DNA from: Psychrobacillus sp. INOP01
Lineage (GTDB): Bacteria; Bacillota; Bacilli; Bacillales_A; Planococcaceae
Assembly (NCBI RefSeq): GCF_018140925.1
Contig: NZ_CP073315.1
Coordinates: 1,426,001-1,490,000, forward strand
Length of the DNA: 64,000 bases
Direction: 5' to 3'
The position numbers and the translations under genes are program-made. Shown one piece after another: positions 1-64,000 of the stretch. The notes beneath the pieces are model-generated. The model saw only the letters and a list, made by a program, of their open reading frames with translations. It searched no databases and was not told the DNA's origin. The number at the start of each line of letters is the position of its first letter. The first letter of the stretch is position 1.

Positions 1-212
1 ATTATGATTTAGGGGATGTACTTCTATATTTACTATACACGAACTATTCCTCTAAAAATAAAAAAGCCCTTCCTTGGACAGAAGAACTTTCTTTAGAAAT
101 GGAAACTGTTCATTTACTAAAAAGATTATTACAAATTGATGAAGCCTATTCCACCTTAGAGAGCATTGCACAAGATATAGAAACTGCACTTTTAGCAGTC
201 ACTAAAAAATAA
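1..212 (+). CDS. C-terminal end of a gene cut by the window edge, possibly a protein kinase-like protein
   Basis: A reading frame open from base 3 to the TAA at 210-212 gives the last 69 residues of a protein whose start lies outside the window. It begins YDLGDVLLYLLYTNYSS and ends in an acidic helical tail (ESIAQDIETALLAVTKK). The YDLGDVLLYLL stretch resembles the helical C-lobe of small Ser/Thr kinase-like proteins of Bacilli, but no catalytic motif lies in this piece, so the family is a guess. That it is a real coding end is supported by codon usage and by the stop lying one base from the stop of the convergent next gene. Confidence 0.5.
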   Translation, partial: YDLGDVLLYLLYTNYSSKNKKALPWTEELSLEMETVHLLKRLLQIDEAYSTLESIAQDIETALLAVTKK

Positions 213-213
213 C

Positions 214-405
214 TTAGCTACTACTACGTCCTTTACGTTTGTAGTAGCTACTTCCGCCTAGTGGATTACGTTTATGGTGGTTACTGCTGCTACTTCCACG
301 TTTATAATAATGATTGCTGCTGCTCCCTTTACGATAGTGACCCTGCCTATGCTCACTACTCCCTCTGGATGCATTTTTGATTTGTTTCATTATTTTCTTA
401 AACAT
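214..405 (-). CDS. Small basic Ser/Lys/Arg/His-rich protein
   Basis: A 63-residue protein, almost entirely Ser, Lys, Arg, His, Tyr and Gly, with loose repeats of GSSS-NHYYKR / SSSSNHHKR / GGSSYYKRKG. An AGAGGA ribosome binding site sits 5 bases before the ATG. There is no signal peptide or membrane segment. The composition recalls spore-coat proteins of the CotG kind, which are Ser/Lys/Arg-rich and heavily phosphorylated, but no homology can be claimed from composition alone. It ends one base from the convergent cut-off gene at the window edge. The function is unknown; it may also be a general nucleic-acid-binding basic peptide. Confidence 0.45.
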   Translation of the reverse strand: MFKKIMKQIKNASRGSSEHRQGHYRKGSSSNHYYKRGSSSSNHHKRNPLGGSSYYKRKGRSSS

Positions 406-504
406 AAAATCCTCTTTTCCTATTTTAAAGTAGTCTAATATGGCTATTCAACCTGGCTCACTCAAACTGCCTTTTTGTCTTTGGAAAACGAACGACCATT
501 CTCT

Positions 505-1227
505 TTAGTTTTCCTTATTTAAAGATAATAAACGTAATCGATATGAATTCATCGCTGTTTCACCAAGTTGATCGAGTAAATTATAATTAGCAACAGCTCC
601 TACCATAGCTCCAATGCCAGGTAATAGTTGGAACATTTTAACTAGATCAATATAATCCCGGTATTCCTGTTGAAAGTCTCGCCAATCCATCTCACCAATT
701 AAGTACTTTTGTTGTTCCCAATTTTCCATAATTTCTAACGTTTCTTTTCGTTTTTCCTCACTAGAAAAAGCTAGAAGAAATATATGCAAAATATAAAGTC
801 GTTCCTCGTATTCATCCGTATCAAATCCATAAGTTGCTGCCGCTTCAAATAGGAATTTCATTTTAATAGATAATAGTAGTGGAAAGTCAGCGAGTCCCAG
901 AAGAATACCCCCCGCTCCCGTTCCTGCTCCTTCTACTACAGCTGTTTTCCGGAACGTAGTGAGTTTTTCCTTTAAAAGTTCATCCCGCTCCTGAAGGCTA
1001 AGTTTTAGTGCCAATCTTTTTTTTAGCTTTATATTCGACCCAACGAGCGTCGCCTTCACCATATTTTTAATGCTCTCCGTCATCACTTGATGGACCTTTT
1101 CAGGGATAAGTCCGTTAATCTTTGTTTGTACATTTTTAGACGTACGACCTATTAATCCTGTTCGTTTAGTCATTTTCCTCTTCCAAAGAAATAGTTCCTC
1201 CTCAACCTTCCATCTATACGCATCCAT
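505..1227 (-). CDS. EcsC family protein
   Basis: This 240-residue protein matches the EcsC family in its central Gly/Ala-rich segment (VVEGAGTGAGGILLGLADFPLLLSIK in pieces, about residues 97-122), the following KMKFLFEAAATYGFD motif, and the C-terminal LLPGIGAMVGAVANYNLLDQLGETA block. The biochemical role of the family is unclear. In B. subtilis ecsC sits with the EcsAB ABC exporter, whereas many Bacilli carry stand-alone paralogues like this one. The start is supported by AAGGGG seven bases before the ATG. No partner transporter is adjacent, so its role here is open. Confidence 0.85.
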   Translation of the reverse strand: MDAYRWKVEEELFLWKRKMTKRTGLIGRTSKNVQTKINGLIPEKVHQVMTESIKNMVKATLVGSNIKLKKRLALKLSLQERDELLKEKLTTFRKTAVVEGAGTGAGGILLGLADFPLLLSIKMKFLFEAAATYGFDTDEYEERLYILHIFLLAFSSEEKRKETLEIMENWEQQKYLIGEMDWRDFQQEYRDYIDLVKMFQLLPGIGAMVGAVANYNLLDQLGETAMNSYRLRLLSLNKEN

Positions 1228-1259
1228 CTTTTAACCCCTTATCTATTACTATTATGATT

Positions 1260-1530
1260 CATTATATCTTATTACAGCTGCGTTCAAATGAGCCTTGAGT
1301 TCGGCTGTATCTCCGCCTGAAGATGTATTTACGAAAAAGTACAAACGCTATATTCTTTGCCCACCTGGAAATGTTTATAGAGCTTAGCGCAAGCTCCATT
1401 CTACTAAAAACTATTCTAAATCGTTTCTACACGCTGTCAGCTGTAATTAGAAAATTATTATAAGATACCGCTGATTTCCGTTTCAAGCGGACGCTTTCTA
1501 CTACAATCACAAATAATGTAGCAACTAAGT
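1260..1530. repeat. Gene-free stretch resembling a dispersed intergenic repeat
   Basis: The 454 bases between the EcsC gene and the next gene hold no convincing reading frame. The part around 1460-1500 (CGCTGATTTCCG followed by AAGCGGACGCTTTC) and the GAGCTTAGCGCAAGCTC palindrome near 1380-1397 look like the GC-richer dispersed repeats common between genes in Planococcaceae and Bacillaceae. Base composition is visibly higher in G+C than the surroundings. A similar stretch occurs at 57430-57590. The assignment is by resemblance only. Confidence 0.3.
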
Positions 1531-1627
1531 ACTAATTTAAGTTGAGCCTTACCATTAAACATGATGAACATTACTCATATTATTTCTTAAAAACCAGGAA
1601 CACTGTGTTCACAACAGGATATAATTG

Positions 1628-1665
1628 TTAAAAAACATGATACCTATTGTGTCAGGTACCATGTT
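1628..1665 (-). terminator. Intrinsic terminator downstream of the first DUF1292 gene
   Basis: The inverted arms AACATGATACCT (1634-1645) and AGGTACCATGTT (1654-1665) form a hairpin with two mismatches. Read on the minus strand it is followed by a run of T (bases 1629-1635 on the plus strand are A). It lies 17 bases beyond the stop codon of the gene at 1682-1981. Confidence 0.6.
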
Positions 1666-1681
1666 CTAATTTTATAAGTTA

Positions 1682-1981
1682 TTATCTTTTTTTCTGTTTA
1701 GTAAAGTTATTTTTCTCTAGTTTGATATACGCTGCTGTTACATTTTCAAACTCTTCTTCGCTTTCCATCATGACAAAGTTATTATCATTCTCTACTCGGA
1801 AGAAGAAAATCCCAATTTCATCTTCTGAATCTTCTTTTATATCTTCTATAAAGCTAACTGCTACGTATTCGGTGTCATCTACACTTAAATAGCCTAAAAC
1901 CTTCAGTTCCTGCTCTTGGTCATTTTCGTCTAACACCTTAAACGTACCGCCAACTTCCAGTTTACCTTCATTTTGTAACAT
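1682..1981 (-). CDS. DUF1292 family protein (YrzB-like)
   Basis: A 99-residue acidic protein with the DUF1292 pattern: short beta-strand segments VLDENDQEQELKVLGYLSVDD, then EYVAVSF and the DEIGIFFFRVE block, closing with EEEFENVTAAY. B. subtilis YrzB belongs to this family; no biochemical function is known. A perfect AGGAGG lies eight bases before the ATG. It follows a paralogue at 2058-2348, with a hairpin terminator between them, so the two are probably separate or only partly coupled transcripts. The basic tail KQKKR is not seen in the paralogue. Confidence 0.8.
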   Translation of the reverse strand: MLQNEGKLEVGGTFKVLDENDQEQELKVLGYLSVDDTEYVAVSFIEDIKEDSEDEIGIFFFRVENDNNFVMMESEEEFENVTAAYIKLEKNNFTKQKKR

Positions 1982-2021
1982 TCCATTTACCTCCTAGCAA
2001 ACCTTTTCTAGATGTGAATTA

Positions 2022-2047
2022 AAAAAAGAGGAAATCAGCCTCTCTTT
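2022..2047 (-). terminator. Intrinsic terminator between the two DUF1292 genes
   Basis: The arms AAAGAGG (2025-2031) and CCTCTCTTT (2038-2046) pair around a short loop. On the minus strand the hairpin is followed by seven T residues. It lies just beyond the stop codon of the gene at 2058-2348. Confidence 0.6.
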
Positions 2048-2057
2048 TCCAATTCCC

Positions 2058-2348
2058 CTATTCTTCGTCCTCTATTGCTTCTTCAGCCTCAAGAAATGCT
2101 GCAGATACTTTTTCAAATTCTTCATCCGTTTCAATTTCCGCTAAGTCTTCTCCTTCAACCACTTGGAAAAAGAATACGTCCATGTCTTCGTCTGTTTCTT
2201 CTTGAGTATCCTCTGCAAATGCAACAGCTGCATATTCTTTATCTTCAATTGTTAATAGCCCGATTACTTCGATTTCTTGCTCGCGATCATCTTCATCTAA
2301 TACCGTTAGGATTTCTCCCACTTCGATGCTACCCATTTTTTCTTCCAT
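2058..2348 (-). CDS. DUF1292 family protein (YrzB-like), paralogue
   Basis: A 96-residue, strongly acidic protein. It shares with the following gene the order VLDEDDREQEIEVIGLL, DKEYAAVAF, DVFFFQVV and DEEFEKVSAAF, so the two are tandem paralogues. AGGAGG is found eight bases before the ATG at 2348; an internal ATG four codons on has no ribosome binding site of its own. As for the family in general, no reaction is known. In B. subtilis the single yrzB copy sits in an alaS-yrrK region, which is not seen here. Confidence 0.82.
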   Translation of the reverse strand: MEEKMGSIEVGEILTVLDEDDREQEIEVIGLLTIEDKEYAAVAFAEDTQEETDEDMDVFFFQVVEGEDLAEIETDEEFEKVSAAFLEAEEAIEDEE

Positions 2349-2675
2349 TCAAAATTCCTCCTAGTATTGTTACGTTATTTTTTCTAACCATTCACTTACC
2401 CGTTACCGCTTGCATTTACACAAAATTTATTTGATTTGTTTACCCATATAGTATTTCACGTACCTATGGTTTTATTCGTGGCTCCATGCATATTCAAATC
2501 ATCTCACATTCGCTAGCCTTTAGCAAAATCCTATTTCTTTTCGAATTATATGCTAATGACACACGATATAATTCTACAAGAATGAACGTTTTCTTTAGCT
2601 CTAATATCTTCAACCTTGAATGATAACGAGCTAAGTTGGAAATAATTAAATAAACATTAAGGAAGAGGAATTTTG

Positions 2676-4172
2676 ATGAAAACAGCAGATCTTCATTTAA
2701 AAGAACTTATTAAATCCTATGAATTTCTACCATCATCACTTGAAGAGAAAACAAAAATATTGAAAGAAATCTATAAAAATTGTGATGATATAGTTTTTCA
2801 TCCTTTTTTCTCTAAACAATCTGCTTATCTTCTCATTTTTGTGAGTGGATTATGCGACGAAGAAAAGATCCACGAACATATTATTAGACCCATACAACAT
2901 TCAAGCATAGCATCATCAGATTTAACGTTGACTATATCTCATGTAACAAATATAACAAATGCAAAGATTCTTTCTAATACACTAGAAATCATTCAAGAGA
3001 TTGCAGATGGAAATACCATTCTCTTTAATGATATAGAAAATCAGGCAGTTACCTATCGTATTTCGAGTTATGAAAAAAGATCGATTGAAGAGCCTCAAGC
3101 AGAATCTGTTGTGATTGGGTCAAGAGAAGGATTTATTGAGTCTGTCAGTACAAACTTATCTCTTGTTAGAAGAAAAATAAAGACTCCTTCTCTAAAAATG
3201 AGTTCTATGGTAATCGGAACATATTCTCATACTTCTATTTATATATCTTATATCGAAGGTATTGCCAATTTACAGATTGTAGAAGATGTGAAGGAAAGGT
3301 TATCGAAGATTAATATTGATGCCGTTCTTTCTAATGCTTCTATTGAAGAAGCATTAGAAAATAATTGGTCCTCTCTGTTTCCACAAGTCCAATACAGCGA
3401 ACGACCGGAAGTAGTAGCCGCAGCTCTTTTAGAGGGAAGAGTAGCTATTTTTATAGATGGTATTCCATTTGTTTTAATGGTTCCAGTTACTCTCTTTACT
3501 CTTTTGCAATCTCCTGAAGATTACACAGAAAGGTTTATCAACGGAACGCTAGGTAGGTGGCTCAGATATTTTTCTCTAATGGTTGCAGTACTCGCCCCAT
3601 CTGCCTATATAGCGATTTTGACTTTTCATCAAGAAATGATCCCTACTACTCTTTTACTGCGAATAGCACAGAGTAGAGAGGAAATTCCTTTTCCTGCATT
3701 CTTAGAAGCTTTGCTCATGCAAGTAATATTTGAAGTACTTCGAGAGGCTGGGATTCGTTTACCAAAACAAATGGGTTCTACGGTCAGTATAGTAGGAACA
3801 TTGGTCATTGGACAAGCAGCGATTCAAGCAGGACTTGTTTCAGCACCTATGGTTATGATTGTTGCTATTACTGGTATTTCCTCATTTTTGTTACCTCAGT
3901 ATCCACTAAGTATAGTACTAAGATGGATTCCCTTTCCGATAATGTTTCTTTCTGGAATGCTGGGGCTAGTTGGTCTGATGTTAGGAGTTTTAATAGTTGC
4001 TAGTCATCTTTGTTCACTAAGATCATTCGGTCTATCTTATTTAGCACCCTTGACTCCAAATGATTCTTCTTTGTTAAAGGATGTTTTAATAAGAGTACCA
4101 CTTAAATACATGAAAAAAAGACCGACCATCTATTCATCCATTAATCCTAATCGACGAAATGAAGGGAAATAA
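2676..4172 (+). CDS. Spore germination protein, GerA family (receptor A subunit)
   Basis: A 498-residue A subunit of a GerA-type germinant receptor, which sits in the spore inner membrane and starts germination when it senses small nutrients. A soluble N-terminal half (roughly 1-250) with the family block GSREGFIES leads into the conserved RPEVVAAALLEGRVAIFIDGIP region and then membrane segments from about residue 250 (for instance PFVLMVPVTLFTLLQSPEDY, LMVAVLAPSAYIAI, VSIVGTLVIGQAAI). The ATG at 2676 is chosen over a TTG three bases earlier because AGGAAGAGGA sits at normal distance from it. It is first in an A-C-B operon, and the next gene starts immediately after its stop. The germinant cannot be read from sequence. 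Confidence 0.95.
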   Translation: MKTADLHLKELIKSYEFLPSSLEEKTKILKEIYKNCDDIVFHPFFSKQSAYLLIFVSGLCDEEKIHEHIIRPIQHSSIASSDLTLTISHVTNITNAKILSNTLEIIQEIADGNTILFNDIENQAVTYRISSYEKRSIEEPQAESVVIGSREGFIESVSTNLSLVRRKIKTPSLKMSSMVIGTYSHTSIYISYIEGIANLQIVEDVKERLSKINIDAVLSNASIEEALENNWSSLFPQVQYSERPEVVAAALLEGRVAIFIDGIPFVLMVPVTLFTLLQSPEDYTERFINGTLGRWLRYFSLMVAVLAPSAYIAILTFHQEMIPTTLLLRIAQSREEIPFPAFLEALLMQVIFEVLREAGIRLPKQMGSTVSIVGTLVIGQAAIQAGLVSAPMVMIVAITGISSFLLPQYPLSIVLRWIPFPIMFLSGMLGLVGLMLGVLIVASHLCSLRSFGLSYLAPLTPNDSSLLKDVLIRVPLKYMKKRPTIYSSINPNRRNEGK

Positions 4173-5336
4173 ATGCTTAAAAAATATCATAGTTCTTTAA
4201 AAATATATATTTCACTTATATTAACTTCAATTATTCTCTCCGGTTGTTGGGACGTAATGGAAGTCAACGACCTAGCAATAGTAATTGCTACAGGTATTGA
4301 TCAAATAGAGGATGAGCAAATAGAAGTTACCTTTTTGTTATATGTACCTAATCCTTCAGGCGGGGCGAGTGGGGAAGAAAGTGGCTCTAGTAAAAATTCC
4401 TATTCAGTTTCAATGACTGGAGATACATTTTCAGATGCAGTTATGAAGCTGGAATCAGAAGTTCCTAGAGAAATTTTTTGGGGACACTCAAATATTTTTA
4501 TCTTTGGGAGTGAGCTTGCAAAAAATGAACTTGGTAAGCAGCTTGATTTTCTAGTTAGAACTGCTGAACCAAGAGAACAATCCCAAATTTATATTAGCCA
4601 AGACAAAGCTAAAGTAGAAATAAATAAATTTGTCAATATAAATACCGCCGAATTGTTTAGTAAAATTCCAAAGTCTCGTTATTTAAAATCTATTACATTA
4701 AAAGATACAGAGGAAATGCTTGTAAATAATTCTCAAGCTGGCCTCATTCCTGTTAGCGATACTAACAGTATTAAAACTTCAGCAGATACAATCGACTCTT
4801 TTGCGGTCAAAGGGTCTGCTATTATCTATCAAGGAAAAATGATTTCAATTATTTCAGGGGAAAAAGATATTGGCAGTCAATGGTTGTTATTTCCGAAGAC
4901 AAATATTCCTATTACCATTAATCCTGTTGAGAAAAATGGTAAAGTGACTGCACAAACAAGTAAAAAATCCATTAAAGTTACACCCCTTTTAGAAGAAGAA
5001 AAATGGAGAATAAAGCTTAAAGTAAATTCAGACTTAGTAATTCTACAAAATTCCACAAATCTCGACATATATAATACATCCGTTAAGAATCAATTAGAAA
5101 AAGAGTTTTCTAAGAAAATAAAAGGGGATATAGAAGATTTCTTAAATCATATACAAAAAGATTTAAGAGCTGATGTCCTTCAATTCTATGAAGCATTTCA
5201 TCGTAGCTATCCTAAAGAAACGGATGATGTAAAAGAAAACTGGGAAGAACAATATGAAAATATAGAAGTATCAATTCAAGTGGAAGTAAATATTAAAAAT
5301 CCAGGAGTTACAAATCTTAATATCGAGAAAAAATAG
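4173..5336 (+). CDS. Spore germination lipoprotein, Ger(x)C family (receptor C subunit)
   Basis: This 387-residue C subunit is anchored by a lipid on the outer face of the spore inner membrane. The signal peptide ends in the lipobox LSGC (Cys about residue 25) followed by WDVMEVNDLAIVIATGID, the typical start of mature GerC proteins. Later family blocks include WGHSNIFIFG and GSAIIYQGKMI. Its ATG directly follows the stop codon of the A subunit, and GAAGGG at the end of that gene serves as ribosome binding site, so the two are translated in coupled fashion. The protein completes the receptor with the flanking A and B genes. Confidence 0.93.
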   Translation: MLKKYHSSLKIYISLILTSIILSGCWDVMEVNDLAIVIATGIDQIEDEQIEVTFLLYVPNPSGGASGEESGSSKNSYSVSMTGDTFSDAVMKLESEVPREIFWGHSNIFIFGSELAKNELGKQLDFLVRTAEPREQSQIYISQDKAKVEINKFVNINTAELFSKIPKSRYLKSITLKDTEEMLVNNSQAGLIPVSDTNSIKTSADTIDSFAVKGSAIIYQGKMISIISGEKDIGSQWLLFPKTNIPITINPVEKNGKVTAQTSKKSIKVTPLLEEEKWRIKLKVNSDLVILQNSTNLDIYNTSVKNQLEKEFSKKIKGDIEDFLNHIQKDLRADVLQFYEAFHRSYPKETDDVKENWEEQYENIEVSIQVEVNIKNPGVTNLNIEKK

Positions 5337-5346
5337 AGCAGGTGTT

Positions 5347-6450
5347 ATGATTTTGAATGATAATGTATTGACACATAAACAATTATTTTGGTTATTTTTA
5401 AGTATGCAGGTAATAATGAATATGCTGCTTACACCCTCAGGATCAATTAAAATAGCCAAACAAGATGCTTGGTTGTCCGCTTTAGTAGCAATATTAATTT
5501 CCTTACTAACTTTGTGGATTTCTACTAAAGTGTGCACTAGATATCCAACTATGGATTTTCATGAAATTATAGAAACAATTGTAGGAAAATGGTTCGGTAG
5601 ACTGTTATCCATACTTTTATTAATATCTTTTACTGTTATTTTAGCAGTCATGCTTAGACAATACGGAGAATTTGTATCGGGCACAATTTTACCAAAGACA
5701 CCTATTAGTGTAATAATATTATGTATCTTAGCCACTGCCATTTACCCAACTTTTCATGGATTAGGGGTTATAGGTCGTCTAGCAGAGATATTTGGCCCCA
5801 TTCTTTTGTTGGGAATTATATCTCCTATTCTACTCGGTATAGTAAATATGGATTTAAAACATCTACTACCTTTTTGGTACGACAGTGGCATTTTAGATAT
5901 TTTAACCGGTTCCTTAGGACCTGCTGCTTTTCTGACGGATTGTGTATTAATTTTATGGATTTTTAATCTTAGTGAATTTCATCCAAAAAAAGAAAAATTT
6001 TTGATGTGGAGTATTCTTACAAGTGGTTTACTATATTTGCTAACTGTTACGTCGATCATTACTACATTCGGAGTTAAAATCGCTTCTACTCATCTATATC
6101 CATTTTTAATTTTAGAAAGGTACATTTCAATTTTCGGCATCATTGAAAATTTAGATGCAATTGTAATAACGGTTTGGATATTAAGCATCTTCTTGAAAAT
6201 TTGTTTATATTTATTTGTAACTAGCTACGGTTTTTCAAGGTATACCTTAAAAAAGAATAGACAAAAAATGGTTTTTTATATAGCTGGTATAGCCTACCTT
6301 CTTTCTCTACTTCCAAGGAATGTTGTTGAAATCTCTGTCGAGTTTCCTCAAGTAGTTGCAATACCATTTATTTTACCTTTTTGGGTAGTTCTCCCCTTAT
6401 TTCTCAGCCTAATAATTTTTATAAAAGATAAAATAAATAAGACCCAATAA
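5347..6450 (+). CDS. Spore germination protein, GerB family (receptor B subunit, endospore germination permease)
   Basis: A 367-residue integral membrane protein of the APC-like GerB family, the likely germinant-binding subunit. About ten membrane segments can be picked out, starting with QLFWLFLSMQVIMNMLL, and the family signature is seen in LTPSGSIKIAKQDAWLSALVA. It lies ten bases after the C subunit in the same operon. The C-terminal end IIFIKDKINKTQ is short and basic, as usual. All three receptor subunits are full length, so this looks like a working receptor. Confidence 0.93.
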   Translation: MILNDNVLTHKQLFWLFLSMQVIMNMLLTPSGSIKIAKQDAWLSALVAILISLLTLWISTKVCTRYPTMDFHEIIETIVGKWFGRLLSILLLISFTVILAVMLRQYGEFVSGTILPKTPISVIILCILATAIYPTFHGLGVIGRLAEIFGPILLLGIISPILLGIVNMDLKHLLPFWYDSGILDILTGSLGPAAFLTDCVLILWIFNLSEFHPKKEKFLMWSILTSGLLYLLTVTSIITTFGVKIASTHLYPFLILERYISIFGIIENLDAIVITVWILSIFLKICLYLFVTSYGFSRYTLKKNRQKMVFYIAGIAYLLSLLPRNVVEISVEFPQVVAIPFILPFWVVLPLFLSLIIFIKDKINKTQ

Positions 6451-6595
6451 ATACTCTTTTATTATTCATTTTTTCTTTAATTATCCTAGCAGGGTTTACG
6501 CCAACCATTACATTGTTCTGGATATTACGATGGATACGGTAGCTATGGATTAATAACAGCTATGCCGCCTATTCAAACATTGCGACTGGATTCCC

Positions 6596-7126
6596 TCAAC
6601 TTATTTCGGCATCCTGTAAAATCCAGTCTACCGCGCTTAATAAATCTGGAAAAACAGCATCCGCAAGAGGATCACTTTTGCCTAAGAAAACACCTTTTGT
6701 ACCTGCTTTCTTTCCGGCAATAATATCTGTGTCGGTATCACCTACCATATAGGATTTAGACAAATCAATATTATATTTTTTACCAAGATCTGCGATTAAT
6801 TTGCTGTTTGGCTTGCGACATGCACAACCAGATTTCGGCTTATGAGGACAATAGACTGCTTCATGAATGGTGGCACCTTCCTTTTTTAGTTGTGCAATCA
6901 TATAGTCATGAATTTTTTGCAGTTGAGATTCCTTCATAAATCCCAATCCTACTCCTCCTTGATTGGTTACGACAAATATATAATCGAAGAAAGCATTCAA
7001 TTTCTTAATGGCTTCGGGGACACCTTGTAAAAAGTAAAGTTCCTCTGGTTTGTTCACAAATTTAACCCGTTCTGATAGCACCTCATTTATAACGCCATCG
7101 CGATCTAAGAATACTGCATTCTTCAT
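6596..7126 (-). CDS. HAD-IIIA phosphatase, GmhB/HisB-N type
   Basis: A HAD-superfamily phosphatase of 176 residues. The catalytic DxD loop is FLDRDGVINE near the start, motif II is VTNQGG, and motif III/IV lies at GDTDTDI. A zinc-binding loop YCPHKPKSGCACRK matches the D-glycero-D-manno-heptose-1,7-bisphosphate 7-phosphatase (GmhB) and histidinol-phosphatase subgroup. No heptose or histidine genes are nearby, so the substrate is not known. The ATG at 7126 is preferred: a GTG nine bases further out would overlap its own AAGGG. It is a single gene with flanking gaps of about 100 bases or more. Confidence 0.85.
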   Translation of the reverse strand: MKNAVFLDRDGVINEVLSERVKFVNKPEELYFLQGVPEAIKKLNAFFDYIFVVTNQGGVGLGFMKESQLQKIHDYMIAQLKKEGATIHEAVYCPHKPKSGCACRKPNSKLIADLGKKYNIDLSKSYMVGDTDTDIIAGKKAGTKGVFLGKSDPLADAVFPDLLSAVDWILQDAEIS

Positions 7127-7240
7127 GTACAACACACCCTTGTTTAAGATTTACTTATTACTAATAAATTGTTCCCTGAAATGACTTTTTTATTTTATTT
7201 TACAGGCACCCAAAATAATTATAAGCCCCAGACTCAAATC

Positions 7241-7723
7241 CTAAACTCGGTAAATCATCGTAATAGAAGTCCCAGATATTCCATAATCTTTAAAACCTAA
7301 CTGCTTATAGATATAAACCGCATGCGTGTTTTCAGGGTCTACACTTAAGGATAATGATTTATATCCATCCTCCTTAGCCTGCTGGATGATCTTTTTCATA
7401 AGCAATGTCCCTATTCCTAATCCTCTGGCTTCTTTAGTAACTGCTATTCCTAATTCAGGAGTTCTATTATCTACAAAGCCATATCCCTTATTTGATTCAT
7501 CAAACAATCTATACCAAACGGCTCCTACAGCTCTGTTATTCTCATCAATTGCTATTAATGCTGTATCACCTTTTCTTCCCCATTCTTCATAGTACTTTTT
7601 TATAGAAGGGGAGTTTAATAGCTCCACTTTATTCTTTATATTCTCCGGAATATAAATAGATTCATAAAGCATATCCTTCAAGAATTCCAGTTCGTTTTTC
7701 TCTAAATTTCTAATACTCAACAA
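7241..7723 (-). CDS. GNAT family N-acetyltransferase
   Basis: A 160-residue GNAT acetyltransferase. The acetyl-CoA binding motif A is seen as ELGIAVTKEARGLGIGTLL (the R/Q-x-x-G-x-G/A pattern), followed by motif B VDPENTHAVYIYKQLGF, both typical of the family. The substrate cannot be inferred. The start is a TTG at 7723 with GAGGTGA seven bases upstream; a second TTG follows directly. It stands alone on the minus strand between the HAD gene and a lipoprotein gene. Confidence 0.85.
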   Translation of the reverse strand: MLSIRNLEKNELEFLKDMLYESIYIPENIKNKVELLNSPSIKKYYEEWGRKGDTALIAIDENNRAVGAVWYRLFDESNKGYGFVDNRTPELGIAVTKEARGLGIGTLLMKKIIQQAKEDGYKSLSLSVDPENTHAVYIYKQLGFKDYGISGTSITMIYRV

Positions 7724-7790
7724 AGTAAAGTCACCTCATATATCAGCATATTGCTTACTTCTACTAATCTAGAATTATCCCTGCAAGTTC

Positions 7791-8255
7791 TTATTGTATT
7801 TCTACAACAAACGTATAAGATACTTCTCCATTTGACCATTCTGCAAGTATTTCATATACATCCTTTCCGGCACTTTCTGGTGCTTTGATTTGGTTATTAT
7901 TTACTGACACTTCTTTTTGTCTTCCGTTTTCATCCCAAAGATAAGCAGTTATCGTTGGTTCATCTTCTATATTTATATGAATAGTGTCACTCTGGCCGAT
8001 TTGAATTGCATCAAAGTTCTCCGCAATTTGATAGGGTGAAGCTGAATCAGTTTCTATAACTTCTGTCTCCATTCCTCGTTTTCTTTCCCATCTATAATTC
8101 CCCATTGCCATATCATATTGTTGCCCATTAACTTCTATTGTTCCTGTCATTGTAGGCGGAAAATCATTTTCGCTTTCTTGTTTACTTGATTCGGACGAAC
8201 AAGCTGTCATTACTAGCGATAAGCCTAACAAAATGACTACTAAAATTCCTTTCAT
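7791..8255 (-). CDS. Small secreted lipoprotein of unknown function
   Basis: A 154-residue protein with an N-terminal signal peptide (ILVVILLGLSLV) and a lipobox MTAC followed by SSESSKQESE, the usual flexible lipoprotein linker. The mature part appears all-beta, with blocks such as GTIEVNGQQYDMAMGNYRW and a C-terminal EVSYTFVVEIQ strand, suggesting an immunoglobulin-like or similar sandwich fold. I recognise no named family beyond similarity in layout to many uncharacterised Bacillus lipoproteins. A GGGGGAT-type ribosome binding site lies before the ATG. Confidence 0.75.
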   Translation of the reverse strand: MKGILVVILLGLSLVMTACSSESSKQESENDFPPTMTGTIEVNGQQYDMAMGNYRWERKRGMETEVIETDSASPYQIAENFDAIQIGQSDTIHINIEDEPTITAYLWDENGRQKEVSVNNNQIKAPESAGKDVYEILAEWSNGEVSYTFVVEIQ

Positions 8256-8405
8256 AAGATAATCCCCCTTTATAAAAGTTAGACTATAAATACTAAATAA
8301 TGTTACATCTTTTTACCAAAAAAAGTTGAAAACCAACATTTGCTGATTTCCAACTCTAATTTTACTTCATATAATTTTGAACTTGTTCGTAGCTTGAAAA
8401 TAAAT

Positions 8406-8861
8406 TCATCTATCTTTCTCCGCTATCTTTTTTAGTTCCATGGATCGGGAAATAATGAAATTTTTCATATATCTTTCTAAAAATAATTTATCTGCCAGTA
8501 TTCCTAGAATGCCAAACGGAGACTTATAGAGAAATGTATCAATCATTAACGTGCCTTCAGATACTTCTAGAAAATCATGCGTATGAATAAACGAATGAAA
8601 AGCGCCCTTTATCATAGAATCTTTAAATTGATTTGGCCTATCCATCCATACTATTTTAGCAGTGAGCCTCTGCCGAATACAGAAATGTGTTGCTTCCCAG
8701 GTGACTATGTCGCCTTCCTCTAGTAAACCTCCCGTTACTCCTCCCACTGCTTTTTCGTTTGTATGGGAGGTTGTTTTTGTATGTACTTCCACGTTCCTTG
8801 CCAAGTCAAAACAAATTTCTTTCGGAGCATTTATGATTTGTTTATGTACAATTTTAGGCAA
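8406..8861 (-). CDS. SRPBCC / START-like domain protein
   Basis: A 151-residue protein whose start VHKQIINAPKEICFDLARNVEVH and middle GDIVTWEATHF fit the SRPBCC ligand-binding fold (polyketide cyclase/dehydrase and cell-division inhibitor-like group). Proteins of this type bind hydrophobic ligands, and the specific role is rarely known. The start is a TTG at 8861 with AAGGGGGT about six bases upstream. It is followed after a small gap by the NUDIX gene upstream on the same strand, so the two may be cotranscribed. Confidence 0.75.
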   Translation of the reverse strand: MPKIVHKQIINAPKEICFDLARNVEVHTKTTSHTNEKAVGGVTGGLLEEGDIVTWEATHFCIRQRLTAKIVWMDRPNQFKDSMIKGAFHSFIHTHDFLEVSEGTLMIDTFLYKSPFGILGILADKLFLERYMKNFIISRSMELKKIAEKDR

Positions 8862-8879
8862 GTACTTACCCCCTTATTA

Positions 8880-9332
8880 TTAAAGCCAATTATGTTGCTT
8901 AGCACATTCTTCAGCTAACTTTAAAAGGTTTGTTCTTTTCGGATTGGTCGGTTCAATCTTTTCGATTAATTGTAAGGCAGTTTCAAAGTTAAATGAAACA
9001 TAGCCTGTTTTTTCAAAATCAAAAGAATATGGCTTCATCTCTATTACTTTTGCTAAAAACCATATAGTATAAGAATCAGTAGAATCCCAATACCATAAAG
9101 CAAAAGGGATTTTCTCCTCTCCCAATACAATACCCACTTCCTCCATTGCCTCACGTTCTAGTGCCTGGTCAATATTTTCAGTTTCCTCTAGTCTTCCTCC
9201 TATTGTCGTCAACAGTTGCTCATCCCTATCCCATGCCATAAGAATATTTCCATTTTCCGTAAACGGAACACAATGAACTCCTGCAATTTTCTTATCAGTC
9301 GGCAAAGAATCTATTTTAGTTAGCAATTCCAT
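8880..9332 (-). CDS. NUDIX hydrolase
   Basis: About 150 residues with a perfect NUDIX box: the G-x5-E-x7-REUxEExGU pattern is met by GRLEETENIDQALEREAME and EVGI (roughly residues 50-72). This box binds divalent metal and cleaves nucleoside diphosphates linked to another group. The substrate cannot be assigned. The ATG at 9332 is chosen; a GTG six bases upstream in the same frame is an alternative. It lies close behind the membrane-protein gene at 9342-9665, so translation may be coupled. Confidence 0.88.
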   Translation of the reverse strand: MELLTKIDSLPTDKKIAGVHCVPFTENGNILMAWDRDEQLLTTIGGRLEETENIDQALEREAMEEVGIVLGEEKIPFALWYWDSTDSYTIWFLAKVIEMKPYSFDFEKTGYVSFNFETALQLIEKIEPTNPKRTNLLKLAEECAKQHNWL

Positions 9333-9341
9333 TCCCACTCT

Positions 9342-9665
9342 CTATACTTTAGTCCATAAGTAATCTACTATTGAAAATAACGAACCTATAACAATTATCA
9401 GGATCCCAAAACTGCTCCCCGTATCTCCAGGTTTCAATACGAATGCAATTCCAAATAAAATCATCGCAATACCTATACCCAAAACTTTTGTATAGATTCT
9501 ACCGTTTGCTATTCCTCGATTACTAAGTACTATAGCTCTAAGTACGCATAACGTTATTCCATATAGTGTTAACAGAATATTTCCTGCTTTTTCGAATTGA
9601 TTAATTGTTATATTAATAAATAGTGCTCCAAATAATATGGATATTATAGCAATAAAAGTTTTCAT
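9342..9665 (-). CDS. Small membrane protein of unknown function
   Basis: A 107-residue protein with about four hydrophobic segments: FIAIISILFGALFIN at the N-terminus, ILLTLYGITLCVLRAI, ILGIGIAMILFGIAFVL-like and FGILIIVIGSLFSIVDYLW at the end. No family is recognised. It sits between a nucleotidyltransferase gene and a NUDIX gene on the same strand, with only a few bases to the latter, indicating a small operon. Confidence 0.65.
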   Translation of the reverse strand: MKTFIAIISILFGALFINITINQFEKAGNILLTLYGITLCVLRAIVLSNRGIANGRIYTKVLGIGIAMILFGIAFVLKPGDTGSSFGILIIVIGSLFSIVDYLWTKV

Positions 9666-9681
9666 ACGTCCTCCATATTCC

Positions 9682-10389
9682 TTATTTCCCTATAGAAAAA
9701 CCTTCAAACAATCGTCCCCCAAAAGGCTCCATCACTACTTCGACCAAATGAATTACTTTTCCTTTATCACCAGTTTTGTAGTATGTATCAAATGCTTCGA
9801 CAAATTGATTGGTGAAGTCTTCATCATATGCAAGTAAAGAGCGGACAATCCATTTAGAAGTACCTATCCAACAATGGTTGGTTCTTAGAACAAATTCACT
9901 TAATAGTTCTGCTAAAGTGTTTGCGATGAATATTTCTTCGGCTCTATTGGAACATCCTATAAAATCATCTAGTGTATCTGTCAGAAAGTACCGTTTTATT
10001 TGTACAATTTCTTCTGACCATTTTTCTGGTCCTTCATTTAACAGTTCCGCTGCTTCTTTTTTTATAGATTCAATTACTCCATCGTCCCTTAAAATAATTC
10101 CCTCCGATACCATTCTAGGCAGGGATGGGCGAGCACGTTCTCGATCACTCTCAAAAAATGGCTTATAGGAGCTCGCATTATGTACAAACACTTCAATTGG
10201 CCAATCCAATTCTATAAACGACTCTCGATAAGAAGAAGGAACTGTGTCATCAAAAATCACAATGTCTAAGTCGGATGTATTCGTTGCCTCTCCCCGTACG
10301 ACGCTCCCTGCTAACAAAGCACCATTACAATTCGGAAAATACTTATGTACAAATTTTTGAGCTACCTCCATTGGATTATGTTTGTTCAT
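9682..10389 (-). CDS. Nucleotidyltransferase-domain protein
   Basis: A 235-residue protein with a polymerase-beta-type nucleotidyltransferase motif near its start: GSVVRGEATNTSDLDIVIFD (the GS-x-x-RG ... SDLD pattern, about residues 26-46), which binds metal and NTP. The helical C-terminal half is of the kind seen in aminoglycoside-adenylyltransferase-like and KNTase-like proteins, but no resistance family is matched firmly. The ATG at 10389 follows GGAGG by eight bases; an earlier in-frame ATG at 10404 overlaps that ribosome binding site. It appears to head a small minus-strand operon with the membrane protein and NUDIX genes. Confidence 0.78.
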   Translation of the reverse strand: MNKHNPMEVAQKFVHKYFPNCNGALLAGSVVRGEATNTSDLDIVIFDDTVPSSYRESFIELDWPIEVFVHNASSYKPFFESDRERARPSLPRMVSEGIILRDDGVIESIKKEAAELLNEGPEKWSEEIVQIKRYFLTDTLDDFIGCSNRAEEIFIANTLAELLSEFVLRTNHCWIGTSKWIVRSLLAYDEDFTNQFVEAFDTYYKTGDKGKVIHLVEVVMEPFGGRLFEGFSIGK

Positions 10390-10559
10390 GTCTATCGCCT
10401 CCATCTCTCTTAATAATTTCTATAGTAAGGAGGAAATACCTTCATTATTCAAGTCAATCCATAAAATTAAAATCCTTATTTCGCTCAGACTATATACTAC
10501 TTTAAAAGCACATCTAGCAGTTTAGTCCTTTTACTCTAAAACAGAAGTCCTGATTTTAT

Positions 10560-10706
10560 AAAATAAAATCATTCCCTTTCACCTGTTTTTTATAATTCAA
10601 ATAAGAACCAATGATTTTAATTTCATATCTCTTCTAGTTTTAATACAATTAGTAAAAATAGGATATTCGATTAAGTTTTAACATTCACGTTAGGAGGATT
10701 ATTCAT
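10560..10706. repeat. Upstream part of the tandem DUF1672 duplication
   Basis: This stretch is a diverged copy of bases 11870-12018, both lying just before a DUF1672 gene. Shared blocks include CTTTCACCTGTTTTTT, TTTCATATCTCTTCT, TTTTAATACAATTAG and AAGTTTTAACAT-CACGT followed by AGGAGGAT. The duplication therefore copied the presumed promoter and ribosome binding site together with the gene. No clear sigma-A boxes could be fixed. Confidence 0.65.
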
Positions 10707-10738
10707 ATGCGTAATAACAAGAAAGTTTTGGTATTTGG

Positions 10739-10758
10739 TTTAGGCCTATTTAGGCCTA
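10739..10758 (+). repeat. 10-bp tandem duplication causing a frameshift
   Basis: The decamer TTTAGGCCTA occurs twice in a row (10739-10748 and 10749-10758), where the intact paralogue has one related unit. It puts the remaining lipoprotein codons out of frame. Loss of one unit by slippage would restore the signal peptide but not the rest of the damaged gene. Confidence 0.85.
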
Positions 10759-10936
10759 ACAGTTATGTTAGGAGGATGTAATATAGGGACGGATAATACA
10801 AAAAGTATTGAAATAGAAACTGAATCAGCAGTACCACCAGGTGAAGAACAAAAAATTTCAATGAACACCAAAAATTTTGTTAAAGTTCAGGATTATAACG
10901 GAGAAGGCTACGCGTTAAGAAATGGTGAGGAAACGA

Positions 10937-11160
10937 TAAGGAGGGAGATCTGGCGATACAACGTCATATCCATGTAATTTTAGCATCCTTGCATAGGGTG
11001 CCAGTAATCTACCGTTTCCACCTGCTCCATGAATTAAAATAACTTTAATTTTAGAACTAGGAACGGACATTCGATCCAGATGGATATAATAATCGTTCCA
11101 TTTCCACCATTCTTCAATAAGAGAAAAAAGAAACTTTTTACCAATGAAAAATTTTCTGAT
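10937..11160 (-). pseudogene. Internal fragment of an alpha/beta-hydrolase gene, inserted antisense
   Basis: On the minus strand this stretch is open for about 75 codons and reads EEWWKWNDYYIHLDRM, then KIKVILIHGAGGNGRLLAPY and HGYDVVSPDLPPY. The HGxGG oxyanion-loop motif followed by LAPYARxL and DLPPY is the classic N-terminal part of alpha/beta-hydrolase enzymes. There is no start codon with a ribosome binding site and no catalytic serine region, so it is a fragment. It lies exactly in the gap of the broken DUF1672 gene, which shows it was brought in by illegitimate recombination. No full-length parent gene is in the window. Confidence 0.75.
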
Positions 11161-12018
11161 GTATCACGCTGTTGCGATTGTACCAATTGATGTAAAAAAT
11201 AAAATAATTGAGACAGACAAAGTGTTTACACAGGCTGGTCAAGTAGAAGATGCTCTAGCCAGTGGATTATATGTAATGGCATATGAAAAAGAAATAGAAA
11301 ATTTGAATAACTTCGTTAACCAAATGTCAAAAGAATATTCTCTAGTAGGAAAAAATAAAGAAGCGGTTCAAAATGTCGGTGGAACAGGATTTTTAACTCC
11401 TTTTTATTTCATAAGTTCTATAGGAGAGACCTTCGATAAGATTAACTCTTTGTACTTAGAGAATCGAAATGTAGATAGAAAAGAGCTAAGAAGTATTTTG
11501 GATGAAAGTAAGTTCAACCCGGATGATGTGAACATCGTATTTAACGTGTTTATGAAAGAAGACAATACAGAGCCAGATGAAAAAGCTTATGATGAAATTT
11601 ACAAGGAGATTGAAACAGCTGAAGGATTTCTTAGAGGATCATATTCTTTTTTAATGCATGATAATTTGATTAACAGTAAATATGGGAGTGGTTCGAAAGG
11701 AAATACTATAGATAAAAATGCAGTGAACGAGATCATGAAAGAATAGATTTTCTACACCTTTAAACAATTGAGAAATAGATATCTCATGAAATCGTACTAT
11801 AGTCGCTATTATTGTTCAATACAATTATTTTCTCTCGTCCTTTATAATTCAAAAGACCTTAATAACAATTAAAAGTTCATAACCTTTCACCTGTTTTTTA
11901 AAAATTCAAACAAAAAATTAGGATTACATTTTCATATCTCTTCTCGTTTTAATACAATTAGTAAATATAGGATATTTGAAATTATTAAGTTTTAACATCC
12001 ACGTGAGGAGGATTTCAT

Positions 12019-12969
12019 ATGCATAAGAACGAGAAAGTCTTGGCATTTGGTTTAGGCATAACAGTTTTGTTAGGAGGATGTAGCATGGGGACGGATAATG
12101 TAAAAAGCACGGATTCGGAAACTGAAACAGTAGCACAAGCTGGTGGAGAGCAAGAAATTGCTATGAACACAGAAAACCTAGTTAGTATTCAAGACTATAA
12201 CGGAGAAGGCTATGCGTTAAGAAATGGTGAAGAGACAGATAAGATTGCTGAAGCTAACCGTGAGGATATTGAAGTAGCGGTTAAAAAATTCTTTAGTGAG
12301 AAATATAAAACCGAAGTAATTGTGCATAATCTAGTAGGTGCTGTGGACGGTGTTTCGGTATTCGTAGAATCGGTAGGCGAACCACATTTTCATACTTTTG
12401 CAATAGTCCCTATTGATGTAAAAAGTAAAACAGTGAAAACGGATGGTGTATGGTCTCAGGAAGGACAGGTAGAAAGCGCCCTATCAGCTGGAATATTTGC
12501 AATGGCATATGAAAAAGAAATAGATAATTTAGACGTTTTTGTAAACCAAGTAATTAAAGATTATCCCGTTGTTGGTAAAAACATGGAAGCAGTAAACAAT
12601 ACTTCGTCAGGATACTATACCTCTCATTACTTTATTAGTGCATTCGATGATATATTCAATAAGCTTAACACTTTATATATGAAGGACCAAAATATAAGTA
12701 AAGAAGAAATAAGAAAATTCCTCGATGAAAGTAAGTTCGACCCTGAGTCAGTTAGCATAACTCTTAACTTTTTTATGAAAGAAGCTAACACTGAACCAGA
12801 TGAGAAAGCTTACGATGAAATTTTAAATAAAATTAAAGAGAGTGACGGTTTTCCAAAGGGCGGCTATGCCTTGATACTTAACGACAACACAATAGACAGC
12901 AAGTATGGTACTAATTCAAATGATAATACTATATCCAAAAATGATTTGAATAAAATCGTGAAAGAATAG
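12019..12969 (+). CDS. DUF1672 lipoprotein, TilA-like immunity candidate
   Basis: A 316-residue lipoprotein. The signal peptide VLAFGLGITVLLGGC ends at a lipobox LGGC, and the mature part carries the DUF1672 signature ENLVSIQDYNGEGYALRNGEE, EKYKTEVIVHNLVGAVDGVSV and EPHFHTFAIVPIDVKSK. In Staphylococcus aureus, DUF1672 lipoproteins (TilA) protect the cell against the type VII secreted lipase toxin TslA. The next gene, 13 bases on, encodes a TslA-like protein, which supports the same role here. An excellent AGGAGGA lies before the ATG. A broken tandem copy precedes it. The immunity role is inferred from family and context. Confidence 0.85.
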   Translation: MHKNEKVLAFGLGITVLLGGCSMGTDNVKSTDSETETVAQAGGEQEIAMNTENLVSIQDYNGEGYALRNGEETDKIAEANREDIEVAVKKFFSEKYKTEVIVHNLVGAVDGVSVFVESVGEPHFHTFAIVPIDVKSKTVKTDGVWSQEGQVESALSAGIFAMAYEKEIDNLDVFVNQVIKDYPVVGKNMEAVNNTSSGYYTSHYFISAFDDIFNKLNTLYMKDQNISKEEIRKFLDESKFDPESVSITLNFFMKEANTEPDEKAYDEILNKIKESDGFPKGGYALILNDNTIDSKYGTNSNDNTISKNDLNKIVKE

Positions 12970-12982
12970 GAGTCGAGCACCT

Positions 12983-15061
12983 ATGACCACTATAAATGAT
13001 GTATCAAACACAGACGATAAGGATTTGGTTGAACTTGCAGGTTATCATTCCTATAAACACTATGAAAGATTCAGTGATATATGGGTTAATGGAAAAAGAT
13101 TTGATGTAATTCATACAAAATACAATTCTGTATCTGGTTTAGATGCATTAACCGTTAAGAATTTTGAAACAAAAGAAATTTCCATTGTATTCGTAGGAAG
13201 CGAACAGTTAGACAAAGACTGGCTCGGTACAAACACTAAGCTAATTGGCACAGTCCCACCACAGCAAATTGAGGACGCTAAAATATATTTCCAGCAAATG
13301 AACGATAAATACGGAGAAATTTCTTCTGTCTCCGGAAATTCACTTGCTGGTGCTTTGACAAATGCAGTGGCAATCGACAATCCACAGGTGAAAGCAGTGA
13401 CGCTTAATCCTGCTATTCTTCCTTTTGGTATGGTCGATTCTAGCGAAGAATATCCTAATATTACAAATTACTATAGTAAATATGATTTTCTTACTGGGAC
13501 GGAGGAATCTCTTGGTTTAGGTGATCGGATTCCTGGAAACAAACATGGGATAAATAATGGCGTTCCTCTCTTTTCGATGCTTGGTTCTAATCACACAGGC
13601 TATATAGAAGCGGATGAGAATGGCGAATTCAAAATTGAAGTAGGAGTAAAAGGTCAGCCGGGGCATGGATTTATCTATATTGGAGCTGATGATCATATTG
13701 TCACGAGCCTTTGGACTGGTTCCCCTTTATATGGTGGTCAAACGGAAAAAATTGTTTTAAACAAAGAAAATTTGCTACTGCTATCAAACGGGATTCAAGA
13801 TCAGGTAAAAGGCAGAATTACGAATGTACAAAACTATCTAAACAACTCCGTAAGTATTGTCTTAGATGAAAGTATGCAGTTTAGCACTCGCGTAACAGTC
13901 TTACAGCAAACCTTTCAAATGATGTTTGATGAAACTGCGGGAGATCCTTTATTCAACGGAATCTCCAACACGGGTACCCTTATTAAAGGATGTATCGACC
14001 ATTTAATTACTCTATTAGACGCTGCTGAAGCTAAATGCAGAATACTAAATTCTATCTTGAACTCTAAACCTGCAGAAATAATAGAATTTATTGCTTCCAT
14101 AAATATTGATGTAGAGAGCCTCTTTGCTCCTGCAAGAGAATATTTAAACCAGTTAAAAGATGATGTGGATAACTTAGTGAATGGTGCACAAAACATCATC
14201 CAAACATACATACCTGAGCTTTTTAAAGGTGGCAAGGATATGTTTGTAGATGCAGTAGTTGGTGAACTAAATGCGCATTACTCAATCGTTCACAAAAATA
14301 AAGAGGCTGTTTATAACCAATTAACAAACTATGAAAAACAGGTTAAAGATATAGCTACTTCTATGTTTAACAAGGATCAAAATCTGGGAAGCTCTATTCA
14401 ATCAGGGATCTCTCTTGCAGACGGTGTAGATGCTATACAAAAGACTGAAATCATGAATATTGAAAACTCCCCATATTTAACAATAGGGATGAAAATAAAA
14501 GAACTACAGGTTAATCTAGCTCATCAACAATTCACCTCACTAGTAACTACTATATTACAGCCAATTGTTGACAATATTTACCAGATCGCTCTGTTTGTTG
14601 AATCAGCATTATCTTCTATTATTTTTAGAGTTAAAGCTGCTCTTAATGTAGGGCTCTATGGTAATCCAGTTGGTTTATTCATCAGCCTATTTACAGATTA
14701 TGAGCAAAAAATAAAAACAGCAGTTAATAATGCATTTGTTCCTTTAGAGGAGATTAAAACTATTGCAGAAACTGTGCGTATTGGAGCTGGTAGTATGTCA
14801 GCGAATATTCCTGAAATGCTTCAGAACTTTAAGCCTTATATAGATACAGCCATTTTCGAGCCTGGGAAGTTTGATGATGTCAGGCTCTATAACATTTCAA
14901 CTTTAGCTATTCTAGACGAAATGGAAATGCTATTTAATGATATTATCTTTCAATTATCCAATGAAAAAGCAAATGCTATTGAAGCAACACTAGAAGTATC
15001 AAAGAATGTATTGAGCAACCTACAGATATTAAAGGAGCAGGTTAATCGAGGTACACTTTAG
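12983..15061 (+). CDS. TslA-like lipase protein with reversed toxin architecture
   Basis: A 692-residue protein. Its N-terminal third has an alpha/beta-hydrolase lipase-like fold: strand KEISIVFVGSEQ, then the nucleophile elbow SGNSLAG (Ser about 120), strand VKAVTLNPAI, and plausible acid and histidine at YSKYDFLTG (about Asp168) and GSNHTGY (about His204). From about residue 260 it is long, helical and free of Cys, as in LXG-type secretion domains. An N-terminal catalytic part with a C-terminal LXG-like part is the reversed order described for TslA of S. aureus, a type VII secreted phospholipase toxin. There is no signal peptide. It follows a DUF1672 gene by 13 bases. No type VII secretion machinery or TlaA/TlaB-like partner is evident in the window. 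Confidence 0.75.
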   Translation: MTTINDVSNTDDKDLVELAGYHSYKHYERFSDIWVNGKRFDVIHTKYNSVSGLDALTVKNFETKEISIVFVGSEQLDKDWLGTNTKLIGTVPPQQIEDAKIYFQQMNDKYGEISSVSGNSLAGALTNAVAIDNPQVKAVTLNPAILPFGMVDSSEEYPNITNYYSKYDFLTGTEESLGLGDRIPGNKHGINNGVPLFSMLGSNHTGYIEADENGEFKIEVGVKGQPGHGFIYIGADDHIVTSLWTGSPLYGGQTEKIVLNKENLLLLSNGIQDQVKGRITNVQNYLNNSVSIVLDESMQFSTRVTVLQQTFQMMFDETAGDPLFNGISNTGTLIKGCIDHLITLLDAAEAKCRILNSILNSKPAEIIEFIASINIDVESLFAPAREYLNQLKDDVDNLVNGAQNIIQTYIPELFKGGKDMFVDAVVGELNAHYSIVHKNKEAVYNQLTNYEKQVKDIATSMFNKDQNLGSSIQSGISLADGVDAIQKTEIMNIENSPYLTIGMKIKELQVNLAHQQFTSLVTTILQPIVDNIYQIALFVESALSSIIFRVKAALNVGLYGNPVGLFISLFTDYEQKIKTAVNNAFVPLEEIKTIAETVRIGAGSMSANIPEMLQNFKPYIDTAIFEPGKFDDVRLYNISTLAILDEMEMLFNDIIFQLSNEKANAIEATLEVSKNVLSNLQILKEQVNRGTL

Positions 15062-15130
15062 ATAAAGTAAACTATCTTCCATCAGTGTAGGTATTATTCC
15101 CCGTTAATGCGGGATAAATAGAGGTAAGAA

Positions 15131-15159
15131 AAAGGTGAGCTCCTAACGATCTCACCTTT
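15131..15159. terminator. Terminator between convergent genes
   Basis: The arms AAAGGTGAG (15131-15139) and CTCACCTTT (15151-15159) are fully complementary, and the flanking A and T runs allow use from both sides. It lies between the lipase-like gene and the small convergent gene at 15166. Confidence 0.65.
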
Positions 15160-15165
15160 CATGTA

Positions 15166-15342
15166 CTAGTTATTTTTTCTTTTGTTAGATGGGTTTTTAT
15201 TGATTTTGTTTGTTACTTTATTTTTCGATACCTCTATAAATTCTTCAGCAATTTCCTCGTCCGGATTATTCGTAGGATTCTTGTACAATTCATAACTATT
15301 GTGTGTTCTTACATTTACGGTCTTATTGTTATTTTTACTCAT
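15166..15342 (-). CDS. Small Asn/Lys-rich protein of unknown function
   Basis: A 58-residue gene supported by a perfect AGGAGGTG seven bases before its ATG. The protein begins MSKNNNKTVNVRTHNSYELY, has an acidic helix PDEEIAEEFIEVSKN and ends in an Asn/Lys/Arg-rich tail. It has no membrane segment and no family I recognise. It is convergent with the lipase-like gene, so it is not obviously part of that module, although small partner proteins are known for such toxins. The ribosome binding site and codon use make it likely to be real. Confidence 0.6.
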   Translation of the reverse strand: MSKNNNKTVNVRTHNSYELYKNPTNNPDEEIAEEFIEVSKNKVTNKINKNPSNKRKNN

Positions 15343-15432
15343 GAATATTCACCTCCTAGAATATAATTTGCTCTAGCTAGATGGTTTTATGCTTACTGAG
15401 TAAGTGTATATTCAAGATCACTCACTCTCTTG

Positions 15433-17337
15433 CTATTCATCCGTTCTCTTTTTTATCTCCTTAGCTATTTTTCTTAAAGCCTTTTTGGACCCTCTTTCCA
15501 TATCATGTTGGAGTTTACGCTCTGTATAACTTACAAACAATGTAGATAGATCATAACCTTCTGGGTATAAGTCGGTTGCTTTTCCCTCCAACACTATCCT
15601 TTTAACATTCTGCTTTATTACTTCATTTTTGTAGAAAACAGATACATTATTCTGTTGATCCTTTTTCTCGTACACGATACCAAAATCGTCATGTTCAAGT
15701 AATTTTACTCTGTCTCCTCTTTCGAAGCTGTACGTTTCTACTTGTGATTCCCTATGAGTAGTTGGTTTTTTAATCTTATTTTCTCTCACACGTTCTAAAT
15801 CATATGTTTTGTCTTCCATATAGTTTTGCGCTTTTTTTAGTACTTTCTCTTGAATATTCATTTTCTTAGAAATCCATAGAGCATTACTTTCCCCTGATTT
15901 ACCAATGAGAAGCTTATACATCGGCTCTAATGCTTCACTATCAAACTGCATCGCCGCATTCATAAAGTCACTATGGATTTCTGAGTAGCGCTTAATCTCC
16001 CCATAATGGGTTGTTGCGACAGTAATACAGCCCATTTGATAAAACTCCTCCAAGATTGCAATAGCTAGAGCCGCTCCTTCATTTGGTTCAGTTCCACTTC
16101 CTATTTCATCGAAGAGAAGCAATGTATTATTCGTCGATGTGCTCATAATTTCCGAAATATTTTTCATATGAGAAGAAAAAGTGCTAAGAGAATTTTCAAT
16201 ACTTTGATTGTCTCCAATATCGACAAATATGTTATCGACTACCGCTATTTCCGTCCCAACATCGGCGGCTATATGAAACCCGGACATGACAGCAAGAGTT
16301 AAAATACCAATCGTCTTCAGCACCACCGTTTTTCCTCCCGCATTTGGTCCAGTAATTATCAAGCTTCGATAGTCCTTTCCAATTTCAAAATCTAGAGGTA
16401 CGATATTACCGGTCAAAATTGGATGCTTGCAATTTTTTAAATGGATATACCCATAATTGTTTAACTTCGGTTCAATACCATCGATACTTTTACTAAATTT
16501 CGCTTTGGCAAAAATCATGTCATACTGAGCAATCAATTCGATATTAATATGAATTTGTCTAATTTCCTCTAGAATCATTCCCGAAATAGTAGCCAAAATT
16601 TGATACTCTTCTATTGATTCCTCCGATTTAAGGGTTGCTAGCTCTCCGTTAAATTTAGTGATCGCTGCTGGTTCGATAAATACCGTAGATCCTTTAGAGG
16701 ATGATTCAATAATCGTACCCTGTACTTGGTTTTTATAGGAAGCTTTAATCGGGATAGTAAATCTATCATCTTTTTTACTGATAAAAAATTCCTGTATATA
16801 TTCTTTGTTGGCACTACTTTTGAGAAATTTATTCAGCCGCTCCTCTATCTTTTCTTCGGTTTTTGCTATTTGATTTCGTATACGCTTTAACTCTCTGCTC
16901 GCTTCAGAATCCACCATATTCCCTCTAATAGAAGCATTAATCGTTTCTTCAATAGTCGTAAACTCCATCATGGAATAAGCATAAGAATGAAGAATAGGGG
17001 CAAAAAATTCTTTACCTAACATGAATTTCTTAATCATCCTACATCCTCTTAAGAAATCCGATATTGCTACTAACTCAGAAGGCCCCAAAATCATCCCTTT
17101 TTCAAGTTTCTCCATGAGGTGACCAATATTGGAGATACCCTTTAACGGTAGATGATTTTCTGCATCTAACAATTTTCTTGCTTCAGTCGTCTCGTTTAGT
17201 CTATTTCCTACTACTTTACTGTTTGGACTTGGGAAAAGATTATCTAATAATTCCTTCCCCAAACTACTAACGCAGTAGGATTTCACCATCTCTTTAAGTT
17301 CGTTATATTGTAATTTTTCATAGGTCATCGTATTCAT
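15433..17337 (-). CDS. MutS2-like ATPase lacking the Smr domain
   Basis: A 634-residue MutS-family ATPase of the MutS2 type. The core and lever helices (about 1-300) lead to the ATPase with Walker A GPNAGGKT, the FVDIGDNQSIENSLSTFSSH signature, Walker B LLLFDEIGSGTEP and the ATTHYGE loop. The clamp coiled coil and a KOW-like C-terminal part (FERGDRVKLLEHDDFGIVYE) are present. True MutS2 is about 780 residues and ends in an Smr nuclease domain, which is missing here. B. subtilis MutS2 acts on collided ribosomes. This shorter paralogue is preceded by an attenuator-like leader, so an inducible, ribosome-linked role is plausible but inferred. GGAGGTAAG precedes the ATG. Confidence 0.88.
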   Translation of the reverse strand: MNTMTYEKLQYNELKEMVKSYCVSSLGKELLDNLFPSPNSKVVGNRLNETTEARKLLDAENHLPLKGISNIGHLMEKLEKGMILGPSELVAISDFLRGCRMIKKFMLGKEFFAPILHSYAYSMMEFTTIEETINASIRGNMVDSEASRELKRIRNQIAKTEEKIEERLNKFLKSSANKEYIQEFFISKKDDRFTIPIKASYKNQVQGTIIESSSKGSTVFIEPAAITKFNGELATLKSEESIEEYQILATISGMILEEIRQIHINIELIAQYDMIFAKAKFSKSIDGIEPKLNNYGYIHLKNCKHPILTGNIVPLDFEIGKDYRSLIITGPNAGGKTVVLKTIGILTLAVMSGFHIAADVGTEIAVVDNIFVDIGDNQSIENSLSTFSSHMKNISEIMSTSTNNTLLLFDEIGSGTEPNEGAALAIAILEEFYQMGCITVATTHYGEIKRYSEIHSDFMNAAMQFDSEALEPMYKLLIGKSGESNALWISKKMNIQEKVLKKAQNYMEDKTYDLERVRENKIKKPTTHRESQVETYSFERGDRVKLLEHDDFGIVYEKKDQQNNVSVFYKNEVIKQNVKRIVLEGKATDLYPEGYDLSTLFVSYTERKLQHDMERGSKKALRKIAKEIKKRTDE

Positions 17338-17361
17338 TTACTTACCTCCACTAAGAATAAT

Positions 17362-17431
17362 AAAAAAATGCCCGCAAAAAAGTTTCCTACCACTCCATTT
17401 TAAAAAAATGGATAGAAAGCTCCTGCGGGCA
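17362..17431 (-). terminator. Attenuator terminator just before the MutS2-like gene
   Basis: The outer arms TGCGGGCA (17424-17431) and TGCCCGCA (17369-17376) and an inner stem (GCTTTCTATCC pairing with GGTAGGAAAC) form a large hairpin. On the minus strand it is followed by seven T residues (17362-17368). It lies only about 25 bases upstream of the MutS2-like start codon, inside its leader, so it must be overcome for the gene to be transcribed. Confidence 0.75.
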
Positions 17432-17669
17432 TCTGCCAAGTATTTTAGACGAGGCATACAAATTGTTCACAAAAAGAGGCCAAGAAAAAGAGCGCAGCAG
17501 GACAAATCCCACCACGCTCTTCGTCCTAACATACATCATGTTAAACGAACTATGGAAAAGGAAGCAGTCTTCAGGTAGGTATCCACATTGAAAAACAATG
17601 TAGAACAAGGCGTACTAAATAAGCTGGTTAATCACCAGGTTTCTACACACCTTATTTAACTAATGGAAA

Positions 17670-17693
17670 TTAGCTCATACCTACTTCAGACAT
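17670..17693 (-). CDS. Putative 7-residue leader peptide
   Basis: An ATG 25 bases after the predicted transcription start opens the frame MSEVGMS followed by TAA. AAGGTG and GGTG lie 9 and 4 bases upstream. Its codons are complementary to a later leader segment at 17567-17582, the usual design of a regulatory leader peptide. Confidence 0.45.
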   Translation of the reverse strand: MSEVGMS

Positions 17694-17724
17694 ACTTCAC
17701 CACACCTTTTATTAGAATATTTCC

Positions 17725-17753
17725 ACTATATCACCATTCAAAATAAGAGTCAA
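17725..17753 (-). promoter_or_regulatory. Sigma-A promoter of the MutS2-like leader
   Basis: On the minus strand TTGACT (17748-17753) and TATAGT (17725-17730) are separated by 17 bases, a near-consensus vegetative promoter. Transcription would start near 17718, just ahead of the leader peptide. Confidence 0.7.
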
Positions 17754-17822
17754 TCGGGAATTATAATTGGTACACCTCTCCAGATAGTTGAATCCTTTAA
17801 AATCTCTCTCATCACAACTACC

Positions 17823-18884
17823 CTATTTTTTTATTGCTCCATAGACTTCTTCTGCTGCATGAAATCCGTCTTCAATAACTGTGCTTTCGAGATTGTCTAT
17901 ATTTACGGCAATTGGGGGTAGCAACACGGATGGTACTTCCTTCTTTCCATTATTAACTTGTTGATTGGCGATCACGGTTTCTCCCTTTGCCATGGCGACT
18001 GCTATTTCCGCTACTTTTTGGGTAAGGATTTGAATAGGCTTATAGACAGTCATTGTTTGTGTTCCAGTTACAATTCGTTGGACACCTGCAAGATCGGCGT
18101 CTTGTCCTGCTACTGGTATTTGACTAGCTAAGCCGTGGTCCTCGAGTGCTTGAATGGCGCCACCAGCTGTAGCATCATTCGCAGCAATTACTGCATCAAT
18201 CTGACCATTAGTCGTACGAATAGCTTGCTCCATATTGGTCTGTGCATTTGCAGGAGTCCAATCCTTTGTCCACTGATCATAGACAACATGGATATCTCCA
18301 CGCTCAATATACGGTTGTAACACCTTGAATACGCCATCTTTCAATAGATGGGCATTGTTGTCTGTAATGGCTCCTCCTATAAAGACATAGTTGCCCTTTG
18401 GGACAAGTGCTGTCATAGCCTCTGCCTGCATTTTGCCAACTTGCTCATTATCAAAGGATATGTACATATCTAGTTCTGCGTTTTTGACGAGACGATCATA
18501 GGCAATTACTTGAATTCCTGCTAGATGTGCTTTATGGACAATTGCCGCTGTAGCCGCCGCGTTATGAGGAACGATTACCAAGAGATCAATGCCGCTTTGG
18601 ATGAGCGTCTCTGCTTGTGATATCTGTAACGCATCGTCCCCATTTGCAGCTACAATTTCTACTTCTGCTCCGAGGCCTTCTACAGCTGCTTTAAACAAGT
18701 CACGGTCTTTTAACCAACGTTCCTCCAGTAATGTATCCATGGAAAATCCAATTCGTACAGGGTCATCGTCTTTAATAACTGGGCTAACTTCTGGCTCAAG
18801 CGTTTTAGGTGCAGATGTCTCCGTACAGCCAAAAAGTAGCATGATTACTCCTAAAAGACATACGGCATTGATTTTACTTTTCAT
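17823..18884 (-). CDS. XylF-family sugar-binding lipoprotein, second copy
   Basis: A 353-residue periplasmic-binding-protein-type lipoprotein (lipobox LFGC near residue 20). It matches the D-xylose-binding XylF/ChvE family: VRIGFSMDTLLEERWLKDRD, LLVIVPHNAAATAAIVHKA, VIAYDRLVKNAELDMYISFDN and PVAGQDADLAGVQRIVTGTQTMTVYKP are signature stretches, including the conserved YDR and GQDAD sugar contacts. It comes last after the sensor, kinase and regulator genes, apart from the main transporter operon. It may deliver sugar to the same permease with a different affinity. The sugar is inferred from family only. Confidence 0.88.
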   Translation of the reverse strand: MKSKINAVCLLGVIMLLFGCTETSAPKTLEPEVSPVIKDDDPVRIGFSMDTLLEERWLKDRDLFKAAVEGLGAEVEIVAANGDDALQISQAETLIQSGIDLLVIVPHNAAATAAIVHKAHLAGIQVIAYDRLVKNAELDMYISFDNEQVGKMQAEAMTALVPKGNYVFIGGAITDNNAHLLKDGVFKVLQPYIERGDIHVVYDQWTKDWTPANAQTNMEQAIRTTNGQIDAVIAANDATAGGAIQALEDHGLASQIPVAGQDADLAGVQRIVTGTQTMTVYKPIQILTQKVAEIAVAMAKGETVIANQQVNNGKKEVPSVLLPPIAVNIDNLESTVIEDGFHAAEEVYGAIKK

Positions 18885-18896
18885 CTAACTCCCCCT

Positions 18897-20441
18897 CTAC
18901 ACTTCAGCTTTTTTGCTCCATAATGTTTTTCTATATTCCTTCGGAGACACTCCACACATTTTCTTAAATACCTTACTAAAATAATTTGGTTCATGGTACC
19001 CAATCTCAAAGGTAATTTCCTTTAAACTCTTTTCTGGGTCATTCAGCAATTTCTTTGCTTTTTCAATACGACACTCCGTTAGATAATCTATATAGTTTAC
19101 TCCTAGCTTTTCCTTAAACATTTTACTAATATAAATTGGGCTTAAATTCACTTTATGTGCAAGCGTATCTAATGAAATATCTTCATGCGAATGTTCACGA
19201 ATATACTGTTGGATTTGATGTATTTTATCGGCTTCTATTTGATCGTAATGTGCGTTATATACAGAATTCATCTGTTCAAGCAGTAATAATGTCTCTGTTC
19301 GTAGCTGTCGATAGTCATTTGCTTGGAAGGAGTAAAATAGCGCAATTGCTTCCATTCCCATTTCATCCATCACACGGTTTGCCACCCAAAGTAACTCAAG
19401 TATTCGCTGCTGTGTATAAATTAATGAATTCCCGCCATTTTCGTACTGCTGAATCACATCCAACAAACTAGTACGAATAGCCATCCAGTCTCCAAGCCGA
19501 ATATGGTCAAAGAAATCTTTCTGCTGTTGCTTAATAATCTGAGTATCTGTTTCTAAAGTAAGCGCAGGAACATCCATATAAAATCGGTATTTAACTGCTA
19601 AAGATGTGTCCATAGTTGCAATAAGTGCCTCTTGGTAAGACAATCGAATTTCATCTAGTGTTTGACACACCTGACCAATCCCCAAAAACCAATCTGTTCC
19701 CTGCCGTTCCTTATCTAAAGATAAAATGGCTTTAGCTAAAGCTATCGCTTGGGAACGAAAGCTCCTCTTTGAATCCCGAAAAATAATTAGAGGAAGCTGC
19801 CTCCCGTTTAAAGCTCCTACCCAAGCGTCCCCAGTTTCCCTAACCCTTTCTTTAATCGACAAATAATTATTAAGTGCTCCTTCTGGTAATACAACTACCA
19901 CAACAAACTTTTCAAGTGTAGAGTGAATATCAAGCATTTCTACTAGCATATCAATATGAACCTCATGTACGTGGTCAAATAGTAATTGGGTGACGATGTC
20001 AGTTTCTACTAAGGTAAGTGCCTGTTTCCACTTTTCGCTCTGCATCTTGCTAGTACTAGCTGCTTCTAGCTCCTTCTGACAATCCTCCAGTACTTTTCCA
20101 ACTGTCACTACAATTTCACTAGCTTTACTCGGCTTCAATACATAGTCCTTCACGCCAAGCTTGATGGCCTGTCTTGCATAATCAAACATGTCAAAAGCAG
20201 TTACCATCACAAATTTGATAGTAGGATGGCTAATCTGAATTGTTTCAATGGCTTCTAGCCCACTCATGCCAGGCATCATTATGTCCATTAAGACCAAATC
20301 AGGCTGAAAACTGTCTGTAAGTTCGATTGCCATCTTTCCATTTTTCGCCTGTGCAATTAAAAGGTCTGGAAATGCCTTTTGTAGGATGGCTTCCATTCCT
20401 GCTCTCTCAATTGGTTCATCATCCACGATTAAAAGTCTCAT
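18897..20441 (-). CDS. AraC-type response regulator, YesN-like
   Basis: A 514-residue regulator with an N-terminal receiver (DDEP near residue 8, phosphoacceptor in LVLMDIMMPGMSG about Asp54, Lys in YVLKPSKA), a long middle region, and two AraC helix-turn-helix motifs at the C-terminus (LDTLAHKVNLSPIYISKMFKEK and FEIGYHEPNYFSKVFKK). It would bind DNA once phosphorylated by the overlapping kinase gene. The ATG at 20441 follows AGGAGG by six bases; a GTG three bases earlier is less likely. It overlaps the end of the kinase gene by 23 bases. In Clostridium the matching XylFII-LytS-YesN system controls xylose uptake. Confidence 0.9.
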   Translation of the reverse strand: MRLLIVDDEPIERAGMEAILQKAFPDLLIAQAKNGKMAIELTDSFQPDLVLMDIMMPGMSGLEAIETIQISHPTIKFVMVTAFDMFDYARQAIKLGVKDYVLKPSKASEIVVTVGKVLEDCQKELEAASTSKMQSEKWKQALTLVETDIVTQLLFDHVHEVHIDMLVEMLDIHSTLEKFVVVVVLPEGALNNYLSIKERVRETGDAWVGALNGRQLPLIIFRDSKRSFRSQAIALAKAILSLDKERQGTDWFLGIGQVCQTLDEIRLSYQEALIATMDTSLAVKYRFYMDVPALTLETDTQIIKQQQKDFFDHIRLGDWMAIRTSLLDVIQQYENGGNSLIYTQQRILELLWVANRVMDEMGMEAIALFYSFQANDYRQLRTETLLLLEQMNSVYNAHYDQIEADKIHQIQQYIREHSHEDISLDTLAHKVNLSPIYISKMFKEKLGVNYIDYLTECRIEKAKKLLNDPEKSLKEITFEIGYHEPNYFSKVFKKMCGVSPKEYRKTLWSKKAEV

Positions 20442-21882
20442 CACTTACCTCCTCCCTAGTATCTGGGATTTGTATGGTTACCTTCGTTCCAATACCCTTT
20501 TTACTTTCAATGGATACTAAATTTTCCACACCGTAAAATAGATGGAGCCTTTTTACTACATTTTGAAAACCAATGCCAGTGGAATGCCCTTCATTTGCAT
20601 CAATTTGTCCTTTTAATAGCTGATCTATTTTTTCCTGCGATATTCCTTTTCCACTATCCTCGATTTCAATAATAACCCATGAGCCATCTCTTAAAATTCT
20701 AAACGAAATAGTACCACCATTCTCTTCTGGCTCGATTGCATGGATGACAGCGTTTTCAATTATAGGCTGGAGAGTAAGACCAGGGATATTGACGTGCAAG
20801 CATGATTCATCGATAGTTGCCTGAAAATGTAATCGATCTGTAAAACGTGCTTTTTGTATTTCCATATATTGATTGAGCACAAGTACTTCCTCATATAAAG
20901 TAACTGATCGATCTATTCGCTTTAGGTTATACCGCAATAACCCAGCTACACTAACTAATAGGTCGCTCGTTTCTTCTGCTCCATCCAAATAGGCCTTCTT
21001 GGACAAAGTATTCAATGTGTTAAATAGAAAATGAGGATTAATCTGACTCTGCAAACTTCTTAACTGACTCTCCTTCAGTAGAAGCTTACTCTGCTGAAGC
21101 TCATGCTCAAGCTGTGCCTTTTGCTGAATCTCCAATATCAAGTCATTAATGTTAATACGCATTTCATCAAACGTTTGAGCTAAGAATGCAATTTCATCGC
21201 TAGATTCCACTATTATTTTTTGATTAAAACGTCCTTGAGCTAACTCATTTGCTGCCTTCGTTAGCTGATGAACAGGTTTTGTAATACTAAGCGAGAACCA
21301 ATAGGTAGCTAAAAGTAAGACAGCTGTTACTAGTAGCAGTATCCAAATCCCTAGCCTTTTTAACTCCTCTGACTGATTGATGATTTCTCGATAGAACAGA
21401 TTATAAGTCTTTAGTTCCCGTTCTAAAATGGTTAATGTCATTTCAGATATGTACAGTGATATACGATTCGCTTCATTGAATTCATTTGTAGAACCTTCTA
21501 ACTCCTGTTCCTCTGAAAATAGTATAGAACGATTTGTCGTCTCTACTAAACTATCGATTAAATGTATATAATTCGTAACAGAAAACGCATTTTCTTCATT
21601 GCGAAGCTTTGCTACATCATGTTGAACTTCCTCAATAGTTTTAATACTTTTCTCTATTTGTACTTTATGCACTTCTGATGGGTCTAGTAAGTAATTATTT
21701 AAGTCTGTTATAATTTTTTGACTAGCAATAGTCACTTCATTCATACGTAAATAGCGCTGTAGAATGGTATTGGTTTGTTCTTGGGTTTGCTGATTGTAAT
21801 AAGTCAGCATCATCCAAATAATTCCCATGATAAGTAGCATAACGGAAACGAGCAACCAAATCTTTCGTTGAATGGTTGTCAT
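20419..21882 (-). CDS. Sensor histidine kinase, LytS/YesM type
   Basis: A 487-residue membrane kinase. It has a first membrane helix at about 9-28, an extracytoplasmic helical region, a second helix at about 177-197 (LGIWILLLVTAVLLLATYWF), HAMP (SITKPVHQLTKAANELAQG), and the His-kinase family block LRSLQSQINPHFLFNTLNTLS with the phosphoacceptor in NPHFLFN. The ATPase N and G boxes follow (PIIENAVIHAI; DSGKGISQEK). Its ATG overlaps the TGA of the substrate-binding-type sensor gene upstream, so the products are made together and probably act as one receptor. Confidence 0.92.
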   Translation of the reverse strand: MTTIQRKIWLLVSVMLLIMGIIWMMLTYYNQQTQEQTNTILQRYLRMNEVTIASQKIITDLNNYLLDPSEVHKVQIEKSIKTIEEVQHDVAKLRNEENAFSVTNYIHLIDSLVETTNRSILFSEEQELEGSTNEFNEANRISLYISEMTLTILERELKTYNLFYREIINQSEELKRLGIWILLLVTAVLLLATYWFSLSITKPVHQLTKAANELAQGRFNQKIIVESSDEIAFLAQTFDEMRININDLILEIQQKAQLEHELQQSKLLLKESQLRSLQSQINPHFLFNTLNTLSKKAYLDGAEETSDLLVSVAGLLRYNLKRIDRSVTLYEEVLVLNQYMEIQKARFTDRLHFQATIDESCLHVNIPGLTLQPIIENAVIHAIEPEENGGTISFRILRDGSWVIIEIEDSGKGISQEKIDQLLKGQIDANEGHSTGIGFQNVVKRLHLFYGVENLVSIESKKGIGTKVTIQIPDTREEVSDETFNRG

Positions 21883-22859
21883 GGTTTTTCACCATCCGGT
21901 ACGAGCATATGCGTTTCTGTCAAATATCCATCGGAATCAAGCGGAACTGTCTTACCCGTAATCCATTCCATGAGCCACTTTACACTTTCCTTGCCCATTT
22001 CTTTAGGCTTTTGCTCTAAAATACCATCTAGCTTTCCTTGCTCTAAAAGGGTAGTCGATTCAACTCCATCATCAAACGTATAAATATGATAAGGCTCCAC
22101 CTGTGTTCGTCTTCCGATTTCCTGAATCATAGGTCCCGCATATTTCGCATTGATCGCGATAAACGCAGTTGCTCTAGGTGCTTCATTCATAAGTTGTTGG
22201 GTTGTCGAAATCACTCGTTCATTTGTATCCTCTGTTCCTCTAATGATTATGTTAATCTCTGGGTATCCCTCGAGGACATCCCGTATCCCTGCTAAACGTT
22301 CTTTTTGATAATATGCTTGCACTTCATCCCCAAGAATTATCACTTCCCCAGATGTGCCCATTTCTTTAATAAGCTGATGGGCAACCATCTTTCCTGCCCA
22401 GAACTGATCTGAACCGACGTATGTTTTACGCAAACTTTCTTCCACTGGAACGTCATTAGCAACTGTTATGACAGGAATTCCATAAAAGGCTGCTTTTATT
22501 TTTGATAGCTCTTTAAATTCCTCGGTATCTAGGCCCTGAACGATGATCCCATCCACTTTGGAATGAATGGCAATCTCCATTTTTTTTAAAAAATCGTCCT
22601 GGTCATTTCCGTAGCTTCCCCACACTTCTAGCTCAACATTTTCTTCCTTAGCTCGCTGTTTAGCTCCTTGTCCGACCTTATTCCAAAAAGGGGTATCTAA
22701 CTCTTGCGTAATTAGTACAATACGAACAGAATCTTCCAACTTGGAAAGGGTAGCAGGTAATTCACTTGTAGATCGAAAAGCCTTTGTTGCAGATATAATC
22801 GTGAAATAACTGAAAGCAATGATGAGTGCACCTAGTAGAAGAACAATTTTTTTCCGCAT
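21879..22859 (-). CDS. Membrane-anchored sugar-binding sensor protein, XylFII-like
   Basis: A 326-residue binding-protein fold of the RbsB/XylF class. It carries an uncleaved-looking N-terminal membrane anchor (KIVLLLGALIIAFSYFTIISA) instead of a lipobox. Ligand-site stretches include LITQELDTPFWNKVGQGA, VDGIIVQGLDTEEF and IYTFDDGVE. Genes of this kind directly before a LytS kinase encode the XylFII sensor, which carries the sugar signal to the kinase outside the cell. Its stop overlaps the kinase start by four bases. Xylose as the signal is inferred from the neighbouring xylFGH-type genes. Confidence 0.8.
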   Translation of the reverse strand: MRKKIVLLLGALIIAFSYFTIISATKAFRSTSELPATLSKLEDSVRIVLITQELDTPFWNKVGQGAKQRAKEENVELEVWGSYGNDQDDFLKKMEIAIHSKVDGIIVQGLDTEEFKELSKIKAAFYGIPVITVANDVPVEESLRKTYVGSDQFWAGKMVAHQLIKEMGTSGEVIILGDEVQAYYQKERLAGIRDVLEGYPEINIIIRGTEDTNERVISTTQQLMNEAPRATAFIAINAKYAGPMIQEIGRRTQVEPYHIYTFDDGVESTTLLEQGKLDGILEQKPKEMGKESVKWLMEWITGKTVPLDSDGYLTETHMLVPDGEKP

Positions 22860-22892
22860 TTACCTTCCCCTTTCCATAGGCTTGTTTCTTCC

Positions 22893-22920
22893 ATATTAAC
22901 ACCCGGAATTAAATTGACAA
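22893..22920 (-). promoter_or_regulatory. Promoter of the sensor operon
   Basis: On the minus strand TTGTCA (22915-22920) and TAATAT (22893-22898) are 16 bases apart, about 35 bases before the sensor gene. This would give the sensing genes a promoter of their own, separate from the transporter. Confidence 0.55.
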
Positions 22921-23088
22921 TCCTAATTTTATGATGTATTTCCCCATGCTTTAATCATGAGAAATCCTTTTTTTAGAACATCCCTTTAATCTTTTGTAAA
23001 ATTAGCCGTTCCGCATGTATTTAAACATTGGGAGCAAGTAATCGCCATAATATCTTTCAGAAAAAACCTTTTCATATTAATAACACGA

Positions 23089-23114
23089 GGCACCCCTATA
23101 ACAGAAAGGGTGCC
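23089..23114 (-). terminator. Hairpin after the permease gene
   Basis: GGCACCC (23089-23095) and GGGTGCC (23108-23114) form a 7-bp GC-rich stem just beyond the permease stop codon. The T tract is poor, so read-through into the sensor operon is possible. Confidence 0.5.
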
Positions 23115-23134
23115 ACAAATCATAACCTATTCTA

Positions 23135-24310
23135 TTAAGCTCGTTGCTTACGTGTCATTACATCAAAAATTACTGCTCCAGCTAAAACTCCTCCACGAAT
23201 CATATACTGATATGAAATACCAACTCCTAGTAGGTTCATACCACTTGATAAGGAAGCCATTACAATGGCACCAATAATAGCACCTGTTACTTTACCGACA
23301 CCACCAGCAGATGATACACCCCCAACATATGCAGCCGCAATTGCATCAAGCTCGAATAGTGTACCTGCTGTAGTCGTTGCTGATTGAAGCCTAGAAGTAA
23401 ATAGAATCCCAGATAATGCGGCGAGCATTCCCATCGATCCAAATACGATATATGTAATCTTTTGTACATTGATACCACTTAAATGAGCAGCTTCTGGATT
23501 ACTGCCGACTGCATAAATGTGGCGACCAAGTACCGTTTTCGTCGATAAGAAATGATAGATAACTACTACTATAATCATAATGATTACTGTCCACGAAAAA
23601 CCGTTATATCCTGCTAAAATCCATGTAATATATCCAATAATTGCGGATATTAAAACAAGCTTTGCACTAAATAATCCACTAGACATAACCTCGAAACCAT
23701 AAGTCATTTTGTTGCTTCGATTTGAAATCTCATTGTAAATAAATAAAAGAATTCCTACTAACCCTACTAATAATGTTAATAGGTGCAAGCCATTTATTTG
23801 CATAATAGATGGAATAAATCCATTCCCAATCGCATTGAATTGGTCATCTTTAATAATGATAGTTCCTGTCTTCTCTGTAACCTGGAGTAATGCACCACGG
23901 AAAATTAGCATTCCTGCAAGCGTTGCTACAAAGGCTGGTATCCCAACTTTAGCAATTAATACACCATTAACCAACCCGATTAGTGCTCCAAGGATTAAAA
24001 TAACTGGAATAGTAATCCATACCGATACACCCATTTGTGTTAAGAATATCGCGGCAATGGCACCAAGAAATCCTGCTAAAAATCCAACCGATAAATCTAT
24101 ATGACGAATGACAATCACGAGCGTCATACCAACTGCCAAAACGGCGATATAACCTGCTGAATCCAATAAATTACTAATATTTCGCGAAGACATGAATAGT
24201 CCATTCGTCATAATCGTAAACGTTAACATAATCACTATTAACGCAATATACATTCCATAATCTCGAATGTTGGCTTTGACGAGTGCTTTTGCTTCTCCAA
24301 AAAAGTTCAT
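23135..24310 (-). CDS. Sugar ABC transporter permease, XylH-like
   Basis: A permease of about 391 residues of the BPD_transp_2 family used by ribose/xylose-type importers. About ten membrane segments are visible. Family landmarks include LAVGMTLVIVIRHIDLSVG, PAFVATLAGMLIFRGALLQ and IYAVGSNPEAAHLSGI (the EAA-like loop that contacts the ATPase). The long form with segments after residue 200 resembles XylH rather than RbsC. GGGGG lies just upstream; the second of two adjacent ATGs (24310) has the better spacing. It starts about ten bases after the ATPase stop codon. Confidence 0.9.
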   Translation of the reverse strand: MNFFGEAKALVKANIRDYGMYIALIVIMLTFTIMTNGLFMSSRNISNLLDSAGYIAVLAVGMTLVIVIRHIDLSVGFLAGFLGAIAAIFLTQMGVSVWITIPVILILGALIGLVNGVLIAKVGIPAFVATLAGMLIFRGALLQVTEKTGTIIIKDDQFNAIGNGFIPSIMQINGLHLLTLLVGLVGILLFIYNEISNRSNKMTYGFEVMSSGLFSAKLVLISAIIGYITWILAGYNGFSWTVIIMIIVVVIYHFLSTKTVLGRHIYAVGSNPEAAHLSGINVQKITYIVFGSMGMLAALSGILFTSRLQSATTTAGTLFELDAIAAAYVGGVSSAGGVGKVTGAIIGAIVMASLSSGMNLLGVGISYQYMIRGGVLAGAVIFDVMTRKQRA

Positions 24311-24323
24311 CATAATCCCCCTT

Positions 24324-25844
24324 TTATTGCGTCGCAAGTTCCATTATCGTTTCTTGTGTCGCTTCCTCCATGGTTAGTTCGCCTTTAACGGAGCCTTCCG
24401 CCATGACATAAATTCGATCGCTCATTCCTAGTACTTCACCTAGTTCAGAGGAAATCATAATAATACTCATTCCTTCATTGATCAGTTCATTCATAATTGT
24501 ATAAATTTCGAACTTTGCACCAACATCAATTCCTCTTGTTGGTTCATCCAATATCAAAATCTTAGGTCCAGTAAACAACCATTTACCAAGTGATACTTTT
24601 TGTTGGTTTCCACCACTGAGTTTCCCAACAATTTGTTCGAGTGAGCTTGCTTTAATATAGAGTGAATCCTTATATTCTGTACCAATTTTCACTTCTTCGT
24701 TTAAATTTAGTATTCCCTTTGTGGAGATTCCTTTTAGATGCGCTGCAGAAACATTACTCTTAATATCCTGTAGCAGGAATAAGCCATCTCCTTTACGATC
24801 CTCAGTCACATAGGCAATACCAGCTTTAATCGCCTCACTTGTATGCTTCAATACCTTTGTTTCCCCATACAGTTTCATGCTGCCTTGTAGCTTATAGCTT
24901 TTAGGATTTCCAAAAATGCTAAGGGCAAGCTCTGTACGTCCTGATCCCATTAAACCCGCAATACCAATAATCTCGCCTCTTTTTACCTCGAGCCGAACGT
25001 TTTTTACAACATTCCGACCGAGCTGTGTATCATAAGCAGTCCAATCGGATAATTCAAGAATGGTTTCTCCAATTTTCTTGTCTGGACGCTTTGGATATAT
25101 GTCTTCAATATCGCGACCCACCATGTTTTTAATAATGACATTTTCAGATACTTCTCCGTTACTCGCATCAAGCGTACAAATCGTCTGTCCATCACGTAAA
25201 ACTGTTACTTTATCTGCAATTGAGATGACTTCCTTTAGCTTGTGAGAAATCATGATACAGCTAATTCCTTGTTCTTTCAGCTCGTTAAGAAGTACCAATA
25301 AATTCTCACTATCATCCTCATTCAGTGCTGCAGTCGGCTCGTCTAATATAAGTAAATTTACATCCTTACTTAACGCTTTAGCAATTTCAACTAGCTGTTG
25401 TTTCCCTACACCTAATTCTTTGATCAAAGTTTCTGGAGTCACTCTTAACTTCACTTTGTCCAATAGCCCGGTTGCTTGAACTATCGTTTTATTCCAATCT
25501 ACGAACGGACCTTTTTTCAATTCGTTTCCAGCGAATATATTTTCATACACTGTCAAATCTGGAAAAAGAGCTAGTTCTTGATAAATAATACCGATGCCAA
25601 CTTTGACACTATCAGTAATCTCGTTGAACTGTTGAACTTTTCCCTCAAATACAATGTCTCCATCATAAGTACCATATGGATAGACCCCGCTTAACACTTT
25701 CATAAGTGTGGATTTACCTGCACCATTTTCCCCAACCAAACAATGAATCTCGCCTTTTTTCACTTTAAAGTTCACGTTTGAGAGGGCCTTGACTCCTGGG
25801 AATTCTTTAGAAATATTATTCATCTCTAAAATGTAATCACTCAT
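24324..25844 (-). CDS. Sugar ABC transporter ATP-binding protein, XylG-like
   Basis: A 506-residue protein with two fused ATPase halves, as in XylG, RbsA and MglA. Half one has Walker A GENGAGKST, signature LGVGKQQLVEIAKAL and Walker B LLILDEPTAAL. Half two has the degenerate Walker A GLMGSGRTE, signature LSGGNQQKVSLGKWL and ILILDEPTRGIDVG. The ATG at 25844 is chosen because GGGGAGG lies seven bases upstream; the frame is open for 21 more codons without support. It sits between the binding protein and permease genes of the same operon. Confidence 0.93.
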   Translation of the reverse strand: MSDYILEMNNISKEFPGVKALSNVNFKVKKGEIHCLVGENGAGKSTLMKVLSGVYPYGTYDGDIVFEGKVQQFNEITDSVKVGIGIIYQELALFPDLTVYENIFAGNELKKGPFVDWNKTIVQATGLLDKVKLRVTPETLIKELGVGKQQLVEIAKALSKDVNLLILDEPTAALNEDDSENLLVLLNELKEQGISCIMISHKLKEVISIADKVTVLRDGQTICTLDASNGEVSENVIIKNMVGRDIEDIYPKRPDKKIGETILELSDWTAYDTQLGRNVVKNVRLEVKRGEIIGIAGLMGSGRTELALSIFGNPKSYKLQGSMKLYGETKVLKHTSEAIKAGIAYVTEDRKGDGLFLLQDIKSNVSAAHLKGISTKGILNLNEEVKIGTEYKDSLYIKASSLEQIVGKLSGGNQQKVSLGKWLFTGPKILILDEPTRGIDVGAKFEIYTIMNELINEGMSIIMISSELGEVLGMSDRIYVMAEGSVKGELTMEEATQETIMELATQ

Positions 25845-25928
25845 ACTATTGCCTCCCCTTACTAAAACAATTAAAAATGGAGAAATAGCGATAGATGAAT
25901 CTACCACTATTCTTCCTTTTCAGCTGCT

Positions 25929-27032
25929 TTACTCTAAACCTGTGAATTCACTAGCCTCGTAATACTCAGAATCAATAAGCTCTGCCTTTACATTTTCTTT
26001 GTCAACTACAATAACATCCGTTTGTTTCGCTTTTACTTCAACTGCTCCATTATCGTAAGAACCAGTTGTTTTTGGTGTTTTGCCATCTAACACTTCTACT
26101 GCCATACCCATAGCATCTTTTACTAATGTACGAACATCTTTGAAAACGGTCATTGATTGTTGTTCATCAATAATGTATTGGATCGATGCTTTTTCAGCAT
26201 CTTGCCCAGTTACAAAGTAATTAGTAATTGCGTTGTCAGAAGCAAATACATCCGCAATAGAACGAGCAGTGCCATCATTTGGTGCTAAAATAGAAACGTC
26301 ACCTTTTAAGTCGTCACTAGCTGCAGTTAAATGTGTCTGTGCTTTGTTCTTTGCATCATTTGCATCCCAGTTCGTTGTAATCTGACCGATAATTTTTCCT
26401 AATTGATCACGCGACAGATCCGCTGAATCCTTTAAAGCTTCTGCTTCACTTGAGTTGGCAATTTTGAAAGTTCCATCAGCAATTTTCGGTTGAAGCACTT
26501 TCCAAGCTCCCTCGAAGAACAAGAACGCATTGTTATCAGACGCCGCACCAGCATACAAATAAAGTGGCACATCTGAACCATCTGCATTATCTACTAAATA
26601 CTGAGCTTGTGCAGCACCAACTGCTAAGCTATCAAAAGTTACATAGTAATCTACTGCATCCGTATCCGTGATTAAACGGTCATATGCAATAACTGTTACA
26701 TCCTCTTTTTTTGCTGCTTCTACTGCTGCTGCAGCCGCTGCTCCATCATGTGGAGTGATGATTAATACTTTTATCCCTTTATTTAATAATGCTTCTACAT
26801 TTTCTTTTTCCTTCGCTGAAGATCCTTGGCTGAACAGAATTTCCGTAGAATAATCCGAATCTGCTAAAGCATCTTTAAAGCGTTGCTCATCTTGAACCCA
26901 ACGTGGCTCATCTTTTGTTGGTAATACGATACCGACATCTACCGAACTGTCTCCGCCATTATTACATCCCGCGGCCACTAATGCGAAAATCATCAAAATA
27001 ACTAAAAAAGTTAACCCCTTGAACTTCTTCAT
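25929..27032 (-). CDS. D-xylose-type ABC transporter binding lipoprotein, XylF-like
   Basis: A 367-residue lipoprotein with lipobox VAAGC (Cys about 23). XylF/ChvE family stretches include VDVGIVLPTKDEPRWVQDEQRF, LIITPHDGAAAAAAVEAAKK, VIAYDRLITDTDAVDYYVTFD and YFVTGQDAEKASIQYIIDEQQ. It is the first gene of the transporter operon and probably binds xylose or a close pentose or hexose outside the membrane. A catabolite-repression site overlaps its promoter. Sugar catabolic genes are absent from the window, so the true substrate rests on family. Confidence 0.9.
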   Translation of the reverse strand: MKKFKGLTFLVILMIFALVAAGCNNGGDSSVDVGIVLPTKDEPRWVQDEQRFKDALADSDYSTEILFSQGSSAKEKENVEALLNKGIKVLIITPHDGAAAAAAVEAAKKEDVTVIAYDRLITDTDAVDYYVTFDSLAVGAAQAQYLVDNADGSDVPLYLYAGAASDNNAFLFFEGAWKVLQPKIADGTFKIANSSEAEALKDSADLSRDQLGKIIGQITTNWDANDAKNKAQTHLTAASDDLKGDVSILAPNDGTARSIADVFASDNAITNYFVTGQDAEKASIQYIIDEQQSMTVFKDVRTLVKDAMGMAVEVLDGKTPKTTGSYDNGAVEVKAKQTDVIVVDKENVKAELIDSEYYEASEFTGLE

Positions 27033-27075
27033 TTTAATATCCCTCTCCCTTTTTCTAAAAAGTAATTACTACTTA

Positions 27076-27112
27076 ATTATAAATTCGGAATATTTTTATG
27101 AAAGCGCTATCA
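27076..27112 (-). promoter_or_regulatory. Promoter with overlapping cre site of the sugar importer
   Basis: TGAAAGCGCTATCA (27099-27112) fits the CcpA cre consensus TGWAANCGNTNWCA at every position. On the minus strand a TATAAT (27076-27081) lies about 16-17 bases downstream of a weak -35 inside this cre. CcpA binding would block the promoter when preferred sugars are present. The weak -35 fits a promoter that needs an activator such as the YesN-type regulator. Confidence 0.75.
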
Positions 27113-27208
27113 ACTGTATTCTTTTATCATTACCTATACTTTTTTAACTTTTGGAATGATGTAGAGGATTTTGGGGTGAAACTCCACTCGACTATTAATA
27201 TATGTCAA

Positions 27209-27252
27209 TAAAAAAGAAACCTTAAGCATCAATGTAATGCTACAGGTTTCTT
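27209..27252 (-). terminator. Terminator of the XRE regulator gene
   Basis: AAGAAACC (27214-27221) pairs with GGTTTCTT (27245-27252), with a further AGCAT/ATGCT stem inside. On the minus strand six T residues follow. It separates the regulator from the sugar operon. Confidence 0.75.
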
Positions 27253-27324
27253 AGAATGTTCTACAGTATATCTGGCATCTGGGCTCTCGTGAATTTCTTC
27301 GAAGTAGTGATTGAAACAATATCT

Positions 27325-27687
27325 TTAGCCATTTCGCCAATCATCTTCCCAAAATTCTTGTTTATCACTTTCTATATTTTTCTCTTTTTCTTGTATAAAT
27401 TGTTCAAATGATTCCATCAAGCGTTCTAGCAAAATATTTTCTTTCTCGTAGGTATCTATTGGTTTCACATCTACTGATGAAACATTAGATGGAACTCCAG
27501 TAAGCTTATAGACACTAACATCTAGGGCTCGTGCAATGGGTTTATTATATCGTTCATCTGGGACGTATTCCTTTCGTTCCCAGTTAGAAATGGTGCTGAC
27601 CGTAACCTTTAACTCTAAAGCTAGGTCTTCCTGTGACATGTTCTGTTCTTTTCGTACTGTACGCAGTACCTCTCCCTTGATTTGCAA
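27325..27687 (-). CDS. XRE-family transcriptional regulator
   Basis: A 120-residue protein with a typical Cro/CI helix-turn-helix in the first 60 residues (VRKEQNMSQEDLALELKVTVSTISNWERKEYVPD) and a charged coiled tail rich in Glu and Lys (LMESFEQFIQEKEKNIESDKQ in part). The start is a TTG at 27687 with GGGGAG six bases upstream. No target or partner gene can be named; the nearest same-strand neighbour is a methyltransferase gene 170 bases upstream. Confidence 0.85.
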   Translation of the reverse strand: MQIKGEVLRTVRKEQNMSQEDLALELKVTVSTISNWERKEYVPDERYNKPIARALDVSVYKLTGVPSNVSSVDVKPIDTYEKENILLERLMESFEQFIQEKEKNIESDKQEFWEDDWRNG

Positions 27688-27857
27688 AGTATACTCCCCT
27701 TTCTAACCATTATTTAATAAGTAATCTACTAATATTTACCCCACTTCATAACTATTATGTAAATTATCTGATAATGACTAGAAAGTACCTATACTAAGAG
27801 AATAGTTATTTAGACTGACTAAATAAGTTTTTAGATTGTAATCTTAAATTTGTTATT

Positions 27858-28676
27858 CTATATTCTATCCATCTTTCTTCCAATGTAAAGTAAGTGTGAG
27901 GAGATTCCTAATACATTTGTATCACTAGCTTTTTCAGTTAGTAATCTTATGACTTTCTCAAACTCATTTTCTCCTTTATCTCTCCAGTAACTCCAATTAT
28001 CACTGCTCAAGAGAGCACCTATATTGGAGCCTATTAATTCTAGACTTTCAAATCCATGCTCCTCCATGAAGGGTTTGATTTCTTCTATATTAAAGTAATA
28101 AGCGCCTGTAAATCGTCCTTCATCTCCATGATTAAAACAACCATTTTGAGAAAATTGTTCTATGTTATCCATCTCGTTATTTGGCTTCCAATTTTCAGGA
28201 TGCAAAAGAGAAGTTAAAACATGTCTAATTCTCGGCATAAATGCCACAAAAACAATACCATTCTTTTTCGTAACTCGATATAACTCTTCTACTGCCTGAA
28301 TACGATCAGCTTCTTCTTGTAAGTGATACAAAGGGCCAAGCATTAATGTAGCATCAAACTGTTCTCCTTTAAGTACAGTAAGATCTCTTGCATCAGCCAC
28401 ATGGAAACCATTAAAATTTTGTTCTACCTTAAGTTCCTGCGCTTTATTTTTAGCAATCTCAACAAGCTTTGGGGTTAAATCAGTAAGAGTTACCTTATAT
28501 CCCTCATTAGCAAGGTGCATAGAATATTTACCTGGTCCCGCACCATTATCTAGAATATTCCCATTCAGAGGAAGATACTTTTTAATATAATGCCAATTCA
28601 CTAGAAACTCGATAGGCTCTTTGTCTAGTCTTCCCCATTCATCAAACCTGTTGTAGTATTCAATAATGTTACTCAT
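27858..28676 (-). CDS. Class I SAM-dependent methyltransferase
   Basis: A 272-residue methyltransferase. Motif I is ILDNGAGPGKYSMHLANEGY (about residues 38-57), followed by the acidic VTLTDLTP loop, motif II/III around DATLMLGPLYHLQ and motif IV KNGIVFVAFMP. The layout resembles small-molecule methyltransferases of the Methyltransf_11/25 type; the substrate is unknown. The ATG at 28676 follows AGGTGG by about four bases and is preferred over an ATG 14 codons earlier with no ribosome binding site. Confidence 0.82.
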   Translation of the reverse strand: MSNIIEYYNRFDEWGRLDKEPIEFLVNWHYIKKYLPLNGNILDNGAGPGKYSMHLANEGYKVTLTDLTPKLVEIAKNKAQELKVEQNFNGFHVADARDLTVLKGEQFDATLMLGPLYHLQEEADRIQAVEELYRVTKKNGIVFVAFMPRIRHVLTSLLHPENWKPNNEMDNIEQFSQNGCFNHGDEGRFTGAYYFNIEEIKPFMEEHGFESLELIGSNIGALLSSDNWSYWRDKGENEFEKVIRLLTEKASDTNVLGISSHLLYIGRKMDRI

Positions 28677-28752
28677 ACAACCACCTACATTCTTTTCATT
28701 TAATAAATAGTTCTGCACAAAGGTAGAAAGTTCCTTCTAAAAGTCTTCATAT

Positions 28753-28793
28753 AAAAAAGCCCCCGATCAATTCAGTAAATTGATTGGAGGCTT
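28753..28793 (-). terminator. Intrinsic terminator
   Basis: AAGCCCCCGATCAATT pairs with AAATTGATTGGAGGCTT across a four-base loop, and on the minus strand a run of T follows. It lies three bases beyond the stop codon of the gene at 28797. Confidence 0.8.
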
Positions 28794-28796
28794 ATT

Positions 28797-29330
28797 TTAG
28801 TTCTCATCATCCCAAAAATCATCTTTAAAAAATGGCTCAAGCTTTGTTTCTCTAAAAAAATGTTTCATATTAGGTATGTTAATGTCCCCATTCGGCTGTA
28901 AGACTTCTTTCCTAAGTCGATTACACCAAATAGGGTCTAATTCTGGAAACCTTTCTTCAAACGATATTAGTTTCTCGTCCTCCAAATGAATAAAAAACCA
29001 TATAATAAATGCATACATAATAGGAAAATCTCGTTGGATGTCCTGATGATGTGTGACAAAAGCTTTAATATAGTGATGAAATTCATTCCATTTTACATCA
29101 CCAAAACCACCGACAAACTTACGTTTATGCTGAGGGGTAAACGAAAAACTACTACCTGCATGCCAAGTACCAAGTTGCATCGTAAAAGCTGTTGTTGCAC
29201 TTCTTCTTACTTCCATGTCCGGATCATTTAAATATAAATCATAGCGGTCATATGGAGGTACCATTCCAGTATGGAAACCACCTACACCAACTCCAGTTAA
29301 AGCTGCTTTTACCTTTTCTATTATCTCCAT
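28797..29330 (-). CDS. Protein of unknown function
   Basis: A 177-residue soluble protein with many aromatic and charged residues (HHYIKAFVTHHQDIQRD, FIIWFFIHLEDEKL, PELDPIWCNRLRKE). I do not recognise a family, and there is no signal peptide. GAGGTGA precedes the ATG by three bases. It follows the TPR gene by nine bases and ends at a strong terminator, so the two form an operon. The WHAGSSFSFTPQHKRKFVGG stretch is the most conserved-looking part. Confidence 0.65.
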   Translation of the reverse strand: MEIIEKVKAALTGVGVGGFHTGMVPPYDRYDLYLNDPDMEVRRSATTAFTMQLGTWHAGSSFSFTPQHKRKFVGGFGDVKWNEFHHYIKAFVTHHQDIQRDFPIMYAFIIWFFIHLEDEKLISFEERFPELDPIWCNRLRKEVLQPNGDINIPNMKHFFRETKLEPFFKDDFWDDEN

Positions 29331-29339
29331 AATTCACCT

Positions 29340-29804
29340 CTACCTTTGTTGGACATAATGCATTAGTTCTGTTCTGTACTTGGCAATTTCCTTACTCGAA
29401 TTCGGATATAATTCAAGTAAAAGCTGCATTAAATCAATCATGCCCTCCCTTGAATCTCCTAACTTATAACGTACTACAGCAAGCATTGCACGAAATGCTT
29501 CCGAATCATGAAATTTCCCTATGCCATTAAAGAGTATTTGTTCTGCCTCTTCATACCGAAGGAGTGAAAAATAATTAAAACCAAGATCCATATAGGCTTT
29601 TTGCTTTAATTCCTTTGGTAACTCTAGTTCAATGGCTAACTCATAATACTTGATGGCCTCATTTGCATTGTCTAGAACACTATAATTCCATCCACATTCA
29701 AAATATATACGCCCATCTTTATAAGGGATACTTTCTAATATTTTTATTGATTCTTCAATATTACCTTCTCGACGCATTTCGATAGCTTGTTGAAGTTGTT
29801 CCAT
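29340..29804 (-). CDS. Tetratricopeptide-repeat protein
   Basis: About 154 residues built of TPR helices. Repeats are seen at LQQAIEMRREGNIEESIKILE, YFECGWNYSVLDNANEAIKYYELAIEL and AYMDLGFNYFSLLRYEEAEQIL. Such proteins are scaffolds for protein contacts. The ATG at 29804 has AGGAGG seven bases upstream; the ATG at 29810 is too close to it. It precedes an unknown gene in the same operon and is downstream of the winged-helix regulator gene. Confidence 0.8.
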   Translation of the reverse strand: MEQLQQAIEMRREGNIEESIKILESIPYKDGRIYFECGWNYSVLDNANEAIKYYELAIELELPKELKQKAYMDLGFNYFSLLRYEEAEQILFNGIGKFHDSEAFRAMLAVVRYKLGDSREGMIDLMQLLLELYPNSSKEIAKYRTELMHYVQQR

Positions 29805-29832
29805 TATCATTACCTCCTTTGCAATAACTACT

Positions 29833-30378
29833 TCATGTATCTGGAATAATTGTCACCCCAATTGTTCGTACGGGGATATCTTTTCCGTCTTGGTTACTTG
29901 TAGAACGATAGTATTTAGTTAAGATCTCTTTTAGTTCATCTTGAAAATTCAGGAAGTCTTCATCATTCATTTTTAATTCGATTAAGGAAAACGCTGCTCC
30001 ATCATGAGAATGGTTCGTTTCTTCTATTTTCTTTAAATAGTTTTGATATTGAGTCATTAATGATAATTGATAAAAAGATACAAAATCCAGTTTTTCTTGT
30101 TGAGATGCTTGATTCCATTCACCTTGGTTAAGTTTCAGCTTCTCTTCATTTAACACATAATATTTCTCAGAAACGGATTTTACTTTCTTTTCCTTCATTA
30201 CACGAATTATCTCGGAGTCTAATAACACTTGTATATGTCTGTAGAGAGTTGCTTGAGGAACATCCTTAATGATTTTGACCATTTCCAATGGTGTTAATCC
30301 ATTTTCTTTATTCCTTAATAATGCTTGAGAAATTTTCATTCGTACTGGATGCATTAGAACTTCAACTTTATTTAACAT
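29833..30378 (-). CDS. Winged-helix transcriptional regulator (ArsR-like fold)
   Basis: A 181-residue protein with an N-terminal winged helix: MHPVRMKISQALLRNKENGLTP, then the recognition helix VPQATLYRHIQVLLDSEIIRV and wing residues KVKSVSEKYY. The C-terminal half is helical and may bind a ligand or form dimers. It is divergent from a PLD-N/ABC transporter operon, and a perfect 10-bp inverted repeat lies in the shared promoter region, so it probably controls that exporter. The inducer is unknown. The start is an ATG after GAGGGGAT. Confidence 0.8.
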   Translation of the reverse strand: MLNKVEVLMHPVRMKISQALLRNKENGLTPLEMVKIIKDVPQATLYRHIQVLLDSEIIRVMKEKKVKSVSEKYYVLNEEKLKLNQGEWNQASQQEKLDFVSFYQLSLMTQYQNYLKKIEETNHSHDGAAFSLIELKMNDEDFLNFQDELKEILTKYYRSTSNQDGKDIPVRTIGVTIIPDT

Positions 30379-30396
30379 TCTATCCCCTCATTTCTC

Positions 30397-30428
30397 TATT
30401 CTTATTCTCATTATAGATAATAAGAATA
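30397..30428. promoter_or_regulatory. Probable operator between regulator and ABC transporter
   Basis: TATTCTTATT (30397-30406) and AATAAGAATA (30419-30428) form a perfect 10-bp inverted repeat with a 12-base spacer, centred between the divergent genes. This size fits a winged-helix dimer. Confidence 0.55.
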
Positions 30429-30501
30429 AATAGTGCAAAATATAACTTACCGTGTTATCATTATCAATAATGAAAATGAAATTATTAAAGGAGTTGGGAT
30501 T

Positions 30502-30741
30502 ATGCAATTACATTATGGAATAAATGATTTAAAAGACTTTGATTTAATGTCGTTTCTACCTATTGTGCTTCCAGTTATTTTAGTAGGTTTTATACTTGCA
30601 ATGGTTGCATTAATAGACTTGTACAGAAATAAAAAAAGAAGGAATAATGTGCTCATATGGACGCTAATAATAATTTTCGGCAATACAATTGGGCCTATTC
30701 TGTATTTTGTTATAGGAAGAAAGGATAGTGAGCGAGTTTGA
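30502..30741 (+). CDS. Small membrane protein with PLD N-terminal-type segments
   Basis: A 79-residue protein with two membrane helices (LPIVLPVILVGFILAMVALIDLY and NVLIWTLIIIFGNTIGPILYFVIG) and the ending YFVIGRKDSERV. The second helix plus GRK matches the phospholipase-D N-terminal (PLDc_N) domain found alone in front of many small ABC transporters of Bacilli. AAAGGAG lies eight bases before the ATG at 30502. Its stop overlaps the next gene's TTG start, so they are coupled. Confidence 0.75.
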   Translation: MQLHYGINDLKDFDLMSFLPIVLPVILVGFILAMVALIDLYRNKKRRNNVLIWTLIIIFGNTIGPILYFVIGRKDSERV

Positions 30742-31643
30742 AATTGGAAATTAGAAATGTAAAGAAAACTTTTAATAATAAAACTGCCGTCGACAGCTTC
30801 TCGATGGAGCTACAATCAGGAGATTGTGTCGGATTAATCGGACCAAATGGAGCTGGGAAATCTACGCTCATTAAAATGATCGCAGATATTATTAATCCGG
30901 ACAGTGGTGAAATTCTATTAAACGGAAAAAGAATTTCTTCGATGAAAAAAGAAATTGGGTACTTACCACAATATCCAAACTTCTTTCATTGGATGACAGC
31001 CAAAGAGACTCTTATGTTCATGGGAAAACTTTCGGGACTAAGCAGAAATGTATTAACAAGCTCTATTCCAATCATTTTAAAAAAAGTTGGATTAAGCAAA
31101 GAGGAAGACACGAAAGTAGGCACATTTTCAGGAGGCATGAAACAGCGACTTGGAATTGCTCAAACTTTACTACATAAGCCTTCCCTCATTATTATGGATG
31201 AACCTGTCTCTGCCTTAGACCCTATTGGTCGGAGAGAAGTATTAAACCTTATTCAAGAGATAAAAAAGGAAACAACGATTCTACTATCAACACACATTTT
31301 AAGTGATGCACAAGAAATCTGTGAGCGATTTATAGTTATTAAAAATGGACTTAAAATCGAGGACACATCAATTACTGAACTACTTCAAAGAAATAGTGAC
31401 AATAAATTAAATATAGAAATTACAGAGAAGGATCAAGGATGGATTGGCGTTATAGAAGAATTACCTTACGTGAAAGGCATAGAAGTAATTGGGAATAAGC
31501 TTAAGGTGAAAGTTGAAAACCTAGAAACTAACAAAAACTTATTACTAGTTCATGCACTGGAGCATAATGTAAATATCCTAAAGTTTGAAGTCGGAAACGA
31601 TACATTAGAAGAAATCTTTTTGAAATTGGTGGTGGAGAAATGA
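30738..31643 (+). CDS. ABC transporter ATP-binding protein
   Basis: A 301-residue ATPase of the CcmA/NatA-like exporter class: Walker A GPNGAGKST, Q-loop YLPQYPNFF, signature FSGGMKQRLGIAQ and Walker B LIIMDEPVSALDP, followed by a C-terminal extension of about 80 residues common to this class. The start codon is TTG, overlapping the stop of the small membrane protein by four bases, and its own stop overlaps the permease ATG. The substrate is unknown; the divergent regulator suggests an inducible exporter. Confidence 0.9.
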   Translation: MKLEIRNVKKTFNNKTAVDSFSMELQSGDCVGLIGPNGAGKSTLIKMIADIINPDSGEILLNGKRISSMKKEIGYLPQYPNFFHWMTAKETLMFMGKLSGLSRNVLTSSIPIILKKVGLSKEEDTKVGTFSGGMKQRLGIAQTLLHKPSLIIMDEPVSALDPIGRREVLNLIQEIKKETTILLSTHILSDAQEICERFIVIKNGLKIEDTSITELLQRNSDNKLNIEITEKDQGWIGVIEELPYVKGIEVIGNKLKVKVENLETNKNLLLVHALEHNVNILKFEVGNDTLEEIFLKLVVEK

Positions 31644-32428
31644 ATAGTTTTATAGTCCTGGTGAACAAAGAATTTACCCAGATGATACGAGATTTTAAAA
31701 TCATTTGGCTACCACTAGTATTTATCTTATTAGGAATTACACAACCTGTAATTACGTATTACTTGCCCACCATATTAGAAGCTTTAGGAAGCGGTCAAGG
31801 CATTACGATTGACCCAAGTATGACAAATCAACAAGGCGGAGAGATTTTAGCTGGCACATTAGCTTCACAATTTGATCAGCTAGGAATTATGATTATTGCA
31901 ATCTCTTTGATGGGAATCATACAAACCGATAAAGCTAACGGAATGTTGGCCTTTATATTAACTAGACCTGTAACTGTTCGTTCATACGTTGGAGGTAAAA
32001 TTGCTTCTAACTATATTTTTACTGCATTTAGTATTACTGTTGGATACCTTGCATCCTATCTATACGTGAATTTTCTATTCACAAATGTTGCTGTTTACGA
32101 TATGCTCATAGGCCTCTTGTTTTATCTTGTCTGGGTTCTTTTTATAGTCTCGTTTACAACGATGATTAGCACACTAATAAATAGTCCCGGCCTTATCGCA
32201 TTAATTTCCATTGCATGTTTAATAGCTTGCAGAGTTATTGTTGGCCTGAATTCAATGATAGATTTAGTAAATCCCGCCAGTATGAGTAAACATGCTATGG
32301 AAGTACTCATAACAGGTTCTGTAAATTCAAACGCAATAGGCAATCTAGGTGTAACGTTTCTTTGTGTTGTCTTGGCGATATTTGTAACAAACTATTGGAT
32401 TTCCAATAAAAAATTCAGTAACGAATGA
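31640..32428 (+). CDS. ABC transporter permease
   Basis: A 262-residue ABC-2 type permease. It has an N-terminal helix region KEFTQMIRDFKIIWLPLVFILLG, then about five more membrane segments including IMIIAISLMGIIQTDKANGMLAFILTRPVTV, a usual motif of this family. It is the last gene of the divergent operon and pairs with the ATPase just upstream, which it overlaps by four bases. The substrate is unknown. Confidence 0.85.
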   Translation: MNSFIVLVNKEFTQMIRDFKIIWLPLVFILLGITQPVITYYLPTILEALGSGQGITIDPSMTNQQGGEILAGTLASQFDQLGIMIIAISLMGIIQTDKANGMLAFILTRPVTVRSYVGGKIASNYIFTAFSITVGYLASYLYVNFLFTNVAVYDMLIGLLFYLVWVLFIVSFTTMISTLINSPGLIALISIACLIACRVIVGLNSMIDLVNPASMSKHAMEVLITGSVNSNAIGNLGVTFLCVVLAIFVTNYWISNKKFSNE

Positions 32429-32726
32429 TAGGAGACACAAATAGAAATGGTACCTCTCTAGCCATCAAATTTGTTTTAGGTTCGATTATTTCCGTATCAA
32501 TTGACGAATCATGATCGTATTGTATTTTAGTTAGCAAGGCATTATTTCTTTAAATTATGATTCCTTGATACAAGAATATTGAACTAGATTTTTAATTGAA
32601 GTATTTAAACTTAAAAATACCGTATCCGTGTATTCTTTTGTATAATAAAGAGATAATGAGTTTAGCTATTATTTTTAAATAATAAAATACAAAACTATCT
32701 TTTTTTACTACAGGGGGAAATAACCA

Positions 32727-33866
32727 ATGACGATTCTACTGGTAGATGACAATACCGTCAATCTATTCGTAATAGAAAAAATATTAGATAGCGCTGGTTA
32801 TAAAGATACAGTCCCACTAACATCAGCTCAAATGTTATTTGACTATTTACAGCTCGACAACCCAAATCCAACCTTTAATTCGGTGGATTTAATCTTACTA
32901 GACATTATGATGCCTGAAATTGATGGTATTGAGGCCTGTAGACGCATCAAACAAAATGAGCGATTTAAGGATATCCAAATTATATTCGTAACAGCACTAG
33001 AGGATAAAAACAAATTAGCTGAAGCACTTGATATTGGTGGAATTGATTACATAACTAAGCCAATAAATAAAGTGGAGCTTTTAGCACGAATTCGTGTAGC
33101 CCTTCGATTAAAGGCAGAACTTGATTGGCATACACAGCATGAAAACAAAATTCAATACGAGCTAGACTTAGCTACACATGTACAAAGAAGTCTTTTAACT
33201 CCCCCCTTAAAAGAAGGAAAGATTCAAATAGAAGTATCATACCTGCCCTCCTTTAATCTTGCCGGGGACATGTACTATTGGCATAAAATAAGTGAACATC
33301 GATATGTAGTCGTTTTGTTGGACATGATGGGACATGGTATTTCTGCTTCCCTAGTATGTATGTTTATATCCTCTGTATTAAGAGAATCTATTAAGCAATT
33401 AGTGGACCCAGAACTTGTTATTAAGGAATTAAATCGCTATATGCTTGTTTTACATAACGAAAAGATTGGAATTCCTTATTATTTTACAGCCATATATATG
33501 GTAGTTGACACAGAACAGAAAACTATTGAGTACGTAAATGCTGGTCATCCACCCGGATTTGCACTTATCGACGGTAACAAAATAGTTCCAATAGATCGAG
33601 GAAGTTGTGCGGTTGGATTCTTTGATGAGATCGAGGTTAAGAAAAAGATTATTACGTACGAAAAAGATATACAAATTATATTGTATACAGACGGAGTTCT
33701 AGAGGCAATGGGACCATGTGAAATTGAATCAGAAAAGCAGCTTGAACAGTTAGCTTCTAAAAAGTGGAACCAATCACAGTCACTCATCGATAACCTACTA
33801 TCAAAAGATAAACAAACGGCTCAGCCTGACGATATGTGTGTGTTAATGATTAAATGTAAAGCATAA
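32727..33866 (+). CDS. rsbY: Response regulator with PP2C-type phosphatase, RsbY-like
   Basis: A 379-residue protein. The receiver domain comes first (LLVDDN, LILLDIMMPEIDGIE with Asp about 61, and ITKPINK), then a coiled linker (LDLATHVQRSLLTP), then a PP2C/SpoIIE phosphatase domain with metal residues in NLAGDMYYW, LLDMMGHGISAS and the final QPDDMCVLMI. In the B. cereus group such a protein, RsbY, dephosphorylates the anti-anti-sigma factor RsbV and turns on sigma B after activation by the hybrid kinase RsbK. Matching kinase and methyltransferase genes lie next to it on the opposite strand. The name is by homology of the three-gene set. Confidence 0.85.
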   Translation: MTILLVDDNTVNLFVIEKILDSAGYKDTVPLTSAQMLFDYLQLDNPNPTFNSVDLILLDIMMPEIDGIEACRRIKQNERFKDIQIIFVTALEDKNKLAEALDIGGIDYITKPINKVELLARIRVALRLKAELDWHTQHENKIQYELDLATHVQRSLLTPPLKEGKIQIEVSYLPSFNLAGDMYYWHKISEHRYVVVLLDMMGHGISASLVCMFISSVLRESIKQLVDPELVIKELNRYMLVLHNEKIGIPYYFTAIYMVVDTEQKTIEYVNAGHPPGFALIDGNKIVPIDRGSCAVGFFDEIEVKKKIITYEKDIQIILYTDGVLEAMGPCEIESEKQLEQLASKKWNQSQSLIDNLLSKDKQTAQPDDMCVLMIKCKA

Positions 33867-33918
33867 TAGAAAAAGTAAATCCTAAAAGGAATTACAACAA
33901 ATATGTATATATAAAAAT

Positions 33919-33950
33919 GCATGAATGTTGACGTAACAACATTCATGCGT
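33919..33950 (+). terminator. Terminator of the RsbY-like gene
   Basis: GCATGAATGTTG (33919-33930) and CAACATTCATGC (33937-33948) pair perfectly over 12 bp with a six-base loop, followed by GTTTTATATTTT. Confidence 0.8.
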
Positions 33951-34050
33951 TTTATATTTTACAACTTTTTATCTTGTCTGCTATTTGAAAGATAAAAGTT
34001 ATTTCCTATTATTTAGTCTGACGTTAATGTCATAAGATTTTCTACTATTA

Positions 34051-34908
34051 CTATTTAACCCTTTGATAAATACGTTCTTTTTCCGCTATTTCTTGATAAT
34101 TTTCCATGACTTGAGAGAAACGGAGCGTTTCTTTGTCCCCCAACCCGAGGAACCCCTGAGGACTTATACTCTCATAAAACAGATTTTGCACCTGCACCTG
34201 AAGCTCTGAAGTAAAGTAAATAAGGACATTTCGGCATATAATAACATGAAACTCATTGAACGATTGATCTGTCACAAGGTTATGCTGCGCAAAGATAATA
34301 TTTTCTAGTATCGATGGGTGGAAATAAGCATATTGATGATCTGCTTTATAGTATTCAGAAAATGCATAATTTCCTCCTGCAAGCATATAGTTTTTGGTAT
34401 ATGCTTGCATTTTTTGGATAGGAAAAGCTCCTTTGCTAGCTTTTTCTAATACTTGTTCATTCATATCCGTTGCATATATAACTGTTTTGTCCTTGAGTCC
34501 CTCTTCTTCTAACAAAATTGCCATGGAGTATACCTCTTCACCTGTAGCACATCCAGCATGCCAAATACGAATCTCTTGATACTCACGGAGAATAGGTACT
34601 ACTTCTTTTCTAAAAGTTTTAAAGAAGCTTGGGTTACGAAACATTTCTGTTACATTGATAGAAAAATCATTTAGCATTTGTTCTAAAAAATTCTCTTCAT
34701 GTATCACTTTTTCTAGTAAGCCTGTGATCGTCTCAATGCCACTAATATTCATGCGATTGTGAATACGACGAGAAATGGAAGATCGATTGTATTTCCGAAA
34801 ATCGAATCCTGATAAGCGATAGATTGCTTCCAGCAGGAACTCGATTTCCAAGCCTTCATGTTGTACATCTACGCCCTCAAGTTCCATATTTTCATATTGG
34901 TTGTCCAT
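34051..34908 (-). CDS. rsbM: CheR-type methyltransferase, RsbM-like
   Basis: A 285-residue CheR-family protein-glutamate methyltransferase: the N-terminal helical domain (YRLSGFDFRKYNRSSISRRI) and SAM-binding motifs IWHAGCATGEEVYSMAI, VIYATDMNEQVL and FHVIICRNVLIYF. There are no chemotaxis genes here. In B. cereus the matching protein RsbM methylates the kinase RsbK and dampens sigma B activation. It follows the hybrid kinase gene by 12 bases on the same strand. AAGGGGGTT precedes the ATG. Confidence 0.87.
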   Translation of the reverse strand: MDNQYENMELEGVDVQHEGLEIEFLLEAIYRLSGFDFRKYNRSSISRRIHNRMNISGIETITGLLEKVIHEENFLEQMLNDFSINVTEMFRNPSFFKTFRKEVVPILREYQEIRIWHAGCATGEEVYSMAILLEEEGLKDKTVIYATDMNEQVLEKASKGAFPIQKMQAYTKNYMLAGGNYAFSEYYKADHQYAYFHPSILENIIFAQHNLVTDQSFNEFHVIICRNVLIYFTSELQVQVQNLFYESISPQGFLGLGDKETLRFSQVMENYQEIAEKERIYQRVK

Positions 34909-34920
34909 CTCTTAACCCCC

Positions 34921-37707
34921 TTAAGAAACTAACCATACTCGAAGAACTGAGAATAGTTGAACTAAATTTAGCGGTTTACTGATGTAGTCTGAAGCACCGG
35001 CTTCTAGACACTTATCTCGATCATTTTTCATTGCCTTGGCTGTTAAAGCTATTACAGGCAATTCTTTAAATTGTAGATCATTTCTAATTCTAGACATCGT
35101 TTCATATCCATCCATATTCGGCATCATGATGTCCATTAGTACAATATCAATTTGAGCATTGCTCTGTAATATATCCAAGCATTCGATGCCATCTTTGGCT
35201 ACAAGGATATTCATTCCTCTTCTTTCAAGGGCCGTTTTAAGAGCATATATATTACGGTAATCATCGTCAACGATTAAAATATTTTTGTCTTGGAAGACAT
35301 TCTCATGATCATGCAAAGAAGCCAGCACTTCATCTTTTTCAATTATTTTTTGCTTCTGTATCTCTGGATTAACGAAGTCTGTCACAAAATCTGTGTGCAG
35401 CTCCAATGATACCTGTGTGGCTGCCACCTCTGAATAACCTATATTTAGATGTTTATCTAGAATAAGGCCGTTCGGAAGACTTGGAACAATTAGTTTAAAT
35501 ATACTACCTACACCTTCTTCACTTTGCAGAGTAATCCAACCACCAAGTAGCTTAGCAAACTCTTTACAAATAGATAAACCAAGACCTGTTCCGCCATACT
35601 TACGAACGGTTGCCCCATCCGCTTGCTGGAATGATTCAAAAATGAGTTCATGCTTGTCTATAGGTATACCAATACCTGTGTCGGCTATCGATACTTCCAA
35701 CCAATCTTTACTTATTGCTCTCATTTCCTCTGTTTGCAATTGGCTATCAAATTGTTTAATAGTTAAAGCAACGGAACCTTGTTTTGTGAATTTAAAAGCA
35801 TTTGATAGAAGATTTTTTAAAATTTGTTGAAACCTTTTTTCATCTGTAAAGAAAAGGTCTTTTACATCCTCCGCTTTGAAAATATGAAATTCTAAATTTT
35901 TCTTCTGTGCAACAGGAGAGAATACATGCTCCATATGTACAGGTAATTCACTTAAATTCACTTCTTCAAATAAAACTTCGATTTTACCTGCCTCTACCTT
36001 AGAAAGATCTAAAATATCATTTATTAATGAGAGTAAATCTTCCCCTGAAGAATGTATAACATTTGCAAATTCTGCATCCTCATCTGTTAAACGTCCTTGT
36101 TTGTTTTCTGCTAGCATTTCCGATAGTATCAGGATACTGTTCAAAGGTGTCCTCAATTCATGAGACATATTTGCAAGAAACTCCGATTTATAGTTTGAAT
36201 GAAGTGTAAGCTGCTCTGCCTTTTCTTCTAATTCTTGTCTAATTTTCTCTAAATCTTCGGATTTTGTTTCCGCATCCTTTGTTTTTTCTTCTAACTGTTC
36301 ATTAATTTGTGTTAATTCTTCCGTTTGCATTTGAAGTTCTTCAGATTGAGTTTGTAGTTCTTCTGACTGTACTTGTAATTCCTCTGTCATCGCTCTGGAT
36401 TCGTTTAGTAGTCGAACAATTTCCATACGATCCATTACGCTATTAATCGATAATCCAAAGGTTTTCACAATTTGATTTACTAAGTCCTGCTGTATCTTAC
36501 TATATTCAGAAATGGTAGCAAGTTCCATCACCGCAATGACGTCCCCTTCAAATAATATTGGAACCATAAATATACTACGAGGAGGTACCTCCCCTAGACC
36601 TGTAGATATATAGCGATAATCCTTTGGTATTTCATTAAATACAAAGCCTTGTTTTTCTAGTGCACACTGTCCAATCAAGCCTTGCCCTAAATGAAAACTT
36701 TCTCTTCCAATTTCCTTCTGGGGAGAAGTATCGGCAAAGGATGCTTTCTTAATGAAATAATTCTCGTGATCATTTTTTTCTCTTACATAAAATGCACCAA
36801 AAGAAGAGTTGGTTAATGTAGCTATTTCAGACATAAATACTTTTGCAAGTGCATCTATAGAAGCAACACCCTGATATTTTGTTACAATTTCAGCAAGGCT
36901 TGTTTGTAACCATTCTCGATCATCCAAGTTATCCAATAGCTCATTTGTTGCACTTGCAAGGTCATTTATTTCATCTTTAGTGCTTACATGTATTCTTTCT
37001 TTAAGATCACCATTTTCAGTGGCAATCTTTTTAATGGTTTTCGTTACTTCATCAATTGTTCTAACAATCGACTTTGAAACCTGACTTGATATTATTATCG
37101 CAATTATAGAAACAGCAAGAAGTAGTCCAAATAATCCCACAGTTAATGTATTATTTCGACTATCTAACTCCCGGGCTCTAGCTTGTGCACTTTCTATTTC
37201 GGATTCACGGAAATCATTAAACTGGTTTCTAATAGATTGCATGTATTCGCGACCACGATCATTTACATAGAATTCTTGGATGGCAACTTCATTGTTATCC
37301 CTTTTAAGTCTTATCGCGTTCTCACCAGCCTCCGCAATCCATAGGTCAATTGTTTCTCTTACCACCTGTAGTTTTTGTCTCTGGTTCTGTTTATCCTCCA
37401 TTAACTGATACAGTTCCTCGAATTCAATCTGCCATTCACCAGCTGCTTTGTAGTAAGGCTCTAAGTAGATTTCATTCCCTGTGATAACAAATCCTCGCTG
37501 ACCTGCCTGCATATCCATCACAAACTTTTCTACATTATTTGTCAATGTTTCTACTTCATTATTATATTGTAGAAGATAATTTCTTTCTTGCTGAAGTGAA
37601 CGAATTTGATTATTCAATATAATAACGGAAGCAAATAAACAAACAATAATAATTATGTATCCGATGGTAATCTTAGAACGTATACCAAATTTCCATTTAT
37701 TCTCCAT
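34921..37707 (-). CDS. rsbK: Hybrid histidine kinase with CHASE3, HAMP, GAF and receiver, RsbK-like
   Basis: A 928-residue sensor. The domains in order are: membrane helix (about 12-30), CHASE3 sensor region, second helix (about 190-212), HAMP (VRTIDEVTKTIKKIA), a GAF domain (about 270-410), a coiled coil with EELQ repeats (about 430-470), the HisKA box FLANMSHELRTPLNSIL (phospho-His about 518), an ATPase (DTGIGIP, GGTGLGLSICKEF), and a C-terminal receiver (ILIVDDDYRN, IVLMDIMMPNMDG, YISKPLN). B. cereus RsbK has this same build and is methylated in the EELQ region by RsbM. It probably feeds phosphate to the RsbY-like phosphatase at 32727. The sigB operon is not in the window. Confidence 0.9.
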   Translation of the reverse strand: MENKWKFGIRSKITIGYIIIIVCLFASVIILNNQIRSLQQERNYLLQYNNEVETLTNNVEKFVMDMQAGQRGFVITGNEIYLEPYYKAAGEWQIEFEELYQLMEDKQNQRQKLQVVRETIDLWIAEAGENAIRLKRDNNEVAIQEFYVNDRGREYMQSIRNQFNDFRESEIESAQARARELDSRNNTLTVGLFGLLLAVSIIAIIISSQVSKSIVRTIDEVTKTIKKIATENGDLKERIHVSTKDEINDLASATNELLDNLDDREWLQTSLAEIVTKYQGVASIDALAKVFMSEIATLTNSSFGAFYVREKNDHENYFIKKASFADTSPQKEIGRESFHLGQGLIGQCALEKQGFVFNEIPKDYRYISTGLGEVPPRSIFMVPILFEGDVIAVMELATISEYSKIQQDLVNQIVKTFGLSINSVMDRMEIVRLLNESRAMTEELQVQSEELQTQSEELQMQTEELTQINEQLEEKTKDAETKSEDLEKIRQELEEKAEQLTLHSNYKSEFLANMSHELRTPLNSILILSEMLAENKQGRLTDEDAEFANVIHSSGEDLLSLINDILDLSKVEAGKIEVLFEEVNLSELPVHMEHVFSPVAQKKNLEFHIFKAEDVKDLFFTDEKRFQQILKNLLSNAFKFTKQGSVALTIKQFDSQLQTEEMRAISKDWLEVSIADTGIGIPIDKHELIFESFQQADGATVRKYGGTGLGLSICKEFAKLLGGWITLQSEEGVGSIFKLIVPSLPNGLILDKHLNIGYSEVAATQVSLELHTDFVTDFVNPEIQKQKIIEKDEVLASLHDHENVFQDKNILIVDDDYRNIYALKTALERRGMNILVAKDGIECLDILQSNAQIDIVLMDIMMPNMDGYETMSRIRNDLQFKELPVIALTAKAMKNDRDKCLEAGASDYISKPLNLVQLFSVLRVWLVS

Positions 37708-38614
37708 TTAATTCCTACCTTTATTTTAGATTTTCTATTTTAATACTATATTAAGTGTCATTAAAATAACAGTGTTTCCTAAGACTGTATTTTAAGCAAT
37801 TGAGACAATTTTATAAGTTGCTTTTAAGAATATGTAGATTATTGTTTTGTTCTTTTTCTTGGTTATTAAAAACTGGGTTACTAACAAATTTTTTTACTCT
37901 GCTGAGGTTGTTCATGTCAGCAAAAAAGTTCAGCACCTAAAATTGTAGTAGTTTATAAGGTTGGTAAACGGCAATGGAAAAAACATGAACGATTAACTAT
38001 ATTTCAATGGGCTAATCACGTTGTTGTTCTTGCTCTAGGAGTAGTTACGGGGTTTCTCGGCAACGAGTTTCGGCGTTTAAGATGTGACAGTGGACCTCTT
38101 CCTTAGATAGCTAATATGGTAAGAACTCTTCCGAAAGGATTCGAATGTTTTCCGGGATAAGGATGGTCTTGATTTTGCGGAAAATTAAGATGCAGACCCA
38201 AATGTAATACTTGCACCTTACTCTTGAATGCAACTCACATCGGTATGGGGTAGAATGCAAACAACTTCTCATAGGCACGGGACATGGTTTATGAAAATTT
38301 AATCCAGTATTCTTAGATTAAAGACATAAGAAAAACCGGGCTCTACCTGTCCTCTTTGTATTTCGCTTTAAAATCTTCAATAGTTAATTACATACCAATC
38401 GAATTCTAGGACATATCCAAGTGATTAGAAAGTTTCTTCTAATCCCTATTTATTGTATTATAAATTTTTTCATGAAAATTTAAAAAACGCATTTAATTAG
38501 CCACAGCTTAATAAATGCGTTTTAAATATACAAATATGTTCTATTCAAAGAAAAATACCAGGTTCTCATTGACTTCTCTAAGTTATTCCATAATATACCA
38601 TCACTAATTAATCA
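37708..38614. other. Gene-free stretch between the kinase and CntL-like genes
   Basis: Apart from the possible remnant at 37906-38106, I see no coding region, RNA motif or mobile element here. The part around 38107-38340 has slightly higher G+C and short broken frames, which fits old degraded coding DNA. Confidence 0.4.
37906..38106 (+). pseudogene. Open stretch with one membrane segment, probably a decayed gene
   Basis: An open frame of 66 codons without a usable start reads KRQWKKHERLTIFQWANHVV followed by VLALGVVTGFLGNEFRRLRC, a basic segment followed by a plausible membrane helix. It lies in a 907-base region with no full gene. The lack of start codon and ribosome binding site suggests a remnant; it could also be chance. 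Confidence 0.25.
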
Positions 38615-39421
38615 TTAAACTGACCCTGCTACCGTTCTACAATGTTGCAGAATGATCGTATTATAGATGCACTTATCCCGGTTGATCAATTTGACCTGCC
38701 ATTCCTTTATTAAGCTTATCTCAAAAGGATAGTTGAACAAGGACTTCAAACCGTTTCCGTAACGTACGATTATTTTGCAATCTGGATGGACTTTAGATTT
38801 TAATTCCTCTATAATCTCCTGCTTCTCTGGCACAAGAGATGCAATGTATATATGGGTAGCTGTTTTTAGAAATTCAGGGTGTCTCAAGTGACTGTCCGAA
38901 TAATGAAGGATTCCATGTAAGCCTAGAAACTGCGCTAACTCTTTCCCGTAGTGAACGGCTTCACTGTCAATATCCGTGCAAACTACTTCCGCACTAGTTT
39001 CCTTGGCAATAGTAAAAGCCGTTAAAGGAAAAGCACCGGCACCAATAAATAGAACTTTAGCTGTCCCATCAATTTGGGCATAACTCCTTTCTTCGTTAAC
39101 TGATGCAGATAAAAGGGAGAGATACAGGTCCATATCCAATTCTTCCGTATATACGTATAGTGCTCTCATTTTTTCGACCATGCATAATGCTACAGAGGAT
39201 GTTTCTCTTAACCTCTCTGCGCTTTGCTTGACATCTTCACGGTCCTCCCACTGTTTCCAATGCTTCTCATTCTCATCACAAATTATAAATTCACAAAGGC
39301 TATCAAGTTTTGCACCTAATAGTTCCAATCCTTTGGGAGCATTATTGGCCGTTGTCATCAACTGCTTAATTTCATTCTCAAACGAGTCCAATAAATCCAG
39401 CAATTCAACATAGCTAACCAT
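38615..39421 (-). CDS. CntL-like nicotianamine/staphylopine synthase family protein
   Basis: About 268 residues resembling CntL, the enzyme that moves an aminobutyrate unit from SAM onto D-histidine in staphylopine synthesis. The SAM site VLFIGAGAFPLTAFTIAKET and VVCTDIDSEAV matches the CntL pattern GSGAYPMT...AKETGASV...DIDPQAV, and the later RYGNGLKSLFNYPFE matches RFGDGIKAIFNYP. The N-terminal CEFI...W..RE block also fits. No CntM-like dehydrogenase, racemase or metallophore transporter is in the window, so the pathway partners are elsewhere or absent. The ATG at 39421 has AAAGGA six bases upstream; an ATG at 39436 and a TTG at 39445 are alternatives. Confidence 0.8.
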   Translation of the reverse strand: MVSYVELLDLLDSFENEIKQLMTTANNAPKGLELLGAKLDSLCEFIICDENEKHWKQWEDREDVKQSAERLRETSSVALCMVEKMRALYVYTEELDMDLYLSLLSASVNEERSYAQIDGTAKVLFIGAGAFPLTAFTIAKETSAEVVCTDIDSEAVHYGKELAQFLGLHGILHYSDSHLRHPEFLKTATHIYIASLVPEKQEIIEELKSKVHPDCKIIVRYGNGLKSLFNYPFEISLIKEWQVKLINRDKCIYNTIILQHCRTVAGSV

Positions 39422-39740
39422 GGACAGTCCTTTCATCTCCTCCAATTCATTTCCACACCCAGGTTAGGAGTATATGATAAGGAATTAGCCATTTATGTCT
39501 ACGTTTTGTGTGCCTATGAAACATGGAATTTCCGCTCCATCAGTCCTGCAATAATTTCATAAGAGCTGAGCTAATCCCATCAAATCATCGTACTCTTTTC
39601 ATCTCGATTGCATTTGTTTACCTTTAATAATTGGCTTTCCATTCAATTCTCGATTCTAATATTGGATATATCTCCTCCCAAGAAAAAAGTTGCTCGATAT
39701 GATATACACCAATTCGGAAGTCTTTTTTACAATATATTCA

Positions 39741-39784
39741 AAAAAGGGGGGGAATGAATATTCTCCTTTTTCATTCCCCCCCCC
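39741..39784 (-). terminator. Terminator of the acidic repeat protein, with poly-G stem
   Basis: Seven G (39746-39752) followed by AATGAA pair with TTCATT followed by nine C (39776-39784). On the minus strand a T run follows. The mononucleotide run is unusually long for this AT-rich genome. Confidence 0.75.
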
Positions 39785-39849
39785 TCTTTTTATTCAGTTC
39801 AAAGCCATTAAACTCTTATACTGCGATCGATTATTCTAGAGAGTCACTC

Positions 39850-41274
39850 TTATTTTAAGAAGTTCATAAAGTTAGCGAATGAAGCTACTAAATCTTGATA
39901 GTATCCTACTATTTTATCTTTTAAAGAGATTTGGTCGGATTCCTTTTCTACCACATTTTCACTTATTTGTTCTGTTTCAGTAGCCAAATTTACTTCTTCA
40001 TTAACTGTTTGTACTGGTTTTTCTAGATCTGACACTGTATTTTCCACTGATTCTACGGTTTCTTGCTCTGGTGTTTCTACTTCAGAAGGTTGCTCTTCAT
40101 TTTCTACAACCACTGGGCTTTCTAGATTAACGTCAGTATCATTTGTTAGATCTGTATTTGTGTTATCAACAGAGATGTCTTGAGATGCATCTGCCTCTAA
40201 AGTTGTTGTATCTCTTTCATCAGTATCAGCAGATACATCGGATACTACATCAATGGTTTCAACGTTTTCAGATTCTTCACTTGTTTGATCTAAATTTTGT
40301 TCAATAAGGGTTTGATAGTATCCAATAACACTTTGATAGCCATCACCGATAAATTCATAAGATTCATCTACCCATGTACTAGAGTCATCTTCTTGATTTT
40401 GTGAGCCATCTACTTGGTCATCTTCAGTTGCTGGTGCTTCTGTTTCTTCAGCTACTATGTCTTCATCAACTGCTTCTGTATCATCTTCTACGCCTTCTTC
40501 AGTTGTTGGTGCTTCTGTTTCTTCAGCTACTATGTCTCCATCAACTGCTTCTGTATCATCTTCTACGCCTTCTTCAGTTGTTGGTGCTTCTGATTCCTCA
40601 GCTACTACGTCTTCTTCAACTGCTTCCGTACCATCTTCTACTTGGCCGTCTTCAGCTGTTGGTACTTCTGTTTCTTCTGCTACTATGTCTTCATCAACTG
40701 CTTCTGTACCATCTTCTACGCCATCTTCAGTTGTTGGTGCTTCTGTTTCTTCAGCTACTACGTCTTCTTCAACTGCTTCCGTACCATCTTCTACTTGGCC
40801 GTCTTCAGCTGTTGGTACCTCTGTTTCTTCCGCTACTATGTCTTCATCAACTGCTTCCGTACCATTTTCTACTTGGCCATCTTCTGTTGCTGGTGCTTCT
40901 GTTTCTTCCGCTGCTGTATCATCACTTATTTCGCCTTCTTGTGGCACATCATTATTTGTTTCATCTATATTATCATTATTATCTGGATCATCATTAGTTT
41001 TGCCGGAATTAACTTGAGCTAGTTTGCTAACTAGTTCACCTTTTTCAGGAGATCCTGGTAGACTTTTTGCTAATGCAGATACTTCCTGTCCATGATTTTT
41101 CACTTGTTCAATAACTTCCGGATTTGCGCCCTTTGTATCAAGCTCTGCTGCAGAAATAGGTGCACCTGCTGCTAAAAAGGTTGCAGCCACCATTGAAGTT
41201 GACATTACTAGTGGAGCTACTTTCTTCGACAATTTTTTATTTGCTTTCTTAGAATCCATTTGTTTTTTATTCAT
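39850..41274 (-). CDS. Secreted acidic repeat protein
   Basis: A 474-residue exported protein. The signal peptide (KKVAPLVMSTSMVAATFLAAGAPISA in pieces) is cleaved near ISAAE. Residues about 120-285 are six and a half tandem repeats of 25-26 residues of the type AEETEAPTTEDG-VEDGTEAVDEDIV, extremely rich in Glu, Asp, Thr and Val. Two similar amphipathic modules, VIGYYQTLIEQN and IVGYYQDLVASF, lie after the repeats and at the C-terminus. There is no LPXTG motif or lipobox, so attachment to the wall would be non-covalent. No family is recognised; calcium or cation binding by the acidic repeats is possible but unproven. GGAGAG precedes the ATG. Confidence 0.75.
   Translation of the reverse strand: MNKKQMDSKKANKKLSKKVAPLVMSTSMVAATFLAAGAPISAAELDTKGANPEVIEQVKNHGQEVSALAKSLPGSPEKGELVSKLAQVNSGKTNDDPDNNDNIDETNNDVPQEGEISDDTAAEETEAPATEDGQVENGTEAVDEDIVAEETEVPTAEDGQVEDGTEAVEEDVVAEETEAPTTEDGVEDGTEAVDEDIVAEETEVPTAEDGQVEDGTEAVEEDVVAEESEAPTTEEGVEDDTEAVDGDIVAEETEAPTTEEGVEDDTEAVDEDIVAEETEAPATEDDQVDGSQNQEDDSSTWVDESYEFIGDGYQSVIGYYQTLIEQNLDQTSEESENVETIDVVSDVSADTDERDTTTLEADASQDISVDNTNTDLTNDTDVNLESPVVVENEEQPSEVETPEQETVESVENTVSDLEKPVQTVNEEVNLATETEQISENVVEKESDQISLKDKIVGYYQDLVASFANFMNFLK
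40410..40925 (-). repeat. Tandem in-frame DNA repeats of about 75-78 bp
   Basis: Six full copies and one partial copy of a unit of 75 or 78 bases encode the acidic repeats. Units alternate in pairs (with and without a Gln-Val codon pair), giving a higher-order unit near 153 bp. Copies are nearly identical in DNA, a sign of recent expansion. Confidence 0.85.
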
Positions 41275-41799
41275 TACTTGATCTCTCCTAATTCGTATTT
41301 TTCTACTGATAGGATGGATTTTTCATAAATTCCTTTATTTATCGTTTCACCTCTTATCAGCCTGAGTAAGTTTATTACTCAAATTTTCCGGCAGCACCAT
41401 CATCTGCCTGCCTTGAATATAACAAAGCTTTGTTACCATTTAGTGTTACTCTGATTAAAAAAAATGACGCTTCCATTACGTATTTATAGAATTTTGCAAT
41501 ATATGAAATAATATATAAAGCCCCAAAAAACTCTATTCTAAAAAAGTGATTGCGCTTTCATATTTGTTCTCTCTGATATTTCAATTGTTTTCCCACTCCG
41601 TATAATTTGAATAAAATGCTCCAATTATACTTTACAAATAAAACTAGAAAGTAAAAATTATCAAAACAATATAACGATTATTTATTAAGTGTTTATATTA
41701 AATCATCTAATAGCATTCCTGTAGTTGTCAAAAATAAGAGTATTCTCACTGTTTCTCTCAAACCATTGCCATTCCTGCCCCTTTTACATTGAATTGAAA
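41275..41799. other. Gene-free AT-rich stretch
   Basis: The region upstream of the acidic repeat gene holds no convincing reading frame. It presumably carries that gene's promoter, which I could not pin down. Confidence 0.4.
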
Positions 41800-41829
41800 A
41801 AACAGACACATTATTTTTTGTGTCTGTTT
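41800..41829 (-). terminator. Strong hairpin, terminator-like
   Basis: AAACAGACACA (41800-41810) pairs with TGTGTCTGTTT (41819-41829). On the minus strand six T residues follow. No gene ends directly before it; the nearest minus-strand gene ends at 42376. Confidence 0.6.
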
Positions 41830-41960
41830 CATTAATTAAATACCGTTATTATTCAGTAACATTTGTAGCCTATGGATACAGTTTGATTTAATTACTTAAT
41901 AAACCCTGATAAAAGAGCAAATAGAAACGGTACAACTAAGAATGGCAAGACTGCTTGCTC

Positions 41961-42170
41961 TTGTAAACTTAAATCTCGAATTAACCCCACTCACTTTACG
42001 ACATACACATAATCGCTTCTTACGGAGTCCGGTGTAGCACTGGAACAAATCATGGATAGACTTGGCCATTAAGATGATCAAATCACCAAGAATGTCTATC
42101 TCCACACTACAAAAAGAATGAAAAAAGAAGCTTCCCAAAAGTTTGCACAACTAATGGGAAGCCTCAATTC
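41961..42170 (+). pseudogene. Decayed 3' end of a tyrosine recombinase, copy 1
   Basis: Across three frames this reads LTLRHTHNRFL, then VALEQIMDRLGH, then DDQITKNVYLHTTKRMKKEA followed by SQKFAQLMGSL. That is the catalytic C-terminal region (R-H-x-x-H, then the LGH and Tyr boxes) of a phage/ICE-type integrase. A frameshift and a stop codon after LGH break it. It differs from the intact integrase at 53543. A second decayed copy, about 88% identical by eye, lies at 43243. Confidence 0.75.
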
Positions 42171-42375
42171 CTTGATTTTCCCGAATTTATTAATCATTGC
42201 TAGCTCGGTAAAGTTTCTCTTGGATTGAAAACGAATGAAATCAATAAGTAATGTAAGGTTTTCAGGAGATGTAAGGGTTCCATTCTTCTGATAACCAACC
42301 CATGGATAAAACTAAAATCTACATGGAGATAATTTTTTCGCAATAAGTGATGTTCAGGTGATGAGCTATTTATTA

Positions 42376-42945
42376 TCATAACGTACTAAGCCGTAGTTCA
42401 TAAAAATACTGCACAGCTGGATGCTTTAACTTCATCTGCTCAGTCATGTTCAAAATTCGTTTTTTTCCAACCCGTCTGTCCACCAAAGCTAGGATATTCA
42501 ATAGGATATCATTGCTCTCTATGCTTTCCTCTATAGAAGTGGATAAGAAGTTATTAGCTACAACGATAAAATTTGATTTACTTAATGATGACTGCGCTGA
42601 CAAAATCTCCTTAGCATATTCTGATAATTTTCTACCCCTTGCAATTACTAGTAGACGATCCTCCGGAACTGTCCCCTTAGTTTGTTTTCTTACCGCTTCA
42701 ATCTCCTCTTTGTTGATAGGAATTTGGATATCTGAATCATTCTTAATTTCCAGCTCTGTCAGATACCATCTGATTAAGGTAGTTTTATCACTCATATTGA
42801 GTACATTCTTTTTATCTACCGCAATATAACAAAGTCCTGCTTTATCAGGTAAATAACGGTAGCTAGTTGCAGTGTATTCAATCCTTCCATATAATGCAGG
42901 ACAGAGAAAACTCTCCAGATTTTGCTTCAATTTGCTCCAGGCCAT
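42376..42945 (-). CDS. Uncharacterised protein, SF0329-like
   Basis: A 189-residue soluble protein starting MAWSKLKQNLESFLCPALYG and continuing with TSYRYLPDKAGLCYIAVDKK. I associate this start with the SF0329 family of uncharacterised bacterial proteins, with moderate certainty. No catalytic motif is visible. It lies between the two decayed integrase copies, so it may be cargo left from an earlier integrated element. GGAGAC precedes the ATG. Confidence 0.6.
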   Translation of the reverse strand: MAWSKLKQNLESFLCPALYGRIEYTATSYRYLPDKAGLCYIAVDKKNVLNMSDKTTLIRWYLTELEIKNDSDIQIPINKEEIEAVRKQTKGTVPEDRLLVIARGRKLSEYAKEILSAQSSLSKSNFIVVANNFLSTSIEESIESNDILLNILALVDRRVGKKRILNMTEQMKLKHPAVQYFYELRLSTL

Positions 42946-43242
42946 GTAAGTCTCCTTAAATTTTATATTTTAAATATTTGTTGAGGCAGTCATTCTATTA
43001 TCCATAATACAATAACCAACACATCGATCATACTAAATACTAGGTTTAAGTGTGACTTGAATTTCTGATGTATCGATAATAGTGAGCGAATAAAATTTCC
43101 AGACTGATAAGACAATAACTATAAGTAATTTAAACATTCGACTTAAGACAACAATATGATTTAAAAAGATATATCGAGCATATCGCCTCAATAATAATCA
43201 TCCGACCACAAATAAGAGGTGGCCCATCAGAGTCACCTCCTT

Positions 43243-43380
43243 TGTGTAGCACTCGAACAAATCATGGATAACTCGGCCATTCAGATGATCAAATCACCAA
43301 GAATGTCTATCTCCATGTGACAAAAGAAATGAAAAAAGAAGCTTCCCATTAGTTTGCACAACTAATGAGAAGCCTCGATT
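43243..43380 (+). pseudogene. Decayed 3' end of a tyrosine recombinase, copy 2
   Basis: This repeats the 3' part of the remnant at 41961 (VALEQIMD, then SDDQITKNVYLHVTKEMKKEAS, a stop, and FAQLMRSL) with its own mutations: extra bases after EQIMD and a stop codon before FAQLM. It ends about 70 bases before the groEL-derived repeat, where an integrase of an element using this site would be expected. Confidence 0.75.
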
Positions 43381-43451
43381 ATAATCCACTATGTTAGCAT
43401 TTCACTTTCACATTACATACAAACCCTATATATCAAGGGTTGCAGCGGCTT

Positions 43452-43590
43452 ATTACATCATGCCGCCCATTCCACCCATATCAGGCATACCCATGCCGCC
43501 GCCTGCTGGTTCTGGAATATCTGCTACTACTGCTTCTGTAGTTAAGAATAATGCAGCTACAGATGCAGCGTTTTGAAGTGCTGAACGAGT
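43452..43590 (-). repeat. Left attachment repeat: displaced 3' end of groEL
   Basis: 139 bp identical to 54548-54686. It encodes the C-terminal 45 or so groEL residues including the [15 protein letters not shown] tail and stop, without any upstream coding part. Identity ends sharply at 43590 and 43452. Confidence 0.92.
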
Positions 43591-43757
43591 AACAAAGCCG
43601 TTCTTTCACAATTTATTAGAGAGATACCACTTCTCAATAAATTTAATATGTTTCTATTATGAAGTATTTGTTGCATTTTGTGAAGTAGTATCTGTAAATA
43701 GACGAAATAACCCCTCATTCATATTTTCCACATAAATAAAGCCAATATAATAAATGG

Positions 43758-43994
43758 CTACTTTTCCATCTTATCTAAATCTCTTTGGAGATTTTCTCTC
43801 ATTATATGTAATTCATCTGTACATTCATTACTTGCAAGATAAAGTTCGTCCCTAGTTTCAATATAATGTTGATGTGTTTCTTTATTTTTAAATGCACTAT
43901 TAAATTCTATCTCTTGTACCCTGTAATGCACAGCAAAGATTTTATCTATATCTGTAATCCGTTTAATTTCAAATCGATTTACTTCCCCGTCTCT
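43758..43994 (-). pseudogene. Possible truncated gene at the left end of the island
   Basis: A 79-codon open frame reads EVNRFEIKRITDIDKIFAVH and then HQHYIETRDELYLASNECTD with a charged helical end QRDLDKMEK. The only start inside is a GTG without a ribosome binding site. The composition looks like real protein, so a truncated gene is more likely than chance, but the family is unknown. Confidence 0.3.
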
Positions 43995-44040
43995 TTACAC
44001 TAATTATTTTGAAAATAGTTCTCAACTTCAGAAAAAAGTA

Positions 44041-44076
44041 TATAAAAATAGAGCAGCCATACTTCTGCTGCTCCCC
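44041..44076 (-). terminator. Terminator of the retron operon
   Basis: GAGCAGC (44051-44057) pairs with GCTGCTC (44066-44072), followed on the minus strand by ATTTTTATA. It lies about 40 bases beyond the reverse transcriptase stop codon. Confidence 0.65.
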
Positions 44077-44113
44077 TTTCCACATTACTCTATTTTCTTT
44101 TTTAAACAAAATA

Positions 44114-45151
44114 TTAATATCTGATATCAGAAAGGATATCTAACATTTTTTCTGTTCTTTTAATCTTTTTAGAAAAATCACAAGTGTAATCTTTTATAGA
44201 AGATTTATTAAATGAGAGCAAAAAAGCTCTGTATCCAGCTAAATAATTTATTATTTGAATCCTAGTTTCTGGGATACTCTTGGATAAATCAAATAATTCT
44301 TCATTGACTGTTTTTAGTCTTTGCAAAAACTCATTAAAAGTTCTAGGATATCTTTTTACACCACTCTTATATTCAAAAGTGTATAGGAGTGTATTTAATT
44401 TTTTCATTTTATTCCTCGTTAGAGTTACTCTTGAGGATATTACATAACCATTTAAAATTATTTTATTTTCGGCTATTATAGTTTTTTTGGAATTAATTTT
44501 TAATTCAAAATCTATTAGGATGTCTTTTAATCTACCAAGAAAAAACGGCTTAGCTACTTCTTGATTATTTGATGAAAATAACATATCATCTGCATACCTT
44601 GTATAAATTACATTAAATTTTTCACAGTATTTTTTTATTCTTAAATCTATTCTTCTTAGCAATAAATTAGACAATTGAGGAGATGTTATTGCACCCAGAG
44701 GAACACTCCCATTAAGAGTTGTGATATATATTAGTTCCTTTAATACTCTATCTTTTTCTTCTCGATTTTTTATATCAACATATTCTGATAAAGTATCTCT
44801 TACTAAAGATTCTTTTAACGAATTAAAAAAATCTTTTATATCTACCTTTAAATAAAATTTACTCCCGCAATGTGGAAGTAAAAAATCTAAATAATTCTTT
44901 CCCTTAACAAATCCACATACACAATCCGCTAGAGGAATATTATCTAAAAAGTTATTTGAGATTTTTTTTTGGAGATTATGTAATACACTATTAGTTTTAA
45001 TAGCATTGATTTTTCTAACTTTTTTGTTTACCAATATATTAAACTCTTCATAAAAGTTATTACTATCTTCTGTAAGGGGAACGCCATCAAAAATATTTAA
45101 TCCTAAAATCTTACCGTGAAAGTAATCTTCACTATAAATTGGTTTTTTAAT
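44114..45151 (-). CDS. Retron reverse transcriptase
   Basis: A retron-type reverse transcriptase of 345 residues if it starts at the ATT at 45151. Motifs: LHNLQKKI, GFVKGKNY (retron finger motif), catalytic KVDIKDFF, PLGAITSPQLSN, catalytic YTRYADDML and the LNGYVIS thumb-proximal motif. The first ATG/GTG/TTG-type start is a TTG at 45034, but that would remove the NNFYEEFNI strand that belongs to the conserved N-terminal hairpin. The frame opens after a TAA just upstream, with AAGGGAG nine bases before an ATT codon and no other start between. It copies the adjacent msr-msd RNA into branched DNA and acts with the OLD-type effector. Confidence 0.88.
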   Translation of the reverse strand: MKKPIYSEDYFHGKILGLNIFDGVPLTEDSNNFYEEFNILVNKKVRKINAIKTNSVLHNLQKKISNNFLDNIPLADCVCGFVKGKNYLDFLLPHCGSKFYLKVDIKDFFNSLKESLVRDTLSEYVDIKNREEKDRVLKELIYITTLNGSVPLGAITSPQLSNLLLRRIDLRIKKYCEKFNVIYTRYADDMLFSSNNQEVAKPFFLGRLKDILIDFELKINSKKTIIAENKIILNGYVISSRVTLTRNKMKKLNTLLYTFEYKSGVKRYPRTFNEFLQRLKTVNEELFDLSKSIPETRIQIINYLAGYRAFLLSFNKSSIKDYTCDFSKKIKRTEKMLDILSDIRY

Positions 45152-45171
45152 ATAAATTCTCTCCCTTTAAT

Positions 45172-45364
45172 AAAAATGAAGTAAGTACTTCCTGGAAGCG
45201 ATGCTGCTGCAGAATACAGCGGCTAAACGCCGGAGCAAAAAGTAATATTATTCCCTTGGTTTTTCAAAATTGCAATGAATTTGTCGGTTCAAAACAAATG
45301 CTACAAGGGTGGCTAACTAAACTTTTAATGAAAAGATAACCACTTAGCTACTTACTTCATTATT
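45172..45364 (-). ncRNA. Retron msr-msd RNA
   Basis: The 13-base a1 arm (45349-45361 on the minus strand AATGAAGTAAGTA) and a2 arm (45175-45187) are perfectly complementary and enclose about 190 bases directly before the reverse transcriptase. Inside, hairpins can be drawn: GTGGTTA/TAGCCAC with an inner CTTTT/AAAAG, then CCCTTG/CAAGGG with ATTTG/CAAAT inside, and in the msd part CGGC/GCCG and GCTG/CAGC stems. Such arms and hairpins define retron RNAs. The a1 arm overlaps the last codons of the effector gene. Exact ends and the branching guanosine need mapping. Confidence 0.85.
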
Positions 45365-47295
45365 ACTTCTAACGTTTTTATTATATCAGCAATTTCTGGA
45401 AATAAAATAGAAAATTGAGATTTTTGGTTATCTTTTTTAAATCCACTAAATATGTCATCTATAAATAATGTCATCCATCCGGAACCTTTTTGTAATTTTT
45501 CTAACTTAATCGCTATTTGATAACCCTCTTTTATACTTTGTGTTGTACTTTTCCCTGCTCGCTTTTCATTCAATCTAAATAAAGGCTCTAAATTTCCTTC
45601 TATAATAGTTTTTAGAATATTAATTTTATAGGAAATATTATCATTTTTATCATATGCTTCTTTTAATTTCACCTTATCCGAATAACTGCACCCATCTCCC
45701 ATTATCCATTGATAAAAGTAAGTATAATTTGATTTATTTACAACTGAACCTTCAATTGTTGTATTTACAGGATATACATTATAATTTTTGCAATATGCTT
45801 TTATTAAAGCTCTGTATTCATAAAATAATTTATCACTAAATACAAATTTGTTTTCATCATAATTGAAGTTAACTTTATTTGAAATTCCTTTAATTCTATT
45901 TCTATAATGTAATAATATACGTCTTTCCCCATAAAGAAACTTTTCTCTTTTTATTATTTCTAAATTTTTTAACGGATTATAAGTATCTCCTGAAATAGAA
46001 AATTGTTTTTTATCATTATCATATTTTATTATTTTATCCATATCTAAGAGAAGTAAGTATGGTATATCTAAATTCCGCTGAAATGGGTGGGATACATCTA
46101 ATGAAATGTTATTAGAATTATATGTAAAAACTTCTATTTCTTTTAAAATAGGATATAAGTTTTGAAGATATTCATTACTGAATAACTCAAATTCTGTAAC
46201 ACCTTCAACAAATAATATTCCATTTGCAAAGTAATAACTAGCTTCCTTGTCACTAATTACTTTATGACTTTTTTTATTCTCTAAATTCATAATTTTTCTA
46301 ACAGATGTTTTAAAATTTATTTCAGTCAACTGAAAAATATTAACATCTTTAGTAACTAAAGAATTTTTAAGTACACGAGGTGAATGTGTTGCCAAAATTG
46401 TTTGAATTACCTTATTTTGTCCGGCTATTAATTGCATAAGTTCATCTATTAAGTTTGGATGTAATCCTATTTCTGGTTCATCAAGAATTACTATTGGATT
46501 CTTAACTTTACTATTGTGAAGTAAATCCAATACTGTATAAAAAATCCTTAAATAATTATAGGAATTGTATCCTTTTGAATAAAAATTTAGTTTATTCTTT
46601 TTAAAATTAAATTTATCACCACCAAACTTTAATTTGTATATTTGTTTAAACTTTTCACTATTACTATACGATTGTACATTATATTCTAACCTGTCTATCT
46701 CGCTTTTTAACTGAACTAGGTATTCAAAATATTTTGTCCCATAAATTTTTTTTAATATTCCATCGAATTCTTTTGTAAATTCTTCCTCTTTTTCGCTTCT
46801 TCTTTGACCAAACTCACCAATTATGTCCCAAATATTTTCCCAATCATATAAATCTAATGTTCTTACATCTATATAATAAATTGGGTATAAATATTTCAGT
46901 AACTTTCTAATTTGATAATCATGACTCCAAAGTATTGTATTATTTTTATACTGCTTAAATGTCAATGTTATACTTGAATCTCCATTTTCATTAAGTAAAC
47001 TAATTTTATTAAAGAATTCTTTTCCTATATTTTCACTTTTGTTTCCAATTTCGATAAATTTACTTAAATCGAATTTAACACTAATTTCCGCATAGCTATT
47101 ATAAGGATTATTTTTATCTATAATGTTATTATCAATATTAGTCTCAACCAAGTTTTCGTAAAAGTAATAAAGATATTTTTGAATGTTTGTTTTACCAGCT
47201 CCATTTTTACCAATAAGAACGTTTAATTTTTCTAAATCGATAAATGTGTTCTCTAAACTCTTAACATTTTTAAATCTAATATTTATGATTCCCAT
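45352..47295 (-). CDS. OLD-family ATPase with TOPRIM domain, retron effector (Eco8-type)
   Basis: A 647-residue protein. The N-terminal ABC/SMC-like ATPase has Walker A LIGKNGAGKT (about 27-36), Walker B NPIVILDEPEIGLHP (about 266-280) and ATHSP (about 302-306). The C-terminal TOPRIM nuclease domain has LFVEGVTE (Glu about 364) and LLLDMDK (Asp about 418 and 420). This is the layout of overcoming-lysogenization-defect (OLD) nucleases. In retron Eco8 an OLD-type protein is the toxic effector held in check by the RT-msDNA complex and released by phage. Gene order is effector, RNA, reverse transcriptase. AGGAGAC precedes the ATG. Confidence 0.88.
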   Translation of the reverse strand: MGIINIRFKNVKSLENTFIDLEKLNVLIGKNGAGKTNIQKYLYYFYENLVETNIDNNIIDKNNPYNSYAEISVKFDLSKFIEIGNKSENIGKEFFNKISLLNENGDSSITLTFKQYKNNTILWSHDYQIRKLLKYLYPIYYIDVRTLDLYDWENIWDIIGEFGQRRSEKEEEFTKEFDGILKKIYGTKYFEYLVQLKSEIDRLEYNVQSYSNSEKFKQIYKLKFGGDKFNFKKNKLNFYSKGYNSYNYLRIFYTVLDLLHNSKVKNPIVILDEPEIGLHPNLIDELMQLIAGQNKVIQTILATHSPRVLKNSLVTKDVNIFQLTEINFKTSVRKIMNLENKKSHKVISDKEASYYFANGILFVEGVTEFELFSNEYLQNLYPILKEIEVFTYNSNNISLDVSHPFQRNLDIPYLLLLDMDKIIKYDNDKKQFSISGDTYNPLKNLEIIKREKFLYGERRILLHYRNRIKGISNKVNFNYDENKFVFSDKLFYEYRALIKAYCKNYNVYPVNTTIEGSVVNKSNYTYFYQWIMGDGCSYSDKVKLKEAYDKNDNISYKINILKTIIEGNLEPLFRLNEKRAGKSTTQSIKEGYQIAIKLEKLQKGSGWMTLFIDDIFSGFKKDNQKSQFSILFPEIADIIKTLEVIMK

Positions 47296-47933
47296 AATTG
47301 TCTCCTATGAATTCATATAAATAAAAGTATTTTATTTCCCAATTAAATATATCATATTGTGGTACCATTATTATCATATTATTTAAAATGTTCCTTAAAT
47401 AAAATTGTGATTTCATAGACTTCAAAAAAAAAATTGTTCGTATAAATAGTAGATTCTATATAAAAAGGAGCAGTCCACTAATATGGCTGCTCCTAAAATC
47501 TATACTTTGAGTGTGTGAAAATACTTGCCCCCCCTGCCTACTTGGATAATACCTATTGAAAAATTGGAAAATAGCTCCCCTCCTAAACCTCTGAACGCCC
47601 ATTCTATAGGTATTTAAGTCATACCATTTTCAAATAAAATCATTATTTTATAGATATTTCTTCTATTCACATGTATGCTTTGAGCTAAAAGCATACATTC
47701 AATATTTTCTGTTGAACAATTTATTATTAAAGGTTTGGAAATCATTAATGAATTAGGTATCCCATATAATCTTGCAACTGGGTGTTTATGTTAAAATAAA
47801 TATAAGATTGTGAAAGTGTTCACTTAAACTAACGCCGCAGTTTAGTTGAATAAGAAGGAGTATATAAAAAGTTGTCGAAGTTGAGATAATATGAGGAATA
47901 TTTATGTACATGGAATAAGGAGGGGGTATAAAT
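47296..47933. other. Gene-free stretch upstream of the retron operon
   Basis: The region has no coding frame I trust. It holds a hairpin at 47466-47494 (AGGAGCAG pairing with CTGCTCCT), resembling in inverted orientation the terminator at the other end of the retron operon, and the presumed retron promoter near 47300-47450. A dispersed repeat begins at 47818. Confidence 0.45.
47818..47860 (+). repeat. Dispersed island repeat, copy A
   Basis: ACTAACGCCGCAGTTTAGTT followed by GAATAAGAAGGAG is shared in form with copies at 48386 and 49013. It lies before the first small membrane-protein gene. Confidence 0.5.
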
Positions 47934-48374
47934 TTGGTGAAAAGTTTACTTCTGTATTTATTGCTTGTAATAGCAATATCACTTCCGTTTATTATTATTA
48001 GTTCTAATTTCGGTTTTGTAACAGGGGGACCTCCTGGAATCGTTGGGTTGGTAAATACAATTGCTTTCTTAATCGTTTGGTTAGCTGTAAGTATGATGAT
48101 GGGATACAAATTAAAAAGAGGATTTAATTTAATTATTCTTATCTATTGGGGCTTGCTTGCACTTATATTTTTCCCAATAACAAATACATTAGAAGTTTCC
48201 AAAGAATTGATACCGTTGGTATTAGTGTTTCTAATAAGTCCTCTTTATGGGGTATCTGGCTACCTATCTACTGATGAGATTGTTTTTATCGGAATACCTA
48301 TTTGCGTGTTCCTGTGTTTTTTATTTTTCTTTGGCGGAAAAACTATTAAAAATAGGAAATTGGTTCAAAACTAA
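47934..48374 (+). CDS. Small integral membrane protein
   Basis: A 146-residue protein with about four membrane helices: SLLLYLLLVIAISLPFIIIS, LVNTIAFLIVWLAVSMMMGY, LIILIYWGLLALIFFPI and VFIGIPICVFLCFLFFFGG. A short GGPPG motif lies in the first loop. AAGGAGGGGG is followed by a TTG at 47934, the chosen start; GTG at 47937 is possible. No family is recognised. It is flanked by dispersed repeats inside the island. Confidence 0.65.
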   Translation: MVKSLLLYLLLVIAISLPFIIISSNFGFVTGGPPGIVGLVNTIAFLIVWLAVSMMMGYKLKRGFNLIILIYWGLLALIFFPITNTLEVSKELIPLVLVFLISPLYGVSGYLSTDEIVFIGIPICVFLCFLFFFGGKTIKNRKLVQN

Positions 48375-48385
48375 ATTTGGACTCT

Positions 48386-48472
48386 TCAACTAACGAGGTG
48401 CATTACTTCAAGAAGGAGTAATGCTTTTTTCTTATTGAAGTAACGCAGCAGTTTACTTGAATAAGGTTAAAT
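48386..48472 (+). repeat. Dispersed island repeat, copy B
   Basis: This copy holds both halves: TTCAACTAACGAGGTGCATT with CTTCAAGAAGGAG, and then TGAAGTAACGCAGCAGTTTA with CTTGAATAAGG. It separates the two membrane-protein genes. Confidence 0.5.
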
Positions 48473-48537
48473 ATTTACTTTGTTGTATAAAAGTGTAAAT
48501 TAGGAGTTTTTGATATTTAAATAAGGAGGTTGATATC

Positions 48538-48981
48538 ATGAAAAAAATGATTTTGTTATTAATAGGAATTATTCCTTTTGTGTTAGGTTTTCTCATGAAT
48601 TCTTGGTTGATGCAAAATCCAAATAGTATATTACCATTTAAATTAATAGGAATTACATTTCTTGTTTTTTGGGTATTCGTTGGATTTATAACTTGTAAGT
48701 TTGAAAAAACACCATATCATTCGGCGCTCTTTATCCATACACCTGCTGTAATCGCCCTCTTATTATTAACGTATCAAGATATGGTGTTAGAACAATTTTG
48801 GCCTAATATGATTGGATTGGCTACCCAATTTTATTACTTACCGTTGACTAATATTTCTAGCTTCATCATTGGTGGAGGATTATATGTTCAAATGTGGACA
48901 GCAAGCGTAGTGGCCTTTTTACTAATGTATGGTTCATACTATTTAGGGTGTTATTTGAAAAAAATCCTCAGCAGTAAATAG
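48538..48981 (+). CDS. Small integral membrane protein
   Basis: A 147-residue protein with four likely membrane helices (MILLLIGIIPFVLGFLMNSW, FKLIGITFLVFWVFVGFI, TPAVIALLLLTYQDM and MWTASVVAFLLMYGSYYLGCYL) and a Lys-rich end. AAGGAGG precedes the ATG at normal distance. No family is recognised, and the function is unknown. It is one of three consecutive plus-strand genes in the island separated by copies of a short repeat. Confidence 0.7.
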   Translation: MKKMILLLIGIIPFVLGFLMNSWLMQNPNSILPFKLIGITFLVFWVFVGFITCKFEKTPYHSALFIHTPAVIALLLLTYQDMVLEQFWPNMIGLATQFYYLPLTNISSFIIGGGLYVQMWTASVVAFLLMYGSYYLGCYLKKILSSK

Positions 48982-49012
48982 TGAACTGTATTTAAATTAA
49001 GCATCTATTTTT

Positions 49013-49052
49013 CTTCAACTAACGAGTGCTTTAGTTAAAAAAGGCAGGAGAA
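49013..49052 (+). repeat. Dispersed island repeat, copy C
   Basis: CTTCAACTAACGAGTGCTTT followed by AGTTAAAAAAGGCAGG repeats the first half of copy B and lies before the lipoprotein gene. Confidence 0.5.
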
Positions 49053-49129
49053 AATGAGCTTTGTGATGCTTCTACAAGCTCTACAACTATCAGCTAAATT
49101 TCTATATATTGCAAAATGGAGGGTTTATC

Positions 49130-49651
49130 TTGAAATGGATTTTTATTTTAATTAGCGCCATGGTATTAGCTGCTTGTAGTGATTCAAAACCATCCATAAG
49201 TAAAGAAGTTACAGTGGATAACAAACAAACACAAGTATCTGAGTCATCTGAAGAAATTGATGTTATTGAGCCAGTAACAGAGGTAAGTGAATTAACACCA
49301 TTAACTTTAGACGATTTTAACAATCGTTATGAACTTGATACAGAATATAGTGAACCGTTTATAAATGGCAAATTTGAATTGAAAGATGGTTCTATTGTAT
49401 ATGCAGATTGGTATTTTTATTTAGAAGGGGAAACCTTTGATTATGCAACTGGTACATTTATAGATGGTCAACTTGTTCAAGCTCAACTGGAATTAAAGGA
49501 CGGAGTAAGTAATGATGATATGTTATCTGAGTTAGGTTTATCTAAAGAAATAGATTATGAACTGAATAAGAAAACAAATATTATAGATGTGGTTATTGAT
49601 GAGCGTTTTGACGATGCAAATATTAGTCGTCTTCCTAATGAGTGGGATTAA
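49130..49651 (+). CDS. Small lipoprotein of unknown function
   Basis: A 173-residue lipoprotein starting at a TTG with GGAGG seven bases upstream. The signal peptide WIFILISAMV ends at the lipobox LAAC followed by SDSKPSISKEV. The mature part is acidic and includes LDDFNNRYELDTEYSEPFI and a repeated-looking YADWYFYLEGETFDYATGTF block. No domain is recognised. As island cargo it could act at the surface, for example in exclusion, but nothing shows this. Confidence 0.7.
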   Translation: MKWIFILISAMVLAACSDSKPSISKEVTVDNKQTQVSESSEEIDVIEPVTEVSELTPLTLDDFNNRYELDTEYSEPFINGKFELKDGSIVYADWYFYLEGETFDYATGTFIDGQLVQAQLELKDGVSNDDMLSELGLSKEIDYELNKKTNIIDVVIDERFDDANISRLPNEWD

Positions 49652-49869
49652 TAGATTATGTCCAATTACGATGTCATTCATCAATATTCCTCTATCGAAT
49701 CCCATCGAGGTTGATAATACAATATTAGTGTAACCAAATTATTAGGTTTATTAGGGGTTTTGTACATGTCTAATAAACTAAAAACCTATTCGAGAGCTAA
49801 TTTACTTCGATAGAACTGAAATATTCGAGGAGCAGATTACAGAAAATAGCGGATATATAAGGGTTTTCA

Positions 49870-50054
49870 TCAAATAGTATTATTTAATTTAGTACCCTTA
49901 TCGTTATTTAACAGGATATTTTCTGTACAATTATTTGCTCCATTACACTTCAATTCTTCAATGACTAATACCTTTTCTTTCCTTCTAAGTACCTTTCGAG
50001 GACAATTTGCACATAAAAGACCTACATTTGATTTTAAAGCCTTTTTTTCTTCAT
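49870..50054 (-). pseudogene. Frameshifted small zinc-ribbon-like gene
   Basis: From an ATG at 50054 the frame runs into a tract of seven A (50042-50048) and stops two codons later. In the other frame it stays open and reads LLCANCPRKVLRRKEKVLVI then EELKCNGANNCTENI, with paired Cys motifs CxxC and CxxxxxC typical of small Com-like zinc ribbons. A one-base slip at AAAAAAAG joins the two. It is either broken or uses programmed -1 frameshifting; no good ribosome binding site is seen, so a decayed gene is more likely. Confidence 0.35.
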
Positions 50055-50069
50055 AGTTGAAAAGATAGG

Positions 50070-50285
50070 TTATTCTCTGTCTTTTTGAGGAGAAACCAAG
50101 ATGCTAAGTCCTTGTCTCTCTCCGTAATCCCACATTTTCACCCATGGATATGTGTTCTCTGGTAGATAGAAAGTTCGTTCTTCAGATGGATAAATAATAG
50201 TCATTTCGCATTTAGTACCATGTTCTTTTGTTGCAGGATGTATACTTACCTCCCTACCAGTGTCATTGAAATATATAAATTTCAT
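50070..50285 (-). CDS. Small protein of unknown function
   Basis: A 71-residue protein starting MKFIYFNDTGREVSIHPATK with a beta-rich middle (CEMTIIYPSEERTFYLP) and an end WDYGERQGLSILVSPQK. AAAGGAG lies about eight bases before the ATG at 50285; an in-frame ATG 14 codons earlier has no such site. It resembles small phage-type accessory proteins in size and layout. No family is recognised. It follows the 311-residue gene of the island by 60 bases. Confidence 0.6.
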   Translation of the reverse strand: MKFIYFNDTGREVSIHPATKEHGTKCEMTIIYPSEERTFYLPENTYPWVKMWDYGERQGLSILVSPQKDRE

Positions 50286-50344
50286 TAAATTCACTCCTTT
50301 TTTTACAATAACCACCCCCTCTGTCAATAGGGAAAGTACTTATT

Positions 50345-51280
50345 TTACAAATCTGATGGAAGATAACTTACATAAACATCGAGTAATTCTTGTGAGACTT
50401 TAAGTTGTAGAAATAAAGTTTCGTTTCGCTGTTCGAGAGACTTTATATCATTTTTTAACTCGTCATCAGCTAACAATTCTTCATTAGAAATAATCCAGTT
50501 TATTTTATGTTGATTACGAACCAATTCAATCAATTCTGATGTTACATCAGTAACATGATTATTACTTAAACAGAGTTGTATTATATTTTCATTTCTGTTA
50601 GTCATTAAAGACTGTAATAATTTGTGAGGCTCTCCAAGGACTTTATTTCTATAAGAAGGTTTTAATGCATATAAATCTGATTTCTTCTTGACATTAAAAC
50701 ATTCTAAGAGTAATTTAATGCATTTCTTATGGTGCTCCATGATTTCCTCAACTGTTGTAAGCTTATCAAACTTATTGAACTGTTCCACCAAGTAATTTGG
50801 ATGATTTCTAAGTGATTCTATGTCCATTGATGTATAGCCTATAGCACTTTCAGCAAGCCAAAAACCCTTAGGTGTTTGATTATAAATGAGAATTAAATAT
50901 GTGTCTTTTTCTAAATACTTATCATAACCAAGAGGAGAAATAAACGTCCAACCTTCATATCCGAAAGTAGCATAGAAAGTATAGCCGTCGAATTCTATTT
51001 TCTCTTCAGGTGTAGCTTCTTCAGTTCTATTGAGAAGTTCACTTAGTTTTTCTGATAAAGGTTGTCTACGTTTTAGAATAGTAGTTATCGAATCAATATG
51101 GTCTTCGTATAAACTATAATATTCCTGGATGAACACTGTATGTTTAGCCCCTTCTATTGACTTTTTAGCATGCTGAATCAGTTGATTTATTACATTTTGT
51201 TCGTCTTGCTTTATAGCTAAGTACATCTTAGGACTATTAAAGCTGTTTTCCTTAAATAGAGGGGAAAAATTATTTAGCAT
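50345..51280 (-). CDS. Protein of unknown function
   Basis: A 311-residue soluble, mostly helical protein. The middle has a beta-rich part FDGYTFYATFGYEGWTFISP followed by YLILIYNQTPKGFWLAESAIGY, and the C-terminus is a charged coiled coil (ELLADDELKNDIKSLEQRNE). No family is recognised and no catalytic motif is obvious. AAGGAGTG lies about six bases before the ATG at 51280. It stands between the helicase-like gene and a small gene on the same strand and may belong with them functionally. Confidence 0.6.
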   Translation of the reverse strand: MLNNFSPLFKENSFNSPKMYLAIKQDEQNVINQLIQHAKKSIEGAKHTVFIQEYYSLYEDHIDSITTILKRRQPLSEKLSELLNRTEEATPEEKIEFDGYTFYATFGYEGWTFISPLGYDKYLEKDTYLILIYNQTPKGFWLAESAIGYTSMDIESLRNHPNYLVEQFNKFDKLTTVEEIMEHHKKCIKLLLECFNVKKKSDLYALKPSYRNKVLGEPHKLLQSLMTNRNENIIQLCLSNNHVTDVTSELIELVRNQHKINWIISNEELLADDELKNDIKSLEQRNETLFLQLKVSQELLDVYVSYLPSDL

Positions 51281-51537
51281 ATGTTTCACTCCTTGATTAG
51301 TTTATTTCTTAAATCAGAGGATAAAGCAAAAAAACATCAATACTTTTAGTACTCTATTCTTTCAGTTCTTATTATTAAAATCTCTTAGTCTATTCTATAA
51401 TTTAATGGCAGCTGCATTACAAAGTGCGTAATGCAACTGTTTGCAAAGCGAAGAGCACGCTTTACAAAGAACATTATCATTATCATTTTCATTTGGTCAC
51501 TTGGTCATTTTTAAGATTCTACTAATATATATAAACA

Positions 51538-53067
51538 TTAAATTAGACCATTAATTTTTTTCTCTCCTTCATAATCCACAGGTATTTCATCACCACTAGG
51601 AAATCTAAGGAGTTTTTTTACTATCCAAGCTTTTTTATCCCCTATGCCATTCCTTCTACTGTCATAGCACTCTATACGATAAGGTGTTCTTTTTTTTCCA
51701 AGCTCTCTGTTTATTGGCACTATAGTTTTAACAAAACCATTGGAACTCTTAAAATCTAAAATCTCAGCAAACTCATTTTTGGCTTCTTTATTTTCGATGA
51801 CAATCGATTCTTTATAATATTTATCAAGTAGTTCTCTAGCCTTTTTATTAAGGTACCTATCATGCAAAATACTATCTGTCTTATTGAATAATTCTTCAAT
51901 GTATTCCATATAACCACTTGGCTTGGATTTAATGTCTTCAATAATTTGCTTTTTATATAAAATATTTTTGTAAGCTAAATCATTTATCCTTAATTCATAT
52001 GTACCATTTCCTAAAGGTTCATAATAAACTATTTGAAATTCATCAGCATTTCGATAATAATTTTGAGCGTATGCATTTTCTCCATTTTCTTTTAGGAAAG
52101 TTACATGCTGTAATTGATTGGTTAAGCGTTTAGAATCATTACCTAATATGCTAGAAGTTCGATTCCTTAATAAGAGTTTCACATGGTCATCTTCATTTTC
52201 TAATCTTTTTCTACCTAAGCATTGAATCAAAGTTTCAATGTCTCCAATATCTGCAACTATACAGTCTAAGTCATCATCAAAAATACTTACTCCTGCATCT
52301 AGCGTTTGAGTAGTAAATAAGAATAGGTCATCAAATTTTTGACTACTTAGAAGTTTTACTTTCTTGTCTTTATCCATTTTAGGAGCAAAATTAGTGTTTC
52401 CCTCGCTACATACAAACATGCTAATTTCTTTAAATTGTTTATAGACTTCATAGCTCTTCTTCGCTGAATCCATAAAAATAATGGATTTAATATTATTTTG
52501 AACTAAGTAGTCTAACCTCTTAGATAACTCTTCTTCAGTAATATAGAACTCCAAACTTTTAATGAAGTCATACGAAATTTCTATTTCATAATTTATTACA
52601 TCAATTTTTAAACTCTCTTTAATATATTGTTTAATAAAATAGTTTGTTGCACTCATTAATACAATCGTTGCTTGTTCTCTATGAGCAAGTAGTGCATCCA
52701 AAGCCACATCAGTATATTTATTGAAATTAGAATCATTAGAAAAGTAATGGTACTCATCACAAACAATATAATGATATTTGGTTAAATCTATTGGTTGTTT
52801 CTCTAAGATTTTTCTTTGTAATTCTTGATAAAGCATTAGTTCTATAAAATCATCTTTATTTTCCGATTTTAGTTTTACTTCAAACTGTCTTAATGTATTT
52901 GCTCGGTGAACTAAAAACAATATTTTCACTTTTTTACTCTTTGCTAAATTATATAATTCATTTTTGATGAATTGGCTTTTCCCTTTGCCTGTTCCAGCCG
53001 TTATTGTTACTAAGTCCCCCAACTTCCATGATATATATTCATTTCCAATCTTCTCAGCTACATACAT
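51538..53067 (-). CDS. Superfamily 2 helicase-like ATPase
   Basis: A 509-residue protein with helicase motifs: Walker A TITAGTGKGKSQFI (motif I, about 22-35), motif Ia LFLVHRANTLRQF, Walker B VCDEYHYF (DEYH, about 107-114), motif III LMSATNYF, and in the second domain FTTQTLDAGVSIFDDDL (motif V) and QCLGRKRLE (motif VI). These fit DEAD/DEAH-type helicases found in phages and mobile elements. No nuclease domain is seen. It lies between the integrase and the unknown genes of the island and may support element replication or defence. A good AAAGGAGC precedes the ATG. Confidence 0.78.
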   Translation of the reverse strand: MYVAEKIGNEYISWKLGDLVTITAGTGKGKSQFIKNELYNLAKSKKVKILFLVHRANTLRQFEVKLKSENKDDFIELMLYQELQRKILEKQPIDLTKYHYIVCDEYHYFSNDSNFNKYTDVALDALLAHREQATIVLMSATNYFIKQYIKESLKIDVINYEIEISYDFIKSLEFYITEEELSKRLDYLVQNNIKSIIFMDSAKKSYEVYKQFKEISMFVCSEGNTNFAPKMDKDKKVKLLSSQKFDDLFLFTTQTLDAGVSIFDDDLDCIVADIGDIETLIQCLGRKRLENEDDHVKLLLRNRTSSILGNDSKRLTNQLQHVTFLKENGENAYAQNYYRNADEFQIVYYEPLGNGTYELRINDLAYKNILYKKQIIEDIKSKPSGYMEYIEELFNKTDSILHDRYLNKKARELLDKYYKESIVIENKEAKNEFAEILDFKSSNGFVKTIVPINRELGKKRTPYRIECYDSRRNGIGDKKAWIVKKLLRFPSGDEIPVDYEGEKKINGLI

Positions 53068-53446
53068 TCAAAAAGCTCCTTTTTTCTTGTTAAAGTTGTT
53101 AATGAATTATAAATCCTTTAATCATTTCGTTATATATTGTCAATATCAATCTTCAATCTGAAAAGTTTTTATACTTCTATTAGTTCTAATAGTATGTATA
53201 AATCTATTAAAAAGCAACTAAAATAAGGTAAAAAGATATAAATAACTTCCAATAAGTGCTATAATTTAATTATAGCACTTAAATTTCTTAAATCTGTATA
53301 TAAAGCGTTACAAACAACATTGAATATCTATGGATTATATTGGTCAGTCCACTATATAGAAGGCTTAAAATTGATTCTAAAGGCTTCTGGAAGTTAGGTA
53401 TGAGATTAGCTCTGTAGGAACCACTGCTCTTTTGAGAAATATAAAA
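53068..53446. other. Gene-free stretch between helicase and integrase genes
   Basis: AT-rich DNA with no convincing frame. It holds the likely promoter of the helicase gene, and a palindrome AAGTGCTATAATTTAATTAT followed by AGCACTT lies near 53254-53281, which could be a regulator site. Confidence 0.4.
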
Positions 53447-53480
53447 AAGAACCCAATCTAGTGAAAGACTGGATTCTTAG
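53441..53480 (-). terminator. Terminator of the integrase gene
   Basis: AAGAACCCAATCT (53447-53459) pairs with AGACTGGATTCTT (53466-53478) with one mismatch, followed on the minus strand by six T residues. It lies about 65 bases after the integrase stop codon. Confidence 0.7.
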
Positions 53481-53542
53481 TATTCTTAAAAATGAGCTAT
53501 ATAGAGTGAAGTGAACTGATATTTACACTTGAACTCTTTACT

Positions 53543-54454
53543 CTATATATTTAAGTTATTCAATGGATTATGTTTATCATTCTGCTCTTTAAGTTCATTT
53601 CCCCACATCGCTACATATCGCATTGTGACATTGATATTTTTATGTCGCATCATCTTCTGAATTGCAAAGGCTGACATACCGCTCATGGCTAATCTATGGC
53701 AAAAAGAATGTCTAAAAGTATGAGCTGACACACGAACATCTTTAAAATTCATGTGATTCTGTAAGTTGTTAAACAGTTGTGTTATTGAGTTATCGGTCAT
53801 CTGTGTATTATCACGCTTCAAGAATACATATTCATTTCCTTGTCCAAAATGATTCTTACAAAAAACTTGGTACACTGAAAGTTCTTTGGCAAGCTTCTCA
53901 GTCATAAATACTGTTTCGTATTGACGATTTTTACCGTATACATTCATCGTTAAACTTGGCATATCAACGTCTGACCATTTTAGATTAATAACCTCTTTGC
54001 GACGCAACCCCGTTCCAAGTAACAGCATAATCAACAGATACCCACGATAACTAAAATAACTCTTCTCCTTGCGTCTTAAACTTCGATAGTAAGCTAACAT
54101 CTGATATATCTGTTCATCTGTAAAAACATCAATTTTTACATCTTCTTTTTGTAACTTTACTCTTCGCCCCATATTTTCACTTACTATTTTTTCTTCGATG
54201 AGGTAATTGAAGAATGCTCGGATTCTGAGAATCTTCGTATTAACAGTATTCGGTTTATTCCCTCTCTCTTGACAATCTAGCAAATAATTACGTACATGAT
54301 GATGACCAACCTCTTCAATGTTAATGACACCTTGTTCAAGACAATACTTAATAAACTGCCCTAAAGTCATCTCATAGTTCTTAATGTTTGTTTCGGTTGT
54401 GTTCTTAAACTTCCTGTCCGCTAAAAAGTCTTGATAAGCAAATTTTAAAAGCAT
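53543..54454 (-). CDS. Tyrosine recombinase (integrase) of the groEL island
   Basis: A 303-residue integrase with an N-terminal SAM-like DNA-binding domain (about 1-100) and the catalytic domain: Arg in LLGTGLRRKEVINLKW (about 151), HTFRHSFCHRL (His 245, Arg 248), MRHKN (His 271) and the nucleophile in VTMRYVAM (Tyr about 280). All active residues are present. It lies directly after groEL in the same direction, 95 bases from the groEL stop, as expected for an element that uses the 3' end of groEL as attachment site. The ATG follows a terminator hairpin whose arm contains GAGGTGG, its only apparent ribosome binding site. Confidence 0.92.
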   Translation of the reverse strand: MLLKFAYQDFLADRKFKNTTETNIKNYEMTLGQFIKYCLEQGVINIEEVGHHHVRNYLLDCQERGNKPNTVNTKILRIRAFFNYLIEEKIVSENMGRRVKLQKEDVKIDVFTDEQIYQMLAYYRSLRRKEKSYFSYRGYLLIMLLLGTGLRRKEVINLKWSDVDMPSLTMNVYGKNRQYETVFMTEKLAKELSVYQVFCKNHFGQGNEYVFLKRDNTQMTDNSITQLFNNLQNHMNFKDVRVSAHTFRHSFCHRLAMSGMSAFAIQKMMRHKNINVTMRYVAMWGNELKEQNDKHNPLNNLNI

Positions 54455-54491
54455 AAAAAATAACCACCTCTCTAATTATGAGAAGTGGTTA
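54455..54491 (-). terminator. Terminator after groEL, overlapping the integrase ribosome binding site
   Basis: AACCACCTCTC (54462-54472) pairs with GAGAAGTGGTT (54480-54490), followed on the minus strand by TATTTTTTATG, where the ATG is the integrase start. The downstream arm carries the only Shine-Dalgarno-like bases of the integrase. Confidence 0.7.
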
Positions 54492-54547
54492 TACCTTTAC
54501 TAATTAATTGTGATTTACACTACTTCACAGAAAGTGATGTAAAAAAG

Positions 54548-56183
<1,636 letters not shown>

Positions 56184-56218
56184 TTAGTTACCTCCTGAAT
56201 ATATTTTCCAAAGTTTTA

Positions 56219-56503
56219 TTAGCCAATGATAGCTAGAACATCGCTTTCGCGTAAAATTAAATAGTCATTGTTGTCATATTTCACTTCTGTACCTGAATAT
56301 TTAGAGAAGATGATACGGTCTCCCTCTTTTACGTCAAGTTCAACGCGAGTGCCGTTTTCAAGTACTCGTCCAGTTCCTGTAGCAACAACATTTCCTTCTT
56401 GCGGTTTTTCTTTAGCAGAGTCTGGAAGTACGATGCCAGATGCTGTTTTTTCCTCAGCTTCGATTAATTCGATTACGATACGATCACCTAATGGTCTTAA
56501 CAA
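56219..56503 (-). CDS. groES: Co-chaperonin GroES (10 kDa)
   Basis: A 94-residue GroES. The mobile loop is [20 protein letters not shown], and the conserved [17 protein letters not shown] lies near the end. The start codon is TTG (as in B. subtilis groES) with GGGAGGTAG about six bases upstream. It is first in the groES-groEL operon and is controlled by the CIRCE element upstream, so by HrcA. Confidence 0.97.
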
Positions 56504-56541
56504 GTGAAACTACCTCCCTAAAATAGTAAAATATAATATTA

Positions 56542-56568
56542 TTAGCACTCTTACTCTTCGAGTGCTAA
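56542..56568 (-). promoter_or_regulatory. CIRCE operator (HrcA site)
   Basis: TTAGCACTC, nine bases, GAGTGCTAA: a perfect CIRCE inverted repeat, located between the promoter and groES. It gives heat-shock control through HrcA. Confidence 0.97.
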
Positions 56569-56578
56569 CCCACTTATA

Positions 56579-56607
56579 ATAATAATTAATCACAGAACAT
56601 TTTGCAA
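56579..56607 (-). promoter_or_regulatory. Sigma-A promoter of groESL
   Basis: On the minus strand TTGCAA (56602-56607) and TATTAT (56579-56584) are 17 bases apart, directly upstream of CIRCE, so the operator overlaps the transcription start. Confidence 0.75.
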
Positions 56608-56690
56608 GTGAGAAGCTATCTTTTTCTTTTATTTTCTATTTCCGATACAATAAGTGAAGAAGGTACATATAGAGAGGAATAAAAATTTTC

Positions 56691-57428
56691 ATGAAACAAC
56701 AAAAAACTGGTATCTACATTTTAATCATCTACTGTGTTATGCAATTATCAGGAGCTGTGCTTGTGCCAATCCTGCCGTCCCTTTATAAGTTATTAGAAGC
56801 AAGGGGCGTGGAAAATCCAGCAATTATTATTTCTGGTTGGTGGGTATTTCTTAGCATGGGAATCGCCACATTAATCACCCTGTTAATCATCCGAAAAGAC
56901 AATACATACTTGAAACCATTAAAGGGTAAGCCAAGTCCAACCCTTCAAACAATCGGTTGGGGAATTGCCGGTTTTTTTCTAGTATTTGTTGGCCAGGGTA
57001 TTGCAGCTAGTATTGAACTTAGATTTGGTGTTGATCCTGGATCAGAGAATACAACACAATTTATCGAAATTGCCCACGCCGTTCCTTTAGCTATTTTTTC
57101 TATCGTTATTTTTGCTCCTATATTAGAGGAGCTCATATTTCGACGCATCATTTTCGGAACTCTATTGCCAAAAACGAATTTCTTTGTAGCTGCTTCTGTC
57201 AGTGCAATTGTTTTCGGAATTATCCACTTTGACTTTACGCACATCCTACTATATGCGGTTTCTGGGTTTATATTCGCTTTTATCTATTACAAGACGAAGC
57301 GGATAATCGCATCTATTATTTCGCATATGCTATTAAATGGATTTGTTGTACTCGTTCAATTTTACGGAGAAGACATTCAACAGTTTTTTGAGCAATATTC
57401 AAACATGCAGTTAATATTTTTTCATTAA
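56691..57428 (+). CDS. CPBP family intramembrane metalloprotease
   Basis: A 245-residue membrane protein with about eight helices and the CPBP (Abi/CAAX-protease-like) motifs: LEELIFRRIIFG (EExxxR, about 143-154), FGIIHFDFTHILLY (His) and the final SHMLLNGF with His and Asn. In Bacilli members located next to groESL are common; roles range from membrane protein cleavage to unknown. It is divergent from groES. A weak GAGAGGAA precedes the ATG. Confidence 0.88.
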   Translation: MKQQKTGIYILIIYCVMQLSGAVLVPILPSLYKLLEARGVENPAIIISGWWVFLSMGIATLITLLIIRKDNTYLKPLKGKPSPTLQTIGWGIAGFFLVFVGQGIAASIELRFGVDPGSENTTQFIEIAHAVPLAIFSIVIFAPILEELIFRRIIFGTLLPKTNFFVAASVSAIVFGIIHFDFTHILLYAVSGFIFAFIYYKTKRIIASIISHMLLNGFVVLVQFYGEDIQQFFEQYSNMQLIFFH

Positions 57429-57429
57429 T

Positions 57430-57595
57430 TTATGTTGAATTTAACTATTGGCGGATTTTAACGTTGGCGGCAGCTCCTACGTAAAAGCGACGTGATTAGA
57501 CCCCGTAGTCAAACTTTAGCGCACTAGGAGGCTCAGCATTTCGCCCATGGAAAGCCTCCGCCATAAGCGAAGATCAACAGTGGATTTTAAAAGAG
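57430..57595. repeat. Intergenic repeat-like stretch with raised G+C
   Basis: The region has no frame and a higher G+C content. Complementary blocks GGCGG/CCGCC and AGGAGGC/GCCTCC suggest a structured dispersed repeat of the kind common in Planococcaceae. It resembles in style the stretch at 1260-1530. Confidence 0.35.
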
Positions 57596-57605
57596 TTTTT
57601 CATCA

Positions 57606-57648
57606 ATAAAAGCCTTTGACCTAATAGCATTGTGGTCAAAGGCTTTTT
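57606..57648. terminator. Bidirectional terminator between CPBP and rex
   Basis: AAAGCCTTTGACC and GGTCAAAGGCTTT form a perfect 13-bp stem with a 12-base loop, followed by T on the plus strand and preceded by A, so it can serve both convergent genes. Confidence 0.85.
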
Positions 57649-57651
57649 TTG

Positions 57652-58293
57652 TTATTCAGTAAGTTCGTTTCTTATTAAATAAATAAGGGTCTGCAATTCG
57701 ACAGAAAGATCGATTGTATGTACTCGGATAGCGTCGGTTGTTTGTAAACGAATGGGCGTAAAGTTTAATATTCCTTTAATCGAAGAAGCCTCCAATTGAT
57801 CAGCAACTTGCTGCGCAGATCGACTTGGCAATGTGAAAATGACTAGTTCAATTCCGTATTCATCTAACTTTTCGAGCATAACACTCGAATGATATACAGG
57901 AATATCACTTATTGTCGTTCCATCCACTGGAGCTTTTGTATCAAATGCCACAACAATTTTTGTATTGTGGTTTTTTTGGAAATTATATTTTAGAAAAGCA
58001 GTTCCCAAACTACCAACCCCAATGAGAGCCACATTCGCTGCCTCATCCTGGTCGAGTGTTTTACGGAAAAACTCAAGTAATGTTGGAACGTCATAACCGT
58101 AGCCTTTTTTTCCAAGCGCACCAAAATGAGAGAAGTCTCTTCGGATTGTAGCTGAATCTATTTTCATCGCTTCACTCAATTCCTGTGAAGAAACTCGTTT
58201 ATGTCCAGCATTATGAAAGCTTTGTAAAAATCTATAATATAAAGGTAGTCTTTTCGTAGTTGCTTGAGGAATTCTCGGTATTTCTGGTTTCAT
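57652..58293 (-). CDS. rex: Redox-sensing transcriptional repressor Rex
   Basis: A 213-residue Rex. The N-terminal winged helix includes [37 protein letters not shown], and the NADH-binding Rossmann fold follows with [14 protein letters not shown] and VVAFDTKA. It represses fermentation and alternative respiration genes when NADH is low. The ATG is preceded by AGGAGGAT. It is divergent from the ABC-F gene, the usual neighbour in B. subtilis (ydiF-ydiH region), so this gene order is conserved. Confidence 0.96.
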
Positions 58294-58423
58294 AAAAATC
58301 CTCCTAGTTTAGTCAAACAAATCGTTATTATCTTACTAGACATTTCTACCATTGTAAAGCTATGGCGTTGCAACAACAAGCCCTATCTATTACACTTAAG
58401 TTAGAATTGAGGTGCGAATAATT

Positions 58424-60355
58424 GTGATCGTTTTACAAGTCAATCAAATAACAAAATCCTTTAACGGCGAAGATATATTAACAAACGTAAAGCTAGAGGT
58501 TCAGGATCGTGACCGGGTTGCCCTTGTGGGTAGAAACGGTGCCGGAAAATCTACTTTACTTAAAATAATAGCAGGTGAAATGTCATACGATTCAGGCGAA
58601 ATCATTATGCCTAAAAATATTCGTCTTGGCTATTTAGAGCAACATGCAGGACTCGAATCCAAGCTGTCCATCTGGGGGGAAATGATGACGATCTTCAGTC
58701 ATCTTATTAACTCAGAAAAAGAGCTTCGTTCCTTAGAATCACAAATGGCAGACCCTTCTATATATGAAGATACTGAGGTTTATGCGAGAGTGGCAGCAAC
58801 GTATGATGAATTACAGCTGGCCTTTAATGAGGCTGGTGGTTATCGCTTCGAATCAGATATCCGCTCCATCTTACATGGCATGCAGTTTTTCCCAGATGAT
58901 TACGATAAGCCTGTCCAAGCATTATCAGGAGGGCAAAAAACGAGGCTAGCACTAGCTAAAATGCTTCTAAGCAAGCCAGACTTACTTATTCTCGATGAGC
59001 CTACCAACCATTTGGACATTCAAACGCTAAGTTTTTTAGAAAACTATTTGAAAAATTATAATGGCGCAGTTCTTATTGTGTCGCATGATCGATACTTTTT
59101 AGACCAGGTAGTCAACTTTGTGTACGAAGTATCTCGTCATAATGTAGCAAGATACGTTGGCAACTATAGCTCCTACTTAACGCAAAAAGCAAAAAACTAT
59201 GAGTTAGATAGAAAGAAGTATGAAAAACAGCAAGAGGAAAAAGCAAAGCTAGAGGATTTTGTCAGTAAAAACCTAGCACGTGCCTCTACTACTAAAATGG
59301 CCCAATCTAGACGTAAGGTTATCGAAAAGACAGATTGGATGGATTCACCAGATGGAGATGAAAAATCTGCCTCATTCGGGTTTACTATCGACCGTCCTAG
59401 TGGCAATGATGTGCTCCGTCTAGAGGAAATCGCAGTCGGTTATCCAAACAAGACCGTTTCATCTAATATATCGTTTTCTGTATACAAGCAGGATCGAATT
59501 GCACTCGTTGGACCAAATGGGGTCGGAAAATCGACTCTATTAAAAACAATTATGAAACAACTGGAGGCTGCTGGAGGGAAAATCCAGTACGGTACAAATG
59601 TCCAATTTGGATACTATGACCAAGAACAAGCAGCACTAACTGGCAATAAAACTGCATTACAAGAACTATGGGATGAATGGCCGTTGATGAATGAAAGAGA
59701 TGTCCGTACCGTATTAGGTCGTTTCTTGTTTACAGGGGATGATGTACAAAAAACGGTATCTACATTATCCGGTGGTGAAAAGGCAAGACTTGCTCTTGCA
59801 AAACTAATGCTTTTAAAAGCGAACACCCTTGTACTCGATGAGCCTACCAACCATCTAGACTTAGACAGTAAAGAGGTTCTTGAAAATGCATTGCTCGACT
59901 TTCCAGGGACTATCATATTCGTATCCCATGACCGATATTTCATCAACAGAATTGCAACAAAGGTTATTGAATTAGCAAGCGAAGATGCAACTCTATTCCT
60001 TGGAGATTATGACTATTACTTAGAGAAAAAAGAAGAAATGGAAGAGCTTGCTTTAGAAAATGCCGTAGTTGAAAATACGGTAGTTACGAAAGTGAACACA
60101 TCCACAATAGATAAAGAAGCAAAGAAAAAGGAACGCCAGCTTCGACGTCAGCTAGAGGAACTAGAAAGTCAGATTCCAACCGTTGATGCGGAAATTGCTT
60201 CGATTGAAGAAAAGCTATGTGACCCTGAAATTTTCCAAGATCACGAAGCTGTTCAACGATTGCAGCGTAATCTGGATGAGCTTAAAGAAAAACAAGATGA
60301 GTTGTCCAATGAATGGTTAGAATTACAGGAGCAACTAGAAGAAATAGCACCATAA
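58424..60355 (+). CDS. ydiF: ABC-F family ATPase, YdiF-like
   Basis: A 643-residue ABC-F protein with two ATPase domains: GRNGAGKST, LSGGQKTRLALAK, LLILDEPTNHLD; and GPNGVGKST, LSGGEKARLALAK, LVLDEPTNHLD. They are joined by the ABC-F linker (KAKNYELDRKKYEKQQEE) and followed by a C-terminal coiled coil. Such proteins act on the ribosome. The start is the GTG at 58424, giving MIVLQVNQITKSF, which fits the YdiF N-terminus; the GTG 12 bases earlier overlaps the ribosome binding site. It is divergent from rex. Confidence 0.93.
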   Translation: MIVLQVNQITKSFNGEDILTNVKLEVQDRDRVALVGRNGAGKSTLLKIIAGEMSYDSGEIIMPKNIRLGYLEQHAGLESKLSIWGEMMTIFSHLINSEKELRSLESQMADPSIYEDTEVYARVAATYDELQLAFNEAGGYRFESDIRSILHGMQFFPDDYDKPVQALSGGQKTRLALAKMLLSKPDLLILDEPTNHLDIQTLSFLENYLKNYNGAVLIVSHDRYFLDQVVNFVYEVSRHNVARYVGNYSSYLTQKAKNYELDRKKYEKQQEEKAKLEDFVSKNLARASTTKMAQSRRKVIEKTDWMDSPDGDEKSASFGFTIDRPSGNDVLRLEEIAVGYPNKTVSSNISFSVYKQDRIALVGPNGVGKSTLLKTIMKQLEAAGGKIQYGTNVQFGYYDQEQAALTGNKTALQELWDEWPLMNERDVRTVLGRFLFTGDDVQKTVSTLSGGEKARLALAKLMLLKANTLVLDEPTNHLDLDSKEVLENALLDFPGTIIFVSHDRYFINRIATKVIELASEDATLFLGDYDYYLEKKEEMEELALENAVVENTVVTKVNTSTIDKEAKKKERQLRRQLEELESQIPTVDAEIASIEEKLCDPEIFQDHEAVQRLQRNLDELKEKQDELSNEWLELQEQLEEIAP

Positions 60356-60404
60356 AGAAAAAAGGTAGTGAAACCAATTCGTTTGGCTTTACTACCTTTT
60401 CTAA
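60356..60404. terminator. Bidirectional terminator after the ABC-F gene
   Basis: AAAGGTAGTGAAACCAA pairs with TTTGGCTTTACTACCTTT with minor mismatches around a TTCG loop. A and T runs on either side allow use by both convergent genes. Confidence 0.75.
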
Positions 60405-60415
60405 TCCCTTTTATT

Positions 60416-60760
60416 TTACTCTTTTTCATTCCTATTTGTAGTTGATTCATTTATCCATATATCTAAAGACTTTTTTGAAAAGATATACTCCCCATATACT
60501 TTTGAATAAGGGAACATCATACCAGAAAATGAACCATAGTTATTCAAGTGTGTTTTTTCCTGACTAATAATTGCCTTGATCGATTTTTCACTTATTTTCA
60601 GATAATCAGATGCTTCCGATAATGATAAAACTTCATCAACAAATTGGTAATTCACAACTTCTACTTCCGAGTTCTGTTGATGCATAATCGCATTTCCTAT
60701 CCAAAAACCACTGAAAGCTATTGAAATAGCTAATATTACGATAGAATATTCCTTTTTCAT
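60416..60760 (-). CDS. Membrane-anchored helix-turn-helix protein
   Basis: A 114-residue protein with one N-terminal membrane helix (IVILAISIAFSGFWIGNAIM) and then a MerR/excisionase-type helix-turn-helix (LSLSEASDYLKISEKSIKAIISQE) followed by FSKKSLDIWINE, the usual end of such domains. A DNA-binding domain tethered to the membrane is unusual but known in Firmicutes. No target is known. It is convergent with the ABC-F gene. Confidence 0.65.
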   Translation of the reverse strand: MKKEYSIVILAISIAFSGFWIGNAIMHQQNSEVEVVNYQFVDEVLSLSEASDYLKISEKSIKAIISQEKTHLNNYGSFSGMMFPYSKVYGEYIFSKKSLDIWINESTTNRNEKE

Positions 60761-60827
60761 AAGTCACTTCCCCTTGATATTCGTGAATGTAGATGGACAT
60801 TACTTCTCCGCTTGAATCATGAAGCAA

Positions 60828-61316
60828 TCATTTACTTTTTGCTGAATCAGCAAGGCCACGTCCAATTACATTAGCAGATACCGGCTTCTCTCCTAATTCC
60901 CTTGCCCAAATGGATAATTGTCCGATATGGTGTATCTCATGTGCAATTACATGTCGAACAACTTCACCCCAAGTATCCTGTTCAATCCTTCCATCTGATA
61001 ACGTATCGTAAAGTATGCGACTTTCCATAGCATCATTCCAGTCGTTCACAAAGGGTTCGACTTCCAATCGAAATTCAGCGTCTAATTGCCGTACTTTTTC
61101 AAGCGTATTATAATTTTCAAAACTCTCCTGAAAGTCGGGCTTATCTTGCAAAATGCGAATCCAACTCCATTCCACATCAACTATATGAAATAAAGTTTCT
61201 AGAATACTTCCTACTCCACCTGTACGTTTGCATAACAGATCTTTTTCACTTAATCTCTCACACCATTGATACCATTCTTCCCTAACCATCCAATTATACT
61301 GAAAAAACATTTTCAC
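60828..61316 (-). CDS. DinB family protein
   Basis: A 162-residue four-helix DinB/YfiT-like protein. The metal-binding histidines are in LFHIVDVEWSWI (His about 48) and HVIAHEIHHIGQL (about His 132 and 136). Members include thiol-dependent S-transferases such as bacillithiol transferase-like proteins, but the substrate here is unknown. The start is a GTG at 61316 with AGGAGG seven bases upstream. Confidence 0.85.
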   Translation of the reverse strand: MKMFFQYNWMVREEWYQWCERLSEKDLLCKRTGGVGSILETLFHIVDVEWSWIRILQDKPDFQESFENYNTLEKVRQLDAEFRLEVEPFVNDWNDAMESRILYDTLSDGRIEQDTWGEVVRHVIAHEIHHIGQLSIWARELGEKPVSANVIGRGLADSAKSK

Positions 61317-61646
61317 TAAGTTTCCTCCTAAAAATAGAAAAATATTCTTTTATCTTATAGACCTTTTTTATTCAACCATTATTTATGGAATAATAGATTG
61401 GACCAGATTCAATTTCATAATAGAGTTTTGGTGAAATCCAAACAAAGTCGATTGCCGCTCCAGGTATTTTCTCACTTATTACTAAAATTCTACAAATTCA
61501 TTATTAATCCTTCTAATGCTCTAAATTTAGATTTGGTGTTATGTCGAATTGTATACATATATGTTGGTCAAGTACTATTTTGTTATAATTTTTCTCCACA
61601 TATTTATTCACATTAAAAAACTAGTTATATCAATCTATCAACAGCT
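61317..61646. other. Gene-free AT-rich stretch
   Basis: No convincing gene is seen between the DinB gene and the DnaA box cluster. A short plus-strand frame at 61398-61616 lacks a ribosome binding site and protein-like composition. Confidence 0.45.
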
Positions 61647-61762
61647 TTATCCACATTGTCCACAATTTTAAAAATATATTATCCACATAGATGTGTGTAA
61701 TTTTTATACTATATATAGTTTTTCACTAAGTTACACACATGTTATCCACAAATTGTGCATAA
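61647..61762. promoter_or_regulatory. Cluster of DnaA boxes
   Basis: Perfect DnaA boxes TTATCCACA occur at 61647-61655, 61679-61687 and 61742-61750, and TTATGCACA in reverse at 61754-61762. TTGTCCACA (61656-61664) and TTACACACA-like sites (reverse near 61692-61700 and forward near 61731) are close variants. Six or seven sites in 116 AT-rich bases, away from dnaA, fit a DnaA titration or regulatory cluster rather than chance. As I recall, a B. subtilis DnaA-box cluster lies at gcp (tsaD), the same place. Confidence 0.8.
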
Positions 61763-61802
61763 GTACGAATGTTCTCTATTGACAACTCCTAAATTACATG
61801 TT

Positions 61803-61841
61803 AAAAAATCCTCTTTTCTTGTCGAAGAAAAGAGGATTTCA
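61803..61841 (-). terminator. Terminator of the tsaB-rimI-tsaD operon
   Basis: AAATCCTCTTTTCTT (61806-61820) and AAGAAAAGAGGATTT (61825-61839) are fully complementary with a four-base loop, followed on the minus strand by T residues. Confidence 0.9.
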
Positions 61842-61842
61842 C

Positions 61843-62862
61843 TTAGTTCCAACTATTTAATTCTAAACCTGGTCTACCATTCATCGACATATTACCTGTA
61901 TGCCCTGCCGAATATTTAGAATTTCCTGCGGCTGCAATCATGGCAGCATTATCTGTACATAGCTTGATGGGTGGTACATAAAAAGGTATATTTTCTTTTG
62001 TAAATGCTTCCTCTAGTGAAGTACGAAGTCCTTTATTGGCAGCGACTCCACCTGCAGCAATGACCTGCTTCACTTTGAATTCACGTGCTGCACGAATAGT
62101 TTTTGTCGTTAACACTTCCACTACACTTTGCTGGAATCCTGCCGCTAGATGGTTCGGATTGATTTCTTCCCCACGTTGCTCGGCATTATGCTGATAATTG
62201 ATAACCGCAGACTTTAATCCGCTAAAGCTAAAATCGTAAGACCCTTCCTCTAGCCATGCCCTTGGAAATTGCATTGCTTCGTCACTTTCGTTAGCAAGTT
62301 TATCGATATGTGGACCTCCTGGATACGGAAGATTCAATACTCGTGCTACTTTATCGTACGCTTCACCAGCAGCGTCATCTCTAGTCTCACCTATTAATTC
62401 GAACATTCCGTCTTCCTTCATTAATACAAGCTCTGTATGTCCTCCAGACACGACTAACGCAAGAAGTGGAAACTCCATCTTCTGAACGAGTGCATTTGCG
62501 TAGATATGACCAGCAATATGATGAACTCCAACAAGTGGCAGCCCATGTGCAAAAGCGAACGCTTTGGCTGCATTTATGCCTATTAAAAGTGCACCTACCA
62601 AACCTGGACCTTCTGTTACTGCAACTGCATCTATTTCCCGTGGTGTCATACCGGCTTGTTTTAATGCTTCTTCGATGACAATAGTAATTTGTTCCACATG
62701 ATGTCTAGATGCAATTTCTGGCACTACTCCTCCAAATCGTTTATGACTTTCGATTTGTGAAGCGACTACATTGGAAATAATCTCATGTCCATTTTTCACA
62801 ATCGATGCTGCTGTTTCATCACAGCTCGTTTCTATTCCTAATATATATTGATCTTTTATCAT
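61843..62862 (-). CDS. tsaD: tRNA N6-adenosine threonylcarbamoyltransferase TsaD
   Basis: A 339-residue TsaD, which transfers the threonylcarbamoyl group to A37 of ANN-decoding tRNAs with TsaB and TsaE. Motifs: [14 protein letters not shown] at the start, the metal histidines in [13 protein letters not shown] and [25 protein letters not shown], and [12 protein letters not shown]. The ATG at 62862 overlaps the stop of rimI by four bases and has GGTGG eight bases upstream; an in-frame GTG 15 bases earlier is less likely. It is last in the tsaB-rimI-tsaD operon. Confidence 0.97.
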
Positions 62863-63314
62863 TTGAATTCCACCCACATTACAAGTGCATCCTCTCCGGT
62901 GTCTGAATAATAGTTTTTCCGTATGCCTCCGTCTTGAAAGTTAAGCTTATGATACAAGTTCTTCGCCACATCATTTGATACTCTAACTTCTAGCGTCATG
63001 AGCACTACATTCTGCTCCGTTACAACACGGATAGCTTCACGCATCAAGCCTTCTCCAATTTTGTTTCCACGCATTCGCTCGGCTACTGCCACATTAGTAA
63101 TATGACTTTCATCCATCACTACCCACATGCCACAGTATCCAATTATTTCGTTCGCTTCTGTTTCAGCAATAAGATAGTGTGAATATAAATTTGTTGTCAT
63201 TTCGTGCTCAAAGGCTTCTCTTGTCCACGGTGTGTCGAATGCCTCCTGTTCGATCAACAGTACTTGATCTATATCATCTAGCGTCATTTTGCGATATGTT
63301 ATATTAGTTTCCAT
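62859..63314 (-). CDS. rimI: Ribosomal-protein S18-alanine N-acetyltransferase RimI
   Basis: A 151-residue GNAT enzyme of the RimI type: [29 protein letters not shown] holds the acetyl-CoA motif (R-x-x-x-I-G), then [19 protein letters not shown] and [15 protein letters not shown] are typical RimI ends. It acetylates the N-terminus of ribosomal protein S18 in other bacteria. It overlaps tsaB by 11 bases and tsaD by four. Confidence 0.93.
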
Positions 63315-63990
63315 TTTTCTTCTGCTCTTTCATCCAGTTTGCCTCTGCTTCGGTAATACGCAAGTACTCTGGCACAACTGAATGCACTTCTAAAGGTTCC
63401 ATTTTTTTCGCCATCTCTATTAATACAGCTGCATTTGGTAAATCTAAAGCGGCATTAACTCGTTGAACCTTTTCTCCTAGTACTTCTTTTATTTGATCCC
63501 AGTGAATTGTAACGTCCATGCCAACAAATAAAACAGGTTGTTTCAAATCTTCCAGAGTTGTCAGTAAATCTACTAAGGACATATGTGCTTCCTTTACTAC
63601 TTCACCGTTCATATAAATTCCAGCAAATACATTGCCGCGACGTGCATCCATTATGGAGCATACAACCCCTTGGAAATACGGTGCATTCTCGGCAAGTACA
63701 TGTAAGCTAGATACGGAATATATCGGTACATTTAATGTCCACGCGAGCGTTTTTCCAATCGTTACTCCAATTCGGACTCCCGTATAGGAACCCGGTCCTT
63801 TAGCTACGGCAATCGCCTCTATTTCACTTGGTTTGATATTTGCCTTTTCCATTAATTCCTCAATAGCTGGCATAGCACCAATCGAGTGAGTAATTTTCAC
63901 CGAGGATTGAAACGAAGCAAGTACTTTTTCATCCTTTACAATAGCTACCGCAAGCGGTGTATGTGACGTATCTATTCCTAACCAAATCAT
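63304..63990 (-). CDS. tsaB: tRNA threonylcarbamoyladenosine biosynthesis protein TsaB
   Basis: A 228-residue TsaB, the partner of TsaD. The N-terminal GIDTSHTPLAVAIV and VAKGPGSYTGVRIGVTIGKTLAWTL are the family hallmark, and MDARRGNVFAGIY follows. It carries an actin-like fold without the metal site of TsaD. The gene lies almost at the window edge; tsaE would be expected just beyond. It overlaps rimI. Confidence 0.95.
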   Translation of the reverse strand: MIWLGIDTSHTPLAVAIVKDEKVLASFQSSVKITHSIGAMPAIEELMEKANIKPSEIEAIAVAKGPGSYTGVRIGVTIGKTLAWTLNVPIYSVSSLHVLAENAPYFQGVVCSIMDARRGNVFAGIYMNGEVVKEAHMSLVDLLTTLEDLKQPVLFVGMDVTIHWDQIKEVLGEKVQRVNAALDLPNAAVLIEMAKKMEPLEVHSVVPEYLRITEAEANWMKEQKKNGN

Positions 63991-64000
63991 CCAAAAAGCT

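Follow-up and report, generated by a model that had tools for sequence, protein, structure and literature searches.

How does a DUF1672 lipoprotein gene come to carry, in its middle and on the opposite strand, a piece of an alpha/beta-hydrolase gene? The question is raised by the first of two DUF1672 genes in a 64,000-nucleotide stretch of Psychrobacillus sp. INOP01 (G000:C1:1426001-1490000, where G000 is the genome analyzed), which we call the window and whose positions we use below unless a contig or locus is named. In it, DUF1672 copy 1 (10707-11746) is followed on the plus strand by DUF1672 copy 2 (12019-12969) and by the gene of an SA1320-family lipase-like protein (12983-15061, 692 aa). 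An earlier note on this DNA, made from the sequence alone, had described copy 1 as a gene that keeps both of its own ends around a single hydrolase insert. Our comparisons point to a more composite structure, and we consider it probable that copy 1 is a recent pseudogene, produced by illegitimate recombination in a tandem paralogue array and joined via two ectopic fragments.

For these comparisons we used a collection with one genome per species, comprising 18 other Psychrobacillus genomes and 260 other genomes of the family. A DUF1672 gene is present in 7 of the 19 genomes of the genus. The closest named relative of the DUF1672 genes in the window is Psychrobacillus sp. OK028, which has three intact genes at the matching locus (an A-B-C array), and the congeneric genome G014 has one. 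Flanking gene order is conserved in both, with a nucleotidyltransferase-like gene upstream and, downstream, the SA1320-family gene and a gene that, from its sequence, we take to be MutS2.

Both ends of copy 1 do derive from DUF1672. The 3' remnant (11164-11746), which is open to its stop codon, matches PF07901 over profile positions 83-257 (70.1 bits, E 2.4e-19; Pfam cut-off 25 bits). The 5' remnant (10707-10939) has no PF07901 match of its own in the profile search but is alignable at the DNA level, with 77-83% identity to paralogues. The two are, however, not the ends of one host gene. In blastn comparisons with the OK028 paralogues, the 5' remnant starts C-like and then becomes A-like (83% identity to A over 190 bp and 79% to C over 233 bp), whereas the 3' remnant is of the B type (identity 87.7% with OK028 B and 86.3% with the gene of G014, at most 68% with A and C). 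Of the informative sites, 41 are A-like and 20 B-like in the left part, against 30 and 148 in the right part (Fisher p 8e-13), which assigns the ends to different paralogue types. Neither the equal agreement of the left part with A and C (25:24 sites) nor the sequence preceding copy 1, which resembles C (82%) and not A, fits a simple deletion from A to B in an array like that of OK028.

By alignment to single paralogues, the middle missing from copy 1 amounts to about 150 bp. It is thus smaller than the patch of about 230 bp that replaces it, and not equal to or larger than the insert, as had been supposed. Direct fusion of an OK028-like A-B-C array would have removed about 1.1 kb (arithmetic on match ends). 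Of 48 DUF1672 copies that tblastn searches gave at 23 named loci, two are cut by contig ends and were set aside; none of the 46 complete ones lacks the middle, whose replacement would have made a copy appear as two separate hits.

The patch itself is made of two pieces. Piece 1 (10933-11116, minus strand), 184 bp long, runs antisense to DUF1672 and comprises 61 codons of an alpha/beta-hydrolase gene; about seven bases at its low end (10933-10939) are assignable to either side. At the DNA level it is 86% identical to G014, 85% to G017 and 78-79% to G012 and G011. Its translation, with the motifs HGAGGNGR and DLPPY, matches residues 38-99 of an intact 325-aa Hydrolase_4/Abhydrolase_6 protein of G014 at 81% (E 1.2e-31, far beyond chance). 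The hydrolase assignment of the earlier note is thereby confirmed, although not the extent given there, about 225 bases and 75 codons; the stop-to-stop frame around the 61 codons spans 82. The piece is free of stops and has a dN/dS of 0.21 against G014, as would be expected if its source gene had been working until recently.

A parent gene elsewhere in the genome, as the earlier note envisaged, was found neither at the DNA nor at the protein level, be it with the piece itself, with its 51-aa translation or with the full G014 protein. Apart from the patch, the hydrolases of this genome are distant (24-28% with the G014 protein as query; 31-43% over short stretches with the 51-aa piece). The gene is present in 4 of the 18 other congeneric genomes and in 9 of the 260 other family genomes (three candidates scored per genome). 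In G017, its neighbor is an ORF that we take, from its sequence, to be DNA-alkylation-repair-like; at the orthologous place in our genome (G000:C1:759348-760083) a DNA search finds no hydrolase remnant, and the genes of G014 and G012 sit at different places from the G017 site. A tree of ten hydrolase pieces leaves five of seven inner branches open, the pieces being too short to place the patch. As to a plasmid or phage origin, the patch DNA had no match in 72,556 plasmid records and the 51-aa piece none in 50,697 phage records, and we rejected it. Within the genus the gene is decaying: G014 and G012 have it intact, while it looks broken in G017 and, in G011, divided between two frames (L075 5300-6250; L077 6070-7047).

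The hydrolase insert is not the whole of the patch. Across the 18 other genomes of the genus and the 260 of the family (three candidates scored per genome), all hydrolase matches stop at 11115-11117, where a 44-bp match to an unrelated source begins. This piece 2 (11116-11159, plus strand) stems from a small gene's leader and recurs once, 2.3 Mb away at G000:C1:3772320-3772363, with 98% identity (43 of 44 bases; E 1.7e-14 and 3.2e-15). The orthologous leader in G014 is 93% identical to piece 2, and the donor gene in our genome and its G014 locus are 91% identical over 655 bp. At the only position where piece 2 departs from its own locus it has the G014 base, so that the donor locus probably changed after the copying. 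Four bases, TGTA (11160-11163), which by junction comparison belong neither to donor nor to host, follow piece 2. The donor site lies directly after a TATAAT-like box and before a small membrane-protein-like ORF (L004 4280-4700); this ORF has a conserved counterpart in G014 and matches no Pfam family.

We compared the joints for the microhomology to which the earlier note had pointed. Host and donor have ATAA, about four bases, in common at joint 1 (around 10933-10939), where one further base is unassigned. Joint 2 (11116) shows zero to one common base, and joint 3 (11159-11164) has the four extra bases and no exact overlap, with ATTTTC common to donor and host nearby. The joints show no target duplication or element ends that would be signs of a mobile element, and the pieces end inside ordinary genes. 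Pieces 1 and 2 in joined form were found in none of the 18 other genomes of the genus and in none of the 260 of the family (three candidates scored per genome). Three low-homology joints and two unrelated donors, together with the hybrid paralogues of the array, support the proposal of illegitimate recombination in a recombination-prone array.

Copy 1 carries a second lesion, which, like the two paralogue types of its ends, had not been mentioned before. A 10-bp tandem duplication (TTTAGGCCTA x2; 10739-10758, plus strand) appears as ten extra columns in copy 1 only in the alignment with six intact DUF1672 genes and causes a frameshift within the signal peptide; in translation, the reading frame from the ATG at 10707 ends after 24 codons. 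With this duplication in addition to the patch, copy 1 is broken twice, and between them the frameshift and the patch leave it without an intact lipoprotein signal and a full-length frame. An ORF encoding 200 aa (11144-11746) starts at an ATG supplied by piece 2. The dN/dS of the 3' remnant is 0.12 against both B and the G014 gene, with 0.17 between the latter two; this fits a recent lesion, though some remaining function would match it too. Patched copy 1 is most likely a dead gene.

Copy 2 (12019-12969, plus strand) is, in contrast to copy 1, an intact, full-length lipoprotein gene (316 aa; PF07901 118.4 bits, E 4.5e-34). It is a hybrid as well, with 89% identity to OK028 C in its 5' part and 78% to A in its 3' part. 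A change-point test over 209 sites gave p 8e-11, with none of 5000 permutations as strong. The best breakpoint, at gene position 198, lies at the edge of the block with the highest identity among the six intact genes (columns 181-420, 79.7-82.9% vs 64-78% elsewhere), making copy 2 a hybrid gene with its breakpoint at the conserved block. The patch and lost part of copy 1 fall within the same block. Judged from its hybrid paralogues, the DUF1672 array is recombining; reports of this were not found in the DUF1672 literature, as far as titles and abstract openings indicate.

Similar behavior is described for other arrays. According to excerpts of Garrett et al. 2022 (PMC9484751), the tandem T7SS immunity paralogues esaG and tipC recombine homologously at conserved blocks, and earlier work cited there places a crossover of lpl lipoproteins in a centrally located region of about 130 nt; for csa1, excerpts of PMC7360770 report copy number changes through RecA-dependent recombination. 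As these excerpts present them, esaG, tipC and lpl have in common with the present locus tandem paralogues, conserved blocks and hybrids, represented here by copy 2 and the central high-identity block. They differ in that DUF1672 is another family, with a putative immunity role, and in that copy 1 was joined via foreign scraps, with no clean crossover. The hybrid-paralogue pattern of esaG, tipC and lpl is thereby extended to DUF1672 genes beside SA1320-family lipase-like genes.

For copy 1, we envisage a break or a stalled fork in the conserved central DUF1672 block, the usual place of paralogue crossover. No homologous crossover would have resolved the break, and the ends would have been joined through two short ectopic fragments: the 184-bp hydrolase fragment, either from a since-lost copy of the lineage's own or from the DNA of a close relative, and the 44-bp fragment from a gene leader elsewhere in the same chromosome. 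The event may have fused neighboring paralogues (an A/C-like 5' to a B-like 3' part; in an A-B-C array, this would have deleted about 1.1 kb); alternatively, it may have hit a gene that was already hybrid. The break, the machinery, the order of the steps and the loss of function we infer from the remains described above.

Two kinds of machinery could have produced such a patch. One is end joining by Ku and LigD in which fragments are captured, the other short-patch double illegitimate recombination (SPDIR) of single strands. Ku/LigD non-homologous end joining can capture filler DNA. Its likeness to the present case lies in the low-homology joints, the unassigned bases and the ectopic filler, and in the presence of genes encoding Ku (PF02735, E 1.1e-57) and a LigD-type ligase (TIGR02776, E 2.9e-173). 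A search for literature on templated filler in bacteria gave plant or genome-editing work among the matches listed. SPDIR is characterized by microhomology at the joints and by a dependence on single-strand DNA and on the recombination background. The overlaps in copy 1 are about four bases at joint 1, zero to one at joint 2 and none that is exact at joint 3. SPDIR was reportedly the subject of a 2016 PNAS study (113:15066) of naturally transformable bacteria. As mentioned in excerpts of PMC7192050, SPDIR replaces short genome stretches by heterologous intragenomic or extragenomic DNA. The short replacement in copy 1, with 44 bp from within the genome and 184 bp from outside its present content, is alike, but the combination of two different donors in one patch is not. 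A ComEC-type protein is encoded in the genome as well (E 1.2e-53). Such proteins, like Ku/LigD, are widespread, and both kinds of machinery are candidates.

Other explanations of copy 1 have to be weighed against illegitimate recombination in the cell. The patch could be an assembly error or stem from a chimeric library molecule, as library chimeras likewise join unrelated scraps with little homology. Yet the assembly consists of a single 4.30-Mb contig with completeness 100 and contamination 0.21, and the hydrolase piece is not a local misjoin, since it has no source there and shares 85-86% identity with its nearest relatives. Further, the 44-bp piece is one base off its own copy and matches G014 there, as diverged DNA would, and the 10-bp duplication, a second lesion of a different kind, also speaks against an assembly error, which we therefore regard as very improbable. 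Somewhat less remote, though still unlikely, is a patch made beforehand elsewhere and imported by natural transformation via the flanking DUF1672 homology. The hydrolase is absent from the genome, a ComEC-type protein is encoded and the paralogue mosaics show that homologous exchange happens; but the joined pieces occur in no other genome among the family's 261 (three candidates scored per genome), and the higher identity of the 44-bp piece to its own locus than to G014 (98% vs 93%) makes joining in the own lineage most likely.

That the chimera works, either as a 200-aa DUF1672 C-terminal protein from the ATG at 11144, inside piece 2, or as an antisense hydrolase regulatory RNA, is about as doubtful as an assembly error. 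The ORF from this ATG is open and its dN/dS is low (0.12), but a low value is expected of any recent lesion, and with the lipoprotein signal and the N-terminal part cut off, the product would presumably remain in the cytoplasm. The antisense RNA and promoter readings were rejected, as the number of promoter-like sites is what chance would give (9 vs 8.8 expected) and no Rfam family matches up to E 0.1. Least credible of all is programmed diversification by silent-cassette exchange, in which a dedicated system would insert foreign coding pieces. The array does hold hybrid paralogues, but the donors of the patch are not DUF1672 cassettes, the joints lack a common site, the outcome is a broken gene and there is no recurrence in the 46 complete copies at 23 loci.

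We see no new system in this locus but a new example of known processes, in which error-prone repair is clearly recorded. Two-donor patches whose sources can be identified provide a natural record of bacterial break repair and of the decay of immunity-like arrays. Speculatively, the central DUF1672 block might be a natural break site, where failed crossovers let end joining capture scraps of unrelated genes; if this is true, DUF1672 arrays would preserve fossils of past repair, among them pieces of genes since lost.

An immunity role of DUF1672 is suggested by gene position only, and excerpts of PMC5020093 give the DUF1672 lipoproteins of S. aureus as being of unknown function. The putative toxin-like partner in the window, at 12983-15061 on the plus strand, is assigned to the SA1320 family by NF047388 (627 bits, E 3.6e-188) and had no match in a search of solved structures. 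A gene of this family lies near the DUF1672 genes in 19 of 23 loci and is absent from view in L052, L056, L058 and L063, of which L058 ends 0.3 kb downstream of its DUF1672 gene, so that a partner could not be seen there. This neighborhood makes it plausible that the two form a pair of lipase toxin and immunity lipoprotein, in analogy to TslA/TilA. Excerpts of Garrett et al. 2023 (PMC10730906) describe TilA, of the DUF576 family, as a tested lipase-immunity lipoprotein. In the arrangement they present, lipoprotein genes immediately precede a lipase-like gene whose C-terminal part is long; this is also found here, but the lipoproteins are DUF1672 instead of DUF576 and the partner is a putative toxin of the NF047388 SA1320 family. 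The pairing of DUF1672 with the SA1320 family is worth a direct toxin-immunity test.

In other Bacillales, orphan N-terminal, lipase-like fragments of SA1320-family proteins are found among DUF1672 genes (L047 5570-6051; L050 10974-11171 and 12389-12478; L060 8535-8717), a pattern that looks like the duplication and erosion of entire units of lipase and lipoprotein. In Sutcliffiella/Bacillus horikoshii loci (L049 8844-15948; L053 6015-11856), the SA1320-family gene is flanked on either side by DUF1672 genes, which number up to five.
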